Positions 1-49,325 of a DNA stretch of 49,325 nt are shown in pieces. The stretch lies in NCBI GenBank assembly GCA_007694005.1, contig RECN01000046.1, positions 1-49,325 of the forward strand, read 5' to 3'. The translations under genes and the position numbers were made by a program. The stretch comes from Spirochaetaceae bacterium. Lineage in GTDB: Bacteria > Spirochaetota > Spirochaetia > DSM-27196 > SKKC01. Under the pieces are notes generated by a model. The model saw nothing but the letters and a program-made list of their open reading frames with translations, ran no database searches and was not told the origin of the DNA. Each line of letters begins with the position of its first letter. The stretch's first letter is position 1.

Positions 1-156
1 GAGCTTCAGTTCAACCGAGAACGAGCTCGCCCGGTTCTCCCCGAGGTGAATAATGCGAAAGCCGGGTCCGGTAACTTCGTGGGCGGGGCGGTCGAGGGAC
101 GGGCCTATGTCGCAGGAGAAGAGGACTATGCTAAGGATGGCCGCGAGCGGCAGTAA
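1..156 (+). CDS. C-terminal tail of a truncated upstream gene (unknown)
   Basis: Frame +1 is open from the first base to a TAA at 154-156 and gives about 51 residues with mixed charge and an acidic/Arg-rich end (AGEEDYAKDGRERQ). The composition is plausible for a protein tail, but there is no recognisable motif. A competing open frame from 53 to 244 starts inside it, is very rich in Arg, Ser and Gly, and lacks a ribosome binding site, so I prefer frame +1. The rest of the gene lies outside the window, so its function cannot be named. Confidence 0.4.
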   Translation, partial: ELQFNRERARPVLPEVNNAKAGSGNFVGGAVEGRAYVAGEEDYAKDGRERQ

Positions 157-201
157 CTTCATCATCAGTCTGGAGAAAAAATATCACGTACAGGGGCGAA
201 A

Positions 202-225
202 GTACACGAGTGGCGACTTGTGTAC
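202..225 (+). repeat. 10-bp inverted repeat, hairpin with GGCG loop
   Basis: GTACACGAGT at 202-211 pairs with ACTTGTGTAC at 216-225 through ten positions, one of them a G-T wobble, around a GGCG loop. It lies between the preceding stop codon and fabG. No T-run follows, so it is not a standard intrinsic terminator. It could be an operator, a transcript-end hairpin or part of the fabG leader. Confidence 0.45.
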
Positions 226-261
226 ACAGCCTGTTGAGGCGTGATATGGTTGTGGTCATTG

Positions 262-276
262 TCGGTCGCTGACCGA
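262..276 (+). promoter_or_regulatory. Inverted repeat just upstream of the fabG ribosome binding site
   Basis: TCGGTC-GCT-GACCGA is a perfect 6-bp inverted repeat with a 3-base spacer, ending 5 bases before the AGGAG (282-286) of fabG. The position suits an operator for a fatty-acid regulator or a short leader hairpin. No particular regulator can be assigned from the sequence. Confidence 0.35.
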
Positions 277-295
277 TTATCAGGAGTGTGACGAA

Positions 296-1039
296 ATGAC
301 CTTACAAGGAAAAAATGCAATCATTACGGGTGGCTCGCGAGGCATCGGGAAATCGATAGTCGAGGCCTTCCTCGCGGAAGGCGCGAACGTTGCGTATGTG
401 TCCCGTACGCAGGCTGAGGAGCACTCAGCGCTTGAGGCCATGGCTTCGAAGTACGGTGGGTCGGTCGTCTTCCGGCAGGCAGATGTCGGGGACGAAGAAT
501 CGATCACCGCAGCCATGAAAGACCTGCATACCGCTATGGGGTCTATCGACGTTCTCGTGAATAACGCCGGCATAACCAGAGACGGCCTTGTGTTCCGCAT
601 GAAGACCGAGGACTGGGACGATGTACTGCGCGTCAATCTTTCGAGTGCGTTCTACACCTGCCGCACGGTTTCGCGGATCATGATCAAGCAGCGCTCGGGG
701 AGCATCATAAACGTCACAAGCATAGTCGGTCTGATCGGTAACGGCGGACAGGTCAACTATGCCGCTTCGAAGGCGGGCATGGTAGGGCTCACAAAGAGCC
801 TTGCCCGCGAGGTCGCTGGCCGAAGCGTTCGGGTCAACGCGATTGCCCCCGGTTTTATCGAGACAGACATGACCGGTAAACTCACCGAAGAGCAGCGAGA
901 GGCGCTGGTGAGTCAGATTCCCATGGGACGGGTAGGAAAGCCCGAAGAAGTGGCGTCGGTCTGTGTGTTCCTCGCGGGGGATGCATCATCATACATGACC
1001 GGACAGGTGCTGCCGATTACCGGCGGCATGGCGATGTGA
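296..1039 (+). CDS. fabG: 3-oxoacyl-[acyl-carrier-protein] reductase FabG
   Basis: This NADPH-dependent short-chain dehydrogenase reduces 3-oxoacyl-ACP in type II fatty-acid synthesis in the cytoplasm. The 247-residue protein has the usual FabG length. The Rossmann motif TGGSRGIG is at residues 11-18, NNAG at 89-92, and the catalytic tetrad appears to be N114, S142, Y155 and K159 (YAASK). The C-terminus has the typical TGQVLPITGGMAM. The ATG at 296 follows AGGAG at 282-286. fabF starts 17 bases after the stop codon, so the two are almost certainly co-transcribed. Many SDR enzymes share this fold, but the close match to FabG and the fabF neighbour make the assignment firm. Confidence 0.95.
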   Translation: MTLQGKNAIITGGSRGIGKSIVEAFLAEGANVAYVSRTQAEEHSALEAMASKYGGSVVFRQADVGDEESITAAMKDLHTAMGSIDVLVNNAGITRDGLVFRMKTEDWDDVLRVNLSSAFYTCRTVSRIMIKQRSGSIINVTSIVGLIGNGGQVNYAASKAGMVGLTKSLAREVAGRSVRVNAIAPGFIETDMTGKLTEEQREALVSQIPMGRVGKPEEVASVCVFLAGDASSYMTGQVLPITGGMAM

Positions 1040-1056
1040 ACGACGGAGGTCGGATA

Positions 1057-2298
1057 ATGTCTGAACGCGTATTTGTGACAGGAATGGGGGCCATAACCCC
1101 GGTCGGAAACAGTGTCGGCGAGATGTGGAAGAATCTGCGCGAGGGACGGACGGGCATCGGACCGATTACCCGTTTCGACGCGGGCGAGTACGCCACGAAG
1201 ATCGCTGCCGAAATCAAGGACTTCAACGCCTCCGACTACATGGAAAAGCGCGATGCGCGCAAAATGGACGCGTTCTCACAGTTTTCGGTCGCAGCGGCCG
1301 CGCAGGCCATCGAGGACGCCGGGCTCAAGCAGGGCGATTTCGATCCCTATCGCGTCGGCATAATGATGGGGGTCGGCATCGGGGGCTTCGAAACCCTTGA
1401 AAGTTCCTATTTTGCGCTGATCGAGAAGGGACCGGGGCGGGTGCCGCCCATGACCATTCCGAAGCTCATAACGAACATAGGCCCGGCGAATATTGCCATT
1501 GCACACGGAATACGGGGGCCAGTCCTTTCGATGGCGACCGCCTGCGCTTCCGGTACCGATGCTATTACCCAGGCGCTCATGTGGTTGCGAGCCGGGATGC
1601 TCGACGTCGTGATCGCGGGTGGGGTGGAAGCCTGCGTAACCCGCATGGGCATAGCCGGATTCAACGTGATTCAGGCGCTTTCCACCGCGTATAACGACGC
1701 GCCGGAACGAGCGTCCCGACCGTTTGACGCCGACCGCGACGGGTTTGTCATGGGCGAGGGCTGTGGATTGATGGTGCTCGAACGCGAGTCCTTCATGACG
1801 AAACGTGGCGGGGTACCGAAGGTCGAGGTCGCCGGGTCGGCTATGACCTGCGACGCAAATCATCTGACGCAGCCTCATCCGGAAGGCGTCGGTGCCATAG
1901 CCGCCATGCGGGCAGCGCTCGCCGACGCCGGCATGCAGCCGGATGATATTGACTACATAAATGCCCACGGAACGGGCACCCCGATCAACGATCCCACCGA
2001 AGTGAAAGCAGTGAAGGGCGCGTTCGGTGATCACGCATACAAGGTTCCGGTATCTTCGACGAAGTCAATGACGGGGCATCTCGTCGGCGCGGCGGGTGGA
2101 GTCGAGGCGGTCATTACCGCCATGAGCATTATCGACGACTTCGTTCCACCGACCATACACCTCGATACACCTGATCCCGAATGCGATCTGGACCACGTGC
2201 CGAATGTCGGACGTCCGACTCGGGTCAGAGCCGCCATGAGTAACAGTCTCGGGTTTGGCGGGCATAACGGTATCCTGATTCTGAAACAGCCTGCCTGA
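1057..2298 (+). CDS. fabF: 3-oxoacyl-[acyl-carrier-protein] synthase II FabF
   Basis: FabF performs the condensation step of fatty-acid elongation, joining malonyl-ACP to acyl-ACP. The 413-residue thiolase-fold protein has the nucleophile Cys163 in TACASGTDA, the catalytic His304 in NAHGTGTP, Lys336 (STKSMTGH) and His341, spaced as in the family. A GTG at 1036 would add seven residues overlapping the fabG stop, but the ATG at 1057 has a strong GGAGG at 1045-1049 with a 7-base gap and is preferred. It forms a two-gene unit with fabG. The two catalyse consecutive steps of the same cycle. A bidirectional terminator follows the gene. Confidence 0.96.
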   Translation: MSERVFVTGMGAITPVGNSVGEMWKNLREGRTGIGPITRFDAGEYATKIAAEIKDFNASDYMEKRDARKMDAFSQFSVAAAAQAIEDAGLKQGDFDPYRVGIMMGVGIGGFETLESSYFALIEKGPGRVPPMTIPKLITNIGPANIAIAHGIRGPVLSMATACASGTDAITQALMWLRAGMLDVVIAGGVEACVTRMGIAGFNVIQALSTAYNDAPERASRPFDADRDGFVMGEGCGLMVLERESFMTKRGGVPKVEVAGSAMTCDANHLTQPHPEGVGAIAAMRAALADAGMQPDDIDYINAHGTGTPINDPTEVKAVKGAFGDHAYKVPVSSTKSMTGHLVGAAGGVEAVITAMSIIDDFVPPTIHLDTPDPECDLDHVPNVGRPTRVRAAMSNSLGFGGHNGILILKQPA

Positions 2299-2314
2299 GC
2301 CATGGTGTTCGCAT

Positions 2315-2346
2315 AAAAAAACCGCCCTGCTGAGGGCGGTTTTTTT
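2315..2346. terminator. Bidirectional intrinsic terminator between fabF and ftsH
   Basis: ACCGCCCT (2321-2328) and AGGGCGGT (2333-2340) form a perfect 8-bp stem around a GCTG loop. It is flanked by an A-run on the left and a T-run on the right, so it can end transcripts of both convergent genes, fabF (+) and ftsH (-). Confidence 0.92.
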
Positions 2347-2364
2347 GTCACCGTTCGGTGGTGC

Positions 2365-4293
2365 TCAGACCTCGGCGGGTCCCGTCGGGCCGGTGGGAGC
2401 ACCGGACTCAGCCGCAGCGAGCGCCTCCGGTGCCTTGATACCGAGCATCTCAAGCACAGCCTTGCCTGACACTTCCTCTTCGGTAAGCAGACGCTCGGCG
2501 AGCTGTTCGAGTATCTTTCGCTTCTCGGTCAGCGCCTCCTTCGCTCGTTTGTAGCCGTCGGTAATCACGTGTCGTATTTCGACGTCCGCCTCGCGCATGG
2601 TTTCCTCGGAGTGATCCTTGGGCCTGCCCATTTCCTCACCGAGGAAGACATCCTTGCGATCACCTCCGAGCGCCATCGGTCCGATCTTGTCGCTCATGCC
2701 CCAGCGGGTGACCATGCTCTTTGCGAGTTTGGTTGCTTCGCTGAAGTCGCTTTCGGCTCCGGTAGAAATACTGTTGATAACGAGATCCTCTGCGGCCCGT
2801 CCGCCGAGCAGCACCGCAATGCGGTCGAGCAGGTAGTCGCGCGAGTACACGTAACGCTCGCCGGCGGGAAGCTGCTGTGTTACACCCATAGCGCCGCTGT
2901 CGCGGGGTACTACGGTGACCTTGTGCAGGGGGTCCGCATGCGGAAGAATCGCGGCGAGAATCGCGTGTCCCGCTTCGTGATAGGCAATAATCTTCTTTTC
3001 TTCGTCGGTAATAATGAGATTGCGTCTTTCAAGACCCATGAGAATCTTGTCCCGCGCAACCATGATGTCGTCTCTGTTAATGACGGTCTTCTGCGTGCGG
3101 GCCGCAATGAGGGCGCCCTCATTCAGGAGGTTCTCCAGATCGGCACCGCTGAAGCCGGGGCAGCCCCGTGCGATTTCTTCGAAATCGACCGAGGAATCAA
3201 GCGGTTTTTTCTGCGCGTGTATCTTCAGGATGTCGACGCGGTCCTGCATGCTCGGCAGACCGATCGTGAGACGTCGGTCGAATCGTCCGGGGCGAAGCAG
3301 GGCGGGGTCGAGGATGTCGGGGCGGTTGGTAGCGGCAATCACGATGGTCGTGTGCGCCTGTTCGAAGCCGTCCATTTCGCTCAAGAGCTGGTTCAGTGTC
3401 TGTTCGCGTTCGTCGTGGCCGCCTCCGAGCCCGGCGCCACGATGGCGACCGATACTGTCGAGCTCATCCACGAAGATGATGCTCGGAGAGTTCTTTTTCG
3501 CCTCTTCAAACAACTTCCGCACGCGGGATGCGCCGACACCGACAAACATCTCCATGAAGTCCGATCCGCTGATACTGTAGAACGGAACATCGGCTTCGCC
3601 GGCGATAGCCCGCGCGATGAGGGTCTTACCAGTGCCGGGAGGACCGATCAGCAGTACGCCTTTCGGGGTTCGGGCGGCAAGCTGCTTATAGCGGTCGGGA
3701 TGCTTCAGATAATCGACAATTTCCTTGATTTCTTCTTTGGCTGCGCTGACACCCGCGACATCGTCAAAGGTGACGCTTTCCTTGGTCTTTTTGTACAGCT
3801 TGGCCTTGTTCTGGTTTATCTGGAACATGCTTCGCCCCTGCTGCCGCATGCTGCGGAACAGGATAATTCCAATCCAGACAAAAATGATGATGGGGAGGAA
3901 GTTCAAGAGCAGTCCCAGTATGCTGAAGTCCTGTTCGGGCTCGGTGCGCACCTGTACGTCCTGCTCTTCGAGCAGATTCAGGAGATCCGGGTCGCCGAAT
4001 GAGGGTATGAAGGTACTGAAACGCCCGTCTGCGTCGTCACGGCCGCGGAAACTGCCTTCTATGCGCTGGCCGGACACGACGACCTGGGTTACATTCCCGT
4101 TCCGTACTTCCTGCCGAAAGCGACTGTAGCTGATCTGATTCGAGTCCTGCTGACCGAGAAACAGGTTGGTTACGACCGGAATGAGAAAAATAGCTATAAG
4201 AAAAAAGACAAAGTACTTATAGCTGTTGTTCATCTTCGGTCCCTGCCCGTTTTCTTCGAAGCGGTCCTGAGAGTCTTTCGGGTTTTCTGACAT
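2365..4293 (-). CDS. ftsH: ATP-dependent zinc metalloprotease FtsH
   Basis: FtsH is a membrane-anchored AAA+ protease that degrades misfolded membrane proteins and short-lived regulators. The 642-residue protein has transmembrane segments at about 28-46 and 126-146 enclosing a small periplasmic domain. Next come Walker A GPPGTGKT (217-224), Walker B IIFVDE (272-277), the second region of homology around [20 protein letters not shown], and the zinc site HEAGH (439-443) with a downstream Asp ligand in SDFSEAT. The frame continues upstream to 4464, but the extra 57 residues have no family character and MSENPKDS at 4293 is the natural start. It is a complete, ordinary FtsH, divergent from the HAD gene at 4467. 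Confidence 0.97.
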
Positions 4294-4360
4294 GTAAATT
4301 CGATATGCGCTCCCCGCTGGAAACGCTTTCTCCTCAAATACTAGGCTAACTGCTGTGTCG

Positions 4361-4391
4361 GTGCGGGGATGTTGCCGAAGCGATCCCGCAC
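4361..4391. repeat. GC-rich hairpin in the ftsH / HAD divergent intergenic region
   Basis: GTGCGGGGAT (4361-4370) and ATCCCGCAC (4383-4391) form a strong imperfect stem around an 11-base loop. It lies 67 bases upstream of the ftsH start and 75 bases before the divergent HAD gene. A TATACT at 4407-4412 could be the -10 of the plus-strand gene, but no clear -35 accompanies it. The hairpin may be an operator or a leader structure. Confidence 0.35.
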
Positions 4392-4466
4392 GTATACGAT
4401 GAACAATATACTTATGAAACACACGCCCCTGCAAGCGCCCCGACATCGGGTAATGGTCAGGCATCT

Positions 4467-5657
4467 ATGCATATAGAACGTTTCGTTGAGCGTAATCTCG
4501 ACAGCACAGAGATACGTCGCAATCTGGCTTGTGATGCACTCGAGGGACAGATTTGTCCCGATGCCGCGGATGCTCTCCGGGACATTCTTGCCGACATCGA
4601 CGCCGCCGTGGACGAGGCGGGTAATCTGCACGTTGAGATCGCCGGCGAGTCGGTTTCCACGCGAGCGGATTACGAGCGAACCGAACTCGCGCGGGATATT
4701 GTCCTGGCTGAGGACGGTATAGAGGCTCTGATCGGTCGTATCTGCGACGAGGATTCCTCTATTCTCGATCAGTCGCAGCTGGTCGCTGAGCGGCTCGCCG
4801 GCCGTCAGTTTGAGGCCTGCTTCACTGACCGGGATGGTACCGTTAACGGCTACTCGAACCGCTACGTGACGAGCATACAGCCCGCACACGTAGCGCTTTC
4901 GCTGACGCGGTTCGCAGCCGCTGTCTGTAATCACTTCGTGGTACTCACCGCAGGTCCACTCGCCGATCCCGGTATTCTTGATCTGAGCGTCATGCCTTCC
5001 TCGCAGGTTGTGTACGCGGCGTCAAAAGGTCGTGAGGTCGTGTTTCCGGACGGCTCCGGGATAGCAGAGCATTTGGGGCCGGATCAACGAAGCGCGCTCC
5101 GCGAGCTTGCCCGGGCGGTCGAGGACTTGTACCTGACTGATCGATTCGCGTCGTTCAGGTACGTCGGGTCGGGGCTTCAATCCAAGTTTGGCGAATGTTC
5201 GGTCGCCTATCAGGACTGGCAGTCGAACTGTCCGCCGGAACTGTCTCTTGCCTTTAGGGCAGAAATCGAGGCGCAGATTCGTCGAATCGATCCTGACGGA
5301 CGCACCTTTCACGTGGAAGACGGGGGTCGGGATCTGGAGATATCAACGCTCGACGCGTCGGCCACGGCCTACGATAAGGGAGCCGGCCTGCTGTTTGTCG
5401 CCGAACACGCCGGAATAGGCCTCAAGGGTCGATCCGTGCTTGTCTGTGGTGATACTATGAGCGATGTACCCATGGTCCGGCGTGCGGCCGAGGCGGGAGC
5501 CAGGCTGGAGGTTATATTCGTGACTACGGATCCTGCGCTTCAGGCTCAGCTTCGGGATGTTGCGCCGCAGACGCTCTTTGTCGACCGATACGAGGCGCTC
5601 GTACTGGGGATGTACCTTGCAGTTACGGAGGAAACACATGAATACATGGTGGTGTGA
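4467..5657 (+). CDS. HAD-superfamily phosphatase, trehalose-6-phosphate-phosphatase-like
   Basis: This 396-residue protein carries a HAD hydrolase core in its second half. Motif I is FTDRDGT with nucleophile D121 and acid/base D123. Motif II is probably T161 (VLTAG), motif III is K304 in YDKGAG, and motif IV is GDTMSDVPM (D329, D333). The GDxxxD ending and DKG lysine are typical of class IIB HAD enzymes that act on sugar phosphates (trehalose-, sucrose- and mannosylglycerate-phosphate phosphatases). The first 115 residues are helical and unassigned. The next gene starts inside its last 20 bases, so the two HAD genes are translationally coupled. I infer a disaccharide- or glucoside-phosphate phosphatase. 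The substrate is unknown, and no synthase gene is present in the window. Confidence 0.7.
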   Translation: MHIERFVERNLDSTEIRRNLACDALEGQICPDAADALRDILADIDAAVDEAGNLHVEIAGESVSTRADYERTELARDIVLAEDGIEALIGRICDEDSSILDQSQLVAERLAGRQFEACFTDRDGTVNGYSNRYVTSIQPAHVALSLTRFAAAVCNHFVVLTAGPLADPGILDLSVMPSSQVVYAASKGREVVFPDGSGIAEHLGPDQRSALRELARAVEDLYLTDRFASFRYVGSGLQSKFGECSVAYQDWQSNCPPELSLAFRAEIEAQIRRIDPDGRTFHVEDGGRDLEISTLDASATAYDKGAGLLFVAEHAGIGLKGRSVLVCGDTMSDVPMVRRAAEAGARLEVIFVTTDPALQAQLRDVAPQTLFVDRYEALVLGMYLAVTEETHEYMVV

Positions 5658-6411
5658 AGGTGCGATTTTCGATCTTGACGGAGTCATTACCGGTACCGCC
5701 AGGACGCATTTTACCGCCTGGAAGGAGACCTTTGAGGACTTTCTCGGGAACCGGCTCGATGCCGGTGACGAGGCGTCCCGACCGTTCACTCATGACGAGG
5801 ACTACGTACCCTACGTCGACGGGAAGCCTCGCTACGACGGTGTGCGGAGTTTCCTCGAGTCGCGCGGTATCAGTCTGCCCGAAGGCTCGGATGACGACGG
5901 CCCGGATGCGGAAACGGTCCGCGGAGTCGGGAACGCGAAGAATATCGCATTCCGGCGCATCGTCGAGCGCGATGGTGTAGAGATATACGACTCTACGGTG
6001 AAACTCGTCGAGGAGCTGCGGGATCGGGGCGTACAGGTCGGAGTCGCATCTTCGAGCAAGAACGCGCGGTTCATCCTCGAGACCACAGGGCTGCTCGACC
6101 TCTTTGGAACGGTTGTCGACGGAGTCACCAGCGTCGAGCTCGGGCTCAAGGGTAAGCCTGCACCGGACATCTTTCTCACCGCTGCCGAACGGCTGTCAGT
6201 CCATCCCGAGCGATCGCTCATGGTCGAGGACGCGTTTTCGGGCGTAGAGGCCGGCGTGAACGGTAACTTTGCTCTCGTGATCGGTGTAGCCAGAGGTTCC
6301 AACCACGAGGGATTGCGAGAACGCGGCGCTCACGTGGTCGTGCCGGATCTCGCAGAATACAGCATCGTCGAAATCGAATCCTACTTCCGGAAACTCAGCG
6401 GTACAGACTGA
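5638..6411 (+). CDS. HAD-IA hydrolase, beta-phosphoglucomutase-like
   Basis: This 257-residue HAD subclass IA protein has motif I FDLDGVITGT (D12, D14), motif II around ASSSKN, the motif III Lys in LKGKPAPD and the motif IV acidic pair in VEDAFSGVEAG. The layout and the segment YVDGKPRYDGVRSFL match the subgroup annotated as beta-phosphoglucomutase family hydrolases, often found near trehalose or kojibiose metabolism genes. The aspartate that usually follows GVIT is Gly here, so true mutase activity is uncertain and a phosphatase is possible. The ATG at 5638 follows GGAGG at 5627-5631 and overlaps the previous gene by 20 bases. An in-frame start at 5557 would overlap by about 100 bases and lacks support. 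Confidence 0.75.
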   Translation: MNTWWCEGAIFDLDGVITGTARTHFTAWKETFEDFLGNRLDAGDEASRPFTHDEDYVPYVDGKPRYDGVRSFLESRGISLPEGSDDDGPDAETVRGVGNAKNIAFRRIVERDGVEIYDSTVKLVEELRDRGVQVGVASSSKNARFILETTGLLDLFGTVVDGVTSVELGLKGKPAPDIFLTAAERLSVHPERSLMVEDAFSGVEAGVNGNFALVIGVARGSNHEGLRERGAHVVVPDLAEYSIVEIESYFRKLSGTD

Positions 6412-6479
6412 CGCCGGTAGCCCCGTGCCGGACGATCAGGCTTGTATCTGGTGACCGTTCCGCGATACCGTAAAAACCT

Positions 6480-7163
6480 ATGGCAGAAAATGGACGAAGT
6501 CGGAGGCGCGGCCGGGGGCGCCGTCGCGGCGGTCAGACCGGCAATACACAGGATACGCAGAACAAGGCCGGAGCTGAGAGTTCTGCGCCTCAGGACAAAG
6601 GCGCATCCAGCCCTGCACCCGCGAAGAAAAGCTCGCGTCGCTCGCGTCGTGGCAGGGGGCGCTCTTCCGCATCGCGGACCGAGAATCGTCGCCCGAAGAC
6701 CCGTGTCGAAGACATGTATATCAAGATGCCCGATCCGATTCCGGAGCGCGACTATGCGCCCTGTCCGGTCTGCGGCAAGGCGATAGACCATGTGTTCAGC
6801 GCTGTCGCTCATCGTTCCAACGGTCTTCCTGCCCACATTGAGTGCATCGTGGGTGAGCTGTCGAAGGACGAGCATCTCGACGAAGGTGATCGCATCGTTT
6901 ATCTCGGTCGCGGTAATTTCGGCGTTGTCGGCAAAGACCCTGTCGTCGAAGACGGGAAGAAACGCTTTAACGTGAAGCGGCGAATTCAGTATGAGACCGG
7001 ATCCGATGCCCCAGACTGGCGTCGGGAGTTGAGTCCGGGCATATCACGCGATTATACCCCTGAGCCGGAACGCCTGGATGAGGTTGCGCCCGAAAAAGAG
7101 CAGACTTTGAGAGAAACCCTGGGAACCGATCGCGACGCGATCTATATGCCCCGGCTGAACTGA
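6480..7163 (+). CDS. Arg-rich protein with a CxxC/HxxC zinc-binding motif, function unknown
   Basis: This 227-residue protein starts with about 75 residues of Arg/Gly/Ser/Ala low-complexity sequence (SRRRGRGRRRGG, then a second Arg-Ser block near 51-62), which suggests nucleic-acid binding. A folded part follows with C95-P-V-C98 and H119-I-E-C122, a likely four-ligand zinc site, and then a compact beta-rich segment (DRIVYLGRGNFGVV) up to about residue 165. The tail is charged. No clear ribosome binding site precedes the ATG at 6480. It stands alone between the HAD pair and the DnaJ-like gene. I recognise it only as a spirochaete-style conserved hypothetical protein. Binding to ribosomes or RNA is a guess from composition. 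Confidence 0.75.
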   Translation: MAENGRSRRRGRGRRRGGQTGNTQDTQNKAGAESSAPQDKGASSPAPAKKSSRRSRRGRGRSSASRTENRRPKTRVEDMYIKMPDPIPERDYAPCPVCGKAIDHVFSAVAHRSNGLPAHIECIVGELSKDEHLDEGDRIVYLGRGNFGVVGKDPVVEDGKKRFNVKRRIQYETGSDAPDWRRELSPGISRDYTPEPERLDEVAPEKEQTLRETLGTDRDAIYMPRLN

Positions 7164-7227
7164 TATCAGCAATCTATTCACCCCGGCCGCATCTGTTGGT
7201 ACATTGTAGAAAAGGGAGATATCAGGC

Positions 7228-8232
7228 GTGGCAGTAACGTATCAGGATTACTATGAAATACTGGGTGTATCCCGGAGTGCATCCCAGGACGAGATAAAAA
7301 AGGCCTACCGTAAGCTTGCGGCAAAGTATCACCCCGACGTGAACAAGACCAAAGAAGCGGAGGATATGTTCAAGAAGGTCGGCGAGGCCTACGAGGTGCT
7401 CGGTGATCCAAAAAACCGCAAGAAATACGATATGCTCGGTCATAACTGGAAGGCCGGAGACCAGTTTGATCCATCGAACTGGGATTTCGGATTCGGTAGA
7501 AACCGGCGACCGGAGAACAACACCGGTGGCGCCCAGGGCGGCTTTTCCTTCGAAGATCTTGGAGATCTCGGGGGCGGGTTCAGCGACTTCTTCGAGTCGA
7601 TTTTCGGCGGCTTCGGTCGCGGAGGCGGAAGTCCCTTCGGAGGAGCCGGCAGTGCGGGTGGTGCTGCGGGAAGCAGCAGGCGATCGACGCGTGGACAGGA
7701 TATACAGGCAGAAGTAGCTCTGTCGCTCGAGGATGCCTTCCGCGGCGGAAAACGCAGCATAACCCTTGCCGATCCCGATGGTCCGACCGGCAAACCCCGC
7801 AATTACGAGATAACGATCCCCGAAGGCGTGCGCGACGGGCAGAAGCTCAGACTGACCGGCCAGGGCTCGCCTTCACCGGGTGGAGGAAAGCCCGGTGACC
7901 TGTACATCACCCTCAGAATCAACACGCATCCGGTTTTCCGCCTGAATGGAAGCGATATCGAACGCGATCTTGAGATCACCCCCTGGGAGGCTGCGCTCGG
8001 TGCGACAGTCACCGTACAGACAGTCGGCAGTAAAGTGAACATGAAGGTGCCAGCGGGGGCGAGATCGGGTACCCGGTTGCGAATACGGGAGAAGGGGCTT
8101 TCCACCTCATCGGGAGGCCGAGGGGACTTTTTTGCGGTCCTCAGGATCGTCGTTCCAAAGCAGCTGTCTGCCCGCGAACGCGAGCTTTTCGAGGAGCTTG
8201 CCCGGGAGTCATCATTCAACCCGCGCGAGTAG
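7228..8232 (+). CDS. DnaJ-family co-chaperone (CbpA-like, no zinc finger)
   Basis: The protein has an N-terminal J domain (about residues 5-70) with the essential HPD at 35-37 for stimulating DnaK ATPase. A Gly/Phe-rich linker follows, unusually rich in Gly and Ser around residues 105-155, then the two beta-sandwich client-binding domains ending near residue 330. The CxxCxGxG zinc repeats of classical DnaJ are absent, so it is a type II (CbpA-like) J protein. The start is GTG at 7228, preceded by AGGGAG about nine bases upstream. It is followed after 24 bases by a flavin reductase gene. It probably acts with DnaK in protein folding. No dnaK or grpE is nearby. Confidence 0.9.
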
Positions 8233-8256
8233 CCGGCACAGGGATGTTCACGCTAT

Positions 8257-8889
8257 ATGGAAATCCGAATCCAGGATCTGACCGTCAGAGACCGCTATAA
8301 GCTTCTCATCGGGACGGTCGTCCCGCGCCCGATCGCCTGGATCACGACGCGTGCGGAAAACGGGATTGTCAATCTCGCACCTTTCAGCTACTTCAACGCG
8401 GTCGCTTCAAACCCACCGACGCTTGCGGTCAGTTTCAGCTGGAATCCTGATCGGGACGATCACCACAAAGACAGTCTGCGCAATCTCCTGGCGAGCCGCG
8501 AGTGCGTCGTGAATGTCGTCAGCGAGACGGACGCGGAGGTCATGAATCTGACCGCAACGGATTTCCCTCAGGACATCGGAGAGGTTTCGTATCTCGGGGT
8601 CACGCTGAGTGAGTCGCAGACGATTGAAACACCTCGAGTGGCGTCTGCGCCGGTCGCCTTTGAGTGCGGACTTGACCGGACCGTGCAGATCGGTGACGGG
8701 CCCGGGAGCTCAACTCTGGCCCTGCTGACCGTCAATCACGTATTCGTCGCAGACGACGTCATTGACGATGGTTTTTACGTCAATGTGGAGCGTCTTGCCC
8801 CGCTTGCGCGGCTCGCGGGCGGCTATTACAGTCTGCTGAAGAAACCTTTCGAGCTCAACAGGGTGCGTTTTTCGGATTTAAAGAAGTAA
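8257..8889 (+). CDS. Flavin reductase / FMN-binding split-barrel protein
   Basis: This 210-residue protein belongs to the flavin reductase-like (DIM6/NTAB, flavoredoxin) family. Members bind FMN in a split beta-barrel and reduce flavin or pass electrons. The family start is visible: LIGTVVPRPIAWITT at about residues 17-31, then NLAPFSYFNAVASNPPTLAVSF, the FMN-contacting region. The ending GGYYSLL...FELNR is also usual for the group. It starts 24 bases after the DnaJ-like gene, so the two may share a transcript, although their roles do not obviously connect. The physiological substrate cannot be told from the sequence. Confidence 0.88.
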   Translation: MEIRIQDLTVRDRYKLLIGTVVPRPIAWITTRAENGIVNLAPFSYFNAVASNPPTLAVSFSWNPDRDDHHKDSLRNLLASRECVVNVVSETDAEVMNLTATDFPQDIGEVSYLGVTLSESQTIETPRVASAPVAFECGLDRTVQIGDGPGSSTLALLTVNHVFVADDVIDDGFYVNVERLAPLARLAGGYYSLLKKPFELNRVRFSDLKK

Positions 8890-8975
8890 TTTGTGAACGG
8901 CTGCGACAAATCGTTCTTGGACGAATGCCGTTGCTTAGTGATAGACTACCCCCACACACAATCTGGAGGATTATT

Positions 8976-9431
8976 ATGAGATTACGATCAATACTTGGCC
9001 TCGCGGCCGTTTTTGCAGTCGTTCTGGCAGGATGCGCAACGCCTGCAACGAGTGTCACCGAGGTGGCCGCCGATCTGGACACGTTTCTCGTCGGTGATGT
9101 AGCCGTCGGTGGAACCGTCGGTCGCGGTGTCCCGGTAACCGGAACAAGCATGTACGTGTATCAGTTCGGCAACGCCGAAAACACGGTTGCCGTCCTTTCC
9201 CCCGTATCACCCGAGCGGGGCAGCGCACGGATCGTGAGCGGTCGCGTGGTGCCTTTCGACGGTGAAGTGACCGAAGACGTGACCGAGGCCATTGAAGCGC
9301 ATCTCGTTGCCAATGGTGTCGACGGGGATACCCTTGGGGCAGCAACGAACCGCTCGCAGGGCCTGATCCGGACCTTTACCATCGCTAACAGCGCGGCTTT
9401 CTTCATTCTTGAAGACCCGGCCGAAGAGTAA
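8976..9431 (+). CDS. Small lipoprotein, function unknown
   Basis: This 151-residue protein opens with a lipoprotein signal peptide: MRLRSI, a hydrophobic stretch, then the lipobox LAGC with the lipidated Cys at residue 20. The mature part is mostly beta-type with no motif I recognise. It is probably anchored in the periplasm or outer membrane. An upstream in-frame ATG at 8925 is rejected because the ATG at 8976 has GGAGG at 8965-8969 and places the signal peptide at the N-terminus. Upstream, TTGGAC (8917-8922) and TAGACT (8942-8947) resemble promoter boxes but with a long 19-base spacer. An intrinsic terminator closes the gene. Confidence 0.85.
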   Translation: MRLRSILGLAAVFAVVLAGCATPATSVTEVAADLDTFLVGDVAVGGTVGRGVPVTGTSMYVYQFGNAENTVAVLSPVSPERGSARIVSGRVVPFDGEVTEDVTEAIEAHLVANGVDGDTLGAATNRSQGLIRTFTIANSAAFFILEDPAEE

Positions 9432-9453
9432 GGTTTGACCTTTGTACGTACGA

Positions 9454-9487
9454 AACCGCGGCAGTCTGACTGTCGCGGTTTTTTTTG
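9454..9487 (+). terminator. Intrinsic terminator after the lipoprotein gene
   Basis: AACCGCGGCAG and CTGTCGCGGTT form an 11-base stem with one G-T position around a TCTGA loop, followed by eight T residues. It ends the lipoprotein transcript 23 bases after the stop codon. Confidence 0.9.
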
Positions 9488-9514
9488 TTTTCTGCCACAA
9501 TGGTGGTGAACACC

Positions 9515-10231
9515 ATGAAGTATGAACTGGAAACGATCCCGGTATGGGAAGCCTATGAGGCAGACGCGGCGTGTCCGCTGTGTTTTCTCGCCGAGCGCCT
9601 CGAAAAACAGTACGTGAAGTTTTATCTGGGCGATTCGGTCATGACACCCGAAATACGTGTGAAGGTGAACAGGCGCGGATTCTGTCCGCATCACTGGCGT
9701 GCGCTGCTGGGAGCCGGAAACAAGCTCGGGCTTGCACTGATGGCCGGTACGTACATTGAGACCGTCAGGGAAACGCTGGCCTCCGAGCAGAAGAAGCTCA
9801 CGGGACGCAAAGGCCCGACGGCAAAAGTTTTCGAGAGCAGCCAGGCGACCATGATCGCCCGCACCGACGACTGCCTGATCTGCGAGCGTCTGCAGTACAC
9901 GCTTTCTAATTATGCGTATACCGTCGCGCGGCTTTTTACCGACGACGCGACCTTCCGGCAGCGTTTCCAGGAATCCCGCGGATTCTGTCTGACGCATCTG
10001 CCGTTCGCCTTGCGCGTTGGCAGAAAGACACTGTCCGGCGCTGAGTTCTCCCGCTATGCTGACACAGTTTTCGGCATTATTGACCACGATCTGGCGGCCG
10101 TTCACGAAGATCTCGCGCAGTTTACGGGGCAGTTTGACTACCGTGCTACCGGGCCGGTTACCGAAGCAATGAAGGCCGCGACCCCACGAGCGGTGGCAAA
10201 ACTCGCCGGGACGAACCCGACAGGACACTAA
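9515..10231 (+). CDS. DUF6062 family protein
   Basis: This cytoplasmic protein of about 238 residues resembles the DUF6062 family, whose members begin with a TIP(V/I)W-(D/E)AY segment and a CPLC pair. It has several paired Cys/His positions: CPLCFL near residue 24, FCPHHW near 57, DCLICERL near 118 and FCLTHLP near 162. These suggest a metal- or redox-active site, repeated twice. Possible starts are TTG 9485, ATG 9500 and ATG 9515. The first lies in the terminator, and MKYELETIP at 9515 best fits the family. The function is unknown. Its 3' end overlaps the convergent DUF1707 gene by four bases. Confidence 0.8.
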   Translation: MKYELETIPVWEAYEADAACPLCFLAERLEKQYVKFYLGDSVMTPEIRVKVNRRGFCPHHWRALLGAGNKLGLALMAGTYIETVRETLASEQKKLTGRKGPTAKVFESSQATMIARTDDCLICERLQYTLSNYAYTVARLFTDDATFRQRFQESRGFCLTHLPFALRVGRKTLSGAEFSRYADTVFGIIDHDLAAVHEDLAQFTGQFDYRATGPVTEAMKAATPRAVAKLAGTNPTGH

Positions 10232-10890
10232 CGCTTGCCGAAGAGTTTCTTTTTTGGGCCCTTGACCGATACTTCGATCCCGCCGAACAGCGCGAAACCT
10301 TTCACCGTGACCGTTGGTCGATCGGGACCTGCGGTATGCGATACGCCTTCGAAGGCACCGAACAGCCCCGAACCGCTGACGACAACGTTCACTCCCGGCG
10401 GTGCGATGACTTCAACACCGCCGAACACCGCAAAGCACTCGATCTCGTAGTACTCACCTGGGACGAATGCCGTGTTTCGCAGATCAAACTCGGTGCCTCC
10501 GAAAACGGTTATCGATGAGGTCTTTTTCGCGAGACCCCCGGATCCTCCCCGTTCGGTTCCGCTGAACACGCAGACGACCCGGTCTGTTTCGGCCGGAGGC
10601 GCGCTTGCCATGAGAAATCCACGGTCCTCAGCAGGCAGATCAGCCAGAGCGTCATGGTTGCCGGTGCGGGCCGGTACCGGCGCGTCTGAAGAGGGCAGAT
10701 CGGCGACGAGGCGTCGAAGCTGACGGAGGTCGGTTGCCCGATTGGCTTCGTCCAGCCTGTGCTCGAACTCGTCTTCAGTGAGATAGTCGTGGGAGTAGCC
10801 GTTGCTGATCCTGTCGACGAAGTCCTGCCGAATCCGTTCACTGATCTGATACGCCCGTTCCGGTGTCTGGTCGTCATTCATGACAGCCAT
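10228..10890 (-). CDS. DUF1707 / LiaF-like C-terminal domain protein
   Basis: The N-terminal part (about residues 8-65) fits DUF1707, a short helical domain with the pattern R...F...SNGYSHDYLTEDEFEHRL and the ending LRRLVADLP. The C-terminal half (about 120-210) is a repeated beta-helical unit with VFGGTEFDLRN, CFAVFGGVEVIAPPG, GLFGAF and FALFGGIEV, like the LiaF C-terminal domain of envelope-stress sensing proteins. No transmembrane segment is visible, so the protein is probably cytoplasmic. I chose the ATG at 10890 (MAVMNDD), and 10881 is also possible. It is divergent from the MFS gene across 66 bases. It may be a stress-response modulator, but this is inferred from the domain alone. Confidence 0.78.
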   Translation of the reverse strand: MAVMNDDQTPERAYQISERIRQDFVDRISNGYSHDYLTEDEFEHRLDEANRATDLRQLRRLVADLPSSDAPVPARTGNHDALADLPAEDRGFLMASAPPAETDRVVCVFSGTERGGSGGLAKKTSSITVFGGTEFDLRNTAFVPGEYYEIECFAVFGGVEVIAPPGVNVVVSGSGLFGAFEGVSHTAGPDRPTVTVKGFALFGGIEVSVKGPKKKLFGKR

Positions 10891-10956
10891 ATTATTCCGC
10901 AGATGCGGGAACGGCAATAACTTGAGCAGTTGAGGCAGTATCACTATATTCCCCGT

Positions 10957-12273
10957 ATGGGCGATACATCACACCGGGGGCCCGCTGTTTCCGGTACTAC
11001 GTGGAAATTTGCGGGGCTGGAGTTTTTTTTCTGGTCGAGTGTCGTCGCGCTTGAAGCGTTTCTGGTTCCGTACCTGACGACGATAGGGCTTGGAAGCAGC
11101 GCAGCGGGCATTGTCATGTCGAGTATTTTCCTTGGCGGGATTATATCGGCTCCCTTGTGGGGTGCATTCTGCGACGCCGGAAGCCGGCACCGATTCGTGA
11201 TGCTTCTGTCCTTCGCCGTCGGGGCTGCTGCTGTCCTCCTGATCCCTGTCGCGGGTGCCCGCCTGTTGCCGGTTTTCGTCCTGGGGTTGGCGTACTCGGC
11301 AACCGCGAACGCAATGCCCGGCATCCTCGACAGCTGGATCATGCACACCCGTCGAAGTGACAAAGGGGTACAGTATGGCCTCGCCCGAGGCTTCGGTTCG
11401 GCTGGATTTGCCCTCGGGGGTCTGACCCTCGGACGGCTGATCGATGCAACTTCGCTTGGGATCATGTTTCCCTATTACGCCGTCGCTGTCGGGCTTGCTG
11501 CGATTATGGCGCTGCGGATCTCTCGCAGCCATACACCACCGCCGGGACCCGAAGCGGTTGAAACCCGTGTTGCCGGTGATGCCGAAGACGACGCCCCGGT
11601 CCATGCCGTTGCCGACCGGCCGGTCGTTTCGCAGACACCACATATCTCCGGTGGCGCTGTGAAGGCCATGCTGACTTCGGTTCCATACATGGTCTTTCTT
11701 GTAATGTCGCTTCTGATCTTCATTCAGCTTCGCGCGGCGATTACGTTCCTGCCGCTGCTCATCTACGAAGCGGGTGGAAGCAGTACTATGGTCGGACTCG
11801 CGCAGATGGTCGGAGCCGGAGGCGAAATCCCCTTCATGTTTGCCTCGGTTCTACTGCTGAAGTGGTTCAGACCCCGGGCACTCCTGCTCTTTTCCATGGC
11901 CATGTTCATTCTGCGGATCGGACTGCTCGGATGGATACACAGCCCCGAGGGGCTCGTTGCCGCCCAGGCCCTTCACGGTCTGTCGTTTGGCGTTTTTCTG
12001 CCGGTAAGCATTCACTACATCGACCGTATCGCGCCTCGCCGGTACGCCACCGTCTTTCAGACCACCGCAACTTCAGTGCATTTCGGTATCGGGAGCGTGA
12101 TTGGAAGCTCATTAAGTGGTATTATTGTTTCGGCGATAGGTTTGCGTGCAATGTACAGATTGCTGGGTTTTCCGGTCATCCTGGCTACCCTCGGCTTTGC
12201 CGTCTTTCTTTTCATTGATACCCGTTCTCCGGGACGACGCCGCACAGAAAGGACTACCCATGATCTTCGATAG
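10957..12273 (+). CDS. MFS permease
   Basis: This roughly 438-residue major facilitator protein is predicted to have 12 transmembrane helices in two halves, separated by a hydrophilic loop (about residues 185-225) rich in Asp, Ala and Val. The first-half signature AGIVMSSIFLGGIISAPLWG and the following DAGSRHR match the MFS loop between helices 2 and 3. The start region FAGLEFFFWSS resembles LacY/nucleoside-symporter-like MFS members. I use the ATG at 10957. A TTG at 10930 would add nine residues. It ends 15 bases before the MCE gene, so it is probably the first gene of the lipid-transport operon. The substrate is unknown. Confidence 0.85.
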   Translation: MGDTSHRGPAVSGTTWKFAGLEFFFWSSVVALEAFLVPYLTTIGLGSSAAGIVMSSIFLGGIISAPLWGAFCDAGSRHRFVMLLSFAVGAAAVLLIPVAGARLLPVFVLGLAYSATANAMPGILDSWIMHTRRSDKGVQYGLARGFGSAGFALGGLTLGRLIDATSLGIMFPYYAVAVGLAAIMALRISRSHTPPPGPEAVETRVAGDAEDDAPVHAVADRPVVSQTPHISGGAVKAMLTSVPYMVFLVMSLLIFIQLRAAITFLPLLIYEAGGSSTMVGLAQMVGAGGEIPFMFASVLLLKWFRPRALLLFSMAMFILRIGLLGWIHSPEGLVAAQALHGLSFGVFLPVSIHYIDRIAPRRYATVFQTTATSVHFGIGSVIGSSLSGIIVSAIGLRAMYRLLGFPVILATLGFAVFLFIDTRSPGRRRTERTTHDLR

Positions 12274-12288
12274 AAAGAGCAGTACCCA

Positions 12289-13221
12289 ATGAGATCTCCG
12301 AGCCGACTTGGGCGAGCGCTGATTTTCGTGACGGTTTGTCTCGTGCTCATCGGGGCGTTTTTCGTCTCTGCGATCAGCGATCAGCTCCTCAGAAGCGATG
12401 ACGAGTACATCGTCGAGTTCCGGAACACGCCCGTCTCGGGGCTCGCTGTCGGTTCCAGGGTGCAGTATCGCGGTATACCGGTGGGAGACGTTCGCGATAT
12501 CTCCTTCGCGCCGGAGGATATCGAGACCATACAGATCAGGGTCGCGATCGACCGCTCAGTTCCTGTCCCGTCGGATGTCACGGTAGGGGTGCAGCCAATC
12601 GGTATAACCGGGGTTACGGTGATCAGTCTCAGCGGTGGAACAAATTCGGCCCCCCGTCTGGAACCCGGTACAGTGCTCGTCGCAGAAGGCTCACTTCTGG
12701 ACGAGCTGACCGCTTCCGCCCGCACGATAGCCGATTCGCTCGATGACATCATTGAAGGAGTGGTCGATCTTGTCGGTGAGGAAAACCGGCAGGAGGTTAC
12801 GTCGTTTCTCCGGGCGGCTTCTTCAATTCTGGAAGAGAACCGGAGTGGCGTGCAGTCGACTGTGGACAACGTGACTGCCGGCAGCGGTGAGCTCGTTCGA
12901 TCGATTGAAACGATCGCTCGAAGCGCCGAGGGAATAGAACGCATCGTACAACATCTCGAGCAGACCGTGATGTCTCTTGATCTGGCTGAGACGTCCGAGA
13001 GTCTGAATCGAGCGATTCTCGCGGTTGAGGAAGTGGTTGCTGGAGCAGGAAGTACTGTAACCGTTTTCGATCAGGCCATACGGGAGAACAGACAGACCTT
13101 CTCGCAGACGGTCCGAACACTCGATCGAACCATCAACTCCCTGAACGATCTGGTTGCACAGCTGAACAGCGATCCCTCACTCCTGCTTCGGGGACGCTCC
13201 ACGGGAGGAAGCTTACGATGA
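12289..13221 (+). CDS. mlaD: MCE-domain protein, MlaD-like
   Basis: MlaD-type proteins bind phospholipid in the periplasm and link the inner-membrane ABC transporter to the outer membrane. This 310-residue protein has one N-terminal membrane anchor (about 12-30), then a single MCE domain (about 38-115, YRGIPVGDVRDI and PIGITGVTVISLSGG). A long helical C-terminal region (about 125-300) is predicted to form a coiled coil. It is longer than E. coli MlaD (about 183 residues) and closer in shape to MCE proteins with helical tails. Its stop codon overlaps the next start in an ATGA junction. It lies between the MFS gene and the auxiliary lipoprotein. Confidence 0.9.
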   Translation: MRSPSRLGRALIFVTVCLVLIGAFFVSAISDQLLRSDDEYIVEFRNTPVSGLAVGSRVQYRGIPVGDVRDISFAPEDIETIQIRVAIDRSVPVPSDVTVGVQPIGITGVTVISLSGGTNSAPRLEPGTVLVAEGSLLDELTASARTIADSLDDIIEGVVDLVGEENRQEVTSFLRAASSILEENRSGVQSTVDNVTAGSGELVRSIETIARSAEGIERIVQHLEQTVMSLDLAETSESLNRAILAVEEVVAGAGSTVTVFDQAIRENRQTFSQTVRTLDRTINSLNDLVAQLNSDPSLLLRGRSTGGSLR

Positions 13222-13835
13222 TGCATAAGAAACGGAAAACGCGCTTTGTGCGGACGCTGCTGCTTGGCGCCGCGGTAACTCTGTTGAGTTCATGTACCAT
13301 ATTTCCATCACGGGCAACGTACTACTACGCGCTTGAGTACAGCGCTCCCGAAGCGACGACCGATGCAGTTGAACTCGGAGTTGTCCGCGTATTCGAACCG
13401 AACGTGTCGGCCGCGTACAATCGGCGACAGATTGTGGTCAGGGACGGTTCCCCACGCTTTCAGTATCTGACCGACGACATGTGGGCGATCGACCTTGTAG
13501 ATACGCTGCAGGATTTCATCGAACGGTACTTTCACGATACCGGGACCTTCAGCGAGATCATCGGCGAGTTCAGTCCTCTTCCGGCGGATTTCGAGATTCA
13601 CTCCGCGATACGTCGACTCGAGTTTCTCTGTTGTGACACACCCGAGGCGCGTGTCGAGATCGTGTTCGAGCTGCGTCGCCCTGACGGCCGGGTGCTCGTA
13701 CGGGAAGAGTTCCGCCGGAACGAAGAACTGGAGGCGGGCGACCTCGTCGCGTTCGCGTGGGGCGCAAACGCACTTTTTCTGGAGGCTGTGGCGGAGTTCG
13801 ATCAGCGAATCCGGGATGATTTCGCCGGCCAGTAG
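13218..13835 (+). CDS. ABC-type transport auxiliary lipoprotein (PqiC/DUF330-like)
   Basis: This 205-residue protein has a basic N-terminus, a hydrophobic stretch and a lipobox LLSSC (Cys at about 26), so it is predicted to be lipidated. The mature part starts TYYYALEYSAPEA and contains VGVVRVFEPN-like and YNRRQIVVRDGSPRFQYLTDDMWA segments, as in the auxiliary lipoproteins of MCE transporters (PqiC, LetA/YebT partner families). Such proteins sit in the outer membrane and complete the lipid path. Translation is coupled to the MCE gene through the ATGA overlap, and the STAS-MlaE gene follows after six bases. Confidence 0.8.
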   Translation: MMHKKRKTRFVRTLLLGAAVTLLSSCTIFPSRATYYYALEYSAPEATTDAVELGVVRVFEPNVSAAYNRRQIVVRDGSPRFQYLTDDMWAIDLVDTLQDFIERYFHDTGTFSEIIGEFSPLPADFEIHSAIRRLEFLCCDTPEARVEIVFELRRPDGRVLVREEFRRNEELEAGDLVAFAWGANALFLEAVAEFDQRIRDDFAGQ

Positions 13836-13841
13836 GTACCA

Positions 13842-14921
13842 ATGCGCATTGAGCACCATGTTCTGTATCTGGAAGGAAAACTTACTCTGAACACCGTGCC
13901 GGCGATAGCCCGGCGACTCGGTAAAATCCGGAGGCGACAGCTGCTCGCTCTGAAAAGCGTCGACCTATCCGGGGTCGGTCGAGTCGACAGCTGCGGTCTC
14001 GGGCTCATTGAAACGCTGCGTGACGGTGGGTATCGCAAGCCCCTGCCGGTGGTTAACGCCTCATCCGCGGTCGAGGATGTCATAAATACCTTCGCGGACA
14101 AACCTCTGGAGGTCATGCCAACGGAACCCCCACGAGGTTTTTTCAGCGACGGGATCGGTGCCGGTCTGTATGCGATCTTTCACATGCTTACGGAAGGACT
14201 GCTCGTGGCGGGAGAAGTCTTTGCTGCTTCTGCCGTGTCGCTTTTTATACCCTCACGACATCGTAAAGGAGCAATCTCCGAACAGATTGTCCAGATCGGA
14301 GCGCGCGGTGTGCCCATCGTCGGGCTTCTGTCGTTTATCATAGGGTTCATCCTGGCTCTTCAGGGAGCCGTGCAGCTGGAGCAGTTCGGTGGGACGCCTT
14401 TTATCGCTGATCTCATGGCGCTCGCGATGTTCCGTGAGCTTGCGCCGCTTCTCACGGCCATTATCGTGACCGGACGCACCGGTTCAGCGATGGCAAGCGA
14501 AATCGGCACCATGCAGGTCACGAACGAAATCGACGCGCTACGCGCCATGGGAATACGCCCTTACGAGTATGTCGTGGGTCCGAAGTTCATAGCCATGACG
14601 GTCGTCATGCCTATGCTCGCATTTCTGAGTGCGGTCATCGGTATTTTCAGCGGGCTTGTCGTCTCGGTGTTTGTCGCGGGACAACCGGCCCGGACGTATA
14701 TTGATCGCAGTCTGAACATCCTTTCTGCCGGAGACGGGTTGTTACTGCTCACGAAATCGCTCCTGTTCGGCTGGGCGATTGCCGCCATCGCGGTGTATTC
14801 CGGGACGAATGTCGAAGGCGGTGCGGTAGAGGTCGGGAAGGCGACGACGAACGCCGTCGTAACCACCACATTTGTCGTAGTCATCCTGAATGTCGTATTC
14901 AGCCTCGTGTATGTGCTATAG
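13842..14921 (+). CDS. mlaE: STAS-MlaE fusion: lipid ABC transporter permease
   Basis: The 359-residue protein joins two subunits that are separate in E. coli. Residues 1 to about 95 form a STAS domain like MlaB, including DLSGVGRVDSCGLGLI with the conserved Ser of the STAS loop. Residues about 105-355 form the MlaE permease with five to six membrane helices and the characteristic GAVQLEQFGGTPFIADLMALAMFREL-type region and TGRTGSAMASEIGTMQVTNE. The permease forms the inner-membrane channel for phospholipid transport, and STAS stabilises the ATPase. The ATPase gene begins nine bases downstream. This domain order is known in other didermic bacteria, so it is notable but not unique. Confidence 0.92.
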   Translation: MRIEHHVLYLEGKLTLNTVPAIARRLGKIRRRQLLALKSVDLSGVGRVDSCGLGLIETLRDGGYRKPLPVVNASSAVEDVINTFADKPLEVMPTEPPRGFFSDGIGAGLYAIFHMLTEGLLVAGEVFAASAVSLFIPSRHRKGAISEQIVQIGARGVPIVGLLSFIIGFILALQGAVQLEQFGGTPFIADLMALAMFRELAPLLTAIIVTGRTGSAMASEIGTMQVTNEIDALRAMGIRPYEYVVGPKFIAMTVVMPMLAFLSAVIGIFSGLVVSVFVAGQPARTYIDRSLNILSAGDGLLLLTKSLLFGWAIAAIAVYSGTNVEGGAVEVGKATTNAVVTTTFVVVILNVVFSLVYVL

Positions 14922-14930
14922 GGTAGTTTC

Positions 14931-15704
14931 ATGAGCGACGCACAACAACCGGTCATGGCTATCCACGATCTTGATTGCCATTACAAGGGGAAACAGGTCC
15001 TCTACGGCGTGAACGCGTCGTTCCCTCCCGGGAAGATCACGGTCATTGCAGGGCGAAGCGGCTGCGGAAAAACAACCCTGCTTCGCAATGCGCTGCGATT
15101 GAATGAACCGAGTTCCGGTCGCATCGAATTTTTTGGTCAGGACATTTCCCACTTAAGCCAGGACGAGCTCATGGAGCTGCGCCCGCGCATGGGAGTGCTG
15201 TTTCAGAGCGGCGCACTGATACAAAGCTATACCGTAGCAGAGAACGTGGCGGTTCCGCTGGAACAGCATACGCGCATGCCGCTCAAGCTGATTGAGCGTG
15301 TGGTATCGAGGAAGCTTGAGCTCGTGGAACTTGAAGGCGCGGAACACTCGATGCCGTCAGAGCTCTCAGGCGGCATGCGGAAACGTGCCGCCCTCGCGCG
15401 CACGCTTGCGCTCGATCCCGAAATCGTCTTTTTCGATGAACCGAGCGCCGGACTCGATCCGGTCACCGCGGCATCGCTCGATGAACTGATCGTAAGTTTG
15501 AGCCGGAAACTCAAGATTACGGTTGTAATCGTTACTCACGAACTCACGAGTATCAAGCGCATTGGAGACCGAATGCTTTTTCTCGACTCCGGGAAAGCAG
15601 TGTTCGAGGGGTCTCTCAATCAGGCTCTCAAGTCCGACCTGCCGCCGCTGCAGGAGTTCTTCAGACTGAGTGATCCCGGCCAACGTTTTGAAGAATCTGA
15701 TTGA
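14931..15704 (+). CDS. mlaF: Lipid ABC transporter ATPase MlaF
   Basis: This 257-residue ABC ATPase powers the Mla-type transporter. It has Walker A GRSGCGKTT (41-49), the Q-loop segment VLFQSGALIQSYTVAENV (89-106) with the FQSGAL typical of the MlaF group, signature LSGGM (145-149), Walker B IVFFDE (165-170), GLDP (174-177) and the switch histidine in IVTHEL. It is the last gene of the operon MFS - mlaD - lipoprotein - mlaE - mlaF. Its final 44 bases overlap the 3' end of the convergent serine hydrolase gene. Confidence 0.95.
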   Translation: MSDAQQPVMAIHDLDCHYKGKQVLYGVNASFPPGKITVIAGRSGCGKTTLLRNALRLNEPSSGRIEFFGQDISHLSQDELMELRPRMGVLFQSGALIQSYTVAENVAVPLEQHTRMPLKLIERVVSRKLELVELEGAEHSMPSELSGGMRKRAALARTLALDPEIVFFDEPSAGLDPVTAASLDELIVSLSRKLKITVVIVTHELTSIKRIGDRMLFLDSGKAVFEGSLNQALKSDLPPLQEFFRLSDPGQRFEESD

Positions 15705-16335
15705 TAAAATCTATCTCGTCCTTGTCTACACGATGACCCATTCCCGGATACAGTCGACACGTCACCTCGGCACCCATTGACTCAAGCGTTTCAGCCGACT
15801 CGGTTACCCGCTCTTTCGGAATGTGTATATCCTGGTCGCTGCATCCGAAGAATGCAGGCGTGCCGCTCAGGCTCCCGGGATAGTCTCGAGGTGTCCCCGG
15901 TGGCCCGATCAGCCCTCCACTCAAGGCGAACAGCCCACCGTAGCGCCGCGGTCTGCGCGCAACGTACTCGCTGGCAAGGCAGGCTCCCTGGCTGAAACCG
16001 AGGAAGCAGATGCGTTCTGCGGGTATCCCTGCCTGGATAATGCGTTCGGTGACTTCATCCATAGTAGCGAGCGCTGACGAAATATAGGGCTCATTGGAAG
16101 AGATGTCCTCGAGGAAGCTGTAGGGATACCAGGTGTTACTGTCCGCCTGCGGTGCAACTACGTGAAGATCATCACTTACCAGTTCGGCCAGCAGCCCCAG
16201 GATGCTTTCAGCAATTGCGCCCCGCCCATGCACCATAATCAGAGCGCCTCGTGCATCCGAAGGGGCAACCCCGGTGCGAACGGCGTGTTCGGCGGAATGT
16301 GGACCGGGATTAGTGGCTGGAATATGTAGTGTCAT
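15661..16335 (-). CDS. Phospholipase/carboxylesterase-type alpha/beta hydrolase
   Basis: This 224-residue serine hydrolase is of the carboxylesterase/lysophospholipase (YpfH/EstB-like) type. The nucleophile elbow is GFSQGA with Ser115. The acid is Asp167 or Asp169 in CSDQDIHIP, and the base is His201 in GMGHRVD. An oxyanion segment MVHGRGA lies at about 34-40. The ATG at 16335 (MTLHIPAT) is chosen over one at 16350. No export signal is seen, so it is cytoplasmic. Its 3' end overlaps mlaF on the other strand by 44 bases. A link with lipid turnover is tempting given the neighbouring lipid transporter, but the substrate is unknown. Confidence 0.85.
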   Translation of the reverse strand: MTLHIPATNPGPHSAEHAVRTGVAPSDARGALIMVHGRGAIAESILGLLAELVSDDLHVVAPQADSNTWYPYSFLEDISSNEPYISSALATMDEVTERIIQAGIPAERICFLGFSQGACLASEYVARRPRRYGGLFALSGGLIGPPGTPRDYPGSLSGTPAFFGCSDQDIHIPKERVTESAETLESMGAEVTCRLYPGMGHRVDKDEIDFINQILQNVGRDHSV

Positions 16336-16469
16336 GGCGTAAAAATACATCCGTGACCATTATCGGGGCAAGCTATCGACCGGCGCCGGCACCAGGGTGG
16401 TGGACAGTACCGGAAACATGATACGATTCTGACAGTAAACCATAGAATCAAAACGAAGGAGTTATCCAT

Positions 16470-17561
16470 ATGAACAAAGCAGGTTCAAAACTTAAGCTGA
16501 AGCCCGGTGTCGTAACTGGACAGGATCTCGTAGATCTGTACGCCTATTGCCGCGAAGCCAAATGCGCTCTTCCGGCATATAACGTCATCGGTTCGAGCAG
16601 TCTCAATGCAGCAATGCAGGCGGCCAAAGAGGCCAACGCCCCGATCATAATACAGTTCTCCAACGGCGGTGCCCACTTCAACGCAGGTAAGTTCCTTGAC
16701 AACAGTGACGAGCGTGCCGCGGTTGCCGGTGGTGTTGCAGGAGCACGTCACGTCCACATTCTCAGCAAGATCTATGGAGTCGCGGTCGTCCTTCACACCG
16801 ACCACGCGGCACGAAAGCTCCTGCCCTGGATCGATGGTCTTCTCGAAGAAGGCGCCAAGTTCCACAAGGAAACCGGTGCCCCTCTGTTCAGTTCCCACAT
16901 GCTCGACCTGAGTGAGGAGCCGCTGGAAGAAAACCTTGCGACCTGCAAGGAGTACATGAAGAAGCTCGCCGCCATTGACATGCAGCTTGAACTCGAACTT
17001 GGCGTTACCGGCGGGGAAGAAGACGGCGTCGATAACAGCAGTGTTGATGCATCACGGCTCTATACCCAGCCCGAAGAGGTTCTCGCCGCGTACGAAGCGC
17101 TGAAGGATCTTGGACAATTCACGGTTGCTGCCGCGTTTGGAAACACCCATGGCGTGTACAAGCCCGGTAACGTGAAGCTGAAGCCGGAAATACTCAAGGC
17201 CTCACAGGACAAGGTAGCCGAAGTGCACAGTCTTCCCGAAAAGCCGCTCGCGCTTGTTTTCCACGGCGGTTCGGGCTCAACCGAAGGCGAGATCACCGAG
17301 GCGGTATCCTACGGTGTCGTGAAGTTCAACATCGATACCGATACGCAGTGGGCATTCACGCAGCCGATCAAGAAGTACATGGATGAAAACGACGGCTATC
17401 TGCACTCGCAGATCGGTAACCCCGAAGGTCCCGACAAGCCGAACAAGAAGAAGATCGATCCCCGGGGATGGATGCACCTCGGAGAAAAGCAGGTCGTCAA
17501 GCGTCTCGTGGATGCCTTCGGCCACCTTGGTGCCACCGACAAGTTCGTCTTTGAAGACTGA
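16470..17561 (+). CDS. fbaA: Class II fructose-bisphosphate aldolase
   Basis: This zinc-dependent aldolase splits fructose 1,6-bisphosphate in glycolysis and runs in reverse in gluconeogenesis. The 363-residue length and sequence fit the class IIA (E. coli FbaA-like) group: ALPAYNVIGSSSLNAAMQAA near the start, VLHTDHAARKLLPWIDGLL with catalytic Asp111 and zinc ligand His112, FGNTHGVYKPGNVKL with a second zinc His, VFHGGSGS for phosphate binding, and NIDTDTQWAF. A strong AAGGAG lies at 16456-16461. The gene is monocistronic, closed by the hairpin at 17583-17608. Confidence 0.96.
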   Translation: MNKAGSKLKLKPGVVTGQDLVDLYAYCREAKCALPAYNVIGSSSLNAAMQAAKEANAPIIIQFSNGGAHFNAGKFLDNSDERAAVAGGVAGARHVHILSKIYGVAVVLHTDHAARKLLPWIDGLLEEGAKFHKETGAPLFSSHMLDLSEEPLEENLATCKEYMKKLAAIDMQLELELGVTGGEEDGVDNSSVDASRLYTQPEEVLAAYEALKDLGQFTVAAAFGNTHGVYKPGNVKLKPEILKASQDKVAEVHSLPEKPLALVFHGGSGSTEGEITEAVSYGVVKFNIDTDTQWAFTQPIKKYMDENDGYLHSQIGNPEGPDKPNKKKIDPRGWMHLGEKQVVKRLVDAFGHLGATDKFVFED

Positions 17562-17582
17562 ACCATTACCCTATGCCTTCCG

Positions 17583-17608
17583 TCCGGAGCAGGATCGTCT
17601 GCTCCGGA
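17583..17608 (+). terminator. Intrinsic-type terminator hairpin after the aldolase gene
   Basis: TCCGGAGCAG (17583-17592) and CTGCTCCGGA (17599-17608) form a perfect 10-bp stem around GATCGT. The tail TTCTATTCC is only moderately T-rich, so termination may be partial, and read-through into the hemolysin III gene is possible. Confidence 0.7.
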
Positions 17609-17651
17609 TTCTATTCCGGAACAACGTTCATACCCATGAGGACCCTGTACA

Positions 17652-18332
17652 ATGTCAAGATCGGCATCTGATCGTGCAGTGAAGCAGTCATTTATTCGCG
17701 AGCCAGTCAATGCGCTGACCCATGCGTTCGGAGCGCTTCTCGGAGTTGCAGGTCTGGTGCTTCTGATTCTGAAGGGCTACGGGAATACCGTCCAGATAAT
17801 CAGTTTTTTGGTTTATGGCACGGGTATGATCATGCTGTTCACCGCGAGTGCCCTGTATCACGCGTCGAGGGGATCTGAGCAGACGCTGCGAAGACTCCGG
17901 AAGTTCGATCATGTATCGATCTATGTTCTGATTGCGTCGACCTACACGCCGGTTACGCTTGTTTCGTTGCAACCGCAGTTTCCCGGCTGGGGCTGGAGTC
18001 TCTTCGGTGTTGTCTGGGGACTCGCCCTTGCCGGTATCATTATCAAGCTGTTCTGGCTGAACGCACCACGATGGCTCACCGCAGGTGTCTACCTCGTCAT
18101 CGGGTGGCTGGCATTGATCGGCATCCGGCCCGTCGTACAGTCGCTCTCGAACACCGGCGTGTTCTGGCTTCTGTCAGGAGGGGTTTCCTATTCCGTAGGC
18201 GCCGTGATCTACGCCGTCAAGAAACCGGACCCTTATCCGGGGGTGTTCGGGTTTCATGAGATCTGGCATGTTTTTGTTCTGCTCGGTGCCGCGAGCCACT
18301 TTTTCATGATGTATCTGGACGTTGCGGGGTAA
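17652..18332 (+). CDS. Hemolysin III / PAQR family membrane protein
   Basis: This 226-residue integral membrane protein has about seven helices and belongs to the YqfA/hemolysin III branch of the PAQR family. The conserved metal-site residues of the family are visible: NALTHAFGALLG near residue 22, ASALYHASRGSE near 72, and the C-terminal HEIWHVFVLLGAASHFFMM with its histidines. Despite the historical name, most members are thought to be membrane hydrolases or lipid-homeostasis proteins, not toxins. GAGGA lies nine bases before the ATG at 17652. The small downstream gene starts nine bases after the stop, so they are probably co-transcribed. Confidence 0.93.
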   Translation: MSRSASDRAVKQSFIREPVNALTHAFGALLGVAGLVLLILKGYGNTVQIISFLVYGTGMIMLFTASALYHASRGSEQTLRRLRKFDHVSIYVLIASTYTPVTLVSLQPQFPGWGWSLFGVVWGLALAGIIIKLFWLNAPRWLTAGVYLVIGWLALIGIRPVVQSLSNTGVFWLLSGGVSYSVGAVIYAVKKPDPYPGVFGFHEIWHVFVLLGAASHFFMMYLDVAG

Positions 18333-18341
18333 CACAGCAAT

Positions 18342-18746
18342 ATGTCCATTCGGCATCCACACACAAAAGACTTTCAGGATCGGCTCAAACGCGTTTTTGA
18401 CGAGGTCGATGACTACCTCGAAGAGCGCTATGGGTCACTGTACGACCTTCACCCCGCCCGCCCGCCACACGGGGCAACCAGCAACAAGGAGCACTCCGGG
18501 CTCTTTAACGTCGGTGCCAGCTTCACTGCCGGTTACGGTTCGCAGTTCGGGCGCGGCTACGCCCTGAGCATCGAGATCGCTACGCTCGATCGTGTACCCG
18601 ACGACGTGGAAGAACAGATCGACGACGATGCGGTCGCGATGATTCGCGAGCTGCTTCCGCGGGAGTTTCCGGGGCGTCGTCTGGAGGTGACACGCGACGG
18701 GCGCGTCTTCAAGATACACGGCGACCTGAGTCTCGGTCAGGCCTGA
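18342..18746 (+). CDS. Conserved hypothetical small protein
   Basis: This soluble protein of 134 residues has no signal peptide or membrane segment. It opens with an amphipathic helix (FQDRLKRVFDEVDDYLEERYG), then a Gly-rich segment (NVGASFTAGYGSQFGRGYALSIEIATLD) and a C-terminal alpha/beta part ending FKIHGDLSLG. I do not recognise the family. Its place in a tight run of genes (hemolysin III, this gene, the pseudouridine synthase four bases downstream) and normal codon use support a real gene. Confidence 0.75.
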   Translation: MSIRHPHTKDFQDRLKRVFDEVDDYLEERYGSLYDLHPARPPHGATSNKEHSGLFNVGASFTAGYGSQFGRGYALSIEIATLDRVPDDVEEQIDDDAVAMIRELLPREFPGRRLEVTRDGRVFKIHGDLSLGQA

Positions 18747-18750
18747 GCCC

Positions 18751-19566
18751 ATGTCTGATGCGAATGATACCACATTGATTCAGGGCTCTCATTACCGGAT
18801 ACCCGTACTCTGGCAGGATGGGCGTCTTGTCGTCGTCGACAAGCCTGCCGGCATGATCGTACACCCGAACCAGTATGACCGACGCGCTCCGAACTGCGTT
18901 AATACGCTCTCGGGGCTGCTGCACCGGAAAGTACAGGTCGTCCACCGGCTTGATCGCGGTACGAGCGGCATCATGCTCTTCGCTCTGGACAAGGAAACAG
19001 CCGGGCTCATCTCTGCGCTACTGAGAGAGTCGGAAATCACAAAGGAGTATCTGGCCATAGTTCGCGGTCATGCACCGGATGAAGGGCTGATCGAGCGTTC
19101 GCTTGTAAGAGGCGAGGGCTACGAGCCGTCGGCCTCCTTTACCCGGTATCAGACGCTCTCGCGCAGTGTGGTTTCTATTCCCGCCGGTGACTATGAGGAA
19201 TCCTGGTTCAGTCTGCTTCGTGTTACCCTGTTAACCGGACGCTGGCACCAGGCCCGACGTCATCTGCAGTCTATTTCTCACCCCATTATCGGCGACAATC
19301 GTCACGGGGACCGCTTGTATAACGAGATCGTGTCGGGCATGCTTGGTTCCGGGCGCATGTACCTTCGTGCGTTCAGGCTGGAGCTTACTCTACCGTACTC
19401 AGGCAGCGTTCTGACGGTGCGCGCAGGACTTCCCGACGCCTGGACCCGGGCCTGCACGGAGCTCGATCTGGATCTGCCCGAAGACGCCATGCAGGCCGAA
19501 GTGATAAGGGACGGCCAGATGGTGTATCGAGGAGACGCACCACCTCACGTCTGCCCACCGGTATAG
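18751..19566 (+). CDS. RluA-family pseudouridine synthase (TruC-like)
   Basis: This enzyme isomerises a specific uridine to pseudouridine in tRNA or rRNA. The 271-residue catalytic domain has VVVDKPAGMIVHPN (27-40), the hallmark HRLDRGTSG with catalytic Asp68, KEYLAIVRG, and the ending TGRWHQARRHLQSISHPIIGDNRHGD. The absence of an S4 domain, the short length and the RHLQSISHPIIGD block resemble TruC (tRNA U65) more than RluA, C or D, but the target cannot be fixed from sequence alone. It is four bases downstream of the small hypothetical gene and three bases upstream of hemW. Confidence 0.9.
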   Translation: MSDANDTTLIQGSHYRIPVLWQDGRLVVVDKPAGMIVHPNQYDRRAPNCVNTLSGLLHRKVQVVHRLDRGTSGIMLFALDKETAGLISALLRESEITKEYLAIVRGHAPDEGLIERSLVRGEGYEPSASFTRYQTLSRSVVSIPAGDYEESWFSLLRVTLLTGRWHQARRHLQSISHPIIGDNRHGDRLYNEIVSGMLGSGRMYLRAFRLELTLPYSGSVLTVRAGLPDAWTRACTELDLDLPEDAMQAEVIRDGQMVYRGDAPPHVCPPV

Positions 19567-19569
19567 CGT

Positions 19570-20871
19570 ATGCACGACTCGACAATGCACATACGGCACG
19601 CGCTTCATGATGCTGGTTTCGAACCCCTACGGCATGAGCGGGTCTCGGTGTACGTTCACGTCCCGTTCTGCAGGACGCGGTGTCACTACTGCGCGTTCTA
19701 TCTCGAAACCGGGTACCCACCGCGGGTTCTCAACGAGACGCTCGAGGGAATGGTCGCCGAGTCGGCCTTCTGGCACGAAGCTCTTGGAGCTCCCGCTGTC
19801 GATACGCTCTATATAGGCGGAGGCACCCCAAGTGCCATACCCGCTGAGAGGCTCGAGTCCTTTCTCGAGGCGCTGTCAGGGACGTTCCGTACCGTGGACG
19901 GCCTGCGAGAAGCGACTATCGAAGTGAATCCCGAGTCGGTCAATCCCGCCCTGGTGTCGGTCCTGAACGCCTCAATCATCGACAGGATCAGTATGGGTGT
20001 GCAGAGTCTGCACGACAATGAGCTCGCGGTCCTGGGCCGGCGAAGCAACAGAGCTACCGCCCTGCGCGCACTTGAGTACCTCAGGCATCATTTCAAAGGT
20101 CGTCTGAGTGTCGATGTAATCGTGGGAACTCCAGGGCAGACGGTCAAGAGTCTGAAGCAGGATCTGCACGAACTGCTGGAAAGCGGTATCGAGCATGTGT
20201 CGCTGTACGGACTGACGGTGGAGGAAGATACGGTGCTTCATCAGCAGATCGTCGATGGACGACTTTCGATGCCCACACAGGACGCTCACGAAGACCTCTG
20301 GGACGCGGCGTCGACGACGATACAGGGAGCCGGACTCGAGTCCTATGAGGTCTCCAACTATGCCTTCCCGGGGCAGGAGTCTGTCCATAATGCGGCGTAC
20401 TGGAATCTGAACCCCTACCTCGGAATTGGACCCGGAGCGGTCGGAATGGTATACGCACGGACGGGCGATGGCGAACGCGGATGTGTGCCGCTGCGTCTGA
20501 CCGGTGAGGATGTGTTTCGCTACCAGCAGTGGAAGCACGGACAGTATCGACCCGCTATAGAAGTCCTTTCTCTGACGGATCACCTTTTCGAGCACTTCAT
20601 GAACGGGCTGCGTACGCGAAGCGGAGTGAATCTTTCGCTCCTGCACCGACGCTTCGGGGTACCTGCACAGCATCTGCTCGATATCCTGCAGGACCGGTGG
20701 TGCGAGTTCTCGAAGCTTCAGTGTTACGACGACCGGCAGGGAAACCGTTATATCTCCCTTCCGCTGGAGTCGCGCATGATACTTGACCGTTTGCTGCCTG
20801 ATCTGTGGAACCTGCTCGAGGTGGCCTTACCCGAGCTGACACTGAACTGTATAGAGCCCGGGGGGTATTGA
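19570..20871 (+). CDS. hemW: Radical SAM protein HemW (heme chaperone, CPO-like)
   Basis: HemW is a radical-SAM protein that binds heme and delivers it to respiratory enzymes. It was long annotated as oxygen-independent coproporphyrinogen oxidase. The iron-sulfur motif is CRTRCHYC (Cys34, Cys38, Cys41), followed by IGGGTPS, EVNPES, SMGVQSLHDNELAVLGR and YEVSNYAFPG, all HemW/HemN landmarks. It lacks the fourth cysteine after the cluster that marks true HemN, so HemW is the better name. The 433 residues include the HemW C-terminal domain. The start is ATG 19570, and 19585 is an alternative. The EamA gene starts one base after its stop codon. Confidence 0.9.
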   Translation: MHDSTMHIRHALHDAGFEPLRHERVSVYVHVPFCRTRCHYCAFYLETGYPPRVLNETLEGMVAESAFWHEALGAPAVDTLYIGGGTPSAIPAERLESFLEALSGTFRTVDGLREATIEVNPESVNPALVSVLNASIIDRISMGVQSLHDNELAVLGRRSNRATALRALEYLRHHFKGRLSVDVIVGTPGQTVKSLKQDLHELLESGIEHVSLYGLTVEEDTVLHQQIVDGRLSMPTQDAHEDLWDAASTTIQGAGLESYEVSNYAFPGQESVHNAAYWNLNPYLGIGPGAVGMVYARTGDGERGCVPLRLTGEDVFRYQQWKHGQYRPAIEVLSLTDHLFEHFMNGLRTRSGVNLSLLHRRFGVPAQHLLDILQDRWCEFSKLQCYDDRQGNRYISLPLESRMILDRLLPDLWNLLEVALPELTLNCIEPGGY

Positions 20872-20872
20872 G

Positions 20873-21799
20873 GTGAACGCGTCGCATCACGCACGTTCCA
20901 TCCTTGTCGCAGGGGTATTATTCGCTTCGCTTTCCGCGATCTTTATTCGCCTCTCCGACTCACCACCGCTTGTGATCGCCTTCTACCGCATGCTGTTTAC
21001 ATCCGCAATGCTGCTCCCGAGTTACCTTCTTGGCCTGCGTCGCCAACGTCGGCGTGCCGCCCTTCGTTCCGGAAGCAGCGCTTCTGTGGGTCGGCACCCG
21101 CTACGCGTAGTGTTGCTGCTTGTTCTCAGCGGACTGTTTCTGGCGCTGCACTTTGCGACGTGGATCACCAGCCTTCAGTACACGAGTGTGGCCAGTGCGG
21201 TGGTTCTCGTCTCTCTTCACCCGATCTTTGTCGCGACCGGGAGCGTACTGTTTCTTCGTGAGTCGGTGAGACCTGTGGTATTCGTCTGCATCCTTGCCGC
21301 GATTGCGGGGAGTGTGATTCTAAGTGTCTCGGATGCCGGTGCTGATCCCGGTGCTCTGACGGGCAACCTGCTTGCGGTTGCCGGTGCGGCGACGGTATCC
21401 GGGTATATGCTCATTGGCCGGGCCGTGCGCAGAAGCGTCGGCGCGGTCACGTACAACTTCAGCGTCTACGCGAGCACTACGCTTTTCCTGCTGGTGTTCA
21501 CGCTCATCGCCCCGGTGCCTCTGACAGGCTATGCGGTGCGGGAGTTCATCATCTTCCTTGCACTGGCCTTCTTCTGCACGATACTGGGTCACAGCATATT
21601 CAACTGGGGGCTCAAGTACCTGCCGGCAAGTTTCGTGTCGGCGTCCATACTCCTCGAACCGCTGTTCGCCTCGGTACTCGCGGCCCTGATCTTTGCGGAG
21701 ATACCGGGGCTTCTGGCAATTCTCGGCGGAGTCGTCGTAATTGTGTCGCTGTTTGGTGTTATCAGACTTGATCGATCCCTCTTGCCGTCTCCGCCGTAA
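20873..21799 (+). CDS. EamA/DMT-family transporter
   Basis: This 308-residue inner-membrane protein has two EamA repeats, about ten hydrophobic helices in all. The family pattern is visible in the first repeat (SAIFIRLSDSPPLVIAFYRMLFTSAMLLP and LHFATWITSLQYTSVASAVVLVSLHPIFVA) and the second (ILGHSIFNWGLKYLPASFVSASILLEPLFASVLA). Members export metabolites, often amino acids or drugs, but the substrate here is unknown. The start is GTG at 20873, one base after the hemW stop, so translation is coupled to it. Its last 38 bases overlap the convergent glycine-zipper gene. Confidence 0.9.
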   Translation: MNASHHARSILVAGVLFASLSAIFIRLSDSPPLVIAFYRMLFTSAMLLPSYLLGLRRQRRRAALRSGSSASVGRHPLRVVLLLVLSGLFLALHFATWITSLQYTSVASAVVLVSLHPIFVATGSVLFLRESVRPVVFVCILAAIAGSVILSVSDAGADPGALTGNLLAVAGAATVSGYMLIGRAVRRSVGAVTYNFSVYASTTLFLLVFTLIAPVPLTGYAVREFIIFLALAFFCTILGHSIFNWGLKYLPASFVSASILLEPLFASVLAALIFAEIPGLLAILGGVVVIVSLFGVIRLDRSLLPSPP

Positions 21800-22517
21800 T
21801 CGCGGTGATCAGGGCTTTGCTGAGGCGCTCAACCTCTCGGATGCGCTTGCTCCGAAACTGGGACACAAGCTTTCGCGACAGCGCATACATGCCGGACAGC
21901 GTTGCGACCGGAAACAGAACCGAAAAGGCGGCCGATCCGAGGACACCGATACCGATGCCGAGCCCCACGCCGAGTCCAATGCCAAGGCCTGCCCCGCCTA
22001 TGATGCCACCGTACAGCCCGATAACACTGTTTGAGATATCGTCAGTGACGTCCAGGTCGATGTGATCCGGTCCGCACTGTATCGTAAACTGAAGCTTGTG
22101 GCCCTCGAGCTGCTCTTTCAGGTACCCGGTCTTGTATCGAATCGAAGAGCTGCCGAGCATTGTCGACTCGGACATGCCCAGGGGGTTCCCGGATGTTTCC
22201 TGTGCGACGATGCCTGATACGTCCCGTTCGAGGCGGCGCAGACCATCGTCATCGAGGGTTCCCTGAACCGTTTCCTCCACCCGTATGAGGTTGCCGCTGA
22301 CTGTTGCCCGCATTGCCGAGGCCTGAAGCTCGAGCCTCGCCTGTCTGACAGCCTCCGGCGGAATGCCGACCTCCGAGGCGATGCGCGCAAGATCGCTTTC
22401 ACTAAAGCCTTCCGGCTCGGACTCACGAGGGTCAGCGTGAAGACTCGTGTGCTGATCGAGTTCGAGCGCCCGGGTAATAATCTGCTGCACCTCTTCGGAG
22501 CTGTACTGACGGTTCAT
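21762..22517 (-). CDS. Glycine-zipper membrane protein, function unknown
   Basis: The 251-residue protein begins with two short helices (YSSEEVQQIITRALELD and FSESDLARIASEVGIPPEAV), the second resembling a small helical domain found at the start of bacterial membrane proteins. A soluble beta-rich middle follows (about 70-160). A hydrophobic segment at 164-215 is dominated by glycine, with the alternating run GLGIGLGVGLGIGIG at 177-191. Such glycine zippers pack helices or form oligomers in membranes. There is no signal peptide, so the N-terminus is probably cytoplasmic. I cannot name the family. The gene is convergent with, and overlaps, the EamA gene. Confidence 0.75.
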   Translation of the reverse strand: MNRQYSSEEVQQIITRALELDQHTSLHADPRESEPEGFSESDLARIASEVGIPPEAVRQARLELQASAMRATVSGNLIRVEETVQGTLDDDGLRRLERDVSGIVAQETSGNPLGMSESTMLGSSSIRYKTGYLKEQLEGHKLQFTIQCGPDHIDLDVTDDISNSVIGLYGGIIGGAGLGIGLGVGLGIGIGVLGSAAFSVLFPVATLSGMYALSRKLVSQFRSKRIREVERLSKALITAITAETARGIDQV

Positions 22518-22533
22518 TATGTGTCTGAAGCTA

Positions 22534-23667
22534 TCACAACAGGTATCGTTTCATGAAGCGGCGATCGATAAAATCCTTCAGTCGAAAGGCCGCCCGACCG
22601 CGCAGGTCCCATCTGCCCCGATAGAGCAGTCCCTGCCCGAAGCCGAGGTTGACACCGGCAAGGTATGGTCCGGTGCGCGTAAACCGACGGATTTCCTCGG
22701 TCTGCTCCCTTAAAAGTGCGTGCACATTGTCGAACAGTAACGGTTGCATGCGCACCGCGTAGACGCCAACCCGGTCGAGTGGTTCCCGGACAAAATCGGC
22801 GCAGTCACCGACCGCAAAGACGTTTGCATGATCCACGCTTTGAAGGTAGTCGTTGACTGCAAGGCCTCCACCCGGACCAAGAGGGAGACCGAAGTCTCTG
22901 AGTGTTTCAGGAGGATGTGTTCCGGACGCCAGAACGACGAAATCGGCATCGATGTCGTCTGAGGAAGTCACCACTTCGCGTCTAACGGCGACGCGGTGGC
23001 TCTGCAGAAAGGTCTCTATCCACCGGCTGCGTTCGGGTGTCATGCGGCCCAGTGTCTCCGACCGTGAGTACAGCGTAACTTCGGACGCTTCGATTCCGTG
23101 TGTGTGCAGAAGGTACGCGATGTTTCCGGCGCACTCGACGCCCGCAGGGCCGCCCCCGATGACGGCAACCCGGGTCGTGCGCCGTTGCGTGGCGGTCTGC
23201 GAATATGTGGTGGTCTGGAGATGCGCGGCGTCGCCGAACGTCGCTGACCTCGCAGCTATCAGGTCCGACTTCAGGCGGGCAAGGTTTGCGATCGGCTTGA
23301 CCCGGTATACTCGATGGTCCTGCAGGGAGGCTGTCGGAGCTACGTCACTGCCGATATTGATTGAAAGGACATCGTATTCGAGCCTGCGGCCATCCCCGAG
23401 GGTGAGAACCCGGGCATCGGGATCGACCGAGCGCGCAGATGCCCGCAGGAACGAGACGCCGGCACGTGCAGCCTGTTCCTGCACGGGAATACATATTTCT
23501 TCCCAGCGGTAACTGCCACCGAGAAGACCGGGGCCCATACCCGAGTAAGGATGCCCTGTTTCCGGAGTAACAATAGTGATCCTGGCTCCCGATTGAGTCA
23601 GTGTTTCTGCGTTTCGCAATATGTGTATATGCGTATGTCCGGCGCCGATAAGTACCAGCTGTTTCAC
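22534..23667 (-). CDS. NADH-dehydrogenase-like FAD oxidoreductase (SelD-associated type)
   Basis: This 377-residue flavoprotein is of the pyridine-nucleotide oxidoreductase fold. The FAD-binding start is LIGAGHTHIHILR (GxGHxH, residues 7-17), the NAD site is VAVIGGGPAGVECA (167-180), and the C-terminal FAD segment is NVFAVGDCADF. The GHTHIHIL start matches the subgroup that in other bacteria is fused to the N-terminus of selenophosphate synthetase SelD. Here it stands alone and no selD is in the window. It may pass electrons from NAD(P)H to a quinone or small acceptor. It is divergent from the MarR gene across 166 bases, so MarR control is plausible. Confidence 0.85.
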   Translation of the reverse strand: MKQLVLIGAGHTHIHILRNAETLTQSGARITIVTPETGHPYSGMGPGLLGGSYRWEEICIPVQEQAARAGVSFLRASARSVDPDARVLTLGDGRRLEYDVLSINIGSDVAPTASLQDHRVYRVKPIANLARLKSDLIAARSATFGDAAHLQTTTYSQTATQRRTTRVAVIGGGPAGVECAGNIAYLLHTHGIEASEVTLYSRSETLGRMTPERSRWIETFLQSHRVAVRREVVTSSDDIDADFVVLASGTHPPETLRDFGLPLGPGGGLAVNDYLQSVDHANVFAVGDCADFVREPLDRVGVYAVRMQPLLFDNVHALLREQTEEIRRFTRTGPYLAGVNLGFGQGLLYRGRWDLRGRAAFRLKDFIDRRFMKRYLL

Positions 23668-23728
23668 GGGGCCGCTCCTGTATACGGTTTTAACTGCACG
23701 TAATCACAGTATGCAATATCCTACGGGT

Positions 23729-23736
23729 AAACGTTT
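23729..23736. promoter_or_regulatory. AAACGTTT palindrome in the oxidoreductase / marR divergent region
   Basis: A perfect 8-bp palindrome AAACGTTT sits in the AT-richer 166-base region (23668-23833) between the divergent oxidoreductase and marR genes. MarR regulators commonly bind such palindromes near their own promoter. This is a candidate operator only. A TACAAT box near 23812 could be the marR -10. Confidence 0.3.
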
Positions 23737-23833
23737 CCGCAAACTTTATTGATTAGTTGCAGTCCGAAGCAGGATACAACTGTCGACTAACTCTCCGGTC
23801 GGAAGTATTCTTACAATATAAGGAAAAAAGAGT

Positions 23834-24301
23834 ATGAGTACGAACATTTTAGTCCACGAACAGGCCGTTGATGAGCTTCTCGAAGACCTTGGTTCCGTTG
23901 CGTCGGTGTGTCCGGCAAGTCGCATAGGAAAGGTGTACAAGTCGATCAGCCGCATTTTTGAAGAAGAGTTTCGTGGTGGAAAAGTCACTAATGCACAGTT
24001 CCAGATACTGGCCCACATCAAAATGCTCGACGGACCGGGTTGCTCCGAACTCGCCAGTCATATCGGATCCGACCCCAGCACGGTCAGTCGCATCGTCGAT
24101 ACCCTGGAGCAGAAAGGCTATGTTACAAGCAAACAGGGCAAGGACAAACGAACGCAGCGGTACTCACTGAGCAGGAAAGGTGTCACTGCAGTCAAAGAAG
24201 GACTCCGGAACTGGAAGAACGCCTACGGTCGTGTCGTCGATCAGGTCGGCGAGAAGCGCTGGGCGCAGATGCAGAAGCTCCTTTCCGCGTTTCCCCAGTA
24301 A
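23834..24301 (+). CDS. MarR-family transcriptional regulator
   Basis: This 155-residue winged-helix regulator shows the family pattern in order: a dimerisation helix (SRIGKVYKSISRIFEEEF), then the recognition helix-turn-helix CSELASHIGSDPSTVSRIVDTLEQKGYV at about residues 72-99, the wing KQGKDKRTQRYSLSRKG, and C-terminal helices. It carries the TLEQKGYV...DKRTQRYSLS layout of the group. Proteins of this kind usually repress neighbouring transport or oxidoreductase genes and are released by small ligands. The divergent flavoprotein gene is the likeliest target, together with marR itself. The ligand is unknown. Confidence 0.92.
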   Translation: MSTNILVHEQAVDELLEDLGSVASVCPASRIGKVYKSISRIFEEEFRGGKVTNAQFQILAHIKMLDGPGCSELASHIGSDPSTVSRIVDTLEQKGYVTSKQGKDKRTQRYSLSRKGVTAVKEGLRNWKNAYGRVVDQVGEKRWAQMQKLLSAFPQ

Positions 24302-24321
24302 CCCCGATACAATGACGTGAC

Positions 24322-24378
24322 TTGCCCCTGACCGGGAAGCGTGATACAAGAAATCATTCGTTTCGGTCTGGGGGGCAA
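24322..24378 (+). promoter_or_regulatory. Leader hairpin that can mask the ribosome binding site of the next gene
   Basis: TTGCCCC (24322-24328) pairs with GGGGCAA (24372-24378) and GACCG (24330-24334) with CGGTC (24364-24368), extended inward by G-T pairs. The right arm contains the G-run 24370-24375, which is the only ribosome-binding-like purine stretch before the ATG at 24382. Folding would therefore hide it. This points to translational control, by temperature, a protein or a ligand, but no known riboswitch class is recognised. Confidence 0.4.
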
Positions 24379-24381
24379 TGT

Positions 24382-25653
24382 ATGCACACGCGCTTTGTCA
24401 GGTTATTCCTTCTTTTTGCACTTGCATGTGTGCAGATAACGGCGGTCGTAGCGCAGCAGGCCGGTTTCGAGCTGGTGGTCAGCAGTTCCTCAGGTCTTCG
24501 CTGGGTGCCAGTCGACACGGATCTCGCATTTACTCAACGGTTTCGGGCATCGTTCGGAGCAAATGCGCTTCTGGGCGATCAGGGTCGCGTTCGCGTCCTC
24601 GCATTCGCCGAGTATGCCCCCGGGCCTGACGCATTCCTCGACGGCGAATACCTCATCGATCTCGAGCAACTCTACGTCGAGGTGCAGAGTCCCGATGTTT
24701 TCGGTGGGCTCGCCGTGTACCGGCTGGGACGGTACTCGTTCCGCGATCGCACGGGGCGCATTGCGGTTCATCCGGCAGACGGCGTACGCATCCGTGGTGA
24801 TTTCGGAAGCACGGTTGTCCGCATGGATGCCGGTTATACCGGCCTCGTACTTCTTCCGAGCTCACGCATTATTCTTACGAGCGAAGACGCACTCTTACAG
24901 GCCTCAACCTCGGATGACGCTGTCTTTGGTCCGGCTAAGCTTCTTACACGCAGTGGCTACGGGCGGCGGAACGAGCGCGGCTCCGAATGGGGTGTGGAAC
25001 TATTTACTCAATGGGACCTGCCGAACGTATTGCCACCGGAGGAACTGAATGCCGGTCCATCGTATCACTCGGCTTTTCTTACCGTCTATTCCGAGACACC
25101 GATCAGCGATGTGCTCGTCCTCAATGCGTCGGCGATTGCCGGGACCGGTGCCGTCTTTACAGAACCGGGCTTATCGGAGATCGAGTTTTCCGTTCTTGCC
25201 GAGGCATTTCTGGAGTATTATCCGGGAGCCGACACACGCAACACACTGACCTTCTCGTGGATTGCAGCGGGCAGTGAGGCGACAGGACTTTCCGATTACC
25301 GCCCGGTTACTCCGCTGACACTTGGACGGGTCGAGCCAGTCCCGGCCGCCGGACATACCCAGCTTTCGGCATCCTGGGCAACCCGTCCGTTCATTACCGG
25401 TGCTTTATCCGGATTACAGATTGTTCTCGATTCACGTGGTATATTCAGGCTCGGCAGAACACAGAGCAGCGAACTGGTGAACGAAGACACTGAATCCGTG
25501 TATCTTGGGCTTGATAGTGGGCTTTCGCTACGGTATCGACCGGTTTCTGATCTGTCGATACTCGCTTCGGCGTTCGGATATATACCCGGTTCCGGTCTTA
25601 CGGTGGATTCACCGGTTCTTTCCGGTAGACTGCAGGTTGCTCTGTCATTCTGA
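24382..25653 (+). CDS. Putative outer-membrane beta-barrel protein
   Basis: The 423-residue product has a signal peptide (MHTRFVRLFLLFALACVQITAVVAQQ, cleavage near residue 25) and a mature part of alternating polar and hydrophobic beta strands. It ends in LQVALSF, whose terminal Phe is the usual sorting signal for outer-membrane barrels. No enzymatic motif is visible. The in-frame ATG at 24382 is chosen because it puts the signal peptide at the start. The FecR-domain gene follows 31 bases downstream, probably in the same transcript. A channel or surface protein is likely, but the family is not recognised. Confidence 0.75.
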   Translation: MHTRFVRLFLLFALACVQITAVVAQQAGFELVVSSSSGLRWVPVDTDLAFTQRFRASFGANALLGDQGRVRVLAFAEYAPGPDAFLDGEYLIDLEQLYVEVQSPDVFGGLAVYRLGRYSFRDRTGRIAVHPADGVRIRGDFGSTVVRMDAGYTGLVLLPSSRIILTSEDALLQASTSDDAVFGPAKLLTRSGYGRRNERGSEWGVELFTQWDLPNVLPPEELNAGPSYHSAFLTVYSETPISDVLVLNASAIAGTGAVFTEPGLSEIEFSVLAEAFLEYYPGADTRNTLTFSWIAAGSEATGLSDYRPVTPLTLGRVEPVPAAGHTQLSASWATRPFITGALSGLQIVLDSRGIFRLGRTQSSELVNEDTESVYLGLDSGLSLRYRPVSDLSILASAFGYIPGSGLTVDSPVLSGRLQVALSF

Positions 25654-25684
25654 TCCGGCCTTGTACGAAAAAGGAGATTTTTCT

Positions 25685-26392
25685 ATGCAACGTTTTCGAG
25701 AACTGCTTTTGATCGTGTGTGTCCTCGTTCTACTCGCTGTCCCGCATCTTTTTTCGCAGGGCGTAGACCGTGCAGTTATCAGTCAGGTGCGTGGTACAGT
25801 GGAGATACAGCAGCCGGGTGGATCGTGGGAGACTGCCGAAGTAGGCCAGAGTGTGACAGCAGGAACCCGCATTTCAACCGGATTCGGATCTTCGGCTGCG
25901 ATCGATATTGAAGAGACGGTGATTCGCATTCGGGCGCTCTCGCGTCTTACGATACAGGAGCTGTTTGAGCGTGAGAACGTCGTAACGACGGATATGGATC
26001 TGGAGATCGGACGGGTCCGTGGCGAGGTCAGAAGCGCTTCCGGACGGCAATTTGACTTTCAGCTTCGCGGCCCGACTGCGACGGCGTCTGTCCGCGGAAC
26101 ATCATTTGAGTTTGACGGGCAGAATCTTTCGGTCGACGAGGGAATCGTTGAAATCATCAACGTATTCGGACAGCGCATCGCAGTTCAGGCCGGTCAGCAA
26201 AGTTCTGTCGTCGGAAACGAAGTTCCCCGCAGTCCTGTCGCAGAGCGTCGTGCGGCTGCCACAGTGAGCACCAGAGTCAGTCAGACCGAACCTGAGGATG
26301 ATGATCTTCCCCCCGCATCGCAGGAGGATGACGAGCCGCTGACCGCCCCGATAACCCGCGCAGTGCTCAGGATCCTGCCGACGCTGGACTAA
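25685..26392 (+). CDS. Exported FecR-domain protein
   Basis: This 235-residue protein has a cleavable signal peptide (MQRFRELLLIVCVLVLLAVPHLFSQ) followed by a FecR domain (about residues 28-165): VRGTVEIQQPGGSWETAEVGQ, AGTRISTGFGSSAAIDI, and TATASVRGTSFEF. Periplasmic or surface FecR domains of this form occur in many bacteria without any link to iron. The C-terminus is acidic and disordered (EPEDDDLPPASQEDDEP). The true start is the ATG at 25685 with GGAGA just upstream. The open frame runs back to 25505 into the barrel gene. It is paired with the barrel protein. Confidence 0.88.
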   Translation: MQRFRELLLIVCVLVLLAVPHLFSQGVDRAVISQVRGTVEIQQPGGSWETAEVGQSVTAGTRISTGFGSSAAIDIEETVIRIRALSRLTIQELFERENVVTTDMDLEIGRVRGEVRSASGRQFDFQLRGPTATASVRGTSFEFDGQNLSVDEGIVEIINVFGQRIAVQAGQQSSVVGNEVPRSPVAERRAAATVSTRVSQTEPEDDDLPPASQEDDEPLTAPITRAVLRILPTLD

Positions 26393-26427
26393 GCGCGTGT
26401 CGGGTGCGTGCGCGGCGCCTGCCGGGT

Positions 26428-27378
26428 CTATTCTTCGTCGCGGATCTCCTGCAGACGCGTTTCCGCATCATCCACAGCTCGCTCGGCCTCTTCACGAAGT
26501 TCGCGGGTAATTGAAGCGAGTGCGAGAAAGCGCTGTGCCAGATCTTCGTACTGTGTGAATGCCCGGGTAAAGAGGCGTTGCCGCCGCAGGGCCTCTGTTT
26601 CGGCCAGCAGCGACTCAAGGCGCCTGAACTCCTCGGGTAGCGATGTGTCGGCGCGTTCCGCAACAGCTTCCGCCCGTGCATCTATGACTGCACGACGCTT
26701 ATCCTCTATTACAACCGGAAACCCTGCGCTAACAACGGTCCGGAACTCCGTTTCTGCCCGTTCATAGTCCTGAAAGGCCTCAGCTGGGTGCGTTTCGCGG
26801 CGTGCGTCCGCCTGCTCCAGGATGCTCGTACCACGCGAAAACGATCGGGGATCAAATACGCGCAGCCCGAAGGTGCCGATCTGCTCCTGCATCTCCCTGA
26901 TGCTTGCCCGGATACGTTCGGTATCCTCGAATACCGTCGGCGGGAACTGTGACAGCAGCCTGTGTACAACGCGGAAGGCGCGGTCGCCGCTGAGTGATTC
27001 CCGCGGCGAGGCACGACCCTGAATAAGCCTGCGATACACCGCTTCGCGGTACGCGTAGCGGGGAGCGTCTGTCAGCGTGTACATGAGACCACCCGGCACG
27101 CGAAACGCGTTCAACGCGATCAGCGAGAAGTCGGCAAGGCGTATTACATCGGAGGCTTCACTGTTGCGGAATCGCCGGTGCCGTTGTCGCAGGAGTTCCA
27201 TTGAGTCATCAATGTCTTGTGGAGGGTTGTCTGCAATCGCTGAGCGGTACAGGAGGAATGCTGCCTGACCGATTTCGAGACGCTCCTGCGAAATTAACTG
27301 CTCCATAAAAGCAGCGTCCTGAGCGTGTATGTGTGGTATTACAAAACCCAAAAAAACGAAAAGAATCAGTCCTTTCAT
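26428..27378 (-). CDS. Exported coiled-coil protein, function unknown
   Basis: The protein of 316 residues starts with a signal peptide (MKGLILFVFLGFVIPHIHAQ) and is almost entirely helical. It is rich in Arg, Glu and Ala, with long amphipathic stretches at about 85-150 and 190-310. No known domain is recognised. It is a periplasmic or envelope protein by prediction. It is the last gene of the minus-strand run regulator - glpK - SpoIID-like - this gene, starting 25 bases after the SpoIID-like stop codon, which suggests a partner in envelope or cell-wall work. Confidence 0.75.
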   Translation of the reverse strand: MKGLILFVFLGFVIPHIHAQDAAFMEQLISQERLEIGQAAFLLYRSAIADNPPQDIDDSMELLRQRHRRFRNSEASDVIRLADFSLIALNAFRVPGGLMYTLTDAPRYAYREAVYRRLIQGRASPRESLSGDRAFRVVHRLLSQFPPTVFEDTERIRASIREMQEQIGTFGLRVFDPRSFSRGTSILEQADARRETHPAEAFQDYERAETEFRTVVSAGFPVVIEDKRRAVIDARAEAVAERADTSLPEEFRRLESLLAETEALRRQRLFTRAFTQYEDLAQRFLALASITRELREEAERAVDDAETRLQEIRDEE

Positions 27379-27403
27379 GCCCGACTGTACCCCCACTTTC
27401 GGG

Positions 27404-29419
27404 TCAATAGTACACTGAAATCTCGGCGAGGGGGTAGTAATGATCGAGAATCTGTGCGGATGTAAAACCATGTTGTGCCATGCCTGCGGCTCCGGTCTGG
27501 TCCATGCCGACGCCGTGTCCCCAGCCGGCCCCCGAGAAGACGAACCGGGTCGTCCGGCCGTCGGCGTCGTACACGGGTTCTACCATAAAAAGATTGCTGC
27601 GAAGTCCACCGAGCCTGCTTCGAATCGCGTCTCCTGACACTGTCCGGCTTCCATCTGTACCGATCAGACGTACATGCCGCACACGGCCTGCGGGGCTTCG
27701 TCCTTCCGGTATCAGCGCCGTTATTCGACCGATGCCTGGATTCCGACGGGTCAGATCCTCGACATCAACGTGTAACTCCCACCGGTACGCGTTCCAGTAC
27801 GAGAAGGGGGCTACCGAACTGTACGTTTCGGGGCGTGCCTGAATCCAGGCGGTTAGTTCGGACGGACTCCGGTACCACGGATTCTCTCCAAGCTGCGGAT
27901 CTGCTACGCCGACCAGAGCTGACGCGTATCCCCATACATCGACGGCGCTGTCGGTATGTCCGGCGTTGTTGGCAGAGTAGACTGCGGAGAGTATCGCTCC
28001 GCTTCCGGTGCGAAGGACCTGCCCGCGGGTAGCATTAACTGCCCGGGTCGTCCGCGGCGACTCGCCACCGACTCCCCGGTAGAACGCGCTGGCGACTGAA
28101 CCGAGCAGGTCAAAGCCGCGGGACTGATAGCGACTGCGGCTTGCTGCAAATGTATAGCTTCGCGCTGCGATGGCCTGCGCCTCGAGGGCAGCATCAGGCC
28201 ACCACGCGGGAATCTCGGACGGGACTACCGAATACAGGTATGACTCCACGTCAAGCTCATTAACGACCGTGAAACCGACGCGACCGGCTCCGGGAGGCCG
28301 CCCGAACGACAGGGTTCCACGATAGGCGCGGTCTTCAATTCCGGCGGAGAACTGGCCGGCGGAGTGTTCCAGATCGAAGATCAGCAGCGTGGCGTGCGTA
28401 TCACTCTGTTCGATGCTGATCCAGTCGCCGCCCCTCCGGCTGTGGTCAACCTCCGTGTCATTGACGCGGATGCGGATGTCGGTCGACGAGGACAGAAGCT
28501 GGATAACGTCGCCACGCGATCCTTGTATGGCCGGTTCGCCGGCTATATGCCAATCGCTGCCCGTTTTGAGCCAGATTTCGTTAACCGCTTCTATCAGTCC
28601 AATCCGGATGGTCGGGATAGTCTCGATATCCGCGGGGAAATCGAGAACGCGCGGAGCGTCTCGTGTCTCACGGCGTGCGACCCGCTCGCGTTCTTCGGCC
28701 ACATTGAGCTCCGGTGCACGGGACTCGACGCGTGTAAGGAGTGTTGCGATTTCGTGCTCGTGAGGGCGGGCTGATCGCGCCCGTTGTAGAAGCGATCGGG
28801 CTTCGGCGAACCGACTGAGCCCATACAGCGCCTGGGCTTCAGGAAACAGTGTCGCGGTGAGGTTCGGTTCAAGGCGCCGGGAGGTTCTGAATGCGTCAAC
28901 GGCGTCTTCATAGCGATTTCTCGCCAGATGCAAATCACCGAGTGTCTGATACGCGTGCGCGGGAACCGGCGATTCCCGAAACACCACCTGCAGAAAGGCC
29001 TCCGCCGCGTCGTACTCGCCGAGACCCTCAGCGGCGCGCGCCGCTGAAAGGGCGGCGCCGGGGAAGGCGTCATTCGAGCGGCGAAGGTCTTCGAACGCGG
29101 AGATAGCCTCGTGGTACCGTCCTGCCTGCTGCAGGATGGTGACTCGATCCGGCGCGTCGGCTGCGAGCAGTGCAAGTGCGTCGTCGTAACGCCCGATCGT
29201 GCGATACAGCCGAACCAGCGACGCCCTGGCGACTCCCGTTTCTTCGCCGGTGGCCGACGTGCTGTCGGCGACGCGTTCGAACAGCCGTACGGAAGAGGGA
29301 ATGTCACCCTGGTAGAAGTGTTCTATCGCACGGGTGAGCAGATTGGACTCTGAAGCGGTCGATGGGAACGACGCGAACACCGTAACGACGACGATGAAAA
29401 ACCGGCGGTGTATGCACAT
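27404..29419 (-). CDS. TPR and SpoIID/LytB domain protein
   Basis: This 671-residue exported protein has a signal peptide at about 1-23, TPR-like helical repeats at about 25-235 (such as YEDAVDAFRTSRRLEPN), a beta-rich linker, and a C-terminal SpoIID domain (about 385-665). The domain has the lytic-transglycosylase segment VVPSEIPAWWPDAALEAQAI, with Glu402 at the place of the SpoIID catalytic Glu, and the ending GAGWGHGVGMDQTGAAGMAQ. SpoIID proteins cut peptidoglycan strands lacking stem peptides. Spirochaetes do not sporulate, so a role in division or envelope remodelling is likely. The start overlaps the glpK stop as TAATG at 29419. An ATG at 29437 is the alternative. Confidence 0.88.
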   Translation of the reverse strand: MCIHRRFFIVVVTVFASFPSTASESNLLTRAIEHFYQGDIPSSVRLFERVADSTSATGEETGVARASLVRLYRTIGRYDDALALLAADAPDRVTILQQAGRYHEAISAFEDLRRSNDAFPGAALSAARAAEGLGEYDAAEAFLQVVFRESPVPAHAYQTLGDLHLARNRYEDAVDAFRTSRRLEPNLTATLFPEAQALYGLSRFAEARSLLQRARSARPHEHEIATLLTRVESRAPELNVAEERERVARRETRDAPRVLDFPADIETIPTIRIGLIEAVNEIWLKTGSDWHIAGEPAIQGSRGDVIQLLSSSTDIRIRVNDTEVDHSRRGGDWISIEQSDTHATLLIFDLEHSAGQFSAGIEDRAYRGTLSFGRPPGAGRVGFTVVNELDVESYLYSVVPSEIPAWWPDAALEAQAIAARSYTFAASRSRYQSRGFDLLGSVASAFYRGVGGESPRTTRAVNATRGQVLRTGSGAILSAVYSANNAGHTDSAVDVWGYASALVGVADPQLGENPWYRSPSELTAWIQARPETYSSVAPFSYWNAYRWELHVDVEDLTRRNPGIGRITALIPEGRSPAGRVRHVRLIGTDGSRTVSGDAIRSRLGGLRSNLFMVEPVYDADGRTTRFVFSGAGWGHGVGMDQTGAAGMAQHGFTSAQILDHYYPLAEISVYY

Positions 29420-30924
29420 TACTCGGCGTCGATCCATCCTTTCGATTTTTCAACCGCGCGCTGCCAGCCCCGGTAGAGCTTCTCCCTCGTACTCTCCTCA
29501 AGTTCCGGCTCAAAGCGCCTGTCAATGTCGAACGATTTCTCGATTTCCGACCTGTCCTTCCAGAATCCCGTTGCGAGCCCTGCGAGGAAGGCAGATCCGC
29601 GTGCGGTCGCCTCAATAATGCGGGGTCGGAGGACGGGGATGCCGAGCATGTCCGACTGGAACTGCATGAGAAAATCGTTCGCGCTTGCGCCACCGTCGAC
29701 TTTGAGTTCTTTCGTGACTATACCCGAATCCTCTTCCATACAGCGGATGACATCACGGGTCTGGTATGCAATCGACTCAAGTGTGGCGCGAACAATGTGG
29801 CTCAGATTACTGCCCCGGCTCAGACCGACGATCGTTCCCCGGGCGTAGGGGTCCCAGTGCGGAGCACCGAGTCCCACGAAGGCCGGTACAAGATAAATAC
29901 CGCCGTTGTCTTCCACCTTACGAGCGAAATACTCGGTATCCTTTGCGTCGTTGATTATATGCAGTTCGTCTCTGAGCCATTGCACCGCCGCACCGGTGAC
30001 GAATATCGAGCCTTCCAGTGCGTACTCGACCGGATCATTACCTATACCCCATGCCATGGTCGTAAGCAGACCGGTCTTGCTGGCAATCCGCTCAGTTCCG
30101 GTATTCATGAGCACGAAACTGCCTGTTCCGTAGGTGTTTTTCGCCATTCCGCGTTCGAAGCATGCCTGCCCGAACAGAGCGCCCTGCTGGTCTCCGATCG
30201 CCGCCGCGACCGGTATTTTCGCAGCGCCAAAGGTGTGTTCGTCGGTAACACCGTAGACGGCACTCGAGGGCTTCACGGAGGGAAGCATCGCGCGAGGAAT
30301 CCCGAGCTCGTTCAGGATGCGGTCGTCCCAGTCGAGCGTATTGATGTCAAACATCATGGTTCTCGATGCGTTCGAGTAGTCCGTGACGTGCACGTCGCCG
30401 CGGGTAAGATTCCAGATCAGCCAGGTGTCGACCGTACCGAACAGTACCTTCCCTGCGTTCGCTTTTTCCCTGACACCGTCAATATTGTCGAGTATCCACT
30501 TGACCTTCGTTGCTGAAAAGTATGCATCGATGACCAGTCCTGTTGTCGCCCGGATATGGTCTTCCCAGCCCTGTTCGCGTAGGTCGTCGCAGATTCCGGC
30601 GGTGCGCCGGTCCTGCCAGACGATGGCGTTGTGCACAGGCCGCCCTGATTCCGCGTCCCAGACAACGACGGTTTCGCGCTGATTGGTGATGCCTATTGCC
30701 GCTATCTGATCCGGGCGTACTCCGGCCCGCTCGAGCACCTGACGCGCGACGCCGCTTTGCGTTGCCCAGATATCCATGGGATTGTGCTCGACCCAGCCCG
30801 GTTTTGGATAGATCTGGGGGAACTCCTGCTGAGCGACTGCGTGAATCTCTCCGGCGTGATCAAAAAGAATCGCCCGGTTACTGGTCGTACCAGCATCAAA
30901 CGCCATTACATACTGCTTACTCAT
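29419..30924 (-). CDS. glpK: Glycerol kinase
   Basis: Glycerol kinase phosphorylates glycerol to glycerol 3-phosphate for lipid synthesis or glycolysis. The 501-residue length is normal. Hallmarks of the FGGY kinase fold are present: [16 protein letters not shown] at the start, [50 protein letters not shown], and [20 protein letters not shown]. The ATG at 30924 has AGGAGA (30935-30940) overlapping the stop codon of the upstream SorC-type regulator, so the two genes are co-transcribed and coupled. This suggests a glycerol- or sugar-phosphate-responsive unit. No glycerol facilitator or glycerol-3-phosphate dehydrogenase is in the window. Confidence 0.96.
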
Positions 30925-30938
30925 AGTACTCGTATCTC

Positions 30939-31901
30939 CTAGAGCCGATCGACCAGGATGCGGGCGGTCGGTTCGTCTATAATCAGCTCGTTCAGAAACC
31001 CTGCCTCGAGTGCTGCGTGGAGTCCTTCCACTTTGGCGCGGCCAGAGACAACACACACAGCGCGTTTGACGCGCTTATACAGGTCGAGGGAGGGCCCGGT
31101 CGAACGGGCATTGATTGCAATGTCCTCGTAACTTCCGTCTGCGCGGTAGAACACCGTCGCGAGATCGCCGACGGCACCAGCCGAGCGGAGCTCCCCGAGA
31201 TCGTGTTCTTCGAGATACTCACCGCTGTATACGTGACTTGGTACACCGCCGGATACTGCGCCGATGCTGTAGAGCAGAATATCTGCGTTCTGCTGCATTT
31301 CCAGAATGCGGTTTATGCTCCGTTCCTTCCACATGGCGGTCTTTGTTTCCCGAAAATCAAAAAACGTCGGTACGGGAAACAGGTACACCCGCGCACCGTA
31401 GTTATCGGCGAAGGTCTGCAGGATCTGGGCGGCGTAGCGGTTATCGTAGGTATGGGTGTTGCCTGACCCGTTCAGCTGTACGAGACGAAGATCCGGTATC
31501 GGTTTGGGGATCAGTCGCTGTGCAATCGCGCTGATTGTCGTCCCCCAGGCACAGCCGACGGTCATTCCCGACGACAGAATAGTGTTCAGGTAGTTGGCGG
31601 TAAACTCTGCAACGCGTTCGAGCCACACCACTTCGCCGAGGACTTCAGGTACCGATACGACGTGAACCGTCTGCAGCTCGAAGCGACCGACGATTGCGTC
31701 GCTCAAAGGGGCAACGTTGCGTTCCGTATCGTGTATGGTGATTTCCACCAGCCCCTGTTCGCGGGCAAAGTTCAAGAGGCGGGAAACTTTCGGTCGCGAA
31801 ACACCGCGTTCCTCGGCAATCTTCTCCGTGGTCAGACCGTGGTAGTAATATAACTTTGCTACTTCAAGCGCATCCCGGATGCGCGCTTCAGGGTTTCTCA
31901 T
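30939..31901 (-). CDS. SorC-family sugar-binding transcriptional regulator
   Basis: This 320-residue regulator has an N-terminal helix-turn-helix (about residues 12-50, [28 protein letters not shown]) and a C-terminal sugar-phosphate-binding domain of the SorC/DeoR-C type ([43 protein letters not shown]). In this family, phosphorylated sugars or glycerol-type metabolites bind the C-terminal domain and alter DNA binding. It directly precedes glpK, with its stop overlapping the glpK ribosome binding site, which suggests it controls glycerol kinase expression. The start is ATG 31901. Confidence 0.93.
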
Positions 31902-31956
31902 AGGGTCTCTTCTCCTACAGGATACTTCATCGCTGAAAATCGTCAAGCTTGGGCAC

Positions 31957-31990
31957 AAAAAAACCGGGACGTATGTGCTACACCCCGGTT
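31957..31990 (-). terminator. Intrinsic terminator after the upstream SorC-family gene
   Basis: On the minus strand AACCGGG (complement of 31984-31990) pairs with CCCGGTT (complement of 31962-31968), followed by a run of T residues (complement of 31957-31963). It separates the SorC-family gene at 32023-32988 from the SorC-glpK unit. Confidence 0.75.
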
Positions 31991-32022
31991 CAAACGTTCA
32001 TGTATCTGTCTGTTCCGCCGCC

Positions 32023-32988
32023 TTACAGAGCCTCAGCGCACTTCATGTCAATAATCAGGACGTGTGCGAAACCCGCTGCGAGGATCGATCTGACAGCTTT
32101 TGCCTGTGCTGCTCCCGTTGCCACGATTGCGACGTTGCGGACGTGGCGGATTTCATCGATATCTACACAGAGCATCCTGTCCGCGTAGGGATTTTCGATG
32201 AGCTCACCATCCGCATCCAGAACGCTTCCATTCAGAACACAGACCCCGCCGAGTGCTTTGAGTTCTTTCTGCTGTTCAGCGGTATAGAAACCACTGCCCT
32301 TACCGTCGAGTGTCTCAACATTCAGTATGACCGTGTCGAGTCGGTTCCACAGTCGGCGAACCGGACTGAAGTCGCTGCTTCGCAGGAGGCTGTTCCGCTC
32401 GGCGGCTGAGGCTGCTATCGCAGGGATCGTGACGTTGTGTACGTCAGAGTCAATATGCTCGTGCAGACGCGCCGCGATCGACGTCGATTGTACTGCTTCG
32501 CCGAGGTGTTCAATGACGCCGGCAACAGGAACAATATCGATGCGACCGACGCTCGCCCGTCCTATGTTCTGCGCGAGACCGCGTAGATCGCTTCCCCAGC
32601 CGACGCCAAGCACATCGTCCCGTTTCAGGAGGCGGGCCAGCAGCCCCGTTGCCATCGATGCCATATCGGCGTACACGTCGTCCTTGCTGTCGAAGCGGCC
32701 GCCGACCATGCATTCCCGTATGTCGTATCGTCGCTCGAGGTCGATTTCAATGCGATGAAACTCTTCACGGGTCTCTTCTATCGAGATCTGTACGATATTC
32801 AGGTCTTTCGCCTTCGACAGCGCCCGTGAAACACTTGCAACCGAAATGTTCAGCTGCTCTGCGATCTGGCGCTGGTTCATATCTTCTATGTAGTACAGGC
32901 GAGCAATCTTGGCGAAAAGATCACGCCTGGCATCTCCAAAATCATCATTCAAGTCCATAACAGAGTCATTCGCAGTAGCCATAGGCAT
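32023..32988 (-). CDS. Second SorC-family transcriptional regulator
   Basis: The product has 321 residues with a helix-turn-helix at about 25-60 (IARLYYIEDMNQRQIAEQLNISVASVSRAL) and a sugar-binding domain (LGVGWGSDLRGLAQ, VPVAGVIEHLGEA, DGELIENPYADRMLCVDID, GAAQAKAVRSILAAGFAHVLI). It is a divergent paralogue of the adjacent regulator, so two sugar-responsive controls stand side by side. The start at 32988 is preceded by an AGAGAGG-type site. A start at 32982 is possible. Its target operon is not in the window unless it regulates itself or the neighbouring glpK unit. Confidence 0.9.
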   Translation of the reverse strand: MPMATANDSVMDLNDDFGDARRDLFAKIARLYYIEDMNQRQIAEQLNISVASVSRALSKAKDLNIVQISIEETREEFHRIEIDLERRYDIRECMVGGRFDSKDDVYADMASMATGLLARLLKRDDVLGVGWGSDLRGLAQNIGRASVGRIDIVPVAGVIEHLGEAVQSTSIAARLHEHIDSDVHNVTIPAIAASAAERNSLLRSSDFSPVRRLWNRLDTVILNVETLDGKGSGFYTAEQQKELKALGGVCVLNGSVLDADGELIENPYADRMLCVDIDEIRHVRNVAIVATGAAQAKAVRSILAAGFAHVLIIDMKCAEAL

Positions 32989-33032
32989 ACACCTCTCTTG
33001 CTTAATTATATCACCGAAAACGCGTTCCGAAA

Positions 33033-33053
33033 ATAATTGCAGCTCATAATTGC
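33033..33053. promoter_or_regulatory. Direct repeat ATAATTGC upstream of the SorC-family gene
   Basis: ATAATTGC occurs at 33033-33040 and again at 33046-33053, a 13-base period, about 45 bases upstream of the SorC start at 32988 and 140 bases before the divergent chemoreceptor gene. The AT-rich intergenic region also holds GGAAAATTCC just downstream. It is a candidate operator for the SorC regulator. Confidence 0.35.
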
Positions 33054-33191
33054 GGTTTCTACGGAAAATTCCTAGGTATTTTTTAATCTGATAAAAATGT
33101 ACCGGCGGGGCGGCTTTTATGCAATACGATCACACCAAAATGTATGAACTCATAGTCGACGAGAGTTCTATTCTCTGTGTATCATCCATTC

Positions 33192-34796
33192 ATGAATCCG
33201 TTTACCAGACTGCACGCGTTATATGAAGGTGAGACAAACGAGCAGTTCCGCCGTAAGGCACCGAATGTACTGATTGCTTCGGTACTGGTGCTGCTCATGA
33301 TGCCTCTGGTCATCTTCAACTCGCTTCGCGGCGGCAATTACGCCACCTTACCGCTTCACGGAGTGCTGATTCTGCTTTTCGTGACGGTCATCGCTATACT
33401 GTACCGCGGGAAGTTCGCCGCCGCTTCGACCCTTGCAATCGTCGGATCACCGGTGGTCATGGCTATGCTGCTCTTCAATACAGGTAACATCGATTCGACG
33501 GCGCCGTTCATGTCGGCCCTGTATATGGTGACACCGCTTCTGTTTGTGCTTGCCATCAACTGGAAGCCCTGGCATCTGCTCTTCGCGGCACTCTTCGGTT
33601 TTGTGGTCCATCTGCTGTTTCATTATTCCGTGGCTGTGCCACAGGTTCCGGAGGCTGCCGGATCGCTGTTCAGCAGCCTCGTTTTGTACATCATTGTCGC
33701 GGGTTTTGCCCTTCGCACCGACATAGTCGGCCGGAACATGGTGCGTGACATCGGTGAGCAGCACGCAGCGTCCGTACAGCGCCTCGACGAGCTCTCGAAG
33801 GTCATGGAGGCAACCCGGGAGAACGCAGGTACCGTTGAACGCGCTTCTGAAGGTTTTGCCGTGTCGGAACGGAAAATCAATACCGCGATCGAAGAGATAC
33901 GGACCCTCTCCGGCAGCATGTCGGAGCTCGGATCGAGTCTGTCCAAGGCGCTTTCTTCGGTCCGGTCCATAGCCGGGAGTCTTCAGGTATTTAATAATCA
34001 GGTGAGCGATGAGGCGAGTGCAATCGAGGAATCGAGTGCGGCCGTGCACCAGATGTTCGCAAGCCTTCAGTCCGTCGAGGAAATCACCCGGACAAAGAAC
34101 AAGGCCATAGAAGCGCTTGTCGCCCGGGCAGAACAGGGTCTCGAGAGCATGGCGGCAACCGAGCAGGTTTTTGAAGAGACGAACCACAAGATGCAGGACG
34201 TTCTCGAAGTCAATGGGATCATCAGCGGTATTGCGGCGCAGACCGATCTGCTTTCGATGAATGCGGCCATTGAGGCCGCTCATGCAGGAGAGGCCGGGCG
34301 TGGGTTCAGCGTCGTCGCGGAAGAAATACGCAAGCTTGCGGAGTCAGCTTCGGAAAACTCGACCATGATCAGCAAGAGCGTCCGTGACCTCATGGAAACG
34401 ATAGAGCGGAGCAACAGTCGTTTTTCCGAGACATCGAAGACCTTCAGTGAAATGCACGCGGAGATCGGAGCCCTTGCCGAGGCTCTCGCTGAGATTTCGA
34501 ACAGTGCGGCAGAACTCACCACCGGAGGTCAGCAGATTCTCGAAGGGATGCAGTTGCTCACAAACGCCTCGCACGAGGTGCAGGAGCAGTCCCGACGCAT
34601 CGAAGAAGAGCAGGGCCGTGTCACGCAGGAAGTCACCTCGGTCGGGGTCACCGTCGAGCAGCTTGACCGCACGACCGACTCTGTGGCGGAGGACCTTTCC
34701 CGTGTGCGTGACGACATAGCCGAGGTCGGCAGAGCCATATCAGAGGCAAACCAGTCGTCCCGGATTCTATACGAGCGCGTGCAGGACCTCCTGTAA
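33192..34796 (+). CDS. Methyl-accepting chemotaxis protein with polytopic membrane sensor
   Basis: This 534-residue chemoreceptor relays a signal to CheA/CheW. The N-terminal third has about six membrane helices (near residues 27-46, 55-71, 77-95, 105-122, 127-148, 158-176) instead of two helices around a periplasmic domain. The cytoplasmic part is a long coiled coil with the hairpin tip [34 protein letters not shown] at about 350-385. No HAMP domain is evident between membrane and coiled coil. An upstream GTG at 33177 would add five residues. The ligand may be sensed within the membrane or by its energy state. Confidence 0.9.
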
Positions 34797-34806
34797 AGGT
34801 CGTGCC

Positions 34807-35715
34807 TTATATGGACGGCAGGATCAGCCCGATTGCGAGGATTGCGGCGAACCCCACCGTGTAGAGCTTGAATATCGAAAGGATGGCTCCCATAGAAGGT
34901 CCTTTCGTCTCGTGATTGAAGCCTCTCCGGTGCATGCGGCGGTACCGCAGAAAGACCGGAGGTGTCAGTATCGCCACCGTGACAAGCCCGGGTACGGTCG
35001 GCAGGATTCCTGCTACGCTGTACACCGCAAGAAGACCGAAACTGGCTGCGCCGAGCGCATAGATGATCCCGGCGCCGATCGTAGGACCGAACACGATACT
35101 CAGCGTTTTCCGCCCCGCCGCCCGGTCACCTTCGACATCGCAGGTATTGTTTACCGTGAGGATGCTCGCGACCATAAGCAGCGAAGGAATAGCGATGAGC
35201 AGGCTGTCGAGACTCAGACTTCCCGTCTGCACGTAGTAACTCAGGAGAAGAAGCACGCCTCCGAGAAACCCGCCTGCAAAGAGTTCGCCGAGCGGAGTGC
35301 GCGAGAGGGGGAGGGGGCCGCCGTTATACAGATACCCTACTGCCATGCAAGCAGCCCCGACAACGATGATCTCCCAGCCGGCAAGATAGCCGATAACGAG
35401 TCCTATGGGCATGGCCAGGACGAAACACGCCGCACCTATGAGGAAGGCCTGAAGCGGATGCACGTCCTTCTGGTGTACCAGTACCTTGTCCTGTTCCTTG
35501 TTGTACGCGGCGGTATCAACGCCGCCGGTGAAATCGAAGTACGAGTTAAACGCCGTAGTCCCCATGTCAACAAGCAGGGTCGCCAGCGCCATGAGCACGA
35601 ACAGTGTCAAATCGAAGGCCCCGGTTTCCCATGCTGCGAATCCGGTCCCGAGTAACAGGGCGGAGACGCTGACCACCTTGGTGCGAATCTCGACTATCCG
35701 AAGAAAACGTTCCAT
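34807..35715 (-). CDS. UbiA-family prenyltransferase (MenA-like)
   Basis: The 302-residue integral membrane protein has about eight to nine helices and the two Asp-rich motifs of the family: NSYFDFTGGVD near residue 57 and a second one, NNTCDVEGDRAAGRKTL, near residue 185. It joins a prenyl chain to an aromatic acceptor. The first motif resembles MenA (1,4-dihydroxy-2-naphthoate octaprenyltransferase, menaquinone pathway) most closely, but other acceptors are possible. It is preceded by AAGGAG. It follows the SH3-like gene after 22 bases, in the operon DUF402 - SH3-like - this gene. The true start is the ATG at 35715. The frame extends back into the neighbour. Confidence 0.88.
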   Translation of the reverse strand: MERFLRIVEIRTKVVSVSALLLGTGFAAWETGAFDLTLFVLMALATLLVDMGTTAFNSYFDFTGGVDTAAYNKEQDKVLVHQKDVHPLQAFLIGAACFVLAMPIGLVIGYLAGWEIIVVGAACMAVGYLYNGGPLPLSRTPLGELFAGGFLGGVLLLLSYYVQTGSLSLDSLLIAIPSLLMVASILTVNNTCDVEGDRAAGRKTLSIVFGPTIGAGIIYALGAASFGLLAVYSVAGILPTVPGLVTVAILTPPVFLRYRRMHRRGFNHETKGPSMGAILSIFKLYTVGFAAILAIGLILPSI

Positions 35716-35737
35716 GAGAAATCTCCTTGATCCGGGT

Positions 35738-36877
35738 CTAATCTGAGTCCAGCTCGTCGGCGCGCACCCAGCCATCGCCGTTCTGCGCGGTCTGCACGCG
35801 GAACCACAGCTCCGATGCACCGGTGTGTTCGTCAATGCGATGAAAGGCCTCTATCGCACGTACCCGGCTATCCGCCTCAAGCGCAGGGACGTCGCGTGTA
35901 CTGCCTCCGGGTGCACCGTGGAGCGCAGCCGCTTCGCTGCCGACGGTATACAGGCGGGGGAAGGTGTCCTGCCAGAGTTGTGTCACCGATTGTGTCGGTT
36001 GGAACGGGCCGTCCGAGCGAAAAAAGCTGCGCATCTGCAGCCGATACCGTGTGGACGAACCCATCGGAGTCATGAAGAGGGCAAACTCATCGATAAACGC
36101 CGCCTGCGACGATCCCGTGTGGTCGTCCCCCGCGCGGGAGATGAATTGTCCGTCTTCGTCGCGCATCCTGTGCCGGGCCGTGTACACGAATCCATCCGGG
36201 TATCGAAGCTCGCGGATCAGAACGGCAATCGGCAGCATGGAACTCCGTTCAACGTTCAGCAGCATGGTTGCGCGGGAGGTGTGGGTGTACAGGCGTTCGA
36301 GTCCGGGCAAAAACTGCACCGAGAGCGCGAGCACTGAATCGCCGAAGGCATTGTCAAACCGGACATTCTCCACCGCCATAGGGAGAAAACCGGTGGTTGT
36401 ACTCCCGGTGCCCGAGGTCGCGCCGATGTACCAGTCGTACAGATACCCGAGGTCAAGCAGGACCCGTTCCCCGTCGCGTTCGATGTACAGCGTGCCGTAG
36501 CTCAACTCGGCCAGCCAGAGGGTCGCCGGACCTTCATCGTTCTCTGCCACCATTGCAAAAGGTACCGTTTCGTTTCGGGGAAGCTGCCCGACAACAATCC
36601 CGTTGCGTTCCGCGAGGATGCGATACACACCGATGCGCCGCCCGTCAGCCGTGAGCAGATCACGATCCGCTTCATCATCATCCAGAACGGATGGAAACCC
36701 CCCGAACACATAGCGGTCTTCAGCCTCCATCGGATCTCCGGAAAACGCGTTCGGCCGCAGGACCGTCTGCACGTCGGGCACGAAACGGATACCTCCACTT
36801 TCCTCGCCGGAAAGGGCGAAAAGTGACAGAGGAAACAGGAAGATAAACGACAGGATGATGAGCGTATACTGTCTCAT
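35738..36877 (-). CDS. Exported protein with C-terminal SH3-like domain, function unknown
   Basis: This 379-residue protein has a signal peptide (MRQYTLIILSFIFLFPLSLFA), a long beta-rich middle of unknown family, and a C-terminal bacterial SH3-like segment of about 45 residues (RAIEAFHRIDEHTGASELWFRVQTAQNGDGWVRADEL). SH3-like domains of exported proteins often bind cell-wall peptides. Its start codon overlaps the stop of the DUF402 gene in ATGA, so it is translationally coupled to it. The UbiA gene follows. It is probably periplasmic. Confidence 0.8.
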   Translation of the reverse strand: MRQYTLIILSFIFLFPLSLFALSGEESGGIRFVPDVQTVLRPNAFSGDPMEAEDRYVFGGFPSVLDDDEADRDLLTADGRRIGVYRILAERNGIVVGQLPRNETVPFAMVAENDEGPATLWLAELSYGTLYIERDGERVLLDLGYLYDWYIGATSGTGSTTTGFLPMAVENVRFDNAFGDSVLALSVQFLPGLERLYTHTSRATMLLNVERSSMLPIAVLIRELRYPDGFVYTARHRMRDEDGQFISRAGDDHTGSSQAAFIDEFALFMTPMGSSTRYRLQMRSFFRSDGPFQPTQSVTQLWQDTFPRLYTVGSEAAALHGAPGGSTRDVPALEADSRVRAIEAFHRIDEHTGASELWFRVQTAQNGDGWVRADELDSD

Positions 36878-37356
36878 GACGCGCGCAGTCGCTCGAACGG
36901 CCAGGATGCCTCCTGTATCAGCGCGAGAAGTGTCTCCGCTGCTGAAAGAGCCACTGTCCTCTCGTGGTCAGGGATCGGAAGCTCATCGAACTCGTCCTTA
37001 TCCAGAATCATGTACTCGCCGGCCGGATTGACCGAGATATCGAGTGCGAGGTCATCGGCCCGGATCTCCGTGTCGGTAAGCACCGCAGGGCGCGTAATGT
37101 TGCAGTAATAGCCCTTCAGCGTACCGTCCGGGGACGAAACCTCAAATACGTTGTAATAGCGGTCTTCGAAAAAATGCTCCACCATGCGATCGCCTTTCGT
37201 CAGTTCGAAGGCTCCGCCATCGGCCGAATCGAGTGCGAAGACCGCCGATACGGCGATGTGCCCCTGTACCGTGTTACGCGCGAGCAGTTCAGCAGGATAG
37301 TGCAACTTCTCCCTGCCGGTATGGTCGAGTTTATAGACTGTATAGGTGCCGTGCAT
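36874..37356 (-). CDS. DUF402 family protein
   Basis: This small soluble protein of 160 residues is related to the DUF402 family, which includes the nucleoside di/triphosphatase NtdP and FomD. The conserved features are an early Tyr/Lys-rich strand (YTVYKLDHTG), EVSSPDGTLKGYYCNITRPA (the W/Y-Y-x-N-I-x-P motif), DLALDISVNPAGEYMILDKDEFDE with the Asp/Glu residues that bind metal in the family. Hydrolysis of a nucleotide or nucleoside-linked phosphate is likely, but the substrate is unknown. It is the first gene of a three-gene minus-strand operon, overlapping the SH3-like gene by four bases. Confidence 0.85.
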   Translation of the reverse strand: MHGTYTVYKLDHTGREKLHYPAELLARNTVQGHIAVSAVFALDSADGGAFELTKGDRMVEHFFEDRYYNVFEVSSPDGTLKGYYCNITRPAVLTDTEIRADDLALDISVNPAGEYMILDKDEFDELPIPDHERTVALSAAETLLALIQEASWPFERLRAS

Positions 37357-37417
37357 GCCTGCTCCGATAGCTTTGTGTACCTGTTTTCGGGTATACTGTT
37401 CAAGGCGGGTACTTCAG

Positions 37418-37753
37418 ATGGAACAACAGAGTCCCGGCGATCAGAAACCCCGTTCTCGCCGACGGGCATCATTCTGGACCTATCCTATATCCAACTTCTA
37501 CCCGGGATACGGTGACAGCGATGGCCGCCTCGAACGCATCGAGCCTATTTCCGCCGTCAGCATGCAGCGGATTCTCCCTCGCTACGACCTGTCTACCTCA
37601 CGAACGCGCACGACCGGCCTGGGCCCGGCACTCATAGAAACACCGGTCTTCTTCCAGAACCGGGTCAATACCGAGCGACGGGCCGCCGAGGATGAATCCG
37701 AAGCATATTTTGAGGATGATGACACCGGACAGATTTTCGACATCGATGCATGA
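37418..37753 (+). CDS. Hypothetical protein, 111 residues
   Basis: This small protein has a basic N-terminus (DQKPRSRRRASF), Tyr/Pro-rich middle (YPISNFYPGYGD) and a strongly acidic tail (DESEAYFEDDDTGQIFDIDA). It has no signal peptide or membrane segment, and I recognise no family. It is divergent from the DUF402 gene and precedes the YjfB-like gene by 54 bases. The ATG at 37418 is chosen; an upstream in-frame ATG at 37346 overlaps the DUF402 start and lacks a ribosome binding site. Confidence 0.55.
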   Translation: MEQQSPGDQKPRSRRRASFWTYPISNFYPGYGDSDGRLERIEPISAVSMQRILPRYDLSTSRTRTTGLGPALIETPVFFQNRVNTERRAAEDESEAYFEDDDTGQIFDIDA

Positions 37754-37807
37754 GTCCTCGCGGACGGCTGATTTACATTCCGCCGCGACATTAGTTACAC
37801 TCTGGGT

Positions 37808-38011
37808 ATGGTACAGCAGATAGCACATATGCAGACATCACTACAGCAGGCTCAGCTTCAGAACGAGGCGTCCGCTGCAACCATGCGAATGGCTCTCGAT
37901 ACTGCAGAGCAGCAGGGAGACGGCATAGAACGACTTATGTCGGACAGCATGCAGGTCGCCGGGACTATACAGGATCCTGCCCTCGGGAACACCGTCGACG
38001 TACAGGCCTGA
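37808..38011 (+). CDS. YjfB-family putative motility protein
   Basis: This 67-residue protein is like the YjfB family of small proteins linked with flagellar motility in Bacillus and spirochaetes. The family pattern is a first helix of Gln/Ser/Met (ALSQSQLQQ-like, here MQTSLQQAQLQNEAS), then MRMALDTAEQQG and a short ending with PALGNTVDVQA, matching the usual NPHLGxxID(I/V). The start ATG 37808 has no strong ribosome binding site. No flagellar gene is in the window, so it is an orphan copy. Confidence 0.8.
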   Translation: MVQQIAHMQTSLQQAQLQNEASAATMRMALDTAEQQGDGIERLMSDSMQVAGTIQDPALGNTVDVQA

Positions 38012-38069
38012 ACACAGGTCTCTGACGGATCTTCTTGCGGCAGCGGCTGCAGACCCCTTACACTGAGAC

Positions 38070-38570
38070 ATGCGTATCGCCGTACTCAGTGACATACACG
38101 ACAACATCTGGAATCTCGAGAAGGCTCTGCACATACTCGAAGGGTATGATGCCGGCCTCATGTGTTTCCTCGGTGACTTCTGTGCGCCCTTCACGCTCAA
38201 GCAGCTTGCCGAAGGCTTCCCGGGTCCCGTGCACGTCGTGTTCGGGAACAACGATGGCGATCAGTTTTTGCTGGCACGCATCGCTTCCGGGTTTGATCAC
38301 GTCACCCTGCACGGGCAGTTCGCCGAGGTCACCGTAGACAGTCGCCTGGTCGCCCTGAATCACTACCCCGAGATCGCAAAACCGATCGCCCAGAGCGGCG
38401 ACTACGATGCGGTCTTCAGCGGTCACGACCACAAACGCTATGTACACCGCTACGACACCTGTCTCTGGGCGAACCCCGGCGAAATCATGGGTCGGTTCGG
38501 CGAACCGAGCTTCGGGCTCTACGATACCGAGACCGGTGATTTCGTGCACGTGGATATCGAGACGACCTAG
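38070..38570 (+). CDS. YfcE/MJ0936-family metallophosphodiesterase
   Basis: The 166-residue calcineurin-like phosphoesterase has its metal ligands in order: SDIHDN (D8, H10), FLGDFCAPF (Asp), FGNNDGD (Asn), LNHYPE (His) and SGHDHKR (His-x-His) near residue 115. This group hydrolyses phosphodiesters such as 2',3'-cyclic nucleotides, using two divalent metals. The physiological substrate is not known. It begins about 58 bases after the YjfB gene and precedes the sugar-kinase-like gene by 32 bases. Confidence 0.9.
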   Translation: MRIAVLSDIHDNIWNLEKALHILEGYDAGLMCFLGDFCAPFTLKQLAEGFPGPVHVVFGNNDGDQFLLARIASGFDHVTLHGQFAEVTVDSRLVALNHYPEIAKPIAQSGDYDAVFSGHDHKRYVHRYDTCLWANPGEIMGRFGEPSFGLYDTETGDFVHVDIETT

Positions 38571-38602
38571 CGATTGCTCTGTGTCGCGAAGAACGAGCGC
38601 GC

Positions 38603-39622
38603 ATGCAACGACCCCCCTTCCTTGAAACAGTACGCCGGTTATACTCATTCGATACGGAGATACAGGACTTCAGGCTCTTTGGAGACGGGCACATCCATCA
38701 GACCTTTCTGATCAGCACTGCTACACAACCATACATCCTGCAGCGCTTCAATATTGAGGTGTTCGAGTACCCCGAACGGATTTCGCACAACCATGCGATT
38801 ATGCTTTGCGAAATCGACAGGGATACGCTGCCCTTTATCCTGCCTTTGCCTGTTGCGAATACGCGGGGTGAGCTGTTTTCTTTTATCGATGGAGCCTGGT
38901 TTCGACTCTCGCCCTTTGTGCCCGGCACCTGTGTCAACGAAGTGAAGTCGACGCATCAGGCATATCTGGCAGCCCGTGCCTTTGCCCGATTGATCGAGGC
39001 GGGCATGCACATTCCCGCATCAACGTTTCAGGAACCCATACCGGGCTTTCATGACCTTGATTTGCGGTATCAACAGTTCTCGCAGGCAGTCGCAGAAACG
39101 CAACGGAGTGTCTCAGGCGACCTGAAGGAACTCGTGGACTTCTATGCGGAACAGGGAACACTGATAGACGAGTATGTGTCGTGGAAGAACAGGCTTCCAC
39201 GACGGATGACCCATAACGACACCAAGATAAACAATCTGATCTACGCAGAGGATGGATCGGAGGTTGCCGCCGTGATCGATCTGGATACGATCATGGCCGG
39301 ATACGTGATGTATGACTTTGGAGACCTGGTCCGAACCGTGGCGTGTACGGAAAGCGAATCGTCCGTGAACTGGGCACATATCAGGGTCGACCAGGACCGG
39401 TACGACGCGCTCATGCAGGGCTTCCAAGATGTGGGTCAAGGGGTCTTTACCCCGGAGGAACTCGAATCCCTGCCCTTCGGCGGAAAAATGATGACATGCA
39501 TCATGGGGCTTCGTTTTTTAACGGATTATCTGAAGGGAAACGTCTACTACCACATTCGCTATGAGCAGCAGAACCTTCACCGGGCGAAGAACCAGATGCA
39601 TCTGCTGATGGCACTGTTGTAG
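38603..39622 (+). CDS. NahK-like phosphotransferase (N-acetylhexosamine kinase family)
   Basis: The 339-residue protein belongs to the aminoglycoside-phosphotransferase (APH) kinase fold. It has HNDTKINNLIYAEDGS with the catalytic Asp of the Brenner motif near residue 205, and VIDLDTIMAGYVMYDFGDLVRT with the metal-binding Asp. The latter layout is that of N-acetylhexosamine 1-kinase (NahK) and its relatives, which phosphorylate the C1 of GlcNAc/GalNAc. It is followed by tRNA-Arg on the opposite strand. The exact sugar cannot be read from the sequence. Confidence 0.85.
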   Translation: MQRPPFLETVRRLYSFDTEIQDFRLFGDGHIHQTFLISTATQPYILQRFNIEVFEYPERISHNHAIMLCEIDRDTLPFILPLPVANTRGELFSFIDGAWFRLSPFVPGTCVNEVKSTHQAYLAARAFARLIEAGMHIPASTFQEPIPGFHDLDLRYQQFSQAVAETQRSVSGDLKELVDFYAEQGTLIDEYVSWKNRLPRRMTHNDTKINNLIYAEDGSEVAAVIDLDTIMAGYVMYDFGDLVRTVACTESESSVNWAHIRVDQDRYDALMQGFQDVGQGVFTPEELESLPFGGKMMTCIMGLRFLTDYLKGNVYYHIRYEQQNLHRAKNQMHLLMALL

Positions 39623-39627
39623 GAGTT

Positions 39628-39701
39628 TACCCCGAACGCGATTCGAACGCGTGACCTGCTGCTTAGGAGGCAGCCGCTCTATCCTGCTGAGCTATCGGGG
39701 C
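39628..39701 (-). tRNA. tRNA-Arg (anticodon CCU)
   Basis: Read on the minus strand, the 74-base cloverleaf has acceptor GCCCCGA/TCGGGGT, D-stem GCTC/GAGC, anticodon stem GCTGC/GCAGC with loop CTCCTAA (anticodon CCU, reading AGG), variable AGGTC and T-stem ACGCG/CGCGT with loop TTCGAAT. The G1-U72 pair is a wobble. The 3' CCA is not encoded. It follows its own promoter at 39725-39753. Confidence 0.95.
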
Positions 39702-39724
39702 AGGGTGTTTGATCTGTGTGCCGA

Positions 39725-39753
39725 AGTCTAAGAAGCTCAATGCTTCCTGTCAA
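39725..39753 (-). promoter_or_regulatory. Near-consensus sigma-70 promoter for tRNA-Arg
   Basis: On the minus strand TTGACA (complement of 39748-39753) and TAGACT (complement of 39725-39730) are separated by exactly 17 bases, 24 bases upstream of the mature 5' end of the tRNA. It is the clearest promoter in the window. Confidence 0.8.
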
Positions 39754-39767
39754 CGTGTGAAACGGGC

Positions 39768-39804
39768 AAAAAAAACCCGGAGTGCCAGGAGGGGGCACGC
39801 CGGG
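39768..39804 (-). terminator. Intrinsic terminator of the outer-membrane protein transcript
   Basis: On the minus strand CCCGG-C-GTGCC pairs with GGCAC-T-CCGGG, one mismatch in the stem, followed by eight T residues (complement of 39768-39775). It ends the transcript of the barrel gene at 39972-41024, about 170 bases after its stop codon, and stands before the tRNA promoter. Confidence 0.85.
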
Positions 39805-39971
39805 ATAACCGCCTTCCGTACCATGATCGGGCGGTCCTCTAAGACTGGTGCGGCCGGTCTCGAAACATTGCTGCTGTATGACGACCTGCCGCCGCTCGGT
39901 TTGTGTCCGACGCGTAGCCGGGAAAATACCGCACTACGCGAAGGAAATCCAGCGTTCCCAGTAAATCTTCC
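39805..39971 (-). other. Long untranslated 3' region of the barrel gene
   Basis: About 167 bases between the barrel-gene stop and its terminator. It contains two short inverted repeats, GACTGG-TGCGG-CCGGTC (39843-39859) and a GCGTAG/CTACGC pair near 39911-39938, but no open frame with a ribosome binding site. It may simply be a long 3' UTR, or a processed small RNA. Confidence 0.35.
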
Positions 39972-41024
39972 TTAGAACTGAATTCTCGTGCCGATCTGAG
40001 CTCCAAGACTTCCGCTTCCGAACTCATATGAAGCGCCAAGGTCGAGGTTCAGCATGAACAGGCGAAGGCCGAGGCCGCCGAAGACGCGGGTATTGAACAC
40101 GCCGTCCTGTGTGGCGAGGAAGCCGAACTCGTTGCCGGTGATGTTGAACTCGCCCTGGTCGCTTGCCGCGAGGGCGTCCTGGATCTGTTGACGGTCAGTG
40201 CTTGAGAGATCATCCCATTCAGTGCCATCGACAAGTAACTGCGAAGCAACACCACCACCAACGCTCGATGTGCTGTACGACAGTCCAACGCCTGCAAATG
40301 GCTGGAATATCAGCAAGCGCTTGCTCGCCTGAGCGGTAAAGTCGAACACGGTGGTTTCCCATTCAAGAAACAGATTTGGGTCACTGAAGCTAAGCTCCGC
40401 ACTTGTGGAAGGACCTGTTGGAACATTCGCAATTTCGACGTCGTCCCCAAGCACACCAGGCACGCCAAGCCGGAAACTCGAGTAGTTCACTCCAAGCCCG
40501 ACTGAAACCTTCGGAAGCAGGATGCCTTCCCGAAGTACGCGGTAGCGGATATCTCCACCAACCAGCAGGTAGTTCAGTTCGAGATCGCCAAGATCGGCAT
40601 CTTCGAGCACACCAATCTTGACACCGACGTCGAAGGGCAGAATTATGCCGCCGACTCTGGCGTCAATGGTGTATCCGGGAAGCGGAAGGCCCGTGCCCTG
40701 CATGCTCTCCGGAAGCTGCGACAGAAGATCCTGCGACTCAAGCCCGAGTTGGGCAAACGCACTATCGAATGCGGCCTGCGGCACGGTCGTTACCCCGAAG
40801 GATACCCCGAGTCCGAAGCGTGGCGGAAATCCGAGCAACTGCCCGATGTGCGCGTCTGCCCACTGCTGCCCTATAGTTGTGTTATGCGGCAATGCGCCGG
40901 CCAGTTCCTCACCGAAAGACTGAAAGCCTTCGGTGAACGCGTCAAAGTCGGAGAACGGATCGGCAACCGCCGTCCCCGCCCCGAGCGCTGCGATCAGCAG
41001 CATCGAAATCAGTATTCGTTTCAT
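39972..41024 (-). CDS. Outer-membrane beta-barrel protein
   Basis: This 350-residue protein has a signal peptide (MKRILISMLLIAALGAGTAVA) and a beta-rich mature part with repeated barrel strands (RFGLGVSFGVTTV, GIILPFDVGVKIG, LLPKVSVGLGVNYSSF, IFQPFAGVGLSYSTSS, RVFGGLGLRLFMLNLDLGASYEFGSGSLGAQIG) and the C-terminal RIQF, whose Phe is the assembly signal. It is longer than simple OmpA-type barrels. It is monocistronic, ended by the terminator at 39768-39804. A TATACT-type -10 box lies at 41075-41080 on the minus strand. The family is not recognised. Confidence 0.8.
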   Translation of the reverse strand: MKRILISMLLIAALGAGTAVADPFSDFDAFTEGFQSFGEELAGALPHNTTIGQQWADAHIGQLLGFPPRFGLGVSFGVTTVPQAAFDSAFAQLGLESQDLLSQLPESMQGTGLPLPGYTIDARVGGIILPFDVGVKIGVLEDADLGDLELNYLLVGGDIRYRVLREGILLPKVSVGLGVNYSSFRLGVPGVLGDDVEIANVPTGPSTSAELSFSDPNLFLEWETTVFDFTAQASKRLLIFQPFAGVGLSYSTSSVGGGVASQLLVDGTEWDDLSSTDRQQIQDALAASDQGEFNITGNEFGFLATQDGVFNTRVFGGLGLRLFMLNLDLGASYEFGSGSLGAQIGTRIQF

Positions 41025-41149
41025 AATCTTATCTCCCCTTAATCCTTAGTTCCGGACTGTACCGGACCGGCTAAAGTATAGCACACAGCAGGGAAATCCA
41101 CATGGGCGGGCGCAATTCTTTCCTGTCCGCGCCACTGGTGTTATGCCAC

Positions 41150-41188
41150 AAAAAAACCCCGCGAGGTCCGGGTAACGGCCTCGCGGGG
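41150..41188 (-). terminator. Intrinsic terminator of glnA
   Basis: On the minus strand CCCCGCGAGG (complement of 41179-41188) pairs with CCTCGCGGGG (complement of 41157-41166) in a perfect 10-bp stem around a 12-base loop, followed by seven T residues. It lies 24 bases downstream of the glnA stop codon. Confidence 0.95.
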
Positions 41189-41212
41189 TGTGTGATTTTG
41201 CGAGGGAATGGA

Positions 41213-42634
41213 TCAGATGTCCGAGTACAGCGCAAACTCGTAGGGATGCGGTCGGGTATCGATCTGCATGACCTCGTTCTCGAGCTTGTACTCGATCCAG
41301 GTCTCCACGACGTCTTTGGTGAACACGTCTCCCTTGAGCAGGAACTCGTGGTCTGCTTCAAGGTGTGCAAGTGCCTCCCGGAGGCTTCCGGGTGTCTTGG
41401 GTACCTTGGCAGCTTCGGCTGCGGGCAGGTCGTAGATGTTCTTGTCGAGGGGCTGGCCCGGATCAATCTTGTTCTGAATACCGTCGATCGCTGCCATGAG
41501 CATGGCACTGAAGGTCAGGTACGCGTTTCCACTCGGGTCCGGGCAGCGGAACTCAAAGCGCTTCGCCTTTTCGCTCTTGGAGTACATCGGGATGCGGACT
41601 GCCGCACTGCGGTTCCGGCTCGAGTAGGCGAGGTTCACGGGAGCCTCAAAGCCCGGTACCAGGCGCTTGTAGCTGTTGGTGGTCGGGTTGCTGAAGGCGA
41701 GCACCGCGGGGGCGTGCTTCAGAAGTCCACCGATAGCGTAGAGTGCAGTCTCGGAGAGGCCGGCGTAGCCATCACCGTAGAACTGATTCTTTCCGTCTTT
41801 CCAGATCGACATGTGCACGTGCATGCCGCTTCCGTTGTCGTTCCACAGCGGCTTGGGCATGAAGGTCACCGTCTTGTTGTGGCGGCGTGCCACGTTCTTG
41901 ATTACGTACTTGTACTTGAGCAGATTGTCTGCCATTTCGACCATGGGCGCAAAGCGCATGTCGATTTCGCACTGACCGCCGGTTGCGACTTCGTGGTGCT
42001 GTGCTTCAATCGAAACACCGAGTGCCTCGAGAATGAGCATCATTTCGCTTCGCATGTCCTGCAGGCTGTCGGTCGGCGGGCAGGGGAAGTAGCCTTCCTT
42101 GTAGCGGGGCTTGTAGCCGAGGTTCGGTTTCTCGTCGCGGCCAGTGTTCCATCGACCTTCAACGGAGTCGACGAAATAGTAGCCTGAGTGCTCGTTCTGG
42201 TCGAAGCGGATGTCGTCGAACACAAAGAATTCCGCTTCCGGGCCGAAGTATATCGTGTCACCAAGACCGGTTGACTTGAGATAGTTCTCCGCCTTGCGGC
42301 ACACGCTTCGGGGATCGCGGGAGTAGTCTTCGCCGCTGATCGGATCGGAAATGTCACAGGTCATGACCAGGGTCTTTGCGGCCATGAAGGGGTCAATGAA
42401 AGCGCTCGAAATGACGGGCTTCATGATCATGTCGCTTTCGTTGATTGCCTGCCATCCGCGGATGCTCGATCCGTCGAATCCGAGACCCTCTGTGAAGGAG
42501 TCTTCGCTTATCTCGTGGGCCGGTACACTGAAATGCTGCCAGAGTCCGGGAAAGTCCATGAAACGAAGGTCTACGACCTGTACGTTTTCCTGCTCGATCA
42601 GATTGAGAATGTCCTTGGGCGAACTATAACTCAT
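41213..42634 (-). CDS. glnA: Glutamine synthetase, type I-beta (adenylylatable)
   Basis: GlnA combines glutamate and ammonia to glutamine, the entry point of nitrogen assimilation. The 473-residue length fits the GSI-beta group. Landmarks are [18 protein letters not shown] (52-69), EAEFFVFD (133-140) with metal-binding Glu, [20 protein letters not shown] (259-278), and NRSAAVRIP (341-349). The adenylylation site is [13 protein letters not shown] with Tyr401, equivalent to E. coli Tyr397, so the enzyme can be switched off by AMP addition. The ATG at 42634 has AGGAGG, and the frame extends to 42661. It stands directly downstream of glnE, the gene for its modifying enzyme. Confidence 0.97.
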
Positions 42635-42736
42635 ATGTGTTCCTCCTGCGTTATTACTCATGGGAAACTACCACACTCCAAACGGAAAGAAAAGTAGGTC
42701 TGCATAAATATTCGGACATTTACGTCAGAAATCGGC

Positions 42737-42757
42737 AAAAAAACTACATCAATGTAG
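42737..42757 (-). terminator. Hairpin with T-run between glnE and glnA
   Basis: CTACAT-TG-ATGTAG on the minus strand (complement of 42744-42757) is a perfect 6-bp inverted repeat followed by seven T residues. It lies ten bases after the glnE stop and about 100 bases before glnA. The stem is short and AT-rich, so it is a weak or partial terminator, or an operator, for the step from glnE to glnA. Confidence 0.5.
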
Positions 42758-42766
42758 GCATATGAG

Positions 42767-45700
42767 CTATTTCAGACGCTCAAGATGCTCGCGAAAGCTT
42801 GTATGGACTGATTTCATCCGTTCGCGTATGTATTCTGCTACTGCAGTTCCGCCGTGTTCGAAGCGCAGGGTAAATGCGAGCCGGGCGAGGCCGCTTTCGG
42901 TGTCAGGCAGATTGTGCAGTTGCCGGTCCTCGGCGAGCTGCAGAAAGTGCTCGGCCTGCCTCAGGAGCTGATAGTCGTTACTGAGGCTCCGGCTTTCGTT
43001 CTGGTCTATGATGCCTATGTCGGCGAGGCGCGCGAGCGCTGAGAGGGTATCGGGTACAAGGATGCCTGGATGCTCGTGCGCGTGAACGAGCTGCAGGGCC
43101 TGCGCGAGAAACTCTATGTCCCGTATTCCACCTGCTCCGTTCTTGACGTCGGTCTGCCCGTCCTTGACGTGAACATCCCGTGCTGACTGTCGCATTCTGA
43201 TGATCGATGTTGCGACTTCGGTCGCGTCTGCGCGCTCGGCGGCAGCCTCATGGACCACGTTTATGAGCCTTCCCCCGAGCTTCATGGCTCCGGCGACCGG
43301 CCGACACTTGATCATGGCCTGCAGCTCCCAGAGTTCCGCCTCGCGCTGGTAGTATCGCGCTGCCGCGGCGAAGGAAACCACCGGGGGTCCCGCGTCCCCG
43401 TGGGGGCGGAGGCGCAGGTCGACGCGATAGGCCTGACCTTCGTCGGTGAACTCGGTCAGGTCCTGCACAAGGCGCTTGAACACCGCCCTGTAGGTCTTCT
43501 CGGCGTCAGCGTCAGGGCCGGTTTCACTGTTATCGTAGACGGCAAGCAGATCGATGTCCGAGCTGTAGTTAAGCTCCATACCACCGAGTTTGCCGAAGGC
43601 CAGGACGGTAAACGCCGTCGGGACGGCCGACGTTGCAGCCCCTGCGGTTTCGCTGGTCTCTTCGGCCCAGGCTGCCTGCAGCCCGACAAGCAGAATGGCC
43701 CGGGCAAGATTACTGATTTCGGCGGCAGCCTCCGCGACACGAATTCGGAGGCAGAGGTCACGCATGCCGATACGCAGGATCTCGTGTTTCCGGATTCTCC
43801 GGATCGCGTTCTGCCACTCCCTTCGGGATGTACTTCGAGCGTGTGCGGACGTCAGGAGCTGTTGCAGCGTCGCCTCGGTCCGCGGCCGGTTTACGGTCTC
43901 CGGGTCGGTGATCCAGCGAAACAGGTCGGGCTCGCGGATGAGAATGTCGCTCAGAAACTGACTGGTGCCGAAAAGCGTGAACAGGAAGCGTATGCGTTCG
44001 GGTTGAGCGGCGAGTTCGCGGCAGTGTTCCGCCGGTTCCTCGGTGGCGGTCATGAAGCGGTCCCAGTTGTTCAGGGTCATGTCGGGGTCTGGCAGGGCCC
44101 GAAGCGACTCCCAGCCGAGCAGCACCACCCTGGCAAAGAGCATGGAATCGCCGACTTCCGCCTTCATGGCGCAGATATTCTTCCATGCACGGGTCGGATT
44201 GCGTACTCCTATACGTGCGAGTATCTCCTGCCTCAGATCCTCGCTCAGAAGGTCGGCGAGCACGAGATCCGCAGGTCCGGTGCTTCGTGAGCCGGGAATA
44301 GCGTCTTCTCCAAGGTGCCTCTCCACGAAGTCGCGAACGATGGCCGTCTGTGTCTCGAAGTCGATTTCGAGACGGCGGGCTGCAGATACATCCCTGGTAC
44401 GTCGGTATCCGATGCGACGGGCGAGGTGGTTGAATTCACTCGACCCGGGTTTTGGCAGGACGAGATCCTGTGCATTCCCTCGGAGCATGCGCAGCCCGTT
44501 GATAAGCGTGCGCAGGAAGCGGTAGGCGGATACCATAGTTTCCGACTCCCGGTCGTCTATGGTGCCTTCCTCGCTGAGTCCGCGCAGGGCGTCGTGTATG
44601 CCCGGGCAGCGAAGCCGGTGATTATGCCGCCCGTGGGTTATCTGCAGAAGCTGTACGTTGTACTCCAGGTCAACAAGTGCCCCGGGACTGAACTTCGCGT
44701 TGATCCCTTCGGAGGCCTTTTCATCGAACTGGGTTTTCCTGAGTTTCCGCACGTCCGGGACATCGATGCTGTCACTTTCGTAGAGGATCTCGTCCCGAAT
44801 CCGCTCAACCTGTCGGCCGAGCTGCTCGTCGCCACCGATGCGCCGCAGGCGTACCATGGCTATGCGTTCAACCGAGTGGGCAGCGCCGCCTGCCCCGTAG
44901 TACTCGAGAAAGCGGTCGAGTTTCACCGCCAGTGGTCCATCTTTTCCGTGAGGTCGCAGCCTGAGATCGGTCTGGAATATACCCTCGCGCCGGGCGTGCA
45001 CATAGCTGACCGCAACCTGCACGAAGTTCTCAAAAAACACCGCGTTGTCGACCTGCCGGGCATTCGCGTGTTCGGCTGAGGTTCCGTCTGTCGATCCTGA
45101 ATCCGAGTATATGAACAGAAGCTCAATGTCCGATGCGTAGCCGAGTGCCGACCCGCCGAGTTTCCCGAGGCCGAAAACAGCCCATCGGGCGGTCAGCCCG
45201 GCGGCGGTTCTTGGCCGCCCGTAGCGTTCCTCACAGCGCTGCCAGGCGAGGATGCAGGCTGTCTGCACGACCTTCTCGGCGAGCGCAGTAAGTCGTCGGC
45301 TCAAGAAGAAAAAATCGAGGTCGGGTAGGAGCATATGGTCCAGATCGATGAGATACGACTCGCGGTCCTTGAACTCGTTCAGCGCCGCGACCTGCTCGTC
45401 GACCGGGTCACGATCTGCTTCCGACGCCCGTTTCCGGGCTTCCTCCAGAGTCTGGTTCAGAGCGCTCTCGATTTCCTCTTCCGGGGTCGAAAGCGCGGCT
45501 CGATGCTCGATTTTCGTGAGCAGCGGCAGAAGCTGATCCTGCTGTCTGCGAATAAAGTCCTCCCAGAGGAAATCACTCGCGCCGAGCAGCAGGGCGAGTT
45601 CCTGCTGCAGCTCGGTATCCGAAATGATGCGCTGAACGTCTTCCCCGCGGTCCATGTCACGGAAGTCACCGATAAGCCGGTCGAAGCGCTGCATGGCGGC

Positions 45701-46675
45701 ATAGGGGTCCGGCGCGCGGTCGAGCACGAAGGTAAACTGCTTTGTCAGGAGTATGCTCAGACGGATCCGTTCAAGGCGCGCGGCATTGCGTATGCTGCCT
45801 CCGGACGCGTCGCGTATGTCAAACACGTCCCGAATCTGAGACCCTCTGGTCTGAATGAGGACCTGCTCGATTACCACATCGTGCAGGTTCAGCGCATTAC
45901 TGATGCTGTACAGAAAAAACGGTGTGTCCTCACTCGTGACCGAAATCCTGGTGAGTAACTCATCGGTGGAGTCTTCTTCGACGACCCGAATCGGGGCAAG
46001 AACCTGCTGTGTTCCCGGCTCAAGCCCTGCAACCTGTGCCGCGACTTCCTCGGCTACGAACTGTCGGGCGCCGATTTCATCACCCTCGGTCAGATACTCG
46101 AACAGGGTCGTAAACTGCGCTGTGAGTCTGTCTTCGAAGTCGGCTGCTCCGCCTTCGAGACTTCCTTCAAGCTCATCGACAATGACGCGTCCGGGTACTC
46201 CGGATCGGGCGTCATCCCCTGCCCACGAGACCGAGCTTTTCTGCTGCATGAGGCGGGGCAGGTAGGTGCTTCCGACCGCGACACCCGAGCGACCGGTAAA
46301 ACGCCCGCCGCGACGGATTCTGGGTTCCGGCTCCTCCCTTGTTTCGAGCGTATACACGTGTCCGCTTTCGATGTTGAGTCCTGCACCGGCGAGGATGCCG
46401 GTCACGAGGCTGAACATACCCCTGCGATCTGCTGATATAACGGTCACGCGGACGCGATCGCCCGAGCCGTCCTCACTGGCCTGAACGGTCAGCGCGTAAG
46501 GGCTTTCCCGCCGGAGCCTCAGAATATCCTGCAGGTGGGTGATGATTTCGGCGGCTGTGTATCGATTCAGGTAGTTTTCGGGCAGGTGATCGACGATGCG
46601 CTTCAGTCGATCGCGCGAGGTGTTCTTCGCTTCCAGGTCGGATACCAGTTTGCGGACCTGTTCGAGTGATGCCAT
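42767..46675 (-). CDS. glnE: GlnE-type adenylyltransferase fused to a GlnD-like tandem ACT sensor region
   Basis: GlnE adds or removes AMP on glutamine synthetase according to nitrogen status. At 1302 residues it is far longer than typical GlnE (about 950). Two ACT-like domains precede the catalytic part: residues 74-115 (VTVISADRRGMFSLVTGIL) and 242-290 (ISVTSEDTPFFLYSISNALN, ending RDVFDIRDASG). The order, spacing and the preceding LPENYLNRYT...EIITHLQDIL resemble the C-terminal sensor of GlnD. Then come two nucleotidyltransferase domains, with GLGKLGGSALGYASDIELLF (502-521; D516, E518) and AFGKLGGMELNYSSDIDLL (1026-1044; D1040, D1042). The second carries NGAGGIRDIEFLAQ and the first carries SPGALVDLEYNVQ. 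It lies directly upstream of glnA. Direct glutamine sensing by the ACT part is inferred, not proven. Confidence 0.9.
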   Translation of the reverse strand: MASLEQVRKLVSDLEAKNTSRDRLKRIVDHLPENYLNRYTAAEIITHLQDILRLRRESPYALTVQASEDGSGDRVRVTVISADRRGMFSLVTGILAGAGLNIESGHVYTLETREEPEPRIRRGGRFTGRSGVAVGSTYLPRLMQQKSSVSWAGDDARSGVPGRVIVDELEGSLEGGAADFEDRLTAQFTTLFEYLTEGDEIGARQFVAEEVAAQVAGLEPGTQQVLAPIRVVEEDSTDELLTRISVTSEDTPFFLYSISNALNLHDVVIEQVLIQTRGSQIRDVFDIRDASGGSIRNAARLERIRLSILLTKQFTFVLDRAPDPYAAMQRFDRLIGDFRDMDRGEDVQRIISDTELQQELALLLGASDFLWEDFIRRQQDQLLPLLTKIEHRAALSTPEEEIESALNQTLEEARKRASEADRDPVDEQVAALNEFKDRESYLIDLDHMLLPDLDFFFLSRRLTALAEKVVQTACILAWQRCEERYGRPRTAAGLTARWAVFGLGKLGGSALGYASDIELLFIYSDSGSTDGTSAEHANARQVDNAVFFENFVQVAVSYVHARREGIFQTDLRLRPHGKDGPLAVKLDRFLEYYGAGGAAHSVERIAMVRLRRIGGDEQLGRQVERIRDEILYESDSIDVPDVRKLRKTQFDEKASEGINAKFSPGALVDLEYNVQLLQITHGRHNHRLRCPGIHDALRGLSEEGTIDDRESETMVSAYRFLRTLINGLRMLRGNAQDLVLPKPGSSEFNHLARRIGYRRTRDVSAARRLEIDFETQTAIVRDFVERHLGEDAIPGSRSTGPADLVLADLLSEDLRQEILARIGVRNPTRAWKNICAMKAEVGDSMLFARVVLLGWESLRALPDPDMTLNNWDRFMTATEEPAEHCRELAAQPERIRFLFTLFGTSQFLSDILIREPDLFRWITDPETVNRPRTEATLQQLLTSAHARSTSRREWQNAIRRIRKHEILRIGMRDLCLRIRVAEAAAEISNLARAILLVGLQAAWAEETSETAGAATSAVPTAFTVLAFGKLGGMELNYSSDIDLLAVYDNSETGPDADAEKTYRAVFKRLVQDLTEFTDEGQAYRVDLRLRPHGDAGPPVVSFAAAARYYQREAELWELQAMIKCRPVAGAMKLGGRLINVVHEAAAERADATEVATSIIRMRQSARDVHVKDGQTDVKNGAGGIRDIEFLAQALQLVHAHEHPGILVPDTLSALARLADIGIIDQNESRSLSNDYQLLRQAEHFLQLAEDRQLHNLPDTESGLARLAFTLRFEHGGTAVAEYIRERMKSVHTSFREHLERLK

Positions 46676-46750
46676 GATGTATGAATCCTACTCGTGCTTT
46701 TCATGGCTGTCGACACGGGCTATGCTTGAAGCACTATGAGAGAGTTTTCT

Positions 46751-47986
46751 ATGGATCATGAACTGATAAAAGCTGAAGTGCTTGAGCGCTTTCTTCGATA
46801 TGTTCGGGTCGGTACAACCAGTGACCGCAAGAGCGACCTGACGCCTTCGACCGCAGGGCAGTGGGAACTCGCACGTATGCTCGAACAGGAGTTGCGGGCA
46901 CTCGGGCTTACCGATGTGGAGCTCGACGATCACTGTTACCTCATCGCACGGATGCCGGCAAGCTCGGGCATGGAGAAGGCTCCGGTTATCGGGTTTATGG
47001 CGCACGTCGATACCGCCTCCGATGTCAGTGGCCACAATGTACAGCCGCAGGTCATCGAGCATTACGACGGTAAGCCCATTGCCGTCGGCAGTTATACCCT
47101 CGACCCGCGGGAGTTTCCCCAGCTGACCGGGTACGTCGGAGACACGATCGTGACGACTGACGGGACGACCCTGCTCGGAGGAGACGACAAGGCCGGCATC
47201 GCCGAAATCATGACCGCAGTTCGCTGGCTCACCGACCACCCCGAGGTTCGGCACGGGGAGGTGGAGATTATCTTTACGCCGGATGAAGAGACCGGCCGCG
47301 GCATGGACCGATTTCCCAAGGCAAAGCTGAAGTCGCGCGCCTGCTACACCTTTGATGGCGGAGCTGAGGGGCGCATCGAGGCGGAGTGCTTCAACGCCTG
47401 GCGCTGTGATATCGCCTTTACCGGCAGTGTCATACACCTCGGTGACGCCCGGGGCAAGCTGGTGAATGCGGTCAGCATGGCCGCTGCGTTCATGAACATG
47501 ATTCCACGCACCGAAAGCCCCGAGGCGACAGACGGCTACTACGGGTACTACTGTCCGCTTGAGATTCGGGGAAACCTGGAACACGCCGAACTCGAAGTGT
47601 ATCTGCGCGATCACGATCGTAGCGAGATCGAGCGGCGTATCGAAGCATTATCGGCCTTCGCGCTGGCGGTCGAGGCGGCCTTTCCCGGTGGTTCAGTCGA
47701 GGTATCGCAGCATAAGCAGTACCTCAACATGTACGAAGTGATTCAGCGCGATCCGCTGGTTATGGAGAAATTGCGGGATGCAATGACGGCAGCCGGTTAC
47801 ACGCCGCAGATGCACGCAATCCGGGGAGGCACCGACGGCTCGAGACTCACCGAGATGGGAATCCCGACGCCGAATCTCAGCGCCGGCGAGTTCAACATGC
47901 ATAGTCGACTTGAATGGGTGCCGGTCGGTGCGCTGGCGCGAATAACCGAGGTTGCCGTAAAACTTATCCTCGCGTGGGCGGCGTAG
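46751..47986 (+). CDS. pepT: Peptidase T (tripeptide aminopeptidase)
   Basis: PepT is a cytoplasmic zinc aminopeptidase that releases the N-terminal residue of tripeptides. The 411-residue protein of the M20 family has the metal-site segments GFMAHVDTASD (His, Asp), LLGGDDKAGIAEI (bridging Asp), TPDEETGRGMD (catalytic and metal-binding Glu) and CYTFDGGAEGRIEAE, and ends with the expected GGTDGSRLTEMG and NMHSRLEWV. The length matches E. coli PepT (408). I prefer the ATG at 46751 (MDHELIKA), about 75 bases from the divergent glnE start. An ATG at 46736 adds five residues. It is convergent with alr, 25 bases apart. Confidence 0.93.
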   Translation: MDHELIKAEVLERFLRYVRVGTTSDRKSDLTPSTAGQWELARMLEQELRALGLTDVELDDHCYLIARMPASSGMEKAPVIGFMAHVDTASDVSGHNVQPQVIEHYDGKPIAVGSYTLDPREFPQLTGYVGDTIVTTDGTTLLGGDDKAGIAEIMTAVRWLTDHPEVRHGEVEIIFTPDEETGRGMDRFPKAKLKSRACYTFDGGAEGRIEAECFNAWRCDIAFTGSVIHLGDARGKLVNAVSMAAAFMNMIPRTESPEATDGYYGYYCPLEIRGNLEHAELEVYLRDHDRSEIERRIEALSAFALAVEAAFPGGSVEVSQHKQYLNMYEVIQRDPLVMEKLRDAMTAAGYTPQMHAIRGGTDGSRLTEMGIPTPNLSAGEFNMHSRLEWVPVGALARITEVAVKLILAWAA

Positions 47987-48011
47987 CACGCCGCCACACC
48001 CGTAGAGCGCG

Positions 48012-49169
48012 CTACTCCAGCTCTCCGGTGAAGATTCTCGGGACGCGCTTGGAGAGGCTGCAGGTAATCTCGTAAGGGATGGTCTCGCAGAGCGCGGCGA
48101 GCTCGGCCGCATCCGGTGGCGTCTCGCCACCCTTGTCATGTTGTGGACCGAACAGGATCACGTCGGTGTATCGCTCCGGCGGAGGGTCGGGCCCGAGATC
48201 GATCATGAACTGATCCATGCATACCGCACCCACCACCGGACACCGCCGCCCGTCTATCCACACCTGCGCCCTGTTCGACAGCAGCCTGGGGTACCCGTCT
48301 GCATAGCCGCAGGGAACCGTTCCTATCCAGGTATCGCGATCGCTCTTCCACGTGTGTCCGTAGCTGATCGCCGTACCGGTGGCTACTTTCTTGACAAATA
48401 CCAGCTTTGAGCGGAACTCCATAACCGGTTTGAGGTCGATGGGTCGATCAAGCTCGGGTCCCGGGTAATAGCCGTACACCATGATACCCGGGCGCACCAT
48501 GTCGAAGTAGCCCTCAGGAAAACGCAGAACGCCTCCGGAGTTCGACGCATGGACGAGACCGGGGTTCACGCCGCGGCTGCGGAGATCCTCGATGAGCGAC
48601 GCAAAGCGTCGGGTCTGATCGCGGGTGTAGCGTTCATCCGCGTGGTCCGCCATGGGGTAGTGGGTCGATATTCCCTCGAGGCGCAGTTCCGGGTGCGAGC
48701 GAACCGCCTCCACGAGGGTGATGGTATCCTCGGGGCGGCAGCCGATGCGGCCCATGCCGGTATCGACCTTGATGTGGCAGGATGTGCGCAGCCCCTGCGC
48801 CCGGCTTTCCCGTGCCAGCGCGTCGACGTAGGCACGGTCTGTGACCAGCGGGGTTATGCGCATGGCGATCACGGTCGGGATTTCGCTTGTTCCCGGCAGG
48901 CTGTACAGCAGCAGGGGGAGCGCAATTCCCGCCTCGCGGACCTGCACCGCCTCGTCGACGGTGGCGACCGCGAGGTACTCGGTACCGCACTCGACCGCCG
49001 CGCGGGCGGTCTCCACGATGCCGTGACCGTAGGCATCCGCCTTGACGGCAATGCAGAGCTTCGGGCGAACGGTGGACGGCCCCGGGCTGTGCTCCGCCGT
49101 CCAGGCCTGTACGCTGCGAATGTTGTGTTTCAGGTTCTCGAGATGAATGATTGCACGTGTCGGTCTCAT
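48012..49169 (-). CDS. alr: Alanine racemase
   Basis: Alr is a PLP-dependent enzyme that interconverts L- and D-alanine, supplying D-Ala for peptidoglycan. The 385-residue protein has the PLP lysine Lys43 in AVKADAYGHG, the motif HIKVDTGMGRIG (132-143), and the second catalytic base Tyr270 in AISYGHTW. The C-terminal part carries GTVPCGYADGYPR and VGAVCMDQFMIDL. The start is ATG 49169 (MRPTRAII); a longer open frame reaches 49262, but it is not supported by family alignment. It is divergent from a gene that begins at 49315. Confidence 0.95.
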   Translation of the reverse strand: MRPTRAIIHLENLKHNIRSVQAWTAEHSPGPSTVRPKLCIAVKADAYGHGIVETARAAVECGTEYLAVATVDEAVQVREAGIALPLLLYSLPGTSEIPTVIAMRITPLVTDRAYVDALARESRAQGLRTSCHIKVDTGMGRIGCRPEDTITLVEAVRSHPELRLEGISTHYPMADHADERYTRDQTRRFASLIEDLRSRGVNPGLVHASNSGGVLRFPEGYFDMVRPGIMVYGYYPGPELDRPIDLKPVMEFRSKLVFVKKVATGTAISYGHTWKSDRDTWIGTVPCGYADGYPRLLSNRAQVWIDGRRCPVVGAVCMDQFMIDLGPDPPPERYTDVILFGPQHDKGGETPPDAAELAALCETIPYEITCSLSKRVPRIFTGELE

Positions 49170-49252
49170 GATTGTTTCCGGACCATGAACATAGGCCGCA
49201 TAAACGGTATCCCGCAAGTCTTTCCGAACTGCAATCGTTTCTCCTGCATGCA

Positions 49253-49282
49253 TTGACCGCATCTTTATACAGTCTTTATACT
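49253..49282 (+). promoter_or_regulatory. Candidate promoter for the gene at 49315
   Basis: TTGACC (49253-49258) and TATACT (49277-49282) are separated by 18 bases, with a repeated CTTTATAC just before. The start codon lies 32 bases downstream, with AAAGGAG between. A second TATACT-like box lies at 49294-49299. Confidence 0.55.
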
Positions 49283-49314
49283 CACTTTAACATTATACTC
49301 ACAAAGGAGTGAAT

Positions 49315-49325
49315 ATGCGTACGAC
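49315..49325 (+). CDS. Start of a truncated gene at the window edge
   Basis: The ATG at 49315 follows a strong AAAGGAG (49303-49309) and a plausible promoter. Only four codons (Met-Arg-Thr-Thr, the last incomplete) are in the window, so nothing can be said about the product. Confidence 0.6.

Follow-up and report, generated by a model that had tools for sequence, protein, structure and literature searches.

The window analysed here, a stretch of 49,325 nucleotides, is contig C166 of a Spirochaetaceae genome of 3.9 Mb in 204 contigs, which is 96% complete. On its minus strand it carries a glnE gene fused to a sensor region of GlnD type, and as next downstream gene, on the same strand, a glnA gene. 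The parts of the fused protein, including its two nucleotidyltransferase (NT) domains, and of glnA are as follows.

42767..46675, minus strand: fused glnE, intact open reading frame of 1302 aa (sensor of GlnD type, followed by the first and the second NT domain)
46499..46675, minus strand: residues 1-59, helical segment; its counterpart in GlnD sits between the HD domain and ACT1 (TIGR01693, hhalign)
46088..46498, minus strand: residues 60-196, ACT1, carrying D83-R-R-G86 (AlphaFold models, hhalign to GlnD ACT1)
46199..46336, minus strand: residues 114-159, variable-length loop within ACT1, low confidence (AlphaFold pLDDT <50)
45716..45988, minus strand: residues 230-320, ACT2, with conserved D250-T-P-x-F-L-Y (AlphaFold models, NF003467 positions 833-919, census of 69 relatives)
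44306..45598, minus strand: residues 360-790, first NT domain, with D516-x-E518 motif and GALVDLEY, probably of adenylyltransferase (AT) type
42767..44098, minus strand: residues 860-1302, second NT domain and helical flank, with SDID motif and GGIRDIEF, probably of adenylyl-removing (AR) type
41213..42661, minus strand: glnA, type I glutamine synthetase (TIGR00653, 663 bits for a cut-off of 429)
41432..41434, minus strand: codon of GlnA Tyr410, an adenylylation-type tyrosine, in NIYDLP

The preliminary description of this DNA had placed two GlnE-type NT domains in a single 1302-residue chain, and this holds: the Pfam model PF03710 matched the protein twice (E 1.5e-95), and the score on the NCBIfam GlnE model NF008292, 571 bits, exceeded the cut-off of 487. 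An acidic catalytic motif is present in both domains (D516-x-E518 in the first, SDID in the second), and the D and E of the first were invariant in 69/69 relatives. A D-x-E pair is also used by kanamycin nucleotidyltransferase. The protein is best identified as a predicted bifunctional glutamine synthetase adenylyltransferase / adenylyl-removing enzyme, as part of the reading proposed below. No HD domain was found in it, and all GlnD models scored far below their cut-offs. Tyr410 of the adjacent GlnA is presumably the equivalent of the tyrosine adenylylated in E. coli GlnA, and the YDLP motif was present in all 29 GlnA matches found beside the fused gene in relatives. No sigma-54 promoter was detected close ahead of the fused gene, and the count of such sites across the window was in line with chance expectation.

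The N-terminal sensor region

Two GlnD models matched the N-terminus of the fused protein: positions 602-704 of TIGR01693 on residues 6-110, and positions 833-919 of NF003467 on residues 222-308 (E 1.8e-21). Both were matched by 11/11 members of the first alignment. A profile-profile comparison (hhalign) with an alignment of E. coli and spirochaete GlnD gave a probability of 98.4% (E 8.6e-15), with a single colinear alignment of 225 columns onto GlnD residues 628-857. The structure prediction proposed in the preliminary description showed two ACT folds, both for residues 1-398 (pTM 0.79) and for residues 1-791 (pTM 0.84). ACT1 consists of strands 60-66 and 74-82, helix 87-97, strands 100-111 and 163-173 and helix 180-196; ACT2 of strands 230-234 and 242-249, helix 254-264, strands 268-277 and 280-288 and helix 298-320. 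The Pfam ACT model reached 19.1 bits, under its own cut-off of 27, so that a domain search, as had also been proposed, recovered PF03710 and the GlnD models and left the evidence for ACT to the GlnD match and the fold.

The predicted topology corrects one detail of the earlier picture, in which two ACT domains were split by a long linker. The two domains are there, but the supposed linker (residues ~114-159) lies inside ACT1, as a low-confidence loop between the second and third core strands; the stretch 112-162 that contains it varied from 3 to 53 residues across 69 relatives. Foldseek searches with the ACT region returned ACT-bearing proteins (180-kDa glutamate dehydrogenase, ACT-like domains, PGDH), the best match being the large 180-kDa glutamate dehydrogenase (7jsr); a profile search of PDB sequences produced no complete match. 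This dehydrogenase was considered as the origin of the ACT domains and rejected, GlnD being far better by sequence. Judged by sequence profile and predicted fold, the N-terminal region of the fused GlnE is the entire C-terminal sensor of GlnD, which upholds the fusion to a GlnD-like tandem-ACT region first noted at this locus. GlnD is held to sense glutamine via its two C-terminal ACT domains (PMC3173338).

Conservation within the region is uneven. In the census of 69 relatives, D83, D250, T251, F254 and D283 were nearly unchanged over many phyla, which suggests a retained ligand function of the ACT pair; in the helical segment, Y35 was kept in 65/69 and H47 in 63/69. The glycine between beta1 and alpha1 of ACT domains is linked to ligand binding. 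This position was G in 30/69 ACT1 and in 3/69 ACT2 domains. Its loss was dropped as proof against glutamine binding, because E. coli GlnD itself carries a Tyr there in ACT1, according to the hhalign alignment.

Distribution of the fusion and of its partners

One scan of 84,980 species genomes yielded 216 relatives of the fused GlnE, and the best 80 of these bore about ten phylum-level names (as in the records): Spirochaetota, Deltaproteobacteria/Desulfobacterales, Lentisphaerae, Firestonebacteria, Goldiibacteriota, FCPU426, Phycisphaeraceae, Verrucomicrobiota, Sumerlaeota and Chitinivibrionales. One match, at 96% identity, was in a Spirochaetaceae MAG (isolate CSSed162cmB_249). In a sample of 247 genomes of the phylum, the full fusion was present in nine besides the host, and variants in three. 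From the spread of the relatives in the scan, we conclude that the fusion is old. One fused protein (L093, 6254-10675) has ~200 additional residues before the sensor, which could form a further domain or result from a misplaced start codon.

In every case, stand-alone and rearranged chains included, the ACT pair directly precedes the D-x-E NT domain, and S-D-x-E was read in 87/87 of the motifs found in the NT domain after the pair. Stand-alone ACT-ACT-NT modules are encoded in L068 (3475-5745, 756 aa), in G011 (contig C34) and in G024 (806 aa), where a different contig encodes the remaining NT domain. A second GlnE-type domain was not found in the L068 and G011 genomes; possibly these adenylylate without the usual remover, or they are incomplete MAGs. 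The sensor of G035 (L034, L020), formed by the GlnD helical segment and both ACT domains, lies between the two catalytic domains of a 1602-aa chain.

The host genome has a single PII gene, adjoining amtB. No glnD was detected in it, GlnD-model matches being limited to the fused protein and one HD protein. Presence counts for glnD and PII in the following are those of genomes related by descent, and are not counts of independent events: glnD was found in none of the 13 spirochaete genomes with the ACT-NT module (host included), and in 7 of the 12 examined with unfused GlnE; a PII match came from the host and from 10 of the other 12 module-bearing genomes, the two that gave none, G024 and G035, being only 83% and 75% complete. 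The five unfused genomes without glnD belong to family f40 (G052, G059, G084, G109, G114); in this family the C-terminal NT domain of GlnE is very divergent (branch length ~4 in one tree). In relatives, the neighbours of the fused gene are often glnA or amtB-PII, and PII is its immediate neighbour in many. The route without GlnD and PII that had been proposed for this locus therefore survives in one half: GlnD is undetected in the host and GlnA is the next gene, but PII is present beside amtB, and in many relatives beside the fused gene itself.

Beyond the first sample, the fusion and glnD occurred together in 14 genomes, all with Desulfobacterota-type names, and glnD was absent from the other 16 genomes tested alongside. 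The idea that the fusion replaces GlnD everywhere was therefore rejected: the sensor is not simply a substitute throughout. In L079 (CP070692.1, bin617), glnD, PII, amtB, glnA and the fused glnE all lie within 15 kb, the fused gene being partly masked in the record. Three short open frames of 206-221 aa in G220 (C219, C67, C289), whose genome also carries a full glnD, match the ACT end of GlnD only.

Proposed glutamine signal and order of the NT domains

The reading that we prefer, with a probability of about 0.62, builds on direct observations (the sequences of the parts and their predicted folds, conservation, gene context, no detectable glnD); we infer from there the ligand, the direction of its effect, the domain order and the part of PII. 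GlnE would have acquired the C-terminal sensor of GlnD directly before the D-x-E NT domain, probably the adenylylating one, which would be followed by the deadenylylating domain. Glutamine bound by the ACT pair would favour adenylylation of GlnA at Tyr410 and/or oppose its removal, and a fall in glutamine would reverse the balance and reactivate glutamine synthetase (GS). Since the host has no detectable glnD, the glutamine signal would reach GS there without PII uridylylation. PII, through 2-oxoglutarate and the ATP/ADP state, would supply a second input; its gene in the host, and its place next to the fused gene in many relatives, make it probable that PII still acts on the fused GlnE. As glutamine and PII are both known to act on E. 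coli GlnE (PMC6490700), the novelty would reside in the sensor and its origin, not in glutamine control itself.

Alternatively, the ACT pair could sense another amino acid, or be a structural module for dimerisation or PII docking; GlnE would then be controlled, like its E. coli counterpart, by PII and by a glutamine site of its own. E. coli GlnE has no ACT domain and yet responds to glutamine (PMC6490700), which would suit this explanation, as would the frequent replacement of the glycine in ACT1 and ACT2, the frequent adjacency of PII and the retention of glnD in Desulfobacterota-type genomes. It accounts less well for a source that is specifically the whole sensor end of GlnD, for the near-constancy of D83, D250, T251, F254 and D283 over many phyla, and for the absence of glnD from the host and from most lineages with the fusion. 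We regard it as unlikely, if a serious contender.

In E. coli GlnE, the AR domain is N-terminal and the AT domain C-terminal (PMC12409994). Reading the order in the fused protein from position alone was dropped as unsafe, since trees, HMM scores and NCBIfam placements point to the reverse. An order ACT-ACT-AT-AR, permuted relative to E. coli, is thus favoured and quite likely, though not proven. The canonical order, ACT-ACT-AR-AT, would join the sensor to the deadenylylating domain, and glutamine would then mainly block deadenylylation. Against it, AR domains grouped with the second NT domain in trees (support 95/95), quartet counts favoured the permuted order (74%, versus 13% for the canonical one), and AR HMMs outscored AT HMMs on the second NT domain by 71-126 bits in 31/31 proteins. 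Summed over both domains, the permuted order was 50-108 bits better, again in 31/31, an advantage driven by the second domain; taken by itself, the first NT domain slightly preferred the AR model in 26/31. One motif position is a conserved Arg in AR domains, GlnD and the second NT domain; the first NT domain and most AT domains have Val there. On NCBIfam models, the second NT domain aligned with the AR half, and the first one, where it stands alone, with the AT half. Foldseek with the first NT domain leaned marginally to the canonical order (1v4a, E. coli AR, E 2.8e-17; 3k7d, E. coli AT, 1.2e-15). This order was retained as a rival because AU tests did not reject it (p 0.074 and 0.205) and because, in a larger quick-tree run, the tree constrained to it outscored the free tree, the latter being under-searched. 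On balance, we regard the canonical order as improbable.

That the first NT domain modifies Tyr51 of PII, besides or in place of GlnA, thus merging the activities of GlnD and GlnE, is very improbable: Tyr51 is kept in the PII of the 10 fused genomes without glnD that were read, the sensor derives from GlnD, and mycobacteria are known to modify PII with AMP (PMC3612183), but the NT domain groups with GlnE and not GlnD, there is no HD domain for removal, and Tyr51 is also present in the PII of spirochaetes without GlnE and GlnD (L139, L154). Because these last genomes keep it, Tyr51 is uninformative, and was dropped as evidence for or against uridylylation.

Significance and comparison with known systems

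Control of GS by GlnD, PII and GlnE is the textbook cascade, and many bacteria have GlnE without GlnD. The fusion, present in hundreds of poorly known bacteria, could shorten this cascade. No description of a GlnE with ACT domains was found in the open-access literature (subscription papers being outside the scope), so that ACT-GlnE is apparently an undescribed, though real and widespread, architecture of a known enzyme. More tentatively, at somewhat less than even odds, it may represent a third, old layout of GS control in about ten phylum-level groups, with a rearranged ACT-ACT-AT-AR GlnE that perceives glutamine through the ACT pair derived from GlnD; where GlnD is missing, the two-cycle cascade would be reduced to one protein and an unmodified PII. 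In Spirochaetota, Lentisphaerae and Verrucomicrobiota, among others, a GlnE with GlnD's own sensor would offer a direct, testable glutamine route to GS. The ACT-NT module would provide a small unit for studying the glutamine signal on a single catalytic domain. An NCBI-style label "GlnE" would mask this different regulatory input.

Compared with E. coli GlnE (1v4a, 3k7d), the fused protein shares the pair of homologous, helix-flanked NT domains and, in all likelihood, the type I GlnA target at a conserved tyrosine; it differs by ~300 additional N-terminal residues from GlnD, by the D-x-E of its first NT domain and probably by the reversed AT/AR order. Like the C-terminal part of GlnD, it runs from the post-HD helical segment through ACT1 to ACT2, but it is devoid of the NT and HD catalytic domains of GlnD, contains an extra variable loop within ACT1, and reads D-T-P-[FA] in the ACT2 loop, where GlnD has D-x-P-G. 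Plant ACR proteins likewise have tandem GlnD-related ACT domains and are proposed sensors (PMC3173338), but lack nucleotidyltransferase domains. Finally, the 180-kDa glutamate dehydrogenase (7jsr) is also an enzyme of nitrogen metabolism whose ACT domains are N-terminal, but its catalytic part is unrelated and its sequence match far weaker than that of GlnD.
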